In this document: piece after piece, positions 1-64,000 of the stretch
How positions within the stretch are numbered: the first letter of the stretch is position 1
Layout: each line of letters opens with the position of its first letter
NCBI RefSeq assembly: GCF_000002425.4
Contig: NC_037260.1
Location: 8,027,808-8,091,807, forward strand
Length of the DNA stretch: 64,000 bases
Direction of reading: 5' to 3'
Source: Physcomitrium patens
Taxonomy: Eukaryota; Streptophyta; Bryopsida; Funariales; Funariaceae
The notes under the pieces: model-generated
Told to the model about the DNA's origin: nothing
Seen by the model: the letters and a program-made list of their open reading frames with translations, nothing else
Database searches by the model: none
Position numbers and translations under genes: made by a program

Positions 1-2090
1 TTTTCTATTACACACAAATCAAAGTACAATAAGACTATAAATAGTCTTAACACAAAAAGATGATATTACTTAGGAATATGTCATTGCATTTGCTTCTAAA
101 AGCAATAAAAATTCATATTTCAATTACTCATCTTATAAAAGAGAATCTTTAGCAAGAATTTAGACACTTGCTCACTTTCAATTTTATTTATATGGATAAT
201 GATTTATATCAATGACTAACCATCAACCTTTAAAGTGACTTATGGAATCAAATAAGCTTATTGAAAAGCTTGCTTAATGGACTTTGTTGCTTCAACAACG
301 CAACTTTGAAATTGTGCATTAGATAGGTATAACCAATTTGGATATAAACAAACTTTCTTATAATCTAAGTCCTTTGGAAGAAGACTTAATTGGAGCTTGA
401 TGATATGGAAATTGCAATAGAGAGATAGTTCATGTATAGCTTGTAACTATAAACTTGTCTTTAATGCCAAATTCTACAACCATGGTTTGTAATCAAAGAT
501 TAAATGAGGAATTAAATAGGATCTAAGTGATTAATAATGTGTAAAAGGATCTTGTAGTCTTACACAAGTTTCAACAAAGAATATTTCTTTTAGCTATTTT
601 TATTATAAAAAGAAATAAAATTAGTCACCAAATAACAAGATTTTATTATAAGAATGATTTATTATTTTGTCCATGGCATAAAAGAGCTAGGTGCATAGTT
701 CTAAGACTAGATCAAAGAACTTCTATTATATAGCAAGTATATTAAGAGCTTAGATATTTTAGAATACGTATGATATATTTTATTTTTTATAAAAAATATT
801 GGTGGACTAATACGTATCAATAGGTGGCTATATATATTTCTTAATGTGAAATGTGTGATTTGGTTAAATCAAGCTTTAACACCTTATTACCTAAGTTGAA
901 GCCATTACATATCATAGGTTTGGATTACCATTGGTTTTTAGACTTTTTAGGCCACTTCTTGTTACCTCACATAGAACTAAATACATGTTGGTAATAGTAG
1001 AGTATATTAGCAAGTAGATTAAATTTATGGCTTTATTACAAAATTCTTTAGAATTAGCAACTATGGCTTTTTCAATCATGTAATGGCACATTTTGGAGCA
1101 CCTATTGAAGTCTTAATAGATTAAGAAAGAGAGTTCCTTGGGAAGGTTGAAATTGTATGTACTAAAGTTTTAATAGAACATTGTATCACCTCTAAAAATC
1201 ATCTTGAGAGAGATGGCTTAGTTGAATAAGTAGTTAAATCATCAAGCATGGTTTATCGAAGTATGGAATATTTTATGGCAACTATTGTGATTGAAACTTG
1301 ATGTTATTATAGATTGTAATAGATTACTACTTTAATAGATATGCATCTTTGGCATCTTATAGTCCTTACTAGTTGTTATATAGGCAAGAGTCAATTCTAC
1401 CAAGTTTAGTATATAAGAAGCTTGTTCTAATTGTAAACTTAGATAATCTTGATACTAAGATTTAATGTCTATATGATCAAGCAAAATTCTTTAAAATATC
1501 ATGCTTGCGGCTTTAAAAAACTTTTATATTATTCAACATTGTGATACCTTATAATATACTTGTATTTGTAATAGAACTTATAAAATTTAATTGCGGAGCT
1601 TTTCTAAAGAATATTATGTGTCTTTGTAATGTGAGGTATCTACAATACTTGATCTTAAGATAGGATGCATAATCCTACATGTAAAGGATATATTATCCTG
1701 TGGTATTTTATTGCTTGAAGAAAATAATGAACAAAAGTATTGGAAGCATTCAAAGAATTGTGTTCTTTCACATCTTTCTATTGATGATTTTGTACATCAT
1801 GAATTGAAAATTGTTCCAATTGGTCTTTTTTGTTTTATATGTAGTGAAAAGAAAGAAATTGCTATCATGCTTTTGTATAATCAATGCCAATGTAGATGGC
1901 ATATGGCATGTTTGACACCACCTCTTTCAACTCTTCTTTTGGAGATTTCATTTGTCCTAGTTATAAGAAGTCTTTCAACCATGCCTCTTTTGTTGATAAG
2001 GATTAAATGTTCTTTCTTCTATGTTTATTATACGTTTTCATGGTCTAGCTATTACAATACTAGTTTGGATGAATAAAATTCTACAACAAC
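1..2090 (+). mobile_element. Ty3/gypsy retroelement relic, RNase H to integrase part
   Basis: This is the 3' half of an old Ty3/gypsy LTR element, broken many times. Conceptual reading shows an RNase H tail near 200-400 (a DHQPLKWLMES-like stretch) and an integrase core near 940-1250 (the GAP.EVL.D..REFLG and C..LIEH.. stretches). At about 1840-1935 there is a PHD-finger-like block, C-x2-C followed by C-x-C-x2-HMACLTPPL. Base composition is strongly AT, as expected of old methylated DNA. The upstream part lies outside the window. A PHD-like module after integrase is something I recall from moss gypsy families, so that part is memory rather than a search result. Confidence 0.75.
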
Positions 2091-2207
2091 ATTATTGTGG
2101 CATTCATCTTTGACTATATGTATTTTGTAGTCCTAGTTGAGTGGAAGGTCTTAACCAATTGGAAAGGGGGGAAGGAAGAGGAAGGAGATGAGAGCACTTG
2201 AGAATAT

Positions 2208-2770
2208 ATTGATTGTACATATATACTTGGTTTAGATTACATACTTTGTGATTGATTTATAGCACTTGATGTATTGTGTGTAACAATCTTTATTTATACA
2301 ACAACTGTCATGTGATGTAGCATCAATTGCCAAATCTCATCAAATATATTTAATTTAGTTTAATTTAGTGGTTTTTCTATTCAATTAGTTTTTTCATTAG
2401 TTGACTTTGTCAATGTCAACTAGGATTTAAATACTTCAGCAAAAAAATCTCCTGACTCAACATTCTTATTAAATCAAGTCTTATAAGTGGTTTTTGAGAG
2501 AGAAAAAGCTTGTAGTAAGGATTTTACTTAACTATGGTGATTAGCTATTTAGTAAAGTTTTTAGGTTTATCTTCTACTCATACTTCTACTCTTAGATTTT
2601 TCCTTTCTGGTGTAAGAGATAGCTTGATTTTTTTGTATGTAGATTCTTCTTCTTTTTTTAAAAGTGTGTTGGTTGTGCATTTGTATTTGGTATAGATTAT
2701 ATACTTTGTGATTGATTTGTAGTACTAGATGTATTATGTGTAACAATTTTTGTTTATACAACAACTTAAA
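2208..2770 (+). repeat. Direct repeat pair, about 100 bp each
   Basis: A block at about 2208-2310 recurs at about 2666-2770, roughly 458 bp downstream. Both copies share TACTTTGTGATTGATTTRTA and end in TTTATACAACAACT. By eye identity is around 80 percent. They follow the gypsy relic and may be remnants of an LTR or of another repeat; no coding content was seen between them. Confidence 0.6.
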
Positions 2771-4000
2771 ATCATGTAATCTATATTTAAACCTATGTAA
2801 TATATTATTGCAAGTTATTGAAATAGTTCATTTGTGATTTTAGAACAAAAATTGAACTTACAATGCCATATAACATATTTTTAGGTGAATAAATATAAAA
2901 CATTATAATTTAAGAATTTATTGAATCTTAACAATAATTAATAATATTAAATATATTTTAAAATAAATTTATGAAAAGTGGGCATATTAATGTTAAATAA
3001 TTAGAAATTCTTTTAAAAAAAAGATAAAAATAAAAGAAAATTAGACTATTTAAGCACAAGATTTGAATCCAATGCCATTGCAAAATATGAGCTTTGCAGC
3101 CTTAGCTATAATCTATCTATTATAATATGAGGCCAAGCACATCAAATTCTCACATATTAATTAGGTAAGAATAGTATCATATAATTGGATGACCATAACT
3201 TTAGTTTTAATAAAAAAAATAAAAAAATAAAAAAAATCAAATAATGAATCATGAGGAGTAAATAATAATTTTTAAATGAATTTTTTTCAAGCATAAAAGG
3301 CATTTATTTGTAGTATTAGGATTCATTGTTTAAGTGTCATTTCAAGTTCAATCAGCATGAATCAACATTGGTATGCCTTGCTATTGTGTTTGTCCTAGCA
3401 AATGTTTGGGATTCAAAAAAAAATTGTGTTCAAAAACATGTGTTTAGTCAATTTTTGATCAACCAATTTGGACATAATTTTAAGCTCTAAGTCATACACT
3501 ATCCTTAGTTGATAGTAATCCCATTAGTAAATTATGGAGAAACTTGGGAAAATTTGGAATTATAGAGTTTATGTGTTTTGTTAGAAGAGAAGAAAAAATG
3601 TGTTAAAGTTTTTATTAATAATTCTAAATGGAGAGATGCATAATAAGAATTTTAGAGCATTGAACATAGTTCTTTTAATTCCTTTTCAAACTCCATGAAA
3701 GTTGTAGTGTTTTGTAGAATAAATTGAAAGAGGTGGAAAATAATTTTGTAGAGATAGTGAACATCAACTAGTGAACATCAACTACATTTGAAGAATACCT
3801 AAAAGTTGTAGTGTTTTGTAGAATAAATTGAAAGAGGTGGAAAATAATTTTATAGAAGTAGTGAACATCAACTACATTTGAAGAGTACAAGAATCTTAAA
3901 GGGCATTTTTTTTTGGAGTGAAATTCCTCACAACTTAAAGAATGGTATTATTGGGAACTTTGAAGTGAGAAAAGCCAAGAAAAAAGCCATCAAATAGCAA
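2771..4000. other. AT-rich spacer without recognised gene
   Basis: The stretch is very AT-rich with many stops in all frames. Apart from a local tandem duplication described separately I see no gene, RNA or transposon part that I can name. Confidence 0.6.
3701..3890 (+). repeat. 104-bp tandem duplication
   Basis: The block beginning GTTGTAGTGTTTTGTAGAAT at 3701 starts again at 3805, so the unit is 104 bp. The second copy is incomplete and ends near 3890. Inside the first copy the 14-mer GTGAACATCAACTA is itself doubled. It lies at the border between the AT-rich repeat DNA and the ClpB gene. Confidence 0.85.
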
Positions 4001-4693
4001 TTAGAGATTAAGCTCAGTTTCCAAAGATAGGGATCGAGTCAAGAGAATCCATTTTGTTATGCAGTTCGATGCGACACCTTCGCCAATTGTACAACCAATT
4101 TACTCTGGCACGGCGACAATTAGATGACAGCTCTGTCAATATCTACCTCAATTTGAACCTCATTTTGAAGATATCTTTGAAGAGTACGTTGTGACCACAC
4201 TGATGAATAACCACTCATTGCTACAATGCAAAAAGAGCTCCATCATCTGCACAAGGATATCTCCGGAAACACTCGTTTTACTTCACGTTCGCTAAAGATA
4301 CAGTGGTCACAAGTCAACTCATGAACTTGTCGGTGTAAAGCCTCATGTATATTATACAACAGAGGTTGAAATTCCTCGTCTGGACAGAGTAGAAGCAGCG
4401 GCTTAATCAGATCCCCATCTTTTTTCAAATTCCAAAACCTAGTTTGAATGTCTGACAAAAGAGGATAAAATTCTCAATGAGGGTCACATATCAGTCCCAG
4501 AGTCTGTATCTCAAATCCAGGTTGCCGAAGCAGCGTTTCTTCGGACACCTGATGAGAAAAACTTTGAGGCGGCAGATTCCAGGTGGAATAAGTTTAGGTT
4601 GCACTGTGGAAATTTATTGGTGGTTAATGGACATGATAATGCCATTCCAGAAGATTTCGAACACTTGAAGGTAGAAGTGGAGGAAGAGTGCTC
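4001..4693. other. 3' flank of ClpB with two unexplained open frames
   Basis: GC content rises here, and the 3' UTR of the minus-strand ClpB gene must lie in this stretch. Two frames of 70-90 codons stay open: one on the minus strand at 4243-4458, and one on the plus strand from about 4441 to a TGA at 4704-4706 that overlaps the last ClpB codons in antisense. Both read like ordinary protein, and the minus frame (FWNLKKDGDLIKPLLLLC) faintly recalls a Prp18-type segment. I cannot identify either one, and neither has convincing splice partners. Confidence 0.35.
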
Positions 4694-7600
4694 TCAATTG
4701 TCTTGACCCTCTGCATACGCGAAGGAATCAGAGTCTGTCGCCTGGTTGGAATCAACCGCCTGCAACCTTCGGAAAGAGAGTTTTTGCTGTGGGAGACTGC
4801 TTCCAGCTACAGATGTGAGATCAGTGTCGACCAAAACTGTGTCCTCTTCCGTGAAGTCTCCTCTCAAAATCGAACGTGCTAGCTCATTTTCTACACTCTG
4901 TTGGATTACCCTCTTCACTGGCCGTGCTCCGTAGTTGGGGTCGTAACCCAAGCTTGCGAGGAGCTGGACGGCACTCTCTGTCACCTTCAAGGTGATCTTC
5001 TTGTCCATCAGTCTCTTCTGCACACGGTCCAACTGTACCCACAAACGCAAGAGATTTGTGAGAAAACCCGATTGAAAGATGGAGCCATGTACTAACTACG
5101 GCGGGCAGCGGCTCTGTGGAGATGGACAAACTTAGCGATGAAGGTGATCAAAGTGTTACCTGTAGTTTCACGATTCTGCTGATTTGATCCCGATCCAGTT
5201 GCTGGAAGACGATGTATTCGTCAATACGGTTCATAAACTCTGGTCGGAATGTATTCCTTGCAGCCTCCATCACTCGAGCTCTCATAGCTTCATATACGAC
5301 CTCCTTGTTGTTGCCAGCTATACTATCTGCGCTGTTAAGGACATATTGTGACCCCACATTGGAAGTCATTATGATCACAGTGTTAGTAAAGCTAACAGTC
5401 CTGCCCTGTGAATCCGTCACACGCCCATCATCAAGGATCTGAAGAAAGATGTTAAAGACGTCAGAATGAGCCTTTTCTATCTCGTCGAAAAGAATCACAG
5501 CGTATGGTCTTCTTCGAACAGCCTCTGTGAGTTGCCCACCCTCTTCATAGCCAACATATCCAGGGGGTGCTCCGACAAGCCGAGAAACAGCATGTTTCTC
5601 CATGTACTCACTCATATCAATCCTCACAATAGCCTCCTCAGTATTGAAGAGATACGACGCCAAAGCTTTGGCCAACTCAGTTTTCCCCACACCCGTAGGT
5701 CCCATAAACATGAAGCTGGCAATTGGTTTATTAGGATCAGAGAGCCCAGCTCTAGAACGCTGGATGGCCTCAGCAACGGATTTCACAGCTGGATCCTGAC
5801 CTACGACCCGCTTGTGAAGCTCATCATCAAGATGCAAGAGCTTCTCCTTCTCTGACTGCTGCAATTTCGAAATGGGAATTCCAGTCCATTTGCTCACAAC
5901 TTCTGCAATATCGTTTCCTGTCACTTCTTCACGAAGCATAGAATTGCCGCTATTTTGATACTCATCAAGCGCCTTCTCAGCAGCTTCTAACTGGCGTTGC
6001 AAAGTCGTAAGACTTCCATATTTCAATTCAGCAGCTCGGTTGAGGTCGTAATCCCGCTCTGCTTGTTGAATTTCTAGGTTCACTCTATCAACCTATACAT
6101 GACAGAGGAGATGATCAGACTTCTCGACTCTCCCAGCATAATCGACGAAACCACTCCATTTGCCTTTCCAAAATCATGTTCTTAGAAAAGTAGGTGCACC
6201 ATTTTATGAAGGGAATTTGAGGGAATAGCTGCCTGTGTAGCAGTACAGACTCTATCTGCAGTTCTATTTTACAAATATCAACAAGAGCTTGGACATTGCG
6301 CTCCGGGAAAATGTAAGAAGATGAATCAACAAGAAACATTCAACTGTATACTTGCCTCTTCTTTGATGGACTGAATCCGAGTCATCACAGACTTCTCATG
6401 TTCCCATTGATCTGTCAACTCCTTCTGCCTCTGCTTCAAAAGATCCAGCTCAGTAACAAGTCGGTCCAGCCGGTCGCGTGATGCTTTATCCGTGTCGCTT
6501 TTCAGAGACAGCCGCTCCATTTCTAACTTCAGCACAGACCTATCTATTTCATCAAGTGCTGTTGGTTTTGAAGTGATTTCCATCTTTAGTTTCGCGGCAG
6601 CTTCATCCACTAGGTCGATTGCTGAAAATTGAGAAAGTTTGAATCAGAATCGTTTTTAGAAAAATAATGCGTCGTTGGAAAAAAAAAAAAAAAAAAAAAA
6701 AAAAACCGATGAAAGGATCTATCCAACAGCCCAAGGATAAAAAGTAACCATTTCTGAAACTTCCAAAGACCTTCACATACCTTTGTCAGGGAGAAACCGG
6801 TCCGCAATGTAGCGATCAGCTAACATTGCAGACTCCACCAAAGCGCTATCCGAAATCCGCACTCCGTGATGCAATTCATAACGTTCGCGAAGACCTCTCA
6901 AAATAGACACTGTATCTTCGACAGAAGGTTGGTCCACATAGACTTGCTGGAAGCGACGTTCTAGTGCAGGATCCTTCTCAATGTACTTCCGGTACTCGTC
7001 CAGAGTAGTTGCTCCGATGCAGCGCAGCTCCCCGCGCCCCAACATTGGCTTCAGCAAATTCCCAGCGTCCATTGCGCCACTGGTAGCACCAGCGCCAACT
7101 ACAGTATGTATTTCATCAATAAACAAAATGATTTGACCATCGGAATCGGTTACCTCCTTCAGGACAGCCTTAAGCCTGTCCTCGAATTCTCCACGATATT
7201 TAGCACCTGCTATCAACGATCCCATATCCAGCGAAATCAGCTTGCGATTAAGCAGAGCTGATGGCACATCTCCTTGCACAATACGCTGAGCCAAACTGCC
7301 ACCAAGCATCCAAAACCCATTAAGAATAGATACCCACTTCTATTTAGATACTACGACCTACCTTATCATATAAATTCAATAGGCGCGACAAAAAAGACGA
7401 CGAAAGGTAATTTTTAGTGCTCACCCTTCAGAAATGGCTGTCTTTCCTACACCAGGTTCTCCGATCAATACTGGGTTGTTCTTCGTTCTACGAGATAAAA
7501 TCTGGATGCAGCGTCGAATTTCATCATCTCGTCCAATAACAGGATCTAGTTTTCCCTGTCTTGCCATTTCAGTCAAGTCCTTTCCATATTTCTCCAGAGC

Positions 7601-8979
7601 TTCGTACCTACCCTCTGGGTCTGGTATTCAAGCAAACATGTCCCAAGGTTACTTTTCATGGACCATTCTGTCAAATGATTCATCACAATTATACACCAAA
7701 GTTCGCCGCCTTGCTGTCAACCAGAGTAGATGACTGCAATTTTAAGCACTCGTGTTCGGGTCGCGTGATCACCAGTGCAGTGATAAAAAGATTGCCTCCT
7801 GCAATACAGAATAAAACTTGCATAAGTTACAAAGGAGAATCTTACCTTGGTCAGTCACCTTTTGAGAACCTCGAATAGACTGAATTGCAGCATTCAAAGT
7901 CTTCGCACTCAACTGGAAATCTTTATACAGTTGTTGCCCAAAGCGTTTATCTTGAGTAAATGCCAGGACCAAATGCTCAACAGACACGAAAGAATCCCCG
8001 TAATCCTTTCTATGACCCCGTGCCTTCTCAATCAATCCCTCCAAATCCCGACCAAGCATAGACCCACTTGTGTCACCCAGGACCTTAGGTTGCCTTTGAA
8101 TAAAACGTTCAGTTGCTTGCAACAAAGAAGTGTTATCCACGCCCGCTTTAGAAAAAATTCGCCTCGCCAATCCATTTCGTTGCTCCAACAATGCTTTCAT
8201 CAAATGCTCTGTCTCTACAATTTGTTGCTTGTTTTCTTTCGCAACATCGGGAGAGGCAACTATTGCCTGCCAAGCCATCTCCGTGAATTCACCCTGATTA
8301 ATCTGTTCAGTCAAATTCAGGGACATGCGCATCAAAAATCAGAATAGGGAGTCTCATTGACCATTCAACACCTCCTTCCTCACGCTCTACGCCCCACCAC
8401 GCAATACACAGAAGAATGCCGCACCCAAAATCGCAAGAATCAAGAAATTAATGCCAAAAAAATAGCAAACCATAAAACCTTGAAATCAGGTTGGATTTCC
8501 AAGGTTGTACCATACCACCAATTCTGCTAATCAGAAAGCTATCAACGTACCCTTCCATCTCGAGCCTGAGCCGATGCAACAATTCGATAATTGCGCTTGC
8601 TACGCTCCGACTTCACAAAGTCTTTCCTCCTGTTGAACCGCTGTGCTCGCAGACCTGCAAATGTGTGCCAAGGACCAGCATTGACCAGACCAATAGAATC
8701 CGCGGACGCTGTCACCCTCACGACTCCCAGACGTATCACGCGCTTCCGCAGCGTCGTAGTCACAGAGTGAAATGGCTGTTGCTGCTGCTGCTGCTCTGGC
8801 AATAAAAGCCTGGGAGAGGCAACTGAAACCAGAGCTGGCGGCCTCACAATCGACAACATCGCACGAGATCGCACCGCCTGCAATGCAAGCGAGCTTATCC
8901 CTTGTTGCAGCAGGAGATTGGCAACACGCGTGCCCAATTCAGCCCACAAAAAACCCACCTCCAATCCCCCTCTTTCCAA
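4694..8979 (-). CDS. CLPB: Plastid-type ClpB/Hsp100 disaggregase
   Basis: This is an AAA+ chaperone that pulls proteins out of aggregates together with Hsp70; the ClpB3 type acts in the chloroplast stroma. Seven exons can be read: 8979-8551, 8302-7846, 7620-7425, 7295-6781, 6621-6356, 6092-5160 and 5032-4694. They sum to 3135 nt, or 1044 aa. In order there is an N-terminal Ser/Arg-rich presequence (about residues 1-140), the Clp N domain ([10 protein letters not shown] onward), NBD1 with Walker A GEPGVGKT at 349-356 and Walker B FIDEIH, the coiled-coil M domain, and NBD2 with Walker A GPTGVGKT at 752-759 and Walker [11 protein letters not shown]. The C-terminal domain contains [18 protein letters not shown]. 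The intron after KEE has a GC donor. The first Met was taken as start; Met41 (8859) is an alternative. Arabidopsis ClpB3 is somewhat shorter (about 970 aa). The gene looks intact. Confidence 0.95.
6679..6705. repeat. 27-nt homopolymer in a ClpB intron
   Basis: A run of 27 A on the plus strand, which is T27 in the ClpB transcript. It lies inside the 159-nt intron between exons 4 and 5 and could serve as part of its pyrimidine-rich tract. Length polymorphism or assembly error is likely at such a run. Confidence 0.9.
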
Positions 8980-9720
8980 GCCACCGAATCTAAAAAACCT
9001 TCGAATCCCGAAATCCTATCCCGTTCCCGTCAACCCATCATTCCTTCAGAGCACTCAATCCAGCCGCGAAACCCAAAACTAATCAGCCCCAATAACTCAC
9101 ACCCCAAAAAAAAGCGAATTCCGACTGCTCTTCCTAGGATTCAACCCCACAACTCTACTAGGTGAATTCACTGAACAGGAACACTAACACTACGACTGAG
9201 ACGCACAGCCTCTCTCAACGTCAGTGTCGCAATGCCAACAACGTGACGGTGCAGCGCATCGACGAAACCCACCCCAGCTACGTAATGTATCAATCTCGCA
9301 ATCTCTCTCTCTCTCTCGCTCGCTCGCTCGCTGAACACACGGAATTAGCGCAGCTGAATAACAATGAAACGACTGATGGCGGAAACACACAGCCAACTGG
9401 TGAGCCGAGAGGGAATGGAATGGAAAATGGGGAATGGAGGTTGAGGATTCTGATGCAGTGGACTAGTTAAGAAGAGAACGATGGAGTGCCGCTATCTCGG
9501 AATCTGTCCCGCGTGGGCGCCCCCCTTCTTCTTCTTCCTCCTCCCTTCGCGCACTTCGTTTCTTCGTTGCTTTTGTTTATTTGAAAAAAAAAACTCCGGC
9601 GTCCCATCCAAGGAGGCACCTGGCTGCGGGGAAGCTTCAGTTGCGGGGGGAAAGGTTGGGGGGGGGGGGGGGTCCTAGGGAATGTCCTCTCTTGGGGAAT
9701 GTGTAAGAACACTATGCGTG
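8980..9720 (-). promoter_or_regulatory. Putative ClpB promoter and 5' leader region
   Basis: This GC-balanced stretch lies directly upstream of the ClpB start. It holds a CT/CG-rich simple repeat at 9302-9333 and a run of 15 G at 9658-9672. A palindromic GAAGCTTC at 9631-9638 matches two head-to-head heat-shock half sites (GAAnnTTC), but no third unit is adjacent, so heat control is only a possibility. No TATA box was assigned. Confidence 0.4.
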
Positions 9721-10732
9721 TTTCCTTTTTCTTTTTCTTTTTATAATATTAATTTGTAAGGAAATCTATTATTTTGGGTGATATTTGGTGTGGTGATGGG
9801 AAAATAAGTGCGTGGCTTTTCATTTTCATTTCTTTTCTGAAATAATTTTTGTTTTTTTTCTTTTTCTTTTTCTTTTGAAGTTTTCATCTTTTTGAAATGT
9901 GTAGAATGTAGAAATGATATTGTGAATGAATTTCTTCTTTGACTCATTTGTTGAATTAAACACTGAGACTAGATTTTAAAAATTGGTTCAATTGTTTATT
10001 TTTTTATTTAAAAATATATATATACTTGATTTATGTATGTGTGGTTAAGTCATTGATATAGATTAGTATATTTCCAAAAATTCTAGAAAAGAGGTGAATG
10101 TCACACCTTAAAGTTGGAATTGGGCTTCAAGAAATTGAAGCGTATATGCTAGTTTTTTGTTTTATTCAGTTTTATGCTTTCTTAAGTATGAATTTCGTTT
10201 TATCCTTGTTATGCATGAAAGTGTAGGTTTTTAGGCGTGATGATTTGGAAAAACACGAAAACTTCCACATAAAAAGATTGATAGTTAATACACAAATAAT
10301 TGAATATAACAAATAATAATAATAATAACAACAACATATTAATGTTAACAATTAGAAATGATAAAAACCAATAACTTACTTGAATATTCCTACTGGCATT
10401 CCCAAGAACCTTAAGCAAATTCTAAAATCCCCATTGTAATATTCCAAAATCCAAAATATTCCTATAACTACAACCTCAATGTAACCCCTAAATCTAGACT
10501 TTATCAAAACGTCTGGATTTAAGTTACTTGATTACCACATGTTTATCCATTAATCAATAAAAAGCCTCTCAAAAAAATTACACATATATATATATATATA
10601 TATATACATACATACATATTGCAGATTTGTTTTACAAAAAACAACCAATCAACAATAATAAAGGTATATATTGAAAAGAAGTTAAAAAACAGAATTAAAA
10701 ATAAAAAATAAAATCTTATTTCTTACAAAGTA

Positions 10733-10773
<41 letters not shown>

Positions 10774-11760
10774 ATATTTGCCTTATCCGGCAATGTAACA
10801 CACAGTCTATTTCGAACATATTCATGAATTAATTTTTAAATTATCTTTTTTCAATGTTTGGTTTAAAAAAACAGAAAAAGCAATATAGAGCTTCATAAAA
10901 TAAGTTCTTTTTCAAAAATATGTGTTCAATCAATATGAGTTTACACATATTTTTGGTAATTATCACTTCTGTGTGTAATCAAATCTTAATGATGAAATAT
11001 GCAGAGTATCATTACAAAATAGAAGAAAGAAAGTAGAATTAAAATTAATAAATAACAGTTATTCAGGTTGCAATTAATTTATTATTTACAGTATATGCAT
11101 ACATGCAGACATCCATTCATTCATACTCAAAGGTTGATGTTAGAATGTGACAATTTATAACATCTACATATGATATTGTTGCCTGGGAAAACATCTGAAC
11201 GTCTTTTTATCTAATTCAAGATTAATAAATAAAATGCTAGTTAACTTTTAATTATTTCTTAATCACAGTGAGTTCCATCAAAATATACATGTGCTTTAAA
11301 GTTAATAAAAAAATCTTATTTATTATAAAAAAAAATCAGTTTGAATTCAACTTATTCAAAAGTACATACAACTCAAGCCCACATGTATGCATCTGATTCA
11401 ATATGTTTTCATTTACAACTGTTTTCAGTGCAATAATATTTTTTGAAATATCACCTACATCTATAATATGTTACAGATTTTTATTTTTTTTCTTCAAAAA
11501 GATACCCTCAAAAGTTTAAGTATTGTTTATTTTTTAAATTATTGGTATTTATCGTGTATGAAATTCTCCCTAATGTAGTATGCAAATAGAGGATACCTCA
11601 CTTGCAAGTTTCAACACACTAAAAGTGAATTTATTTCCATGGAATACAACAGCAGCACAAGAGTGTTTTTATAATTCAAGCTTCTTGAATCCTATTTGAA
11701 TTTATTTGAATTTTATTTTGTGATTATAATGAAAGGAAAGGTGCTTATAAGAGACGAGTT
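9721..11760. other. AT-rich intergenic spacer
   Basis: The spacer lies between the divergently transcribed ClpB and first WRC genes. It is AT-rich and has stops in all frames. Apart from dinucleotide repeats I recognise no gene or element. Confidence 0.6.
10583..10772. repeat. TA and AC/AT microsatellites
   Basis: There is a (TA)n run at about 10583-10606. A compound repeat follows, with (AC)n at 10733-10750 running straight into (AT)n at 10751-10772. Confidence 0.9.
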
Positions 11761-11833
11761 GCAGTGTGGCTCAGAAGGAAAGGAGATTCCAGAAATGCCT
11801 TAAATACAAGAATGAAAAGCTTGTGGGGGGCGA

Positions 11834-11903
11834 CGACGTGGCATGCTGAGGTGGAGCAGCAGCAACGAAGGAGAAGAGCATGACGTGGCATGCTGAGGTG
11901 GAG
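11834..11903 (+). promoter_or_regulatory. Duplicated ACGT-core element upstream of WRC gene 1
   Basis: The 22-mer GACGTGGCATGCTGAGGTGG(AG) occurs at 11835-11856 and again exactly at 11882-11903. Each copy contains ACGTGGC, the core of an ABRE/G-box-type bZIP site, and the second copy extends to the 10-mer TGACGTGGCA. They lie about 550-610 bp upstream of the predicted start codon. The same 10-mer is found upstream of two other genes in this window. Confidence 0.5.
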
Positions 11904-12205
11904 GAGGGGGAATGATATCCAATGAGAGGGAGGCAGATTCCAGAAGCCTGGAGGGGTCTGTGCTTTTGGTGCTTGCGGAACTGAAACGGTGTAACTGACG
12001 GATGAATAAGAGCGGAAGGAAGAGGGGAATTGAGAGGGAAGGAAGGATGGATGGATGAAGGAGGCGCGGGGATCATGGACGAAAGTAGTTCAATGAAAGC
12101 CACTCGTGTCCTCATTCCCAACGCTGTGCTGTCTGTGGCCGGCCCCTCCTGCCTCGCACCCCCACCTCCCCCTCTTGGTTGTACCCGCAGTCCATCCGCG
12201 CGCAC

Positions 12206-12302
12206 TGGTGGTGGTGGTGGTGCTGTTGTTGTTGTTGTTGTTGGTGTTTGTTGATGCTGGTGCTGGTGCTGTATCGTCTCCGTCTCCTCCCCCCCCCCCC
12301 CC
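12206..12302. repeat. GGT/GTT triplet repeats and C-run
   Basis: A (GGT)n stretch at about 12206-12221 passes into (GTT)n at about 12224-12242, and a run of about 15 C ends at 12302. The triplets sit in the putative 5' leader of the first WRC gene and create long but low-complexity open frames on both strands. Confidence 0.85.
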
Positions 12303-12447
12303 ATAGTGAAGAGCCACCAGTGTAACCTCGCCCTTCCATGCCACGCGCCTCCTGTCTCGGCATCGCTTGTAGTCGCCCCGGTGCAGCGCTCGTCGCTGGG
12401 AGCGGCAGTTTCCTTTTTGTGCGCTTGCAGCTTGCGTTCTTTCCCCA

Positions 12448-15061
12448 ATGAGGATTCGCAAAGGCCACCGCTGCTTGCCGCTGGCGCCCGCGGATCGTTC
12501 TTGTTTGCAGGAGGATTTGGCGCACAGGGATCAAAGTGGTCGTGCGGTAGATGCCCGGAAAGCCGAGGTCCAATCGCCTGGACTCGCCGACGGCACTGCT
12601 GCTGTTGCTGCACCCGCAGACGTTGCAGCCACCAGAGGCTCTCAGGACCTGGTACTGCTGGCGTGGAGATTGTAGTTGCCGGGTTGTAGTTAGCACGTCG
12701 TGAGTTTTGGATCCACGTGTAGCGTGTGGCTAAGTGGTATTTTTATGAGACTGTTTGCAGACGCCAGACGTAATGAATTCCGGTGCGGTATTGTCGAGTT
12801 TTGGCCGAAAAGGCAATCTTCGGACGCCGTTTCTACTTGGAACCGATGTAGCTCTCGGACTTGGCTGGCATTGAGAAATGAGTTAGTGTATACTACTGGT
12901 CCAAGTGTGTTACTTGAAGCCTATTTAGACGTGTGGAGAAAATCTGTCTTCATTATATCTGCAGCGGTCCATGGTCGATATGCAACACTGACAGACCTGA
13001 CCGGTTTCATGTTGCAGCAGGAACATGCACACGGCACGTCTTTGGATAGAGACGCGAGCCTGGAGGATGATCCAGAAAAGAACAGGTACGTCCTCCTCTG
13101 AAGGCCATCTTCCGGTGTGTTTCCCAATTGTCGCATTGCTGGTATTTCCACTGGTGGGCAATACTCTAGATGCCATAGCTGTGGTCAGCACACGTTTCCG
13201 TAAATTGTAATCAGGTTCTTTGTCGTTGATCGACTCGCCCCGTCTAGAAGCTTGTCGTTGCTACACAGATAACTTTGTGGGAGCATCGAGCCTAGTAGAC
13301 AGGAATCAACTGGACTGAAAGAAATGCATAAATGTCTTGTGCGAAGCCATGGGTCTGACGCGACGTCTGACCTGTGGAAGAATTGCTGGATAACAGGGTT
13401 TCCGCCGATGATGATTTCAACGACCAGTCCGCGGTTCAGAATACAGGTGATCACTGCTTCCACAAGTATACTGATTGAGCCCCTATAATTCTGAGGGTTT
13501 GGAATAGACTGAGACTTGCTCCGACAGCCCTTCATCTTCGTGTTCTCAGATCTTTGTGACGCAACTTTACCTTAGGGTTCAACTTTAATAGCAGGACCCT
13601 CCACCTCACATCTTTACGAAATCGCCCTTCTAGTCTGAGTGATCTCACACAGATTGATCGCGTGTTGTCTCAGTTGAGACCGGGTCGTCAGCTGATGGAC
13701 ATTCAAGAAAGCGTCGCGCGTCGATCTCCGCGGAAGTGAAACTCTCCATCAGCTCTATCATACGAGCAGGTACAATACTTGGGGATGTTAAGTGCGCATC
13801 TTCATTACGTAATGAGCATTTGAAGACGATTCAGCTGGAGGTTGCTTAGGACCTGATTATTGCTTGATTGCAGGTCATTGCAACCATAATTTCTTGGGTA
13901 CAGTGAGTCATTCTCTAGGTTTCGTGCTTAGCACTTCTATGACCTAGGATCTTGCAGGAGTCGGTGGGTAAGCCTGAATTGGTCCTTGTGTTCAGTTCAG
14001 AGTTGCGCAATGTATGCTAAATTGTGCAGCAAAACATGTTGATAGTGTAAGGAACGGATGGTACCTCGTCGAACCTAAATTTGAGCGGCAACTTGTGTAA
14101 CCTAGGTGTGGCACCCGTGAAAACTAATTCGCCAACGGCTCTAGTAAGTGCGCAGTCAGTTGTCACGTCGGACTTGTCACTTGTCAAAGACCGTAAGGAC
14201 GCGAAAGATAGCAGCCCATCTATTGCAATGAAAACCATGGATCAGCACAATCTTCTGTTGCAGTCTTTGAAGCGCGTCTGCTCTACTGCTGTGAATACCG
14301 GGCTGACAGCGAAAGAGGCAGTTGCAAAAATCCGAGAGCTAAGCCTACCAGGTTTGAACGAAGGGGGTGAGAGACTGATCGTTCAGGTAGCTAAAGCATT
14401 CCGTAGTTCTTCCGCTTTCATCGAGCGCGAGGAGCGTGGAAGATACTTTGTACAGGATTCTTCGAGTTTAAAAGAGTGGGAAAATTTCAATGCTGAAGAA
14501 TCCAGTGTTAATTGTGAGATGGCAATTTTGAGAGAACCTACAGAAGCGGAAAAGGCCGAAGAAGCTGCGAGGCAGTTGCAAAGTTTGCAGAGGGTGCAGG
14601 AGAATATCGTTGATCGTGAGGGGGTAACAAATCGCAAGGAAAAAAATGGGCTCGAGGGGAAATTAGATCATAGAATTGTAACATTGAGAACCAAGAGCGG
14701 CGCCAGGGCGTCCAGCTCACAGAAGGCGAGTCTGTCGCGGGATCAATCAGGATCCCGGTGCAATCGGGATGATGGGAAGGGTTGGAGATGTTTTCGACCT
14801 GCGGAAGTAGGATTTTCTTTGTGCAAGTACCACCGGGATCAGATCCGCCGGGCCGAAATTCGTCGAAGGAAATCGAGGAATAAGTCAAAGGAACAGATTC
14901 CAGTGAAGCCTTTGTACCCTATACCGAAGGATGTCAAGATATCTTCCATTTCAGAAGTGGATAAATCAGTCGACGCCAATATGATTGAATCTGACGACGA
15001 ACTGCCTGATATTAAGCGTCGGAAATTTGTGAAAGCAAAATCCCTGAAGTCAATACTGTGA
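12448..15061 (+). CDS. WRC-domain protein 1 (tandem copy A)
   Basis: This is a predicted nuclear regulator of the plant WRC family; its precise role is unknown. The four exons are 12448-12651, 13018-13085, 13397-13446 and 14052-15061, summing to 1332 nt (443 aa) with all phases consistent. Exon 1 opens with MRIRKGHRCLPL, a start I recall from other plant WRC proteins. Residues about 174-240 (LLLQSLKRVC to RGRYFVQD) resemble a small HARE-type winged helix. The WRC motif C-x9-C-x10-C-x2-H lies at Cys344, Cys354, Cys365 and His368 with the core DDGKGWRC, followed by an Arg/Lys-rich stretch that can act as a nuclear signal. The C terminus ends in FVKAKSLKSIL. The exon borders were chosen because the second gene at 17221-19599 has the same lengths for exons 2 and 3 (68 and 50 nt) and the same signals. 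No QLQ domain is present, so it is not a GRF. Confidence 0.85.
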
Positions 15062-16900
15062 ACGTTGAGCTACCGGAGATTTTGTTAGGGATGTTGTGTG
15101 TAGAGGCCTTATCAGCCAGTCGGAATGTTTTCCGGATTATATCTTGTACATATGCATTCTTTTCAAATAAGCTTCTTGCTCGGACGGTGTTTATTAGCAA
15201 CACGGCATGACGTTTGTTTCATTTCGTTTCAGGGTCGTTTGTCTCATTTCGTTGTGTTGGTGTGAAGCATTCCAATAGTCATCCCATGGTTTCATGAATA
15301 CTTCTCCGAGTACGAATTTTGTGATACTGGAAACCCTTGCGCCGGAGACATCGATTCTGTGTTTGTCCTTGTTGCACATCGGAAACTCCCGATTCTGAAA
15401 CCTGACTATTTCTGCAGGAAAATTCAGAGTCAAGTGTCGAATGACATTACTCTGGCTAAGCCTGAAAGGAATTTCTTTTGCATCCCTCAATTTTTCGCAA
15501 TGCATCAATCCTTTGCAGTCACCAGCAGTCGAACCCTCTTTCCGCTGCGACGTTTGGCTTTCGTATCAGTCTCACTTGATTAGTCCCACTCGAAATGCTA
15601 TTTGCGAAGTGCCCAGGCACATCACCAATTCCAGCTCAACTCCCACACATTATATGGGGCCGCGAACTTTCAGACATCTTCCCACACTTTAGCTCCCATT
15701 CTCAAGGATAAATGTCGATTCCCAACTGGTACAACAAATATTTTATCATCCAAAATGTACCTACCGCCTGCAGTTGGTCAGCAGCCAATACGACCAGGAC
15801 AAATTCAATTCAATCAGCTATAATAAATTGCATCTTGGTCAGGAGTCGTAGATCCAGGGCGTCATGACATGCACGGTCATTTGAGCCCAAACCTGTTTCG
15901 TGGAATCCACTGCTACACTCCTTAGAAACCCACTACATTGTTCGCAACCGACGCACAGAATCCGACATGCTTTCATCGACTGCATTGATCCAAACAGAAG
16001 AAAAATGATAGCAATCAAACATCAGCTTGAAAAGCTTCACAGTGGACGATTCCACAACAACGTGGGCGTGACTTTGCCATAATAATGCTTCATTTTCTGC
16101 GCATTTCCTAGCGCAACTCGATAGCGCTGTCGCATTAAAATAGAGCACCGAATCAGATGCTTCCACATCACGAAGCAAATATCTCAGCCCTCGTCATCGC
16201 CAACCTACAACTGACGCTTTGCGTCCAGTCCCGGAACGCACGAAACCAGGTCGATTTACCAAACCTGTAGGCCTTCATCCATCTTCGACTTCCTTATTCC
16301 GCTAACGGATGCGGTTTTCAAGGATTCGAACCTAGAGTTCTCGGCTACTTGGGACCCAGACCCAGAAACGGGTGTTCTACAGTCACTGCCTCAGAAGACA
16401 CGTCGAGAGCTTCTTCAATTGTAAAATCCATTTGTACGGGGGTACATTCTTTTGGTCCCGAAGTGCCTTGTACAATGAGCTATCCTGGGTTAGTGTAGGG
16501 TACTAGAGTAAAGGATAGACCGTCAGCAATGATGATGTGAATTGACCGTGTGGGGAGGTCCTACGTTTTTTCGTCACTCAGAATCATCAATTACAAATAG
16601 CCAATACTGCAGTTATAGGTTTACAAAACCATGTTTCAGGAGAGATTGTTTAGAAAACGCAAATAGAAGACTTGCGATACCATGTACTAAACATCGACGT
16701 TGAACATACCAAATTCTGCGCGGAGAAGTGATTTTCGTTTAGCGTGTCAGTTACAAATTCAAAAGGGTGTGGTTGATGATCAGTCAATGGTGGTTCAGTA
16801 TCGGGAGGTTTCAATTGTGAACGAGCCACCGTAGATGCGATAGGGGATCTACATGGATGAATGAAGAGAGGAGAGTCAAACGGATGTCGTCGGTCATGTG

Positions 16901-16938
<38 letters not shown>

Positions 16939-17220
16939 ACGTTGCTTGGGAGACGGTCCTGGCTTTCGCTTCCCCCCTTTATCTCCCTCCATTCGCTGTA
17001 CCTGCAGCCCAGCCCAAGCCCGCGCTCCCGCGCTCACTGGTTGCTATGGTTGTTGCTCGTTACGATGCTTCTGTGGTTTTTGTGAACACGGTGGTAGCGG
17101 CGGCGGGACAAATCTCGCTCACTCTTTGCCTCTCTTCTCAGCGTGTTTTTTTTTTACCATTTCCATCCCCTTGAGTCCTCTCTCATTTTAATCTTCGTTT
17201 TTAATTCTGACTCTTCTGCT
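15062..17220. other. Spacer between the two WRC genes
   Basis: This holds the 3' UTR of copy A and the promoter and 5' leader of copy B. I see no further gene. A tRNA T-loop-like string near 16320 does not fold into a tRNA. Confidence 0.6.
16904..16935 (+). repeat. (CT)16 microsatellite in the leader of WRC gene 2
   Basis: A pure CT dinucleotide tract of about 32 nt, roughly 290 bp upstream of the second WRC start codon. Pyrimidine tracts of this kind are common in plant 5' leaders. Confidence 0.9.
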
Positions 17221-19599
17221 ATGAGGATCCGTAAGGGTCACCGATGCTTGCCGCTTCCGCCTGCCGATCGTTCCTTCTTGCAGGAGATCCCGGTGAATCC
17301 GGAGAAAGAGGTTTGTTCGAATGAGGACAGGAAGGACGACGCGAAGCAGGCGTTATTACGACTCGTCGCGCTTGCTGCTGCTCCAGTTGCAGACATCATC
17401 AGTGGTCCTCAGTACCTGGTAGTGTCGATTGCGGAATATTGTAGTTAACACGTTGCAAGTGTCGGGCGTAAGTAATATGTGTGCTCATGTGATATTTTAT
17501 AAGATTGCTTTCAGACACTAGAAGTATTGAATTATGGTGCGCTGTTGGTCCCGCCCTATCGAGCTTTGGTAGATAAATCAATCTCCAGGCGTGGTTTATT
17601 CTCGGAAATGTTGTAATTCCCAGGCTTCCGGCTGGCATTGAGAAACGGGTAGAGAAATGTCGGTTCATGTAAATAGCGAAGTTAGAGTATGTTACTGGGC
17701 CGACTGTGTTTATTACAACGGATTCTCCATTCTCGTGTCCATAAGCTGCAATCATGTCTGCAGTGCGGCCATGGTTGATTTGCAACACTTATAGACCATA
17801 ACTGTTCCACGTTGCAGCAGGAACATGCAAACGGTTCATCCGTGGAAAGAACTCCAGGCTTGGATAATGATATAGAGAAGACCAGGTATAGCCTCTTCCG
17901 AAGGCTGTTATAAATTCGTGTGCGGTAACTGTAGCATTGTTGTATGGAGAATCTCCAGTCCGCCGCATTGCTCTGGGTGCTTTAGCTGTGGTCAGCAAGC
18001 CTACATGTTGTGACACTCGTTTTCAACTACAAAAATGGTGCCGCAAGATCGTAGTGATGTTTCTGCAAATAGAAATTAGTCCAGACGACGACCGACGAAA
18101 CGCACAAAGTTATTTTATGAAGCGGTGGATCTGACCTATGGAAACATTGGTGGATGGCAGGGTTTCAGCTGATGATAATTTCAACGGGCACTCTTCCATG
18201 CAGGACACAGGTAATTATTTGTTGCACAACTACTTTGATAGAGCTAAAAGTGTTGAGATTTAGTACTGAGCGCATTGAATGCTTTTGAATCAGATTATTG
18301 TTGTCAGTTTTCTGAACTTACTCACGCCACAATATACTTCATTTGGTGATTACTTTCAAAAATTCCCTTCATCTTCGCGTCCAGAACTCTGTAATACAAA
18401 TTTTACTTAGGGCACGACCTTAATAGTACGACTTTTCACCACACATAAGTATGAAAAACTTCAGGTTTCTGAATCTAAGTAATCTCTTACAGATCTATCA
18501 CGGCTTTACCCTGTTGGAGTTTGACTGTTTGATTATATGCTGTGCGATATGTCCAGGATTCTGATTTGGTCTGTGCTGTTGTTCAGGTATCGATTCAGCA
18601 GTGAGGAATCAGACAGCAACACCGCCGAGGACGAAATCTGTCTTTACCAGGCACAAGCCAGTCTTCACAGCTGGAACAGCCCGTAGCAACACATCCACCA
18701 TAGAAATGGAAGATAAAGCAGATTTGTTACTGCAATCATTACGCAATTTTTGCTCAAAATCGGGTATAACTGGTGTAAGTGCTTGCGACGCAGTTGCCCA
18801 GATGATAGAGCAAGGCTTACCAGGGTCAAACGACGGGGATGAAAGTTTGACTGTGAACGTGGCTAAATTATTTCGCGACAGCTCTAAATTTATAGAACAC
18901 GAAGGGCGTGGGAGATATTTCTTCCCGGATTTTCCTGCACGCGAAGAAAACGAGTCGTTGATTACAGGAGGTTCAGAATTCTATGGGGGAGAAGCGGTTT
19001 CAAGCAGCGATATGATAGAAGCTGCTAGACAGCTACAAAATCTACAACAGAGCTATTCAAATCTGCTCGGCTCTGGTTTTCTTGAACTGAGTGAATCTCC
19101 ATCCTTCCATGATGGCGATCATAAGACAGTTAAGAACACGATTGAAGGACTTGTTGGACAGTCAAATGTTGGCAGAGATCATAAGCATGTTACAGCAATA
19201 AATCAGAGAGCCAGCTCGAATGTTTCCAGATCACAGAAAGTTATCCGTGCTGACCAGGTTGAGTATCAGTGCAAGCGGGATGATGGAAAAGGCTGGAGGT
19301 GCTCTCGACCTGCAGAATTCGGGATCACAATGTGCAAATATCACCGAGAACAGATTTGGAAGTCTCAAAGTCGTCGAAAGAGAGCCAAATTTGACGCGGA
19401 ACTAACCGTTCCTGCTGAGATTTCTTCGTTCACATACGTGGCCAATGCGCGCGCCGTACCGAATGCCGTCACAACAGCAAAAGATCATTGTACATTTCTG
19501 GACGAAGAATTGCCGTACGATGAACGTCGGCAGTTTGTAAAGGCGAAGTCTCTGAAGTCTCTACTATCGATCAACGGTGGGCAGACGAAAATTTATTAA
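17221..19599 (+). CDS. WRC-domain protein 2 (tandem copy B)
   Basis: This is a paralogue of the preceding gene with the same orientation and layout. Exons 17221-17418, 17818-17885, 18161-18210 and 18587-19599 sum to 1329 nt (442 aa). It starts MRIRKGHRCLPLPPADRS. Residues about 151-218 give the winged-helix-like region, ending in GRGRYFFPDF. The WRC motif lies at Cys334, Cys344, Cys355 and His358 (CKRDDGKGWRC), followed by a basic run KSQSRRKRAK. The tail RRQFVKAKSLKSLL matches copy A closely. Between these conserved blocks the two proteins have diverged widely. Exons 2 and 3 are identical in length to those of copy A, which supports the model. Predicted to be nuclear; partner and targets cannot be read from sequence. 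Confidence 0.85.
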
Positions 19600-22500
19600 C
19601 GGATTTGAAAGTCAGTGCAAGGTGTTCCGCCTTGGGGAGATCTTACAGTAACTTGTAGGATTTTCATTTGTACATTTGTTTGATGTGGATGTATTGCTTC
19701 TCCCCCATCTGATGCTATAGTACTCAAGAAACTACTCATTGAACGTTGTCATCGAGGGTTCGGTTCTCAATGTTTCTAAACTGGACATTAATTCTAGAGT
19801 TTATTTAAAAAGGGCATGTCAGCATAGGGAGACGTCGAGATGGAATCCTCAATGACCTAACGATTTAACTGTATTCATTTCGAATTGGTGTTGATAAATT
19901 TGAGAACTTAAATAGTTGCATCCTGCGGGATGGATAATTTTGATGACATACCAAGATTCAGGTGAGAGAATCCTGATTGCTTGAAGCGAGCGAGATATGT
20001 GAACTTTCGGTTACAACAGCGACCACGAATATCCAAGATTCAGGGCGTTCGCTGCAGAGCTGGAAAGTGACAGTGAAGGTAGTTATGCTCTATTCCACTC
20101 AACCTGCAGTGACATGTTCTTCAGAACCGATAGAGATCATAGTAGCTAGAAAGTAGGAGGTATATGTCGATGTGAGTACGATCTAATGCTTATGGATTCT
20201 GCAATTAATGAGATCAACAGATAGGAAGGTTTGGTGTTAAGTACAACGCGTTGAAAGGACGCAATCTTTCGCGATTCAATCTCTGGATTACATAGTCTAT
20301 CAGGGGGCGTGGTTAAAGATTTTGAGAAGTGACTAATCAGAAATTCATTTTCTTCAAAAATTACTGGAGTTTGACTTAGTTTCCACTGTATCAAGTGTTT
20401 TATCCAAAACTAAGCACGACCCGAACGCTGCAGGATCAGTCGTTTAATTTACAGGATTTGCGGAAATTTTCGTCTCACAACGTGTTGCAGTTGCGAGCAC
20501 TGCGGACGAGTAATCCTCACGAGTGGGGGCAAAGTCCTGGGAAACAGTAACACATCACACAGAATCCTAAGTCATCAACAGGCATGGTTCACACCAGCGT
20601 ACTGGATGAGAAAACAAACGCTCTTCGCCAAAAGCAAAAACTCAATATAGCTCTACGACAAGACATGCAACACCAGGAGAGACATCTTGAGCTACGTCCG
20701 AGAGGTGCCACCTGCTTAATCCACAGGACCAGCTAGCTGAAGAAACACAATCTCCTACTGACCTTTTCCAATGTCAATCTGCGTACTCACAGCTCATGTG
20801 CGCAGTCCGACGAAGTAGAACTGAAGAGGACGAAGTCTACGTTGCCGAGTACCCAGTCATAGACTAACGTGCACAGAATATTTCTCGTGCGCGGTGACCA
20901 CGACATGCTACCTAGGTTGCCAAAGCTCAACCGATTGTCCAAACCCCTTCACGATAAGAAGAAAACACTCTGAAACCATAACATCTGATTCATGAAATCA
21001 CATGCCGCCGACGATACCGGCACCTTGGCCGTCGCCATGTTCTCAAGCGCGGAGCTTATAAGTTGATGATTTAGCCGAGTCTGGTATGTTTTGGTTTTAG
21101 ATTGGAGAGTACTTTCCCGTTCATGTTTTATGTAGAAATGGAGGTGTATTGAGTGTCAAGTGAGTGGCATTTGATTCATCTACTGTAAAAACCGGGCTCA
21201 GAGTTTCAGTGGTGTCTAAATATGATCAAATAAAGTTGTGAATCTGTTCGGGAAGTAGACCTGAGTTTGAATATGACTGAATCAGTTATGCAACATAGCT
21301 ACAATTTTTTCAACTTTTGTGGTCAGTTCTAATTTTCCACTGTTTACAAGAACAACGATGAGCCACGATGAGTTTGTGGGTTCTGAAATGTAGAAAGAAA
21401 TGCTTACCTTACACCGGCCCGTAAGCGTGGTGTTGGGATGGAATTGTATACAGGTGTAGGAACATTTCATTGTTTGAGCACACAACACTGTTGACATAAT
21501 TTTGAGCGGCGTAATTTCTGGGCCGACAGCATGCCCATCAACTTGTAGCTATCAACTTGTGATATTACAGTCTTTTCATTCTCCTAGTCTAGTACAATTC
21601 ATCAGAAACAGCAAGTATTGTCATCAAGACAGTCAGAGAGTTAACTATCTTCACATCATCTGAAAGGTAAGGATGGTCATCTTGGCATCAAAATAATGAC
21701 CAAAGACTTGGCAACACCAGACTTGTTGACACGCCATACCAGATATCGACAGCAATCCTTCACAGTAATCTACGCCAACTACAGTAAGTCAAACTTCCTC
21801 CCCAAGGATCGAACAATGTAACTATGTCTTCGGTCTTCGGGTGATTCGGTCACAATGACACTGGCATTGTGGCAAACGAATGCCTTCAGTCAACTTGCAG
21901 CCTTGAAGCGGCTCCTCTCTCTGTAAACTCTGGGCGTTCCTTAAACACTTTGAGACGAAATTAAGAGTTACATCAGACCACTGGTGGGTATTCATGAGAT
22001 AGATCATAACATTCTGCAATAAATTCTCATTTCCCGTCTTATTATCCGCTTCACATCTTCTTCACGGCAAGCTCGCAGCCAACTTATTGCACGACATCTA
22101 ATGCAGAACTCTTGTATCTCGAACACCGCCTTGCAATAGAGCCATTTCATGCAAGACACTACAAAAAACGACGTGTGGTAGATCATGGTCTTGTTCTGAT
22201 ACGTTTAATTCCCAAACATGTTGATAGCTGCTAACCATGTCGACTAGTTTTCGTTGAAGGCTGGCCATAGGCTCTTAACACGTCTTCTGCACTCCTTTTG
22301 GGAAGAGTATACTGGATTCATCTAAACTATCAAACACTTCACAGGTGCAAAATAACTTTTCCACTGGTGTTTATTTGTAGAGATTTGTGCATGCTTAAAT
22401 AGTAATCCAAGAGAAACAGAAAAGGATTTGACTTGATCCTTCAGGGTACCCTTTCAGAGAACCAGCCACTAAGCTGCGGGGCTTGCCTTAAAGGTTGGTG

Positions 22501-25500
22501 GTTACAAAATGCAACTCCCAGATCGCAAGTATCCAATTCGTGTATTTAAATTGCCAGCTTCATGGGGTCTCAAAGAACCTTGCATATAAGGTATCAGCAG
22601 TAGCTTTCCCGGATCAATACGATATGATAACGATGTAAATATCTCTCAAGCAACCTGATCATTGATGAAAATAAGCAAGTCGGAACACTGATGTCTGCAT
22701 CCCACCAGCAGAAATGATGTCAATGTGTGATCACGATCAAGAAAGACAAACTTCAGATCTTTTCTTCACCGAAGAACTATTCAATCATCGATTGTTTTTA
22801 AAACCTGCAAGAATGTAGTGAACCTCAGATACAGATGAAGCCTTTAATGACGAAATCCAGGTTGAAGTCCTCATGTATCCGCAACTCGCACCTTCGCACA
22901 ACATGTTGATCCCCACGAATGCTGCAGATGTACAATCACGAGCGGACTTGAGCAATCTGCTACAGCAACTGCTTATCAGCCGTGTTTATTATCTGGAATG
23001 ACCTGTCTTTTCCTATGTGGTGAGCAGTCAGTGCACAGAACAAGACTGCGACGTGCTCGGCGGATTGGGCATACCATTCCAGCGTTAGTTGTTGATAGGA
23101 ATAATATTAGACGCGAAAGTAGGAGTTGGCAAATCTTTGGATCAGTGAAGTCATCTTCATATCCCTAATACTGCTCAAACACTACATCTTCGTCTATGAT
23201 AGGTTCAATACATTCCAGATCCTGCTCAACCAGAACAGACCAGAAAGACTGAGCAGAACAGTGCATTGATCATGGATCAGCAAGGGTACTAGTGATGATT
23301 TTTACTTGATCAGAGTTTCATGCGAATCTACTAAACCATAGATTTTAAGGTATCTGAACATTTGAAAGAGCAGGTACATAGTAATCAAAGAGATTAACTG
23401 TGCCTTCGACTTTCTTATCCCAAACAAGCTCAGGGCTGGGGTGGAATCTGCTTTTCCGTTGTCATCAGGCGCAACGACTGAATCACAAGAATATCCCACT
23501 CAGTTGTGCCCTGCGATATCAAAATCATGATCATTTCCGACAAGAATAATATTCAAGACCATTGACATCATAATTTTTTCGGACTCTGAAACTGTACTTA
23601 CGAAATTGCAAATGAGCTGTAATCAATTTGGGTGATCGCCTTTACCACGAAGTTCTAATTAAGTCATAGTTTTAGACCAATCACTCTGATAAATATGGAG
23701 CAAAGCTATATTAGAGCAGTTTCCCAAGTCATTGATTAGTCGCAGACACTGGTTTACACAGAAATATCCAATTGGATTTGTTGAACTCAAAACTATACAT
23801 GTGTTATCTGCTCTCAAGACACGCTAACTTGGAGGGTCCTCAGAAGAAATTTTTCCAAAAGCTGTAAGCTACAGTAACATCTCCAGATTCCAGAACAATG
23901 TAGACTCGAGTTTTCTGTGGAAATAATGTTAAGATTTGGTCTATAATGACAGTTCTAATGTTTTAATACACACATATACGAAGTGGTCTGAATGGTACCC
24001 TGGATTATTCTCCATCGAAAATATTGGTAACGTGCAATTCTGAGAAAATGACCAGGGATCATTGAAATGCTCTTGAATATGACATCATGTCTAACATGGA
24101 AAATAATTGGCAAAGTTACTCCTCTGGAAGGAGAGTTCCTAGTTCAGAGCTAAACACTTAGGACAACCTTCAGTCCTTTCCAAAAGGTTTTTCCACGATG
24201 TATCTTGTCCATCCTCCTGTTTGACATACAGTGGAAACATTTTCATCTCGATCCAAAAACTTTTATAAAACTAGATTAGATACACGATGTACATTATTTC
24301 ATGAACTATTGTCTCATCGGAAAATGATATCAGGGTGGAGACACTGGAAGGAGAAATACTTGTAAGCTGGATAGGCCGAGCCTCAACAGACTACCGACCC
24401 TTATGGTGTGCTTGAGAAGCTTTAAGTCTGTAGCATCCCAGGCATAAACGTCAATACATGACATTTCCGCTTCATTACTCTGAATGCCAAATAATCACAC
24501 AAGACTACAATATTACTCTCCTAAATGAACAGATATGATTTTGATGTCAAAAGCACTCAAGGTCACAATTATTATGGGCAGTAATTTTTTTCAAGTCATT
24601 GTACGAAGCACTTCAGAAAATTTTAGATAAAAAATCTCTGATGCAACAATGGCCGCCTGTTTTGGAATACTAAATCCAAGCACGGGGCAAACAGCTCGAT
24701 CTAATCACTGAGAGTCTCAGACCACGAAGAGAAGTGTTTGAAATCCTTCTTCCTGTCGAGTGAGAAAGGTTTGCAGGCAAGAATATTGGCATATACCGTA
24801 CCTGCTTGTGGAGATTGAAAATGGCTAGAAAGGTTTCTTCATCGTAAGGTCTCCAGATGCAACAGCCACTCTTCGATTGGGATGTTTGGTCCGACGTAGG
24901 GTTTTCCTAAAGAGCTGGTGGAGGCTTCTGAGCAGTAATTCCCACTGTGAATGATGGTCATGCCAATTAGTGCTTTTTTCAGACACTGACAAACGTTAAT
25001 TCATCGCCTGATAACTAAACACAAGCTGCAACCTTCATATCATTCCTGACCCAATGGCTTAACTGAGTATTAAGTAGTGCAAGTCATATTGAGCAAATAT
25101 CAAGCTAATTCATTTCAACATAAAAAGTTACTGTAATGACTCATAAAGTGGCACTAAGTTGACTAGATGGAGAAATGAGGGTACGCAAAATGACAAGAGT
25201 CTTCATTATTTTAGATATTCTCCAGCGTTACTCGCCACTTCGTCAATCCATAAGACCTTCCTGTCTTCATGTATTACAGTATGCAAAACTTACCAAAGAT
25301 TTCTATTGTCTCTGCTTTCCTAAGTCTACTGACCTCTAGGAATCAAGTACATATCGAATCCTTCGACTGATTGGTTATGAAACAGGATTAGAACTACACC
25401 AATGCATACGACTCAGTTTCTAAACCACACAGACCATGCACAGGAAAATCCAGTGCACATCATATCGATCGCATCACACGTCACGAATCTCGCCACCGCT

Positions 25501-27587
25501 ATCCAACCAGCACAAACAGCGAAGTTCAGAATGAAAAAACCCTTAAACCAAAAAACTCCAAAGAATTCAACAAGAAAATGAACACGGCCATGAGAAAATT
25601 GGTCGAACAATTCACACCCGGCTCTCTCAACACCGAAACGAAACGAATTCTAAACACCACTTTCGCGCATATTGTGTCTCACACAGGACGTGAGTGCCAT
25701 AAGCAGCGGAGTCGATGTTCAAATGGAATCACCAACTAATCACCCACTTACAATGCAGTGCTGGAGAAGACGCGGCACCCGGCGACAAGTAATTGTATGT
25801 TGTGCACCAATTTCGCAGGCTTTCTACCAGTGCAACAAACTAAAGTCCTCATGTTCCCTTCCCTACGACAATGGCCATGGTGAGGGAAGCCATGCACAGC
25901 AAGCCCTGTTTCTCATGTTGCAGAAGATATGAAAAGACCAGTCTCGCACTCCCATAACTCAATCGATAAACCATGCTGATTAGGGAATCGAATTAGTGGG
26001 TCAGTAGTGGTGAGATCTGTCACTGATCGCGTGGATGGACGAGTGCTTAGTGTTGCTTTAGGATTAGCGATTGGTAAGTGAAACAGGAAGGGAAGGAGAG
26101 AGAACCCACAGCGTCCGAGACCAACGGCCATCCACGAGCCGCCTGCCAGCGACTTCGTAATGTCCACCAAGTTCAGACCCGAACACCTTCGTTGGCTTCA
26201 ATTGAAACCCATTTCGTTTTTCCAAATCCCACAACCTCGTCACGAAACCCAAGATTCCAGTAATTTCAAGGACTACCCACATACTAAAATTCTTAGAAGA
26301 TGCATGAAAAAAAATTGCGGTGCTGCCAGGATTTGTTGCAGAAACGGAGTGATTGGTCAGTTAGGTTTCGTATGTTTCTCATCAAGTGAAGGATACTCAC
26401 AGAAGAAGCGAGACTTCGGATTCGAAACAAGAGTGCCAAGGTTCGATGCGAGGTTTTTCACGGCGTTATGAGAGGCCGTAGCTCCGTTTTATTCGAAAAT
26501 ATGTAAATGGCCTCTGTATCCTCATCGCAGCACTACTTTGTGGCAAGTTTCAGGATTTCTCATTAGATCTTGTTACTACCAACGTATGATGTTTGAGGAA
26601 GTTTGCCTCAGGCGTTCAGTCATAGAACCCTGAGGCAAACTGCTCATTTGAGCAGATATGATGTGGGATACAAAGTCGATTCTGATATTGACTTGGGAAA
26701 TTTCGACTTAAGAAAGGTTTGATTACAAACAGTTATCAAAATGGTTAATAACTATAAATAGTGGCTCTGAGTTTGAGTTAGTGGGTGACATCTGTTTTTG
26801 AACTCTCCATATTCCATTCTTTATAAGGGCGAAGTAGGGGAGGTCCCTATAGAGTTGTGTTTGCTATTGGCACGGAAACAGTCAGTTACATCAGCTGGGA
26901 AGAGCTAAGAAAACTGGATCTTTTTTGTAAAAGTATCCCATTGAGAGGTGACGCTAGCAGAAATACTCCAATTCTTGAAGTCGAACAAAGGAGGAACCAC
27001 ACAATTGTAGCTCTCACGTTACACATTTATAACCTGCACCAGTTCTGAGAAACAAGCTTTGCTAGATTGACATTCTTGCACTGGTCAAGGATTCCAGTTG
27101 CAATGGTGAAAAATAAGCAATTTCGAACTTGGTTAGGTCCTGGTCTACTAAGCATAGAAGTTTTGAGGATTCTAATCTTGCAACAGAGTTTTTCTTCACA
27201 CCTAAACTATGTTTTACAGTATACGACTGAACCAAATTAGTTCAGTGAGGATTAGGTGAAGGGTAGGTGTATACTACGAAAAAATTGCTTGCTAAATCAA
27301 AATGTTTCACAGCAACTACGCATCTAGAGTTGGAACTTAGCCAAAGTGAATACAGCATGTCAAAGGCTAAAATTCTTAGCACAAAAACCTCAACTACTTG
27401 TCAATTTAACAGATCGATATATCTCCAACTACATTGAGAATCACAAATTGCGCATCATGGCAACGAGTACCAACAACTGGGCTATTACTCTTTGGAATTC
27501 ACATCCATAACAAAGCAAGCCAGATTCATATGATACAAAGGCTAAAGAAGGTTCATTTACCTCAATCCTTGAGCTTAGTGTTGGAAC
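19600..27587. other. Eight-kilobase region with no recognised gene
   Basis: Composition here is intermediate (near 40 percent GC), unlike the AT-rich relic islands. It begins with the 3' flank of WRC copy B. Many frames of 50-100 codons are present, about as many as chance predicts. Examples are a 50-codon frame at 20584-20736 that is Gln/Leu-rich, and one near 22830-23002. I could not link any of them into a gene or match a family. It may hold an untranslated RNA, an old decayed element or plain spacer. Confidence 0.4.
26600..26655. other. Two adjacent perfect hairpins
   Basis: AGTTTGCCTCAGG at 26600-26612 pairs perfectly with CCTGAGGCAAACT at 26629-26641, giving a 13-bp stem with a 16-nt loop. 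The next bases, CTGCTCATTTGAGCAG at 26640-26655, form a second hairpin with a 7-bp stem and a 2-nt loop. No gene is adjacent within several hundred bases. Confidence 0.6.
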
Positions 27588-30500
27588 TCAACGACCGCTT
27601 CCATTCTCACCGCTTTGCAGTGACGAGAGAGCAGCCTGCGCTTTTTCCCATGCCTCACTGGTTGTGGGACAGGACGGCTGCCTTACTAGAGTGCTCTGGT
27701 ATGATAAGTGGTACTGCACTGATGTTTGAGGAATAGGTGATGGTCGAAAGCTATCACCATAACCACTACCAGTTGGTGACAACTGTGATGGATCGGGAGG
27801 GGAAAACCCAGCAATAGTACTTACAGTCAAACTGGGACGTCTGGTTAAAGGAGTGTATTGTTCAGTCATACCGGGCACTCCAACAAATGACCGTGTATCC
27901 TCTGGATGATAAACGCTTGATTCAAAGTTAAGTTCCCAATCATCTTCCTCTTTCTTGGTGGTTGGAATTGCAATAGGAGGACTTGGGGCACTTACTGGAT
28001 GAGGACTACTAGAGTGCTCGGGATAATGGTACGTATTTCTGTCTTCCCACGACCTCTGGAATTGCCTATCGTCACGTATTCTCGGAGGATTCATTCCATT
28101 GTAGTGCACAGACGGTGGGGTATGAGTAAAAGGATGATGTTGTGCAGGATATGCAAAAGAACGTTGGTGGTGGTTATTAAAGGGCATTTGGCTGGGAGGA
28201 GAATATGTCACGGATGGACTTCTCCACGTTCGCTCAGGAGGAGAGTTGCTGGACGGAGTACGTGTTCCAGAGAAGTCAGGGATTCTATCGGCTTGAGAAG
28301 TAGCATCTGGACTAAATGCAATGTACAACTCCTCCACGCAGGAAGAGTCTACATCATCAACGATTTCACCTTCTTCGTTATCATCAGTATTTGGTAGCTT
28401 ATTTGTTTTCTCCTCCTTCTTGTCGGGGCCAAAAGTCGCTCTGGATAAATCTTTGCCTGTATAGTTAACCCAGTTTTTGTCAATTAACCAAGACAAATTC
28501 TCAAATTTCCACGGACTGAATTAGAAAAGAGGAAATAGGCAAGAAAAATAACATTATCTATGAAGAAAACAGCGCAATATGATGAACCTTCTGACAGAGC
28601 CTAAAACAAAGTGGTGTGGTGTCAGTGCAGGTATTAAGTTATTGCTTGGAAAAAAATCATTGTAATCAAACTTAGAATTAAATTGTACAAGAGTACAGGA
28701 AGAGGCATACTGGTATCGCTAGAAAGATGACCATGCTCGCCGGTTTTATAGAGCTGTTTAGGTGTTCGATCAGGTTCCTGATTCAGAACACGATCCTTAC
28801 AATTAGCATTGACATTATATACCTTCGCTGCTATTTCAAAACAGAATATTTTCCCTCTGAAATCACTTTCATCACATGCAAAATGTAAAAACATAATACC
28901 CATTAACCAATGGCTTCTAACCATTCATCTCTAGTGTCTATCACAAAGAAAACTTTGATTGCACAGACCTCAATGCTGGGATGTGCCTCATAATATCTGG
29001 ACGCAGTTCGGGGTCCAGAAGAAAAAATTTTCTTGGAAGCATGATTTGACCGAGCGGAGTTGATAGCTTCGTAATTCCAAGGCCTCTTACAATCTCTGAG
29101 TGCATGACTGTAAGACCCGCAATTGAAACACCTTGCTTCCTCACGCTCTAACTGTACGCATCTGTATGGATCAACATAGAGTCTCAGAAAAAGAATAAAC
29201 TAGGTACTTAAGAAGATACAACATTCTTTGAAAGCAAGTGTTCCGCACGCAGTACTGCAGTTGATGTCAGTCTCACCCATCTTTGCGTGGTTCTTGAGAA
29301 GACAGTGAGGAAATGACCCGATCGTAGAGGGGAACATCAGCTTCACCTTCTCTAAGATCTGGAAGGTTTGGGCCAACCAACCCTGAGTTGTCACCCGGCT
29401 CTTTACTGCGTGCATGCTTTAAAGGCTTATCAACCCAAAAGGACTGCCAAAAAAAAAGGAAAAAAACAGAAAACGGTCAGAAACTTTTGGGTGGATAATG
29501 TACAAGAGAAAGTAGGTTTACTACTCTCCTAACATTCCAAGATTGTGAGCAAGACAAAGGGTGCTTACCACACTAAAAGAACTCCCAGCTGGGCCGACCT
29601 GCAAAGCTGGATAGTATTCCTCTTTGCCACTCTCTACAAGATTTTCCATTGACTGCAATAAGTTTCGTGACATGCAGGTTAGACTTCGAAAAGTCGATCG
29701 ACTATTATGACGCGCTATCTTAAACTGCGACTTAGTTCCACTACACGGCTATCCTTGAATAATATCTACCGTAGACCTAGCGACCCACAGCACCATATAA
29801 TGCGGCAGAAAAACCCTATCATGAACCCAATAGTCTCATAAACCAACCAAAACCAAACAGACAAGGTATAAGCAAGATGAATCGGTCCAGAACCTCTGAG
29901 GAAGAATGACGACTGTGGTATCCCTGCCACAAAGACCAATCTCGCAAAAGTTCTTGAAGTTTTTTTCGACTTGCTCTGAAAGCAGACAGACGTCCAATAA
30001 AAATTTTGCAACACCAAAACCAACATCAGTATACCCGACGAGACGGAAACGACAACTCAAGAAGACCAATCGTGCTTTAAAAACAAATATTGATTTAGGC
30101 TTTGCCAGACGATTCGAAAACTCATTGAAGTTTTCCGTCGATTTCGAAGTATGGAATGGTACAAGTCACTGTAGATCCCTTACTTGGAAAGGTGGTGATA
30201 TTCGACACGTACTGATGGAGTTATTTCCACTGGTGCTGACCATTTTCGCTTGCGACTGAATTGAGTTTCTATAGAAAGGTCAGGGAATTCTTCTTCACAT
30301 CACGTTCATTAGCATCGTATTGCACGAACTGGTCATGACGCTAACGTTAACACTATACAAGGTGGAAACTCCAACTCAGTGACCTAAACATGTCATGTCT
30401 TTCTCCTTCCATCAGAAGTTCCGAAGTGTGAGAATGGGTTCTGCTGCATTTTTGAGCATTGAACATGGTAATAGGAGGGGGTACACAACTGGCATGCGCA

Positions 30501-30811
30501 TGATGCCAGTGATTGCTACGACCTCCAGAAAATGAGCTGGAAAAAACTAGTTTTCGTACTCAACACCACCTGCGTAACCGCTAATCTCACAACGATGACC
30601 TACCAGACACCAAAAACACAAGCCTTGCTTACAAAAATACACATATCGACCAAATGAGGATACTGCTTGTGATTGATGGGTCTCCAGGATAGCCATGCTT
30701 AATCCCTTCGTCATCAACTACCTGTTCCGCCACCACACGCCCCTTACAACTCTCCTGCTCGTCGTCCGAAATTTCCATATCAATTTCTACCTCAGCATCA
30801 ACACTCTCCAT
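27588..30811 (-). CDS. CCHC zinc-knuckle protein, ZCCHC8-like
   Basis: Probably a nuclear RNA-processing factor related to ZCCHC8, whose animal form belongs to the exosome-targeting NEXT complex. Confident exons are 30811-30722, 29652-29569, 29443-29277 and 29161-28969, which join in phase (534 nt). Exon 1 is acidic (DMEISDDEQES). Exon 4 holds the zinc knuckle CFNCGSYSHALRDC (C-x2-C-x4-H-x4-C) followed by KRPWNYEAINSAR and SRYY, as in ZCCHC8. The last exon (27588 to about 28499) encodes an acidic EEGEIVDD box and a long Pro/Ser-rich tail. The link is less certain: a 99-nt exon at 28795-28697 and an acceptor at 28499 keep the frame and give 514 aa. The PSP domain usual after the knuckle (DPPPWL..M...GYPPGY) is not visible. 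The gene may therefore be divergent, mis-modelled by me, or damaged in this part. Confidence 0.7.
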
Positions 30812-33088
30812 TGCTTCTGAAGTGATTTTGCACTCGCTATAAGTTCATACCGTCCAAGTAGACGACTTTAGAGAGAACCACGCTTCTTCTCCACTGCCAA
30901 AACGCCGACTTCACCAAAATCCCCTCAAAGACGCACTTCACCACCTACGCAAGCAAACTGAACTTCTCATGCTCAAAACCATCTACTAAAAAACAAAACC
31001 CTAAAAACCCACTAAATACAACATACCCTAAATCCTTGCACAAAAAGCTCACCCTCTCTAACCCGCACTACCAAGCACTAGTAACGCACTTGCGGAAGCT
31101 CAATACCAACACCGTTTCCACAAAAACAGGTATAACCAAAGGGGAAAAAATTGCAGAAGGACAGAAAAAAAGGCAAACACGCACTCTAACAACACTCTGG
31201 CTCGATCGCTCAAACGGACCGCACAAAATCTCCGGCTTCCCGAATTCAAAAACAAAGAGAGAAACGGGAAAAGTAGAGAGATAGTTTTTAAAGCAATGAC
31301 AGAGACAAGATGGTGACTAACGAGGGTCCTCAAAGCAGCGATGCGTGGCATGGAATAGTAAGAATGGAGTAAGGGAGGTTCCTGAAGACAGGCCCACGGC
31401 GCGGATCCAAGGGAGCTGGGCCGAGGCAAAGAGAGAGACAGAGAGATTAAAGGGCGCTCAGTGGACAAGCTTGCACTAAAGCTGCAGTAGAATAGAATAG
31501 AACGCGACAACCGTAAGTTTCTTCCCGCGTTCCCTTGCGGCCGGGTTTCGGTGTCCCCCCTTCCTTTGTCAATCGATTCTCCCCCAGCCCGTCCTTCGGT
31601 GGACCCGTGACGTGGCAAGCTGACAACTGCCTTGACCTGGGTTTACATGCTTGTAGGGTGTAATTCCCATTAGTTGAAGGATAATAATGTTTATCAGTGT
31701 TCTATGATTTATAATCTGATTCTTGTGCATGACTTGTAATTGTGTGATTGTTTGTGGGTTGTGGATAAATGTTATGGCAGATTTGTTTCTGTGGTTTAGT
31801 CTTGGTGATTTTGTACACTGATGATGTGAATACCTTGGAACTTTTTGTGCGAAAAAATCAGGAATAGTTAGTGCTAAAAACGAGGAGACAACAAGATTCG
31901 TTTATAAATAGTGAGTTTTTTTGAAAAGAGTAAAAAAAAGAGAGAAAAGAAACGAAAGATTAGGAAATGAAGCAAGGTGATGTTGTTGAAGCGAAGATGC
32001 CAAAATCTATAAGCAGGATAATAACTCTGATTGTTGCACTTTAGCAACTAGTTTTGAGTATCGGTTGATGATTTCTGAAATGGTGTAAATGTAAACACAA
32101 TCATAACTTGTAAAAGTGTGATTGATTGCCTGAAGTTATTGGTTTTTAATCCACATCAACATTTTAAATTAGCTACGTTTTTTTTCGTATGAGACCATGA
32201 TGGATTCTGACTGCACACAAGCTTTGTGTATCACATGCATAATATGTTTAACAGCAATGTCAAAAATCACTATTTTTCAACTTCAATTTTTGTAACATAT
32301 ACGTGCAATGCTTAATAAATATGTACCGATTTAGTTTAGTTTTTTTTTTTTGTATTTTGTAAGTATATCTTAACTTACAACTGAATGCATGCTAAGTTCT
32401 CTACATCGAAAGCAAATCCGTTGCATTAAATTCCTTTTGTTTTGTTCCAATCTTGTGAGAAATTTATTAGTGTCGGGGATGGACAAAAATACCCACACTT
32501 TAGAGCAAATGTGCAGGATCATTGTAAGGCATATAACTTAGAAATACTAAGAGTACCAGTAACTATAGCTCCGTCTTCGTCTGCGCACTTCTTATGGATA
32601 AGTATAACGAGATTAGAGGATGTGAGACTTTAGGATTTGAAAACCAAGGAGAAGCCAGTCCTATTTTGAATATCATCACAAGGGCATAATCAATTGCAAT
32701 AGTAATCAATCCAACTGGGAAAAATCTACGCCTAGACTTGTCACATAACAGAAGGGATTTTGATTTGAACAGGTACTAAATACACAGAAATCACTAGGTT
32801 AAATGAAATATCTCGATCATATGTGACGGAACAAGACCTTAAATCCTTACTGCTTTCACTTCCTGTCTCATAACCAGGGCCTCTTATTTATATCCCCCCA
32901 GCACACGATTTGCAGCACGTTGACGATCCAAGCTCCAACATGCCAGCGTTGCATTCCTTCATGGCTCGAGTGGGTGAGCTAAATGATACCGAAACCACGG
33001 CAGAACCCTAAACTTAGTCCAGCACATCACTCATTGATCGCTGCACTCTCCAGTTCAAGTTCAGGACTTAGGATCGATCGTCACCAGC
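30812..33088. other. Spacer with the ZCCHC8-like promoter
   Basis: The first 800 bp are GC-balanced and include AG-rich leader-like DNA at 31250-31450. From about 31640 to 32440 the sequence is AT-rich. The last part would contain the 3' UTR of the SdpI-like gene. Open frames here are low in complexity and look non-coding. Confidence 0.5.
31608..31617. promoter_or_regulatory. TGACGTGGCA element upstream of the CCHC gene
   Basis: An exact 10-mer TGACGTGGCA, a TGACG motif fused to an ABRE core, lies about 800 bp upstream of the minus-strand start codon at 30811. It is followed by AGCTGA, similar to the WRC upstream copies, where TGCTGA follows. bZIP binding is inferred from the motif only. Confidence 0.4.
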
Positions 33089-33754
33089 CTACCTGACGAT
33101 ATACTGGTACTGAGCATCTTCCCGAATGAAGAAAGAGTACACAGAGCAGGTGATGAGAGGCACTCCGACTAGAATGCTTAAGAAGAGAAGATGCCAGAAC
33201 CCAGAGGGAATGAACCAAACAAACACCATGCCCACAAGCCCAGCCAGCATGAAGAGCTTCGTGGCCAGGCAATGCACCTCCTCCCACACGTGCGCGCTTT
33301 GCAGGGTCCAGGGGTCCCGGATGCCCACCACATGATTCTGCTCGATGTAATTGAATGCTCCTCCCAGCGTGACCAAGAAAAGGCTCATGAGGAAAACAAT
33401 GGGAGTGGTGCCCAAGGTGTGATCTGTGAAGGCAGCCCACAGTACAATGACCTGGAGCACTGGAGAGAATAAGCTCGGAGACATGACGATCATGCTCAGG
33501 GCAGATTGGGAGGATGAGTCCAAATTCTCGCAGAGTGGGTCGCACTTGACAACAAGCGCTAGCATGAGAGTTAAGACGATTCCTATGATGGGGATGAGTA
33601 TGATGCCGAACTCTCTTGGAATAGCAATACTGCCCCAGAAATGAATTTGGTCCGGTAGCCAAAACCAGCATCCGAGTCCTGCCGCCAGGCTGACCAAACT
33701 TGTTGCCCCAGCGACTTGGATGGCACTCCCCGAGATATTGTCCATGTCATCCAT
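33089..33754 (-). CDS. SdpI/DUF1648-family integral membrane protein
   Basis: An intronless frame of 221 aa with about six membrane spans (near residues 12-33, 50-69, 86-108, 117-135, 162-182 and 187-210). The N-terminal half, LPDQIHFWGSIAIPREFG followed by a span, follows the DUF1648 pattern. Residues 142-161 read VVGIRDPWTLQSAHVWEEVH, close to the SdpI hallmark I know as GIRTPWTLSSEEVWRKTHR. SdpI of Bacillus subtilis (about 207 aa) is a membrane protein giving immunity to the SDP toxin; the role of distant members is unknown. In a plant the job is open: sensing or protection at a membrane is only a guess. The start at 33754 is the first Met and the protein length suits the family. Flanking DNA is plant-like, so contamination is unlikely. 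Transfer from a bacterium is a fair inference but not shown. Confidence 0.8.
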   Translation of the reverse strand: MDDMDNISGSAIQVAGATSLVSLAAGLGCWFWLPDQIHFWGSIAIPREFGIILIPIIGIVLTLMLALVVKCDPLCENLDSSSQSALSMIVMSPSLFSPVLQVIVLWAAFTDHTLGTTPIVFLMSLFLVTLGGAFNYIEQNHVVGIRDPWTLQSAHVWEEVHCLATKLFMLAGLVGMVFVWFIPSGFWHLLFLSILVGVPLITCSVYSFFIREDAQYQYIVR

Positions 33755-34990
33755 ACCGAGCTCTGAAGTTTACAGCTAGGGGTGCGAAATCAAAGAGGCT
33801 TGTTCTGGCCTGTATCAGTTGGAGAACACTGCAATGAGAGAAAGCAACGATTTCATACTCTATCTTACTATACTTGATTCTAATTCTCTCAATCATATAA
33901 TAACTTTCTTTCTAGGGGCAAATTCTATCTCCAGAATCTTCATTTCATGTCCTATGTAAGACGAAATAGTGATCCAATTGAGGTCAAATTCGACTACTTA
34001 ATCATTCATAAATTTCACGCTTGGAATACTTTTCTGACATCCATACAGCTCGTTACCATCATGTGCACCCATTGAAATCAAATACGATATAAAACACTGC
34101 TGACTCTGGAGGGAACTCAAGAATCCGCCTCACAACCATGTTGCATGAAGACTGCATCATGCCTCAATCTTGCACATTTACGTCGCATCGGGCTGAGTAA
34201 CATCAGACCTAAATTGTAAAATTACAAATTCCGACAGAGTATACAGCCCCAAACAAACGCTTTCAATGCACACGCAAAGCCCGTCCCTAAATTCCACCTC
34301 CGCTTCCTCACCTTGTCCCACCAAAGACTAACAAAGAGTTACAGACACCCACAAACGTAGTGTAATAGATGGAAACGGAGGAACCGCAAACATGCTCCTC
34401 TAACACCTATTTCCAAAGTAGACTTAGAACATCAGAATCAAAAAATTTATACACTCAAATCACAAACAGCTTCCATCATCGAAGCTCCAGAAACGTCTAA
34501 ATGGCTTAAATTTCCAATCACATGTCAAACAAACAGACGCAGGAAGAAGAAAATGAAGAAAGTGGGGAGTAACACACACCTCCAGCAGGAAAAATGGAAC
34601 TAAAAAGAAGAAAAATAAATAGATTCCGCTGTAGGGTAAATTCGAAAACACGTTGAAGGACCCTTCCGGGGAACTGCGGAGACGTCCACTGCGAATCCGA
34701 AAGAGATTGAAGCATCAGAAGCACGAGAATGCGCAAAACCCGATTCCGAGAGGGGGGGGGGGGGAGGCAGAGAGCGAAGCCTACGTAAGGGTAAGGAGAA
34801 GCAGACTGTGTGCAATGATGATGTGGCGGTCTGACGTGTATATTTGCTGAGCTGGAATGATCGGAGGTGGGCTCTTTTGACCCAAAAATTGTGCTCTCAC
34901 CAAACCACTGCATTTCGGAGCGAGAGACTGCCGTTGCCACGTCAGATTACATGACGTTGTCCCAACTATCATTCGATTCCTTATCCTTTG
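33755..34990 (-). promoter_or_regulatory. Upstream region of the SdpI-like gene
   Basis: The region is mixed: AT-rich near the start codon, then GC-richer at 34500-34950 with a run of 13 G at 34752-34764. Open frames of up to 140 codons on the minus strand around 34518-34940 are low in complexity and more likely a 5' leader, possibly spliced, than protein. Confidence 0.35.
34935..34944 (-). promoter_or_regulatory. TGACGTGGCA element upstream of the SdpI-like gene
   Basis: The plus strand reads TGCCACGTCA, the exact reverse complement of TGACGTGGCA. A second ACGT core in TGACGTT follows at about 34952-34958. It lies about 1.2 kb upstream of the start codon. Confidence 0.4.
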
Positions 34991-35011
34991 GTTTTTGGAC
35001 AAGAGTGCTAT

Positions 35012-35074
35012 GAGCATGTCTATCAAATAAGCTCCATGAGCTTGTCTATCACATAAGCTCCATGAGCTTGTCTA
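35012..35074 (+). repeat. 26-bp tandem repeat, about 2.4 copies
   Basis: Units begin GAGCWTGTCTATCAMATAAG and end CTCCAT. Copies start at 35012, 35038 and 35064, the last one partial. The repeat marks the edge between gene DNA and the AT-rich relic island. Confidence 0.9.
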
Positions 35075-35079
35075 GAAAG

Positions 35080-37028
35080 GATAAATAACAAATCTCTTAA
35101 AAATATGTATATGAATGGTTTCTCAGTTTGATGTTTAGAACAAGAAAATTTGACGAATTTGTAGAAATTTTTATTATTTAAAAAGATCTCAAAAAATAAA
35201 TTGCTTTAATTTTAATAGATATATGTATGAAAATATTATATTTTCACCCACAAATAATTATGATAGGATACAAAGACAATGGATTAGAAGATTAAAAAAT
35301 ACAAGATATTATATTAAAAATTAGATTTAATATAAGTCTTAAAACATGACAACAAAAAAATTGTTCTATGATTAGTATTTATAAGATTAAGACATTTTTC
35401 TTTTGAGTTATCTTCTTAATTATACAATTGCAACTACGTTTTATAAAATGCATGGAATACCTTAAAAATTTAAAAAGTCTTCTATAAATTCATCTAAAAA
35501 CCTAAAGTACATTTCATATTGCTATAGAAGATTATCAAAGCTTCTTTAATACTATTTAAGATTTTAGAACTATATTTTTTACATACTCTTATCATTATTC
35601 CCTACAAAGGCAGTTAATAGATCCTTTTAGCCATTGATAGTATCCCATACCAGTACAAGAAGACTATCTTGATATTTGATCATTGTTGAGGCTTTTATAA
35701 TTTTCTTAAAAAAAAACATGAGGGGTGGTTTCTACCTCCAATAATATTACCAAATATCAAAAGTGTCTTTAAAGATTGTGGTACCAAACATGTTGTATTT
35801 TGCCATCTATGTGAAGCAAAACATGTTGTTTTTAAAGGTCTTTATTTCTATTATGTTGTCTTGAAAGCTAAGACAATTGCACTATTTCATTTGGTAACTT
35901 TATAAATAATAACTCTTGAATTAAATTTGTTGATTTTTGATTTTTGATGTTCTTAGTACCACAAATATAAAAAAACCATAATTAAAGATAAAATATAAAA
36001 TACAATTTTCATTTGTAAATGATCAATGAAAATAAGGTGTAATCAATATGCAACTTGTTTATCTATTTACAAATAAGAAATGGTCTAAGTTTATAATGTC
36101 ATGTTATATAAAAACTATCTTAAAAATACATTTGGCATCTAATTGTGGAAGAATTTGAAGTTTGATTTACAACCAAAAATAATACTTAAGATATTTAGAA
36201 ACACTATTTGGCATCTTTGAATAATTCAAGTAAGCTTTCAATTATCTTAAGTACATCCTATCAACTTTAGATTTTTTTTATACAAATCTCATTATATTTT
36301 AATTGATTTAAAAATAATTCTTAAATAATCTTTAATATACTTTAAATGAATACTAATTAAGTTTTAATCAAATTTTTTATCAAATTTTAATATTGATTTG
36401 GTTACAATATGCTTGAATTCTAATAACCTTCCAATGAATTATATAATTAAGTTCAAACTTTTGACACACATTAATATCAACTATGACCATATAATCAAAA
36501 AAACATTATATGGGGATCACCTACCAATCTTACAAAATTCTCTAAAGTATAAATCTTTTATACTTCTCAAAAAAATCAATGTCAATTTTAATATTTTTGA
36601 TTGTATGAAATCTTTACAAAGTCATTACAAACTCAAATCACTCAAAATCACTGCGTAAAATATCTTAATTTAGTCTATTCTTAAATCTTATTATTTAATC
36701 AACAAAAGAATTTCAATTCTAGATCATAATTGGTCATCTTTGAGTATCAATTCTTGATTTCTTAAGATAATTTTTGCTACAAAATATTTTTATGTCTTTT
36801 CTAAATATATACCTATATTAATTATTTTTCTCATCTATTTTTTTTTCCTCAATTATGGCCATACAAAATAAATTAAAGTCTATTTTGTAAAGAGGCAGCA
36901 TTAATACTTACTAATTTTATTACCTCTTTGACTAATATCTATACTTCTAAGATAATTTACTATACTATTTGTAATTAAATTCTTCTATAATATATTCTTA
37001 ATTTTTTTTACTTAATATTTATATTATA

Positions 37029-37067
<39 letters not shown>

Positions 37068-38818
37068 AACTTGTCACATAGGCGGCTAATCTTCATATTA
37101 CAATAATATAATCGTATGTTGTTGCTAACAAGGACTTAATGTTATTTCTTGTGATATACATTAGAGTTATTTAATTTTTTTTAAATATTTTTTAAATTAT
37201 TCCTTTAGTATTGCAAGTAGCTCTAATGAATTATCTGTCAAATTTTCTATCTCAAAATTATCAACTTATGAGAAGTAAAAAATATCAAGTTGTGGATAAT
37301 AACCATAATTAGCAAAAAAATGTTTGTTGAATAGAAGAATGTATTGTATTATTATAAGAAAATTTTATCATTAGTAAAAGAGTTATCTAATCATCTTGAT
37401 GATATTTGATGGTATATTATAAATATTGCACTAAAATTTGATCATCATGTTTTTTTTATTCATCAATATGAAGATAAAAAATAAAAGATAATTTTATATC
37501 TACCTTCAAAATCTTCAAAATAATTTTCCAAAACCTTGATAAAAATTAAATTCTTCTATCAAATATAATATTCTTTGATAATCTATGATAGCATTAAATA
37601 ATGTCAAAGAAAAATTTAGTAATTTCTTCAAATATGATAGATTTTGTATATGCTATAAAATATGTTATCTTGGTGAAACAATCTAATATCACAAACATAA
37701 AGCCATATAAACTTGAGATTAAAAGATCCATGATAAAATCCATGGAAACAAAAGACCGTAGTTGTATTGATATAAGTAGTGGTTATAGAAGTCAATAATG
37801 TTGATGAAAAGGAATTTTAGATCTTGAAAAAATATTACATGATTGTACAAAGTCTTTGATTACTTTTCATATTTGAGGTCACTAAAAATCTCTTCAAATT
37901 AATTCTAATGTCTTGTGTGTCCAAAATGACAAGCAATTAGAAAGTTGTAACAAACTTGAAGAGCTTATAATTGTGCTTCAGCTTTATAAATATATAAAAG
38001 ATTTTTAAAATAGAGTATATTATTCTTAAATTCAAATTTAAAAATATGAAAAAATTTAAAATAATTAAATTTAATTTTACAAATAAAAAAATTAAAATAT
38101 ATATTTTATTCAACTTGACTAAAAAAATCTATAAATTATTTGATTTCATTGATTAAAATTAAAATTTCTTTATTCATAAGAAAAATATTCATTATAATTC
38201 AAAAATTTCATCTCTTTTATTTGGTATAAGATAAAAATATCTAAGAAATATTTTTGATATTTTTTATTTTATTTTTTATATATGTGATTTTAAATTAAAA
38301 TCTTGACAAAGATATGTTCCAATAGCTTATCAAAAATTTAAAATATGTGTTGATATGAAATACTAGAGGTTCTTATGATCCATTTTAATAGTCATTAGGA
38401 TTGAGGTGTCTTCTGAATAATAGTTCTATTTTTAATATAAATTCACAATTGCAAGAAATTTTATATCATAGATCTTGTAGTTGATCTTGGTTCTAAAACA
38501 TTTTAATGAATAAAAAGCTACATAACAAAGTTTTTAATTTACTTCAATTTGTAACAATGCTACATCTAAAGGAAATTTTAATGCATCTATTTTTATAAAA
38601 AATACCTAAGAGAAGTTGATGTAATACAAGATTGGTGCAAAAATTAAAATTTGTCTTTAAAGCTTCAAATGCTTAATAAAATTCTTTATTCCACTCAAGT
38701 TTTGTCTTTAGAAATCAAATGTGTAAGTTAACTTGCAATTTGAAAACATTCTTAGTAAAAATCAAATAGTAATTGAAAAATTCTAAAAAATATTAGAAAT
38801 ATCTTATTATTCTTGAAA

Positions 38819-38820
<2 letters not shown>
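35080..38820 (-). mobile_element. Ty3/gypsy chromovirus relic, minus strand, 5'-truncated
   Basis: An old, heavily broken element lying in reverse. Its 3' non-coding part at about 35600-35800 matches, in reverse complement, the 3' region of the plus-strand relic near 44870-45030. The integrase segment at about 37580-37760 reads like MDFIMDLL.SSLY.F.FVI, parallel to that of the plus copy. RNase H and RT remnants appear to follow toward 38800, where a long AT microsatellite ends the recognisable part. Low complexity and extreme AT content suggest great age. Confidence 0.65.
37030..37065. repeat. (TAA)n microsatellite
   Basis: About twelve units of an ATA/TAA triplet within the minus-strand retroelement relic. 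Confidence 0.9.

Positions 38821-38824
<4 letters not shown>

Positions 38825-38859
<35 letters not shown>
38825..38859. repeat. (AT)n microsatellite at a relic junction
   Basis: About 35 nt of pure AT dinucleotide. It separates the minus-strand relic from the LTR-like start of the plus-strand relic. Confidence 0.9.
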
Positions 38860-38860
<1 letters not shown>

Positions 38861-39394
38861 TAATAAATATCTACATGAATAGATAAAAGTAAATAGAAAT
38901 AGATTAATTTCATAATACTAAATCATGAATTAAAACATTTCGAATGTCATATAAAATTCTTGGCCATGTTCTTATGAATATACTTATTCACTTTAACAAA
39001 CTCATTTTGTGATAAATTATATATTGGTTCAAATGGTAGTTGAACTCCCTTTTAAAATTCAATGAAACAATCATAAGGACAATGTTCTTGCATGATATTT
39101 ACATTTGTTGATTCAAAAACATCTTGATGATTTTAAAATCAATTCAAAATACTACTTTAAGTATTTTTACTATTGAAAATAGATATGATATAAATAATAT
39201 AAGATAATAAACCTTTTATAAGATGCAAAAAAATACTTATATCTATAAATAAGAATTTGGTGATATTAGACTTATGATTTTTTACTTAATTAATAAAAAA
39301 ATTAAATATATTTAAAAAATATTTAAGATTATAAGAAATCTAATCTATTTAAAGATTATATTTATTTAGCCATAATAAATCTAAAATAATACCT

Positions 39395-39850
39395 TTTAGA
39401 GAAGCTTTATAGATGCTACTTTGACTTTATATGCATTTGTAGTTGATTGGTAGGTTAGAAACTTGGTCAATAAGTTAACCATGTATTAATAGCTTACAGA
39501 ATAAGTTAATTATGTGGCGCACATTTAAAAAACTTGACTTATAAATTAAGATACATGTCTTGCAAATTCAACATATTTAGGAAGACTTATAGGACATCAC
39601 CATGAAGCTTCTAGTTAAGAATATATATGGAGGCAAGAGTGAAGCTTTTTTCACTCTTATCAATGCTTTTTTAGTCCTTAGTCTTATTTCTAGACTTTTT
39701 AGTTTTCTCGTTTTTGGCAATAGTTATTCTAGTTTAATATTATTTCATCTTTGAATGACTTTTTAATTCTTTTTAGTGTTGCAAGAATGTATTGAGGATT
39801 TCTTTTTCAAAATTCATGTCCTTGACAATTTGATAAAAGTACTAATTTAC
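39395..39850 (+). repeat. LTR-like block, copy 1
   Basis: Shares long blocks with two copies at 45350-45720 and 45800-46240, for example TTTGTAGTTGATTGGTAGGT and AAGAATATATATGGAGG, then TTTTTAGTCCTTAGTCTT. This copy belongs to the upstream end of the plus-strand chromovirus relic. Confidence 0.75.
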
Positions 39851-42800
39851 TATTTCTATCTTATTTTAGAAGTAAGTAGATTAGCTCACTTTTATTATTG
39901 TATTTTGAAGGTTGTCGGCTATCGACCTTTAAACAAACAATCTTATTTTGTAACACTGATCTTTTCTTTAAAGAAAGTAGATTATCCCTCTTTGTGAAAA
40001 TTTTTATTTCATATTAGAGGTTGCACACTATCCTCTTTTAATTTAATTTTTTGAATTTTTTTTGAGTTGTCTATAGAAGAAAAGATCATAGATATTACTC
40101 TTAGTAGAAGTGAGAATAGATTTGTAGTTATTACAGATCTTTGTGAGCTTATTAATATTCTAAGAATAGAAATTTCATGTATCTCTAATATGAATTATAG
40201 AAATATTATTCCTACACCTATGGAAGAAGTTTAGAGTCTACAGTAAGAAGTTGTGTAATTAAAAAAAGTAAGTAGATCCATCTTATAACCAAACCTAAAA
40301 CATTTTACTTCTACAATTATGATGAGGACAAAAGTTAGTATGCCTAAGAAGTTTGATAGAATAAAATCAAAATTTTGAAGATTTCTACTATAAATCAAGT
40401 TTTATCTAAGGTTGCACCCCTTCCAATATCTTCATGGATTTATTCAAGTTGGATTCATAGGTGCACTTCTATCAAGAAGTGCTCTCTCTTGGTTTGCACC
40501 TTTAATAGAAAAAGATTTATAATTCTTTTATGATTTGAATTCATTCTTAAAAGTGTTTAAAGCTATATTTGGAAAAAAAGATCAAGAAAGAGTAGCAGAG
40601 ATAGTCAGCTACCATCTTATCTTTACAACAAGGATCATTGTCAGCTACTATATATGCTACTGAATTCCAAAACCTCGCTTGCAACATGGACTAAAATGAT
40701 AAAGGCCTTATCAATAAATTTGGATATGGATTGAAGGATAATATCAAAAATTTGTTATTAATAATGCCAAAGGGAAAATCTTTGAAATAATTCATTGCTC
40801 AAGCCATTGCATGCAACAATCAATTATTTGAAAGACATCAAGAACAAAGACTTGGTTGAAGAAGAACAAATCAAATATCCTAAGTAATTCCTAAGTTTTT
40901 AGAAATTCATTCATTAAGGCCACAATCAATGCAAATTGATACGATACGTTTTAAATCTCTCATAAGAGAAGAAAAGACCTGACAACATTGAGAGGGCTTA
41001 TGCTTATATTATAGAAAAGCTAAACATATTGCTCCACATTGTTGAAAGAAACAATGCAATCACAGAACGAGAAGCATAGTTGCCAAAAATATAATATATT
41101 AAAAAACAAATTTCTTCAATTACAATAGGAACTATGCAGCTAAAATCTTGTGTAATTCTTTATAAAGGTCATATTTTCTCCTTATTTTAAAATAGAAGTT
41201 TATTTAGGACCAAAAAATCACAAAGGCTTAGCTTTATTAGATTTAGGAGCCTCAATCTATTTTATAGATGAAGATTTTGTTAAAAAAAAAATAATATCAA
41301 TAATTAAAAAAGCTAAACTTGTACATCTAAGAGTCATAGATGATCATTTGCCATCTTTAGGAGATGTCACGTAGGAGATTGTTCCTTTAGATGTAACAAA
41401 TAAATATCATAATAGCTCAATAATATTTAATGTAATAAAACCTCTATCCAATTTGATTATTTTAAGATTATCTTGATTAAAAAAATATAATTCTCAGATA
41501 GATTGGATTTCTTATAACATTCATTTTTTGGATAATTTAATCCAAAATCTCATTATTTAAATAAAAATACATAAGTCTAATACATCCAAATCGTTACCGA
41601 TAGGTGCAAGAGCTTTTATGCATGCCTTAAAAAAAAGATTATCTTTTGCTTTACATGCCATGCCTATTTTTGATGGCAAGAAGATATCTAGTGGTATTTC
41701 TAGCTAGTATTAAGATTTCCAAGATGTTTTTGAAAAGAAAAATATACATATTTTTCTAGAGCATCGTCTTTATAATTGTTCCATTGATCTTCACGAAAGA
41801 TCTCAATTGCCATTTGGACCAATCTATAGCTTATCACAAAACAAGTTGATTGCATTTAAGAAATACATTGATAAAAATTTGGCTAAGAATTTCATACATC
41901 ATTTTAAATCTCCATTTGAGAATCCTATCTTATTTGTAAAGAAAAAAGATGGATCTTTGTGGATGTATGTGGACTATTAAGGACTCAATAAGATCACCAT
42001 AAAAAATAGGCATCCTCTACCTTTGATTTCAGGACTTGATCAATTGAATCAAGAAAAGATCTATACAAAAATAGATCTATGAGAAGCATATAATTTGGTA
42101 TGCATTAAAAAAGTAGATGAATGAAAAATTATGTTTTGAACTAAGTATGGGCATTTTAAATATAATATCATGCCTCTCCTACTCATAAATGCACCAGTTG
42201 CTTTTCAACAACTAATAAATGATGTCTTTTATGAATTTCTTGATGATTTTAACATCTATTATTTACATAACATCTTAGTTTATTCTAAGAATACAGAAAA
42301 GCATGAAGTTCATGTTTGTCATGTGTTACAAAAACTTAGAGATACAAGATTATATGCCAAATTTAAAAAGTATATATTCTATATTATTCTAATTGACTTC
42401 CCATAATATATCATTTTCAATGAAGGACTAATGATGGATTTGAAGAAAGTCTAAACCATCATGTATTAAAAGATTTCAAGAACACTAGGAGATGTGCAAT
42501 GCTTTTTGGACTTTGCCAATTACTATCAGATCTTTATCAAGAATTTTTTTTAAGTGACAATTCTACTTATAAGTTTGACTTGTAAAGACAAACTTTAGTA
42601 GAATAAAGAAGCTAAAGCATTGTTTGATGCTTTAAAAAAAAAGATTTATTTTTGTACTAATTTTATATTGTGTTGATTTTTCTAAGGCATTTTTTATGGA
42701 AACAGATGCATCAGACTTTGCCTTGGATGCAGTATTATTATAAATAGAAGCAGTTGTCAAATTCCATCTAGTAGCTTTCTATTTCAAATTTTTTTTCAAT

Positions 42801-45349
42801 AGCTAAGTTTAATTATGAGATCCATGACAAAGAGCTCCTTGCAATCATGGATTCTTATTAAGAATGGCATCATTATTTAGAAGACATCTTGAGTCTAGTC
42901 ACTATATATATAGATGATAAGAACCTTGAATATTTCATATCGGCTTCTATTTTGAATTGTTTCCAAGCTTATTGGAGTATATCTTTATCAAGATTTGATT
43001 TCAAGATCACTTATTGATCCAAAAAATAAGGTTTATTAGATGCTCTTTCTAGAAGTTTTTATCTTATACCTAAAGAAGAAGATGCATTTTTTGATCAACA
43101 AAGGATAATTTCCTTGAAGCTAGAGCATTTTCATGTTTGAGCAGCAAAATCAACATTATTTGTTGATTCAACCTTTGTTAAGTAAATTCAATAAAATATG
43201 TCCTTAGATCTTCTTCTCCATGATATCAAGAATAATTATTCTAAATCTCATGATAATTCTAAGTTTGAATTCAAGAACAACCTACTCTATTTTGAGAGAC
43301 AAGTATACATTTTAGAAGATAAGACATGATTACGTGTTCTTCAAACTCTTCATCACTTTCCAACAACTGGACATTTTGGATATAAGAAGACTTTGGAGCT
43401 AATATCAAGAGATTTTTGGTGGCCTCAAATGTAGAAGACAATCAAAGACTTTGTATAACCATGTTATATTGATTGAAGATCCAGAACTCCTTACCATTGA
43501 CCTTATAGATTTCTTTAGCCATTACCTATTCTTGAACAACCATGGTCTTATATTTCTATGGATTTTATCATGGATCTTTTAGTCTCAAGTTTGTATGATT
43601 CTATATTCGTCATAGTAGATCATTTTATCAAGATGGCATATTTTATACTATGTATAAAATCTATCACAAGTAAAGAAATGGCAAAGTTTTTTTTAATAAC
43701 ATTTATCACTATCATAGATTACCTAAAGATATTTTATTAAATAAGAAGACTCAGTTTATATTAAGATTTTAGAGAGTACTTTTTAAGATTTTAAAGGTAG
43801 ATATAAAACTCTCTTTGACTTTTTATCATTAAATTGATGGGCAAAAAAAATAGATGAATGAAATTTTGGAGCGATATCACTTATCAATAAGATCATTAGA
43901 CAACTTTTTTATAATTAGCAAAGTTTGTATATAATATTTTGGTACATTTTTCTATCCAATAAATACTTTTTTTTACCAATTATGGTTATCATCTATAATT
44001 TGATACTTTTGACTTTTCAAAAGTTGATAATCTTATGGCAAAAGATTTAGATTTTTTTTTATTAGAACTACATGCAACAATGAAGGCGTAATTAAAAAGA
44101 GCTGAAGAACGACAAAAGATTAATGTAGATGCCTATTGCAAAGAACAACTATAATTCAATAGAGGTGACAAAGTATGATTACTTCTTTGTAATATCAAGA
44201 CTACTCATGCTTGTGATAAGGTTGTCTATCGTAGGCTTGGACCTTTTTTTTATTAATAAACAAGTCAATCTTGTTGCTTATCAATTATATCTACTAGATT
44301 TTATAAAGATCTACCTTGTATTTTATATACCTCTTTTAGAATCATATAAGAAAGTGAATATCTTGAGAAGAAGATAAATGTCACCTCTTCTTATAGAAGT
44401 AGATAATAATCAAAAAATTTAGGTGAAAGAAATCTTAAATTTAAGGCGGTGCCAAAATAGATTAGAATATCTTGTTCATTGGCATGGATATGATTTTAGT
44501 GAACATACATGAGAGCCATCAAAAAATCTTATAAATAAAATAAAGAAAGTTGAAGCTTTTCATTTATAACATCTATCAAAATAAAAATAAAAACTAGAAA
44601 ATCTTTTCTACAACAGAAACAAGATCAAAACAAGATAACACTCTTCCTTCTATCCTTCCTTGTAGCTTCTATGTATTTGTAATACTAAAGAGATGGAGAA
44701 CCAACAAACAATAGATTCAACTTAAGAACTTTCATTTGTTGACTTATCAAACAAGACATTGTGATTGTCACAACTTTTAAGACAATGTAATTGAGATGAA
44801 GATCTTGAGAACGACATGTACTTCCTCAAATGGATGATAAGATAAAATGTATTTGATATCACGACCTTGGAAGGAATTTCTAATGTTTGGTGATTTTATT
44901 AGAGGTAGAAACAACTTCTAATGATGTTCGAAATGTTTCATTTGAAGGAAGTTATGAAGACCTCAACAACAATCAAATAATAAGGTGGTCTTCTCACCCT
45001 AGTATAGGACACTATCAATGGCTAAGAAGACCTATTAATTATTTTCAAAGAAAACAAAGATCAAAGTATGTAGCAAATATAATTTGCTGTACCTTGGATT
45101 TTATCAATACATGATGACTACTCCTTATGGAACTTGTTCCTAGAAGGAGAAGTAATATCACGAATATACATATGTAATCTAATAAATATCTATATGATTA
45201 AATAGAAGTAGATAAAAGTAGATAAAAGTAGGTTAATTTCATAATACCTTCTAGACAAGCTTCTGTCACAAATATATACCTATCGTAATTGTTACCTAAG
45301 TAATATGAATAGATAGAATTAGATAAAATTAGATTAATTTTATAATTTC

Positions 45350-45720
45350 TTTTAGAATAACTTTTTAGAAGCTTTTTAGACATTATTTTGACTTTATATA
45401 TATTTGTAGTTGATTGATAGGTTAAAAACTTGGTCAACAAACTACCTATATACTACATGTGTAGATAGCTTGTGGAACAAGCTAACTATAAAGTGCCTAT
45501 ACAGAGAACTTGCCTTGCAAGTCAAGATACATATCATACAAAATCAACACATTTTTGGAGGTCCTATAGAACGTTGTCACATAAATCTTAGGTAGATGAT
45601 ATGTACATAGGTAAGAGTGAAGCCTTCTTCACTCTTGTCAAATCCTTTCTTGTTTTTAGTTTACTTTCAAGAATCTCTAATTTCTTTGTATTTTGGCAAT
45701 AGTCATTTTAATTTTTTTTT
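45350..45720 (+). repeat. LTR-like block, copy 2
   Basis: A downstream copy of the block at 39395-39850, containing TATTTGTAGTTGATTGATAG. The end part is shorter or more diverged than in copies 1 and 3. Confidence 0.7.
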
Positions 45721-45799
45721 AATATATATAATTCTCTATTTCTATTTCTTTGAAAGAGTTTCACTTATTTGTTTACTTTCATTAAGTTCTTATTTTTGA

Positions 45800-46240
45800 T
45801 AGCTTCTTAGAAGCTTCATAGATAATGCTTTGACTTTACATGTATTTGTAGTTGATTGGGGGATTAGAAACTTGGTCCAAAAATTAATTACATATTGGTA
45901 GGTTGCAGAAGAAGTTAACTATGTTGTGTACATATAAAAAACTTTCCTTGTAAGTTAAGATATGTGTTTTGCCAAGTCAACATGTTTTAGAGGTCCTATA
46001 AGACATTGCTACATAGCTCCTAATTAAGAATATATATGGAGGTAAGAGTAAAGCCTTCTTCACTCTTCTCAATGCCTTTTTAGTCCTTAGTCTTGTTTCT
46101 AGACTTTTTAATCTTCTTTTTTTTGGCAATGGCCATTTTAATTTAATAATATATCATCTTTGAATGGCTTTTTAGTTTTTTTCAGTGTTGCAAGAGTATA
46201 TTGAGGATTTCTTTTTTTGAAATTCATGTCTTTAATAATA
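45800..46240 (+). repeat. LTR-like block, copy 3
   Basis: A third copy placed just behind copy 2 and close to copy 1 through its end (TGTTGCAAGAGTATATTGAG). Its presence means the 3' end has one more LTR-like unit than a simple element, from a duplication or a nested insertion. Confidence 0.7.
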
Positions 46241-46250
46241 AGTTTTTTCT

Positions 46251-47881
46251 TACTCAATAAGAAGTTTAAAACATATTGCATTAATTTGTATATCTTTTAT
46301 ATTTGAATATATATATTAAAAAGATGTTAATATTGCTATTGAATTATAAAAATGTTAATACATACTTCTATAATACCCAGATCAAAATTTAAATAATCGA
46401 TAATTATAATTTACAATAAGAATGATTACTTGACTTAATAAATAAAAATCAAGTAATTTGAGAAATAATTTCTTTATCTCATGTTATAATCCATAAAGAA
46501 TTTGGCTAATAATTAGAACATCATTTCACTTCATATTACTTCTAAGTTGTTAAAATTGTGAAGTATATAATGCTATTCATTGATTTTCATGTTGCAAAAT
46601 ATAAAATTTATTGGTTGCAACATAAATTACATCATGTTTCTCATGCATGGATTTAAATTCTATCATTTTTTTTAAAATATTCAATATTAAATCATATTAT
46701 TTAATAAAAGATAAAAACTACTATAAAATATAATTTAAAAATAGTATTTTAAAGATCTTGACTTATGATCTTAGAATTTGATAGCTTTGAAATTGAAGTT
46801 CAATTAATAGTTATATTTGATGAATAAATGTTCAAAATTTTAATTTTGTGCTATCAAACTACTTAAGTACAATAATTTTTAATTCTCTAGTACTTGAACA
46901 ATGTTCTACCATAAAAAAAACATATAATTTGGTGTAGATATTGAAGCAACTCCAATCATTTATATATCTTTAATTCATGTGAATTTTATTACTTCTAATG
47001 GTTGTAAATTGAGTTGATATATTATAGGCATTAATTCCCTCATTTGTTCTTATTTTTTGTTATTGCACTTTCCATTTCAAAAATCTCTACCATAATAATG
47101 CAATAGAAAAAAAGATGTCTAATATCACTCAAGTTAAGTAGAAGATGGATCTCAAGAATAAAAAAAAATCTAAAAATAATATCAATTTAGAAGTTATATA
47201 TATTGTTTAATTTAGGATTACATGGAAATGTTCTCTATGACCTCCAATGCATGTCCAACTTATAAGATACATATCTAATTTGTAAGATATATATATATTC
47301 GCCACATTTCCAACTTGTATTATAAGTGGTCAACATATGCAACATATGGCCAACTTGTTGGCCAAGTTTTCAACCTATCAAATATTTATAGATATGTATA
47401 AAAGCAAAATTTACATCTAAAAAGCTTCTTTACAAGATATTTTTAAATTTATTTAAATTTATCTACTTCTATCTATTTATAATATTTAGGTCATTATTGG
47501 AATAAATATGAATATTTGTGAAAATTGGTAGAAACATGATATTATTTAAATTATGCATAAACTATCTATTAATGACGTGAATTAAAGAAAAACTTTTAAA
47601 ATACTATAAAATTAACGAATCATTGAAAAATATATAAAAATAAAAATAAAAAATAAAATAGAAATAAATATAAAAATGATTATTAAATATAAAGATATTA
47701 AAAAATATTATATCAAGACTAATTGATAAGAAATGTATTAATAAGAGTAAGAATGGCTATAAACTTATTTTCATATATATAAACTACCAAAAAGGTATTA
47801 CAAAATCTTCTTAAAGATTGCAAAACTTGTGGCATTAACATCCAATTGTAACTTGCTTCCAACATAACTTTTTAAAAGTAA

Positions 47882-47922
<41 letters not shown>

Positions 47923-49110
47923 ACATGGTATATTTGTAAAAGTCAAAGTATTTAATATGTGCCTAAAAAACTTCCTAAAATTTTTTTAAAGAAGATTTTG
48001 TCTACTTCTATTTATATTTATTTATTGATATTCACTTCAATTCATTTAAATTATATAAATATTTGTGACATAATTCAAGAATGCTATAAATATATTAAAA
48101 CTTTTTTTTTATCAAACAAATCTATCAAAAATAGTGTTGAATTAAAAAGAATAAGATATTAAATTTAATAAGAAAGAAATTCAAATATCAACTTATAGAA
48201 CTTCTATACAATATAAAAAAGTAACAATTAGTAAATTCAATTCAAGAGTTATTATTTATAAAATTACTAAATAAAAAAGTTAATTTGTTTAAAATTATAT
48301 AATTTTAAAATTATAAAAGAGACCTCCAAGAAAAATATATCTTCCTTCAAATAAATAATGAGATATAATATATTGAGTACCACAATCTTAGAAGACTTTT
48401 AATGCTTAATAATACTATTAGAGGTAGATACTACATTTAATGGTATGTATAATGTATTGTTTGAAATTAGTTTTGAAGAATTTAACAATAATCAAATAAC
48501 AGGATGGTATCTTGTCTTAATAATTGGCTTTATTAATAATTGAAGGGGCCTATCAACCACCTTTGTATATAACATCGATCAAAGTTTCTTGATAATACTT
48601 TTTCAATAAGATTTAGATATCTTCAACTAATGAAGAAATTTAATTATTCCTTGTAGAACTTCTTATCTAAAAATATATATATTATAATATATGTTTGTAT
48701 TCTTAACTAAATAGAAGTAAAAATAAATAAACAAAAGTAGATAGAATCATGTTCAAAAGATAATTTCTTCTTTAAGAAGCTTCAAAGGAGTTTTTGACAT
48801 GCACATTAAATATTTGGGCTTTTTATAGATATGTCACATAGCTATTCAAATTTATTTTAGATTTTTTTATTTTTACTTCTATAACAATGAATACTTTTAT
48901 AAAACAATCAATACTTAAAACAATCAATATTTTTGCAAAAGTATTGGCAAAGATTATTTTTATTTTAAAACATGTTCCAAAGAGTTTACTTAATGTATAT
49001 TCAATTACCATATAGGCCTAGCTTTAGACTTTAGGTCTTTTAATCTTGAGATTTAAATTTTAATCCTAGGACCACTAAAGCTTCAAAAATAGAACTAACT
49101 TTAGACCATT
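46251..49110 (+). mobile_element. Further chromovirus-related fragments
   Basis: Very AT-rich DNA with no open gene. A segment at about 48340-48820 repeats the 3' non-coding region of the plus-strand relic (compare 44810-45250; both hold the CAACAATCAAATAA part). LTR-like phrases also occur near 47180-47480. These look like remains of at least one more copy of the family. The rest is unassigned. Confidence 0.5.
47890..47920. repeat. A31 homopolymer
   Basis: A run of about 31 A inside AT-rich relic DNA. It could be a decayed poly(A) tail, but no LINE or SINE body was recognised beside it. Confidence 0.85.
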
Positions 49111-49117
49111 CAAAATT

Positions 49118-49386
49118 TTGATATGAATTATTCTTAAAAGTTTGTCATTAGAATTCTTCAAAGTTGCCTCCCAAGTAACACCTAAGCTAGGACAAGTTTT
49201 GGAAATTAATCAAGACACTAAAAATTCACATAAACTATTGTTTATTTTGCACTAAATTCTGGAGAAGGTTGAAAAATAGAGATCAATACAACCAAATTAA
49301 AAGGAGTTTGGTACTAATAGATTTGCTACGTGGAAGGCAACTTTGAAGAATTCTAATGATAAACTTTTAAGAATAATTCATATCAA
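49118..49386. repeat. Foldback: 55-bp inverted repeat
   Basis: The arm at 49118-49172 (TTGATATGAATTATTCTTAA onward) is the reverse complement of 49331-49386 with only a few mismatches, separated by about 158 nt. A transcript across it would form a long near-perfect hairpin. Confidence 0.85.
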
Positions 49387-49458
49387 CTTTGAAGAAGATT
49401 GAAAAATAGAGAGCAATAGAACTAGTTAAAAATTAAAAGGAGTTTGGTACTAATAGAT
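49264..49458 (+). repeat. Direct repeat overlapping the foldback
   Basis: About 60 bp at 49264-49321 recurs at about 49394-49458. Both contain TTGAAAAATAGAGA and the longer AAAGGAGTTTGGTACTAATA. The second copy lies just beyond the right arm of the foldback. Confidence 0.8.
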
Positions 49459-49559
49459 CATACTAACTTACCAACATTACTTTTATCTACAAATTGATCA
49501 TCAAACTAGAAAATTCTATGCTATGATTAAATCCAAATTATGATATAAATCTACATCTT

Positions 49560-50998
49560 TGAAAACTAAACAAAACTTACATTGTAGATCTAGCACCCAA
49601 ATGCATATATCCTTAATTAATACAAATGATTTGAAACAGTACATTTGTTATAAGTGTACTCTGACTACTGAGAGGAATCATTGTGAAGCTCCCCTCACAT
49701 TGTTAGAAGCCAGTAATAAACTGGCTGTTATAAATGTGAAAGCTAAACGTGATAAGTGATGTTGAGCATGATAGGTTGCCGTCAATCAGTTACGTCTCGT
49801 CCACCGACTCCACTGGCTGTCACTGTCGGTGTCGCCGACAATTGAACAGATCTGAACCTGTTGCTGGGTTTGCGTCGCAGATCGAATGACGCAATTAACA
49901 GCCGAGCTTTGTGTGTCAATGTGAGTGTGCAGGTGGAACTGTAGAATTTTGCAAGTTCGCCTATCGATTGAGCACGCCGATGATTTGGAGTATCACCATG
50001 AGCGTGCAAATTTAAGACACCTTTTTCGGAGAGTCTTCGACAATTCAGCTAGAATCCAAACAGCTTCTGGTCAACTCAATGATTCGGTGTACTATTCGAA
50101 TCTTTTATCGGTGTAATAACCTCGAGTCGACTAGAAGTGCCGACTAGAAGCGTAGCCGCTCAGACAGAGATCTATGAAGTAATGACAGGTCGCTGTTGAA
50201 GAGCCCGATGCATTGAAGCCAAGCAACGGCTATGACTAGGCGAAAACTCTGATCTGGATGAGCATGTAAGATCTACAATTCGACTATCTATTGAGCAACG
50301 CCGATTCCATGTAATCAACCGATCACTCTGTTCAAAATCCGCTAGAGTGGTGGTGGGGGTTTTACATGCAGTGGCAGTGAAATAACGGGATGATCTTGAA
50401 CGTTAGAAGCGATGGCATGATGCACGCTTCGGAATTTGCTGGTGTGTAAGAGTGTCATGTTGCACGATAAGGTATCCCACGACTGCTCGTTGTCTTTCGT
50501 GGCTACAGTGACTGTTCTCGAACCATCGCGGTTCTGATGCGGTGTTTTAGATGTAATGGCATCCGCCACAGATTCTTCAGTCAAGGCCCCATAGCTTTGG
50601 GTGCAACTTCTTCCATAACGATTGATCGATTCATTTGTCTTCCGATTCCGATGTGCTTGTCAAATGAAAACTTCACTCAAGGTGAGGCAGAAGGGCCCAC
50701 TATTGCTCGATCGAAGGTATGCAATAATTAGAGCAGATGCTCCACTTCAGAGCTTGTCTACTGTTGAAGTTCTCATTTCATGTACATGGGCCGTAGAATC
50801 TACAAAATTATATTGCATTGCTGGCTAACATCTAAGCACACTGCCTGTCTAGACTCCTGGTTCACCATTCTCAGGTTTAGCTACCAATGTGCCACTAGGT
50901 GTAGCGTTCACGACTTGACGCCCTACTGAGAGAAGCCTTTTTATTGCCATGAAAAAAGAAAAAGAAAAAGAATGGAATAAATAAGCGGGAAATTTTCG
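49560..50998. other. Spacer and 3' flank of the P4-ATPase gene
   Basis: GC content rises to gene level from about 49650. No gene was recognised. The last few hundred bases must carry the 3' UTR of the minus-strand ATPase gene. Short open frames occur at chance level. Confidence 0.5.
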
Positions 50999-53900
50999 CT
51001 AAGGTACAAGGTTGCTTGCCTGAGCCCGATGCGGCGAGCCTCTCTTATCCTGCTCGATCACAATTTGGTAATCTAATGGAGCATAAACCCATTTGGCACT
51101 GCGAAGCATGAGGTCCGGCAACAAGGCTGCAACAACCACGAGCGGTTGCAGTAGCCAGTAACCGCCCGAGGGAGCCAACACTTCCACAAACTCTTTATAG
51201 GCAATCGTGGCCCAGGAGACTGGGATGGCGCCGTAGATGATAATGAAGAGGTACCAACTCAAAATGCTGGCCCAGATGGCTGCATGATGAATCCATGTAA
51301 AGTAATGAAATGCGGAATAGACTTGGAGATTCGGCACAATAACTAGCCCTGTGAACATGGCTGCTCCGAAATCCTGGGCAGCAGCTACTTGGCCGTTGGG
51401 GCGGAAAGCACTTAAACCGGAGAAGACAACGAGAGGGAAGAAGAAAATAACTGCGGATTGGTAGACAGATAACACAAGCCAATAGAAGAAAGATCTCCTA
51501 TTGAAAAGCTCACCACGCTGGCCGGATCGGTATAGCTGAGGGTAACGGAAAGCATCAGCAGGAGTCACGTCCTGGTCAATGATGCCAATTATGACTACAG
51601 GGAGCACAGTGAAGACCGTGTTGTAGAAGGAAGCATACCAATCATTGTAGAGGGGGTTTCCTGAGAAGTATGCAAAGATATTGGAGTACAAAGATATCCA
51701 GCCCATAATGCAAACCTTGTAGAAGAAGTAGAGGATCTGCAGAGAAGAATCAGGCGATTAAATTAGGGGGCAAGAAAGAGCTGGTGGCCACAGAAAAGAT
51801 ATATCGGCAGTGAAGGATTAGGATGACTAAAAGGGATTTACCAAAAGAGCAATCCTTCGATAGCACCACCTTCCATGCACAAGCAGCAGCCGCTCCAAAA
51901 ACCGAAACTGGCCGATGGCGAAATCAGCTGCCATTGCCGCCTGAACACCTCAGAAAACCAATTTTGAGACAAGGTTAGTGTCCACATGAAGAAGCTCTCG
52001 AGGACAAGACATGACGAGGTTTGCAACTCTTGGTTGATTTGCAAAAGGTGCGAGAATCGATGGGCGTGATAAGGAGTAGAAATGGGGTACTGAACCCTGA
52101 GTACCAAGTCCTCTAGATGGGGAACAGTACCTGAGCGCCTTCAACCCCTAAAATGCCGACACCAACGTTGGCAGCTTGGATCATTCCCACATCGTTCGCA
52201 CCATCTCCAATGGCCAAGCACAGACGGTGTTGCCCAAGCCCTTTCCTAACAAGAGTTGTAACTTGAGCTTTTTGGCGGGGTGACACTCTACAACAAAGGA
52301 CTGAGGAACAATTGATGCAAACCTCTAAGAAGAGCTCTTGGAGTGATTCTTCAGCTAGAACGTATGCAAGAGATTGACCATCTATAATAAGTGCATACTC
52401 TGATGGCTCAGCAGAGGGTTCATGTTGGGATCGTGACAATTGATTGTCTTTCGTAATAGGTGTCACTTTCTGAGATAGGCCTTCGACGTCAGAACCCGAT
52501 CTTGTACCATCTACGTGAAAAGACAGCAATTCTAAACCCTTCTGTCCTCCACTTGGAATGCGCGAGTGACGGTCTCTTGGGTTGCTGAGATTAAGAGCTA
52601 GGACTTCATCGATGTTGCTCATACTGCGACTCGAATTACGGGAGAGAGCTGATGCGTTGTTCCTACCAATGCTACGGGAAAGAGCACTCCGGAAGCTCTC
52701 TGAAAAGCTAATCTTTCTCTCGCTGGTGCTTGTTCCTCGAGGATTCTCATGGCCTCCTAAGACAAGGTCCAGTGCTTCCTTGAGCTTCTGTGAGACGAAT
52801 TTCTTTTGCCCCTGGTGAAATCACGGCCGGAGTTTGTCAGCACAATTTAATGATACATAATTTATTGCACTCCCTAAGGATCCACTAAGGTCGTACAGAA
52901 AATTGATTAAGAGGTTTTAGAGCACATACCTCAAAGATTTTATCAGGTAACCATTCCTCTCTGGCAGCGCGCTCTTCAATCGATCGAGCTTCAGGAACCT
53001 CCAGGCTCACAATTAATTTGTCCATGCCTTTCCTTAGCAAACTGCAACCCATTAAAAGCTGAAAATAAGTTCATGCAGCTGCTGGACCGATGCACACTTC
53101 ATACATTGTTCTCAATGTCAACATTCATCTACTACGACATTGCTGGAATAGAACAGATACTAAGCTAGAGTTGAGAAGGGACAGACAAACAAACCTGCAA
53201 GCATAGCCAATATTGATGGCAGTTTCTACTTTGTCACCCGTCAAGACCCATATATTGATCCCCGCACGAGCAAGACGATCAACAGCTTCTGGAACACCTT
53301 GTTGCAATTTGTCCTCCACACCTGTGCCACCAACTACTGTCAAATCCTGCTCCATTTCTTCTGCTAATTCCTCAGTGCGGAGCTCTCTCTCTTTCCCGAT
53401 TATGGCCCTCGCCTCTGCGTACCTTACTCGCCAGCTCTGGTACTCATTTTCGTCTAATTGCTTGTAAGCAACCACAAGCGTCCGGAGACCAACCTCCCCG
53501 AACTGTCGAAGGTGTTTTGACGTTTCCGTCACGGGGCCACTGCTGTTCCTATCCACGCGCTGAAAAATCACGGAATCAGCCCCTTTCGATAGAAGTAACA
53601 AACGGCCGTCAGGGAAGCGGACAATGACAGACATGCGTTTGCGCAGACTGCTAAATTCTAACACATCCAAGAGCTGATAAACTTGGTCCCTTGGAGGAAC
53701 ATCAGGTCCCAAACTTTCGCGGATATGTAAAGTTGTAGGAGTTTTCTTATAGAAGTAGAAGCCGAATTGCTTGGCGGCAACAACGAGGGCGGCCTCGTCT
53801 GGTGACTCAGCCCTGTAGCGCATCATAAAAGGATCTTCAGCGGTGCCCTCCGGAATGGCTGTGTGACATAGCGCAAGAACCTCAAAGAAAAACTTAATTG

Positions 53901-55614
53901 CTTCGGAGTTTCGTTCTTCAATCCACTTTCCTCCCATGAGGCGCTCGTCGTAGAAGTTAAATCCCTTTTCTTTGTAGGGATTGTTATTAGGACCTAGTGC
54001 ATTCGCATCTAATGTTTCTGCTCTCGCACTCATCGTTCTCGAGTCGGATTGCCTCTCAGGTCTTAGATCACGTGAAGACAGACCCATCGGCATGCCCAAT
54101 CTCACCGCCGCCCTCTCAACCTCTGTCGTACCTTCCCCATACGAGATTCCGGCAATTGTACACCGGAAGAAATCCATTTGATTACTAGTGAGAGTGCCAG
54201 TTTTATCTGAGAATATCGTGTCAACTTGACCTAATTCTTCGTTCAACCCCGGAGACTTTACCCTGGCCCGCTTGTCAGAGACTGAATCGTACATTTGTTC
54301 ATCTGCAACCATAAATAGGGCTTGAGCAACTCTAACAATCTCCAAGGAGACATAGAGCGCAATGGGAATCAAGTATCCGTAGAGCACGAGGCCGTTAAAA
54401 AATCCGACAATACATACGATAGCTATATTGTTAGGATTGTAGTATGCGTTACTCTCCGTGGGCCGCAAGTACCACACATTAAGCCCATCAACGTTTGTGC
54501 GAATGCCTATAATCACACAAGTGGCAATGGCCATGCCGATCAGCAAGAAGAACATGAGCCAGATGACTCTATCAAGAGAGCGGTCCACCCGACTGCGCTT
54601 ATTCGGAGGCGCAGTGGCATTCTGCATCGATTTCGTGTCGTGGCCTGTGTACACCACTACACCAAGAATACTTCCCGTGTTCTGGAGGCTACTGTCTCGC
54701 AGTAACAACTGGGGAGGCCCGACAGGAAGCTCCACTTCATTGATCTTTAGGCGACCTGAGAATGTGTACAAGGACGCATTCGGGCCCTCGCACAGCAACT
54801 CGGCCTTAAATTCTCGCAATTTTACTTCTTCTTTTCCGTCAATTTCCCAGGTCACCTGCAAGGCTTGCCGGACCTTGAGATTAGTTTCGCCGTCCAGGTT
54901 CATCGTCTCCACGTAGCAGATGCCATCGGGACCACTCGAAGATACCAGCAATAAGTCAGACGGGAAATAGTCGCCGTCTTTCACTCTGACGAGATCCCCG
55001 ACACGCAAGACTTTCCACTTCTTCACCACAAATTCTCCATTGCCGTCGTGTACTTCAATGTCTCTATTGTTGAGCTCACGATCACCCTTGGCTCGCCGCA
55101 GATCTTCCCATGCTTCTCGCAATAGACCCAAGACAAGAACAAAGATCAGAGGTAGCCAAACACTGATAGGGCTGTAGGGCGCGAACGGCGCGAGGGATAG
55201 ACCAGCCATAGCTGTGAAGTACCAATACGCCGCTCTACGATACTGAACAAAGAGCGCCGCCGGAACAAAGCTCCACCATGAGTACTTTCTCGTCGACGTC
55301 CTGTTCCCCGGAAAACTGTCCATGACACAAACGTAGCCCAGATTATTAATCCGCACCTACGAAAAGGCGAAAGTTTTCGCGCTCCTCGGCTACTTGATTG
55401 GAGCAGTTCCAATTGTGTGCAGATTGCTACATAGACATTCTGCATGTTACAGGAGTTTAGCAAGATTAAGGTATTCGCACCTGAAGGCTCCGTGATCGGG
55501 TACGTTGCAAAGGACTGTGCGAGCATCTTCGTCGTGGCCATTCAAAACCGAGCTATCGCCTGGGCCTAAATTCCCAGCCTTTTTCCTTTTCCAGAACTTC
55601 ATGATGGTGGCCAT
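50999..55614 (-). CDS. ALA: P4-type ATPase, phospholipid flippase (ALA family)
   Basis: A membrane pump that moves phospholipids to the cytosolic leaflet, normally with an ALIS/Cdc50 subunit. Six exons (55614-55481, 55315-53195, 53041-52930, 52811-52131, 51940-51842, 51736-50999) sum to 3885 nt, giving 1294 aa with every phase consistent. The first acceptor (55315) was chosen because it yields [10 protein letters not shown] in register with other P4 pumps. Key parts are DGET at about 186-189, [10 protein letters not shown] in the M4 region, the phosphorylation motif DKTGT at 415-419, [16 protein letters not shown] before the exon 2 border, and GDGANDVGM from about 991. The M5-M10 membrane region fills the last two exons. 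The usual P4 M4 motif PISL is PIAL here. About 135 Ser-rich residues separate KIFE from LIIDG, far more than usual. The closest plant type by eye is ALA4-12. The gene appears intact. Confidence 0.93.
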
Positions 55615-57650
55615 AATGTAAACACCGGACTTCTGATTCCACTAGATTGTTACGTTACTCGCTCAATCACCTTACTGTTTGACAATTTTCTGTTGATCTT
55701 TTCTTACGGCTCCATCGAAGTGAAATCCTCAGCCAAACTTTGGCTCTCGAAATCCAAGATGCTCCCCAAACCCTTCCTTCGCAAGAGACAACCTCGACTA
55801 GGTGTATGGTTCTGTGCAAAATCGGCAGGAATCGCTGGACTTCATAATTCCAGATTCCAATTTATTAAGTTCTTGATTCTTTGGAGCGCATAGATGGCAT
55901 TTGTGCAAAATTAAACTCCTAAACCTACAGAAGTCAACTCAGGATTAGGGGAACTGGAAGCTGAGAATGTAAAATCAACTAAGCAATGAGGACAAGGGCC
56001 GCACCTGGTTGAAAAGGTGAACAAAGACGCCAAAAGCTTACAGTATTGAAAGTGGAGAACAAAGAAATCCCGACCAAAACACGCTTAAAAAAATCAAACA
56101 AACAAACAAACAAACAAAAATACAGTCAAAGCACGAAACCTCTACTGCCAAAAGCAACCAGATCCCATCCAATAACGAGAAACTGGTGCAATCCAGGTCA
56201 TATACCTTCTTCCACCAGGATCTCTAACCACCGATGACTAAAAGAAAATTGCATATCCCAATCACGGCTTACAACTCTAACACGGCAAGACTTGCAAAGA
56301 GTTTTGTGTTTCGCAACACGGACACACCTCACAAGGTAAGCGTGGCAGAAAATATGGTCACAGCATGAATTTTGCACTACATGCACTTCTGGTTAGCTTC
56401 TGTCGGGAAACAGCAAGATAATGAATCGTGGAAGACACACACCCGTCACAGCCTGCACAAATAGATCTATCCTAAATACACAAGTCAATGGAACGGACGC
56501 AGCCCCGGAAAGTTCTGTGCCGAGACGTTGAAAGCGATGCGGGAGCCACATCGCGAAGAGGAATCTCGCAAACCGTATCATGGTCGTGGAGTCTACAATT
56601 ATCGTCACCGTGCAGAAATCGGAGTGTCTCTCCCTAGATGGAACTGCTGGGGAGGCGAGTTGTTTCTTCCGCAGCTTCGCACCGAGCCCTTTGGGCATTT
56701 ACACTTCCGATGAGGGTTCGTGGTCCAAGTCTTCTCGAAAGCCTTAAATTAGACCAGCACGCTTGTGCAGCCAGGGCCGCCAACAACCGGCGCCAGTGCT
56801 GGGCTGGCAGGACCGATTGGCACCTACGCCACGCCTACCTGAAGTCCATCTCACAGCCGAACTTTCGGAATGGGGAGACTGCAAACCGCAACTCCCCGAA
56901 TCACCTGCTGCGCTCCTCATCATACTTGATTCTGCGTTGGATTTCTTTAACACTCGCTCTATTTCGCACATGGGAGAGTAACGGTCACGCTTTCGGCAAA
57001 GCCATCCAGCTCCGTGGATACTCGAGCCCCCGGATTTTACAACGTGCCAGGGTGTGGGATCTCAAAGTTAGCAAGTAGGACGTCTGGTCGCGGGTCTACC
57101 ACAAGCACCATGTGCAACACAATGTCAAACGATTCTCGTCAGCCCCGTCGTTAGTAGCCACTCCCAGTTTGTAAACCCCCATGACGTAGTGATTGCTCAC
57201 TCTGCTTATCGCAGCTTCGTGCTTTTAGGCTATCTCGCTCACCGTCATGTCCACGTTCGCGTTCTTAGGGTTTGCACTTCCACGAGGCCTCGTCGTCGCG
57301 GGGATCGCTGCCCCGCAGACGACGAGGGGCTTCGAGTCTCGTCGTTGAAAACCACGCATAATCTACGTGGCTTCGCTTTTACTTTTTCGTCCGTCGATAC
57401 GTTAACTTTTTCGTTCTTACATAATGTTTTTTCGTTCGGAAGCGTTAGCTTTTTCAGCTCGCCTCCTTCAAAGTTTTGTTTGTATGAGGCATTTGTTCTA
57501 CAGAAAAGGAAATAGTGCTTTACATGAGGCAAGCTTTAATGAAAGTATCAAAGTACTCTTCACAAAAGTAGGACATGGTAGTCAGTGCATGCTGACGTGG
57601 TTGAAGAAATTTTTGAGTTCATAAAATAAACTTTAAATAAAACTGCAGAG
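55615..57650. other. Upstream region of the P4-ATPase gene
   Basis: GC-balanced DNA containing the promoter and 5' leader of the flippase gene. Open frames on both strands at 56390-57520 lack family features and overlap one another, so I take none as protein. A TGACGTGG string occurs near 57593. Confidence 0.45.
57288..57327. other. GC-rich hairpin
   Basis: CCTCGTCGTCGCGGGG at 57288-57303 pairs with CCCCGCAGACGACGAGG at 57311-57327 across a 7-nt loop, with one bulged base. This is a strong stem for this AT-leaning region. Confidence 0.65.
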
Positions 57651-58436
57651 TGAAGCGAGGTTAATGTTAGACCGGGTTTGATTACGCATTTAATCTACAA
57701 AATACAGGTGTTTTAAAACCTTCACAACAGCATCAAAAGAGTCTTGTGGGTAGGTTGAAAAACATGGTTGTAGATCAAATATATATTTAAAGACTTGGTG
57801 TCAACAAATTATTTTGTTTGTAGAACATAGATCTTTGCATGGTCGACTTAACTAAATTGTATTTGGAGTAGAAAAAAATGAGTTATTGATTATCGTGTTG
57901 ATTGAAATGGATCATTTCATTATTTTTAAAGTGACATGAGCATTTGATGACATGTAATGTTTGAAAGGATAGTTTACTGTATATTCTTTAGCACAATCCT
58001 GGGCAGCCTGAACTCAAAAATTACATTATTCAATGTATCAAACTGAAGTTACACATTGTATTTATTTTCCAATACATTACATAGAATTCAACTTGTTAGT
58101 TGTGCCATAAAATGTGTTATTTAAAAATGCAGTACTTATGAATCCTTATTTATTTACAGAATTGAACCTTTTTATAAAAAATTAGAATACTTTTTTTTAT
58201 TTCTAATACATAATATATTTTTTAATTTGGGGGATGTGTAAATATTCAAACTTAACCACTAACTCAAAATATTCACTTTTGAATCATCAACTAAATTGCG
58301 CTAAACACTGACAGCTTATTTTCCATATCAATAGCCTTAACTATTGTAACTTTTTCACTACACATAGAATCATAATCACAAGACGAAGCTTCTATATTCA
58401 CACGTCACCGAAAAATATATTCAAAACCATATAAAA

Positions 58437-58463
<27 letters not shown>
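58437..58463. repeat. (AC)n microsatellite
   Basis: About 27 nt of AC dinucleotide followed by an ATAT stretch. Confidence 0.9.
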
Positions 58464-58468
<5 letters not shown>

Positions 58469-59178
58469 GTATGTATATTATCCTCACAACGACCTGTGAG
58501 CAATGTACCGACTTAAGAAACACTTTCATCCAAATTGGAACAATCCATTGCAAAAAATCATAAAGAACATTCGTGGGAAACGATGACCACATATTGTTCT
58601 TAATTTAAACACTAACTTTTTCTAAGAAATAGGCACCTGAAATGTATTAGATTATGGTTGTCCTTCATTTCCTGGATTCATATCAAGAAAAACTTTGATT
58701 CTTTTTCCTCAATTTGTATGTTTGTATCCCCATCTCAAGTTTGGTTGCAAAAGTGGCGGTTTCCGTCTTGTAATGCTACAATTCACAACTTCTTGCATGT
58801 GCTATCTTGAACATTGACGTGTGAAGTGTGGCCAAGATTTTGTGTGTATTTTGCAAAACAATTTGTGTTTTAATATTCTTGTTTAGAGTGTAATGCTTCA
58901 CCTTAATCTTGTAGAATATAATGTGCAATGATAATAAAAAAATTATGTAAAAAGAAAACTGGATAAAAAATAGAAATAAGATTTAGCATTACCTTGTTCC
59001 TTGCATTATATGTAATTACTGTGAAAAATTGTGCAACTTCTTCATTGTAAGATCTATTACATATTACTATAATATATGTTTAAGATGATGCAATGAAACA
59101 AAGCCTAGCAATTCAAGCTTATTTTATTTTATTTAAAAAAAATCAAGAAATTATTTCTTGATTATTTTTATTGTAAGT

Positions 59179-59180
<2 letters not shown>

Positions 59181-59211
<31 letters not shown>
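59181..59211. repeat. T31 homopolymer
   Basis: A run of about 31 T in AT-rich spacer DNA; no retroposon body was recognised next to it. Confidence 0.9.
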
Positions 59212-59212
<1 letters not shown>

Positions 59213-60221
59213 TGATCAACATAAAAAAATTGCAATTATTTGTTCTCTCTTTCTCTCTTTCTATATACATATATAAATATACAAGTCTCTCTCTATATAT
59301 AAATATATAAGTATATCTACACTGTGGTATGTGGCTACACATATAAGTATAGCAATTATCTACCAAGGCCAACACAAGAGCTGTTGAGAAAAAGGCAATG
59401 TCTAAATTTACTTAATCAGTATAAAAATAACCAAAAACCGAATTGATTGAGCACGCACTTTTACAGTTTGGTTCAAATAATATAAAGGAAAACATCTCTG
59501 CAATATTTTTACATCTATATTTCAATAGAGTTTTGCATGCAGATTTATTTTATAAAAGACCTTATTTTCACTACATCATTTTTTACCAATAATACTTCTT
59601 TAAAATCTACTCATAGCATTTAGGAGATTATTATAAATCAAATTTGATTGAACTAATACGACATCATAATAATATTTTTCAATTATCATTAAAGAATATT
59701 TTTGTCAACATCCTTGTAGAAAAACACCAATCAATATTTCACAAGATAGTACTACTTTTTTTCCCTTTTTTTTTTTTTTGTAATATTACCAATTAATTGT
59801 TCATAATTTACTATATCGTCATATGGTTTTACCAATGACGTTTTGGTCAACTTTAGTGTGGCATCAGCAACTTGGAGATATTTTTCTCAAATGTTTGTTG
59901 TTGCCAAGTGAGACTCAAAGCACTTTCATGCAAATCGCTACAACCCCATTGGTTGACAAGTTAACTCTACCCACACATCATGGTGACGTGTGAAAGATAT
60001 GAGAAGATGTGAGGAAATAAGGCAAAATAACAGACATTAGATTAATAAAAACATCGAGCAATCCTCATAATAAAAAAAGTAAACGGAAAGATAAAAAAAT
60101 GGGGAATCATATCACAGACACAAAATTTCAATTTATTTCCAATTCAGACCTACAGCAGACAAAAACAACTTCTGGAATATAAAGACTTTCAAGTCTACAT
60201 TTGAAAGCCAACAGTATTGCT

Positions 60222-60644
60222 TCAGCCGAAGTAACCCAATCGTTTGAATTCAGCAACATAACTCAACTCTGACACGCCTCTCTGGGGTAACTGTGGCACA
60301 AGTTTGGGGGAAATCACACACTGGATCTGACAATGTGAACACATTAGTTCACGGAACCCAATGGATATGGGACTGAGTTTGCTGGAGGACCGGATCAACG
60401 TTCCTGTTGAGAAGGAAAACTGGGCGTAGTTGTGGAGTGATAGCTGTGATCCACAAGCATCCTGGAATATCACAGCGCACTCAGCGGTGTTGGCTGAGGT
60501 TGTGTGGTTGTCGATTCTGCGTGGACTTCGTAGACTAGGTGCTAGATAAGTGGATTGACTAGTCGCTCCGTGGCGCTGTTGCCTCGAACTGCAAAGCTTG
60601 CAGCCGCAGTTGATAGACCCGCAGGTGGGTTCCGCACACGACAT
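60222..60644 (-). CDS. Hypothetical small Cys-containing protein
   Basis: A single open frame of 140 aa that I do not recognise. The Met at 60644 is the first ATG. The N terminus has a Cys cluster, MSCAEPTCGSINCGCKLCSS, and a second pair, CSHCQIQC, lies near residue 105. Together they could bind a metal ion, though the spacing fits no family I can name. The middle is Ser/Thr-rich. Codon use looks ordinary for the region. It lies in the same direction as, and about 370 bp downstream of, the next gene (61016-62872), so it could also be a terminal exon or UTR of an alternative transcript. Evidence is limited to length, start and composition. Confidence 0.4.
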   Translation of the reverse strand: MSCAEPTCGSINCGCKLCSSRQQRHGATSQSTYLAPSLRSPRRIDNHTTSANTAECAVIFQDACGSQLSLHNYAQFSFSTGTLIRSSSKLSPISIGFRELMCSHCQIQCVISPKLVPQLPQRGVSELSYVAEFKRLGYFG

Positions 60645-61015
60645 CTTCACCCGGCGGATTGAAACGTCGCTGATGGTGTTTTCGTAGTCGTCGTTCCTCT
60701 CGCTTCTGCTTCTTTGACTTCGAGCGGTCTTCCGTGATTTCTGTTTCTATGGGAGTGTACCACTCTACAGCATGCGAGCGATCGAGCGAGAGAGAAGGAG
60801 ATCTAGTGATGTTTCGTGGCTGCTGTCGTGCAATGGAGCAGGGTGTGGCGCGAGGAGAGATGTTGACAAATCCTCGTTAGAACTAACCGGGATATGTTCC
60901 ATCTGCACGCGCTTTTCTCTGGTTTTGGTCATTGTGTACCAAGTGGAAGGCAACGTTTTCTGGTTTGATGATTCTGCACCGAAAGATCCTCGATGTGAAT
61001 GTGTTGGAAACAATG
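60645..61015. other. Short spacer between two minus-strand genes
   Basis: About 370 bp with GAGA-type runs near 60780-60810. It probably holds the 3' UTR of the upstream gene and the promoter of the small gene. The open frame running through it on the plus strand is antisense to real exons and was not taken as a gene. Confidence 0.4.
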
Positions 61016-62872
61016 TCACGGTGGACTTTCGTAACAGAAATCTTCTCCATAGTAAGGACATGCATCACAAAGAGAAGGCGGAGGTGGGGGCGTTGGATCC
61101 TTTCTCTTCTGCTCTTCTTCCAACAACTTCCTTGCTTCTTCTTCAGCTTTTAAGATCTCAAGAATGTCCACTGGTGGATCCACCCAAAACGATAAAATAC
61201 GATCTTCAAATAGGTCCTCCACCATCCGCACCCCCTTCAAATTATCTCTCCCGACCCTGGCGGAAGTCACAGCAGATTCCGCTACTCAGTCATGGGGTGG
61301 ACAAACGTAAGACGTGATCACTGAAAAGAAATATCAGAAATACTATCTCATTTAGGATATGAATAACATACGGAACATGATAATCAATCGGCTTAATTGT
61401 AGGCTTCACAATCTCCTTCACGCTCCTGTGAAAGGCTCGTAATTTCTCTATGGTTTCTCGATTCTTCTTATAATGATGCCGTGAATGTTGCCAGTCCAGA
61501 TCCAACCTGCACTCACAGGAACATGTGCAATAAACTTGGTTTAACTCACGATCTTCCTTAAAACTTAGTCCACATCGACAACAGTCCTGAAGTATTGCAA
61601 TCTTCATTACTAGTAAATTGCTATTTGAGACTGTTGTGAATCTAACATACCGCTCCTGTGCCTTCAACTTAGCGACCTCAGGCACGTCAGGGCCCTGACT
61701 GGTATACCAGGGAATCAACTGCCGTTTCCAAGTTTGTGTCCATCGCCAACCTGTGTCCTGTCTGCGGATCTGCATTGCACGATATTTTTCTCAATTAGTT
61801 TTCCTAGTCCAACCCATTGCTGCTGGCGAGTTAAGTGCACCAAGGAAAACACATGTTTGTACTTACCTTTTTAATAGGTGTAGCGAAATTTCTTTCAGAA
61901 CGTATCTTTGGAAGTTTTGGGAGGAAATGGCATTGAAGCCTTCGAATTTCGGGTATCAAGCATAGATTGACAATGGTGCAAGTGTTATTAAGCAATAGAT
62001 GACCATCCTCTCTGTTGTAAAAAGGTTTTGGTGGGAGTTTCTTGACTCCTGCGGGATCCCACCGCCTTGGTGGCTTTAGTCCAAATACATCAGGGTCCTT
62101 GAGGTTGTACCAGATGAATTCGTGAGCTTTCTTGGCCTGCGTAGTTAAACACACATGGAACTATCAGATGTTAGCAAGCTAGCATAGATTAAGCTCGCGA
62201 TCAACTTGTTTGGAGACTGTCACTGACAATTAAAGATTCCATTGCGAACAAAAGAAGCGTAAATTTTTTCTAAACTTTTCCCTACTCTGTAACATCACAG
62301 AATGGGAAGTGTCGAAAAACACAAGATCTGCCAATCCGGGTACGTTAATCGTCTGAGCAAGAGTTGCAAAATGCTCATGTGCTGGAAAGTTCAAGAAGCT
62401 ACGATATTTTCAAAAGTAATTGTTAAGATATGGAGTAGCTCACAGTAGGGTTGCGGGCATATTGGAGGTCTCCACAGACTCGTTCGTTGGGTTTGAAATT
62501 TGTCCTCCCATATTTGCCATACTTGACTCTGACAGGGGACTCCTGCCTCCGTGTATGCTCTGACAAGGCGCTATCGAGCCATAGGGGGTGTTTAGAGCAA
62601 TCTAGGTATCCCGGGTATGCGCCGTGTCGAAACTGGTAGTTTTTGAATTTTGACAAACAGCCTGGATCGGAAAGATCCTTCTCACGCCCTTCCCGGTTGG
62701 ATTGATTAGGTTTTCGCAGATCTAATTCGTGAGGAGCAGCGAATGCAGCTGATGCGGCTCTTGATATTGCTTTGGAGTCTGCTGCGCCGCTACTATTTAA
62801 ACTCTTCGCTGATCGATTCGAGTTCATCGCCCGGGAAGGGGACGCCGATTTGGTCGCAACCATCATAACCAA
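61016..62872 (-). CDS. Uncharacterised Trp/Pro/Tyr-rich protein
   Basis: A five-exon gene of unknown function: 62872-62444, 62136-61867, 61769-61651, 61506-61372 and 61256-61016, together 1194 nt (397 aa) with phases in agreement. The N terminus is Ser/Ala-rich and basic. It is followed by short motifs full of Trp, Pro, Tyr and Lys, such as HGAYPGYLDCSKHPLWLD, FKPNERVCGDLQYARNPT, FGLKPPRRWDPAGVKKLPPK and TGWRWTQTWKRQLIPWYTSQ. A helical stretch DILEILKAEEEARKLLEEEQ precedes a Pro-rich tail with CDACPYYGEDFC. No membrane span or enzyme motif is seen. The style recalls axonemal microtubule-inner proteins, and mosses keep motile sperm, but this is a guess. The third intron (144 nt) is open in frame; retention would insert 48 residues with a Cys cluster. 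Confidence 0.65.
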
Positions 62873-64000
62873 ATTTAGATGCGATTACTCCAACGTCAAT
62901 TGCGTAAAATCAAAATCAGATGTTGTGTTACCCTTGAGCAGAAATGCAAGTTTTCCGCACTGCATGAAGCGCATCCCAAACACATATCGGACGTATCCTG
63001 CTGCCGCTACAATCTTTTGTTTTCAATGGAATCTTTAAATTTCAGATCTCAGCAAATCCTGACAAGGGATTTAGAAAACCTCATGTCGTTTCCCATTGAC
63101 GGATCAGCAAACACAGCCTGACTTACCGACCAAACCCTCGTCATCCACGGTCCGTACACCAACGCATTGAGTAGGACGAAGGATATGGATCCAGTTCTAC
63201 GCCCATGTCACTGATCTCCGACTGGTAATACCGCAACACCAAATCCTTGGCACATCAGAATTCACACAAATTTTGAAAGCAATCCATTCGCTGCAGCGAG
63301 GAATGCAGTAGCAGCAGGACTACTTACAGTCACCTCGCGAAGCAGGGGTATCGATGGCGATGGTCGGTAGTATAGAATGCACCAGGCCGGCCATCTGATG
63401 GAAGAAGCGAAGCGATGTCGCGACGTGATCTGCATGGATTGCATGGGACAGAGAGCACGTAGACGTGGGCAGCCTGTCAGCCGTGGGATGCATGCTCGTG
63501 GAGATAGGGATCGACGCACCTCCTCCACGGCTTCTAAACTATCCATTAATCTGTTCTCTTTTTCATGACACATTTTGTCTTCTATGCAGTTTTTTAAGAA
63601 ACCATTTGTTTGAATGTGTTTCATTGATAGTTTACATACATACATATTAGAGAAGATGTCTTTTAGAAGACGAACTCCAGAATTCAATGCAAGTGCTATT
63701 ATATTTTCCAAAAAATGTGTATAGGCTGGAAAGTAAGCATCAAATTCTAATTTTTAAGTAATTCCAATTTATACATATTTACTTACGAAGTGTTGTTATA
63801 TTCTAACCGTAGAAAAAATTATTTAAGCCTCCAAGAGTCAATTTTTTAAAAAATATTTCAGAACACTATGTTGATAAATAAAAGACTTAAAAATGATGAG
63901 AGTAATTATCAAGTAAAATTGAAATTAACAAATTCGGAGCATTAAGGTTGTTGAAGTACATTGCATGTTGTAAAGTTTTTCAGAATGAATTCTGTAACTC
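62873..64000. other. Upstream flank and AT-rich end of the window
   Basis: The first 700 bp are GC-balanced and would hold the promoter and leader of the preceding minus-strand gene. From about 63560 the sequence becomes AT-rich. Open frames here are short or antisense, and I recognise no gene. Confidence 0.5.

Follow-up and report, generated by a model that had tools for sequence, protein, structure and literature searches.

An intact SdpI/YfhL-family gene in the nuclear genome of the moss Physcomitrium patens: a plant-type branch of probable prokaryotic origin with reversed loop charges

The analysed window was a stretch of 64,000 nt of Physcomitrium patens (assembly GCF_000002425.4, contig NC_037260.1, positions 8,027,808-8,091,807 of the forward strand). 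A frame of 221 aa is read on the minus strand from 33754 down to 33089, beginning with ATG and ending with TAG. The first-pass annotation had described it as full length and undamaged, and the frame bears this out. The features considered here are as follows.

33089..33754, minus strand: intact coding frame, 221 aa, for a predicted six-helix membrane protein of the SdpI/YfhL family (frame, Pfam, homologues, AlphaFold2 model)
33137..33346, minus strand: Pfam SdpI domain, residues 137-206 (PF13630, 47.1 bits, cut-off 28.2)
33272..33337, minus strand: hallmark stretch, residues 140-161, N...GIRDPWTL.....W...H (motif and charge counts)
33428..33745, minus strand: N-terminal half, residues 4-109, probably DUF1648-like (profile-profile alignment and predicted layout, not Pfam)
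33755..33828, minus strand: proposed part of the 5' leader adjoining the ATG, 74 bases after the acceptor (from splice signals)
33829..34579, minus strand: proposed 751-bp intron of the 5' leader, GGAG/GTGTGTGTT ... TTCTCTCATTGCAG/TG (from splice signals)
5.1-6.1 kb of the window: AAA_2 frame (Pfam)
7.8-8.3 kb of the window: Clp N frame (Pfam)
14-15 and 18.6-19.6 kb of the window: two WRC-domain frames (Pfam)
51-55 kb of the window: phospholipid-translocating P-type ATPase, in two pieces (Pfam)
L003 1393-2449, minus strand, contig C10 at about 13.99 Mb: three-exon paralogue L003 (DUF1648 over its cut-off, SdpI below)

The Pfam search detected SdpI in the window protein with an E value of 2.7e-12, and its score over the cut-off upholds the SdpI identity first proposed. 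Judged from its sequence, the protein almost certainly belongs to the SdpI/YfhL family. DUF1648 gave no Pfam match at E values up to 10, and NCBIfam returned zero matches. The sole other Pfam family listed, LAT, was rejected because its score lay under the LAT cut-off.

The genome comprises 470.4 Mb in 101 contigs; the one that bears the gene, at around 8.06 Mb, is 17.9 Mb long. A Pfam scan of ten long window frames gave matches for six, including the WRC-domain frames. The WRC domain is known as plant-specific. Because of the 17.9-Mb contig and the plant neighbour genes, the gene is integrated in a plant nuclear chromosome. The plant neighbourhood described earlier is thus real, but the CCHC gene and the retroelement relics named with it were not confirmed among the ten frames scanned. 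The coding frame has a GC content of 52% (66% at third positions), which resembles the values of its two paralogues (55% and 54%, with 66% and 71% at third positions). Two further observations concern the window. Upstream of the gene, positions 35000-49000 form a 14-kb block at 18-29% GC, flanked by 45-48% at 33-35 kb and 45% at 50-51 kb. The WRC frames (14081-15061 and 18601-19599; 326 and 332 aa) lie on the same strand with starts 4.5 kb apart, and they are perhaps a local duplication.

The gene had also been called intronless. The coding frame is indeed unsplit, but consensus-like splice signals make a 751-bp intron likely in the 5' leader, ending 74 bases upstream of the ATG. An unsplit coding frame of a family found in prokaryotes (Pfam SdpI matches in five of 14 control genomes) could in principle be a bacterial contaminant or a non-functional insert. 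We give this explanation almost no weight. The locus is deep in a 17.9-Mb contig that carries plant genes in the window, the frame is intact and its homologues are conserved. Besides, a nine-residue plant-type pattern scanned against 84,980 prokaryote species genomes hit 49 stretches, with 0 confirmed relatives.

An AlphaFold2 model of the window protein was built from 14 aligned rows (mean pLDDT 77.5, pTM 0.75). It contains six long helices at residues 4-28, 47-70, 80-109, 117-134, 154-178 and 186-210, in agreement with the six spans predicted earlier, the membrane insertion itself being a prediction. Helices 1 and 2 are separated by a short hairpin. The hallmark loop is modelled with low confidence (pLDDT under 50 at residues 141-152). 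The model of the bacterial-type protein P0016 (13 rows, mean pLDDT 84.6) has a broken helix 1, a hairpin, five long helices and an extra short C-terminal helix, and the layout of the two predicted models is similar. Profile-profile comparison aligned residues 18-216 of the plant-type profile with three bacterial rows, and residues 4-216 with fifteen bacterial rows at a probability of 99.5%. Since these alignments span both halves and the model layouts agree, homology of the N-terminal half to its DUF1648-type counterpart is probable, though it was missed by Pfam. Members of the family commonly, though not always, have a DUF1648-type half. The earlier assignment of a DUF1648-like half is therefore supported by the profile alignment, the predicted layout and the DUF1648 score of the C10 paralogue, but not by a Pfam match of the window protein itself. 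A Foldseek search listed 70 matches at E values up to 10 and 0 at 0.001 or better.

A six-frame protein search of the genome found three related loci, namely the window gene, L002 (contig C6, 14.37 Mb; 40% identity to the window protein) and L003 (contig C10, 13.99 Mb; 31% identity). In the Pfam SdpI search of the genome, the window gene and L002 were over the cut-off and L003 was not. L003 is a split gene for which a script gave two three-exon models of 233 and 225 aa. Of these, the 225-aa model has the better donor; its introns measure 205 and 174 bp. The L003 model scored 32.3 bits for DUF1648 (cut-off 28.7) and 22.7 bits for SdpI (below the cut-off of 28.2). A database protein of 225 aa matches the spliced L003 model at 98% over its whole length, the contigs in question having at most 1,269 bases. 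Since it is an unbroken copy of a split gene, we infer that its contig is transcript-derived. The database homologues of the L003 type are P0017-P0025. Two of them, P0022 and P0023, carry unrelated residues just before the same HESKHS point at which the L003 exon boundary falls, which suggests that the boundary is common to them. The L003 type would therefore not be recent. About 1 kb upstream of L002, a tandem array with a unit of about 30 bases was noticed by eye (L002 1-450, contig C6 at about 14.37 Mb).

With the window protein as query, 12 database proteins matched at an E value of 0.01 or better, which is beyond what chance would give. All of them carry SdpI, they are 52-100% identical, and the query is covered to at least 97% in ten of the 12. 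The closest homologue, P0001, has one difference, I45M, and the others are 52-81% identical. A search with their alignment, in which 7,998 candidates were scored, added P0013-P0015 (41-45%) and the bacterial-type P0016 (23%). Some single rows deserve mention. Residue 45 is M in ten of 13 window-type rows, P0001 included, I in the window copy, and V and L in two others. P0012 (215 aa) is nearly identical to P0011 except for its first 50 or so residues, which are unalignable with the family; this N-terminus was perhaps read from an intron or misassembled. P0015 scores 21.2 bits for DUF4405, below the cut-off of 26.7, and P0021 bears a precomputed PF09685 label in place of SdpI or DUF1648.

For prokaryotes, 1,392 genomes of four phyla were drawn, with cyanobacteria, actinobacteria and planctomycetes outside the draw. 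SdpI relatives at an E value of 0.001 or better were present in 74 of 350 genomes in the phylum of an Anaerolineae record, 14 of 349 in that of a Thalassotalea record, 43 of 345 in that of a Balneolaceae record and 122 of 348 in that of a Brevibacillus record. The top match to the plant-type profile A4 in these genomes was 84.7 bits. With profile A1, ten full-length window-type proteins score 373-429 bits. The label 'plant-type' is our reading of the database proteins, adopted because the pattern scan of prokaryotes gave no confirmed relative and the best prokaryote score was far lower.

Motif and charge were compared in 131 prokaryotic, 17 window/L002-type and nine L003-type rows. From 153 frames, four shorter than 180 aa were removed and P0016 was added; taking 19 near-copies out of the resulting 150 left the prokaryotic rows. 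They are a non-random set, 80 being the best matches to a bacterial alignment and most of the others the top matches to the plant-type profile. The 26 plant-type rows are the window protein, P0001-P0015, P0017-P0025 and the protein of L002; the L003 model was not among them. All seven residues of N...G....WTL.....W...H are kept in 17/17 window/L002-type rows, which substantiates the SdpI hallmark noted at first, in 98/131 prokaryotic rows and in 0/9 L003-type rows.

The charges around this motif are reversed. In loop 2 (residues 71-84), the mean charge is +1.45 in prokaryotes (range -2 to +4, with seven of 131 rows below 0) and -2.12 in window/L002-type rows (range -4 to 0). In the hallmark loop (residues 135-163), the prokaryotic mean is +2.82 (range 0 to +6, with 0/131 below 0) and the window/L002-type mean is -2.53 (range -3 to 0). 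The change is milder in the L003-type rows (mean -0.78, range -2 to 0). The prokaryotic and plant-type ranges of this loop touch only at 0. At single positions, the window protein carries E at 138 and 159, two sites that are mostly K or R in prokaryotes. At 138, K or R occurs in 116/131 prokaryotic rows, against E in 26/26 plant-type rows. At 159, 102/131 prokaryotic rows carry K or R and 17/17 window/L002-type rows E or D, the L003 type being mixed. Earlier counts of charge and motif on 149 prokaryotic rows with repeats gave the same picture as the 131-row recount. By the positive-inside rule, the basic loops of the bacterial proteins face the cytosol. Because the charges that would set the orientation are those that changed, the plant protein cannot be oriented with certainty.

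The origin of the branch was approached with two IQ-TREE trees, both quick searches without bootstrap; in two of the three AU tests below, a constrained search gave a tree slightly better than the free one. For the 75-row tree, 14 plant-type rows were selected and combined with P0016 and 60 of the 138 prokaryotic frames. For the 73-row tree, 17 rows (long branches and near-copies) were dropped and 15 Bacillota rows were added. The 14 plant-type rows share one side of a branch in both trees (SH-aLRT 95), and the group stands beside, not within, the sampled prokaryotes. The nesting of moss sequences inside a bacterial clade, which the first-pass annotation had put forward as a check, did not appear in these trees; the plant-type group has a long stem and lies outside the sampled bacterial clades. 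The stems of the window and L002 types measure 0.74 and 0.90 changes per column in the 75- and 73-row trees, respectively, and those of the L003 type 2.03 and 1.84. Because of its long branch, the absence of the full seven-residue motif from all nine rows and the milder charge change, a single origin of the L003 type (clade C) with the window and L002 types is insecure, and it may not share one.

AU tests rejected none of three candidate donor groups. Joining the window and L002 types with Chloroflexota plus haloarchaea gave p 0.563 and a log-likelihood 2.06 above the free tree. With Pseudomonadota, p was 0.55 and the log-likelihood 2.19 above the free tree, and with Bacteroidota and kin the values were 0.266 and 14.62 below. 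The tests thus single out no donor among the three. The same AU results leave the position of the branch undecided and would also suit vertical inheritance, in which an old eukaryotic or plastid-derived family was kept here and lost or diverged elsewhere. The single group on a long stem and the apparent sharing of the L003-type exon boundary with P0022 and P0023, by which the type would not be recent, point in that direction too. Against it, Pfam SdpI was matched in five of the 14 controls but not in Synechococcus elongatus, although this argument is weak with only one cyanobacterium among them. Vertical inheritance is in our view a doubtful but serious alternative, and an old prokaryotic origin of the branch is the favoured one.

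The old horizontal transfer suggested at the outset accordingly fares in two ways: an intact nuclear member of a family that ranges through prokaryotes speaks for it, but the trees point to no donor clade. Transfer into the plant lineage is plausible, and it is the known range of the family that makes it likely. Transfer alone would not surprise, since 273 candidates have already been published for P. patens (PMC11228847), and the window gene may already be among them. The open literature on SdpI and DUF1648, covered as titles and abstract openings, gave no plant SdpI. In the available part of a fungal DUF1648 paper, DUF1648 was merely an entry in a domain list. What the present analysis adds is the reversal of charge and the split paralogue.

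For the function, a guide is SdpI itself, whose helices 1-3 bind the SdpC toxin and whose helices 4-6 bind the cytosolic repressor SdpR, and which is so far the sole characterised member of the family, as described in PMC11995493. The SdpR family (NF033789) had 0 matches in the P. patens genome; all 14 controls were matched, two of them over the cut-off. The genome was read exon by exon in this search, so an intron-split SdpR repressor could escape detection. It may be asked whether the window protein still shields the plant cell from SDP-like membrane toxins of soil Bacillus. When expressed in a B. subtilis strain without sdp genes, SdpI protects it against SDP; the same source reports that immunity is toxin-specific, SdpI giving no protection from the related YIT toxin (PMC6818787). 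In addition, the window protein is only distantly similar to the prokaryotic rows (median identity 21%, highest 27%), its loop charges are reversed and the genome search for the SdpR family gave no match. SDP immunity is thus quite unlikely as the present function, as far as the sequence can tell.

Because the loop charges are reversed and the partner repressor is apparently lacking, the plant proteins are suggested to be distant SdpI relatives that now do another membrane job. One such job would be that of a membrane enzyme, transporter or lipid-binding protein, with the N, W and H of the motif as a site and not a tether. The strongly conserved G, W, T, W and H residues could form a small site, and since SdpI is the sole characterised representative (PMC11995493), other roles in the family are possible. 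The fold searches suggested no site, Foldseek having given no match at the stricter threshold, which is weak evidence against it. This role seems rather unlikely to us.

Our main reading, to which we assign a probability of roughly 60%, is that the intact nuclear gene in the window represents a small and conserved SdpI/YfhL branch of plant type that was gained long ago from a prokaryote and has since been re-tooled. In the mechanism proposed, the branch would have been acquired first and re-tooled afterwards. The first half of the protein would meet a hydrophobic ligand or a membrane state on the non-cytosolic side, and the other half, which carries the conserved motif loop, would hold a cytosolic partner other than SdpR. 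The switch of the loops on that side from basic to acidic charge, together with the lack of an SdpR-family match, suggests a different plant protein as this partner. Such a tether or sensor is a tentative proposal, with the odds somewhat against it. The fuller version is speculative and less likely still: an early moss or land plant would have acquired a bacterial protein of toxin immunity and signalling, which was then duplicated and made into a membrane sensor, with the face that held the repressor flipped in charge for a new plant partner. If the main reading is true, an integral membrane protein joins the old microbe-to-moss gene gains. A plant branch that keeps the motif while the surrounding charge is reversed is also a natural experiment on the role of the motif. 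Gene targeting is routine in Physcomitrium patens.

The window protein can be compared with four known systems. Like B. subtilis SdpI, as described in PMC11995493, it has six helices with the SdpI domain in the C-terminal half; unlike that system, P. patens has no SdpR-family match in its genome, and the plant-type hallmark loop is acidic whereas it is neutral or basic in the 131 prokaryotic rows compared. The plasmid SdpI of Staphylococcus simulans (76.5 bits for Pfam SdpI) is likewise without a DUF1648 match at an E value of 0.01, but it is annotated beside SdpR-family and SDP-family toxin genes (plasmid sdpR-sdpI), unlike the window gene. With the bacterial DUF1648+SdpI proteins (P0016 and relatives), the window protein shares the alignment over residues 4-216 and the hairpin after helix 1. 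The P0016-type proteins differ in a first loop about six residues longer, in the DUF1648 detected in P0016 and in a neutral or basic hallmark loop. Finally, TrpP of Corynebacterium glutamicum belongs, like the window protein, to the SdpI family, although it is bacterial and has three helices that correspond to the C-terminal half only. Because homologues of SdpC and SdpR are absent from the C. glutamicum genome, TrpP can be regarded as a family member with another role, according to PMC11995493.
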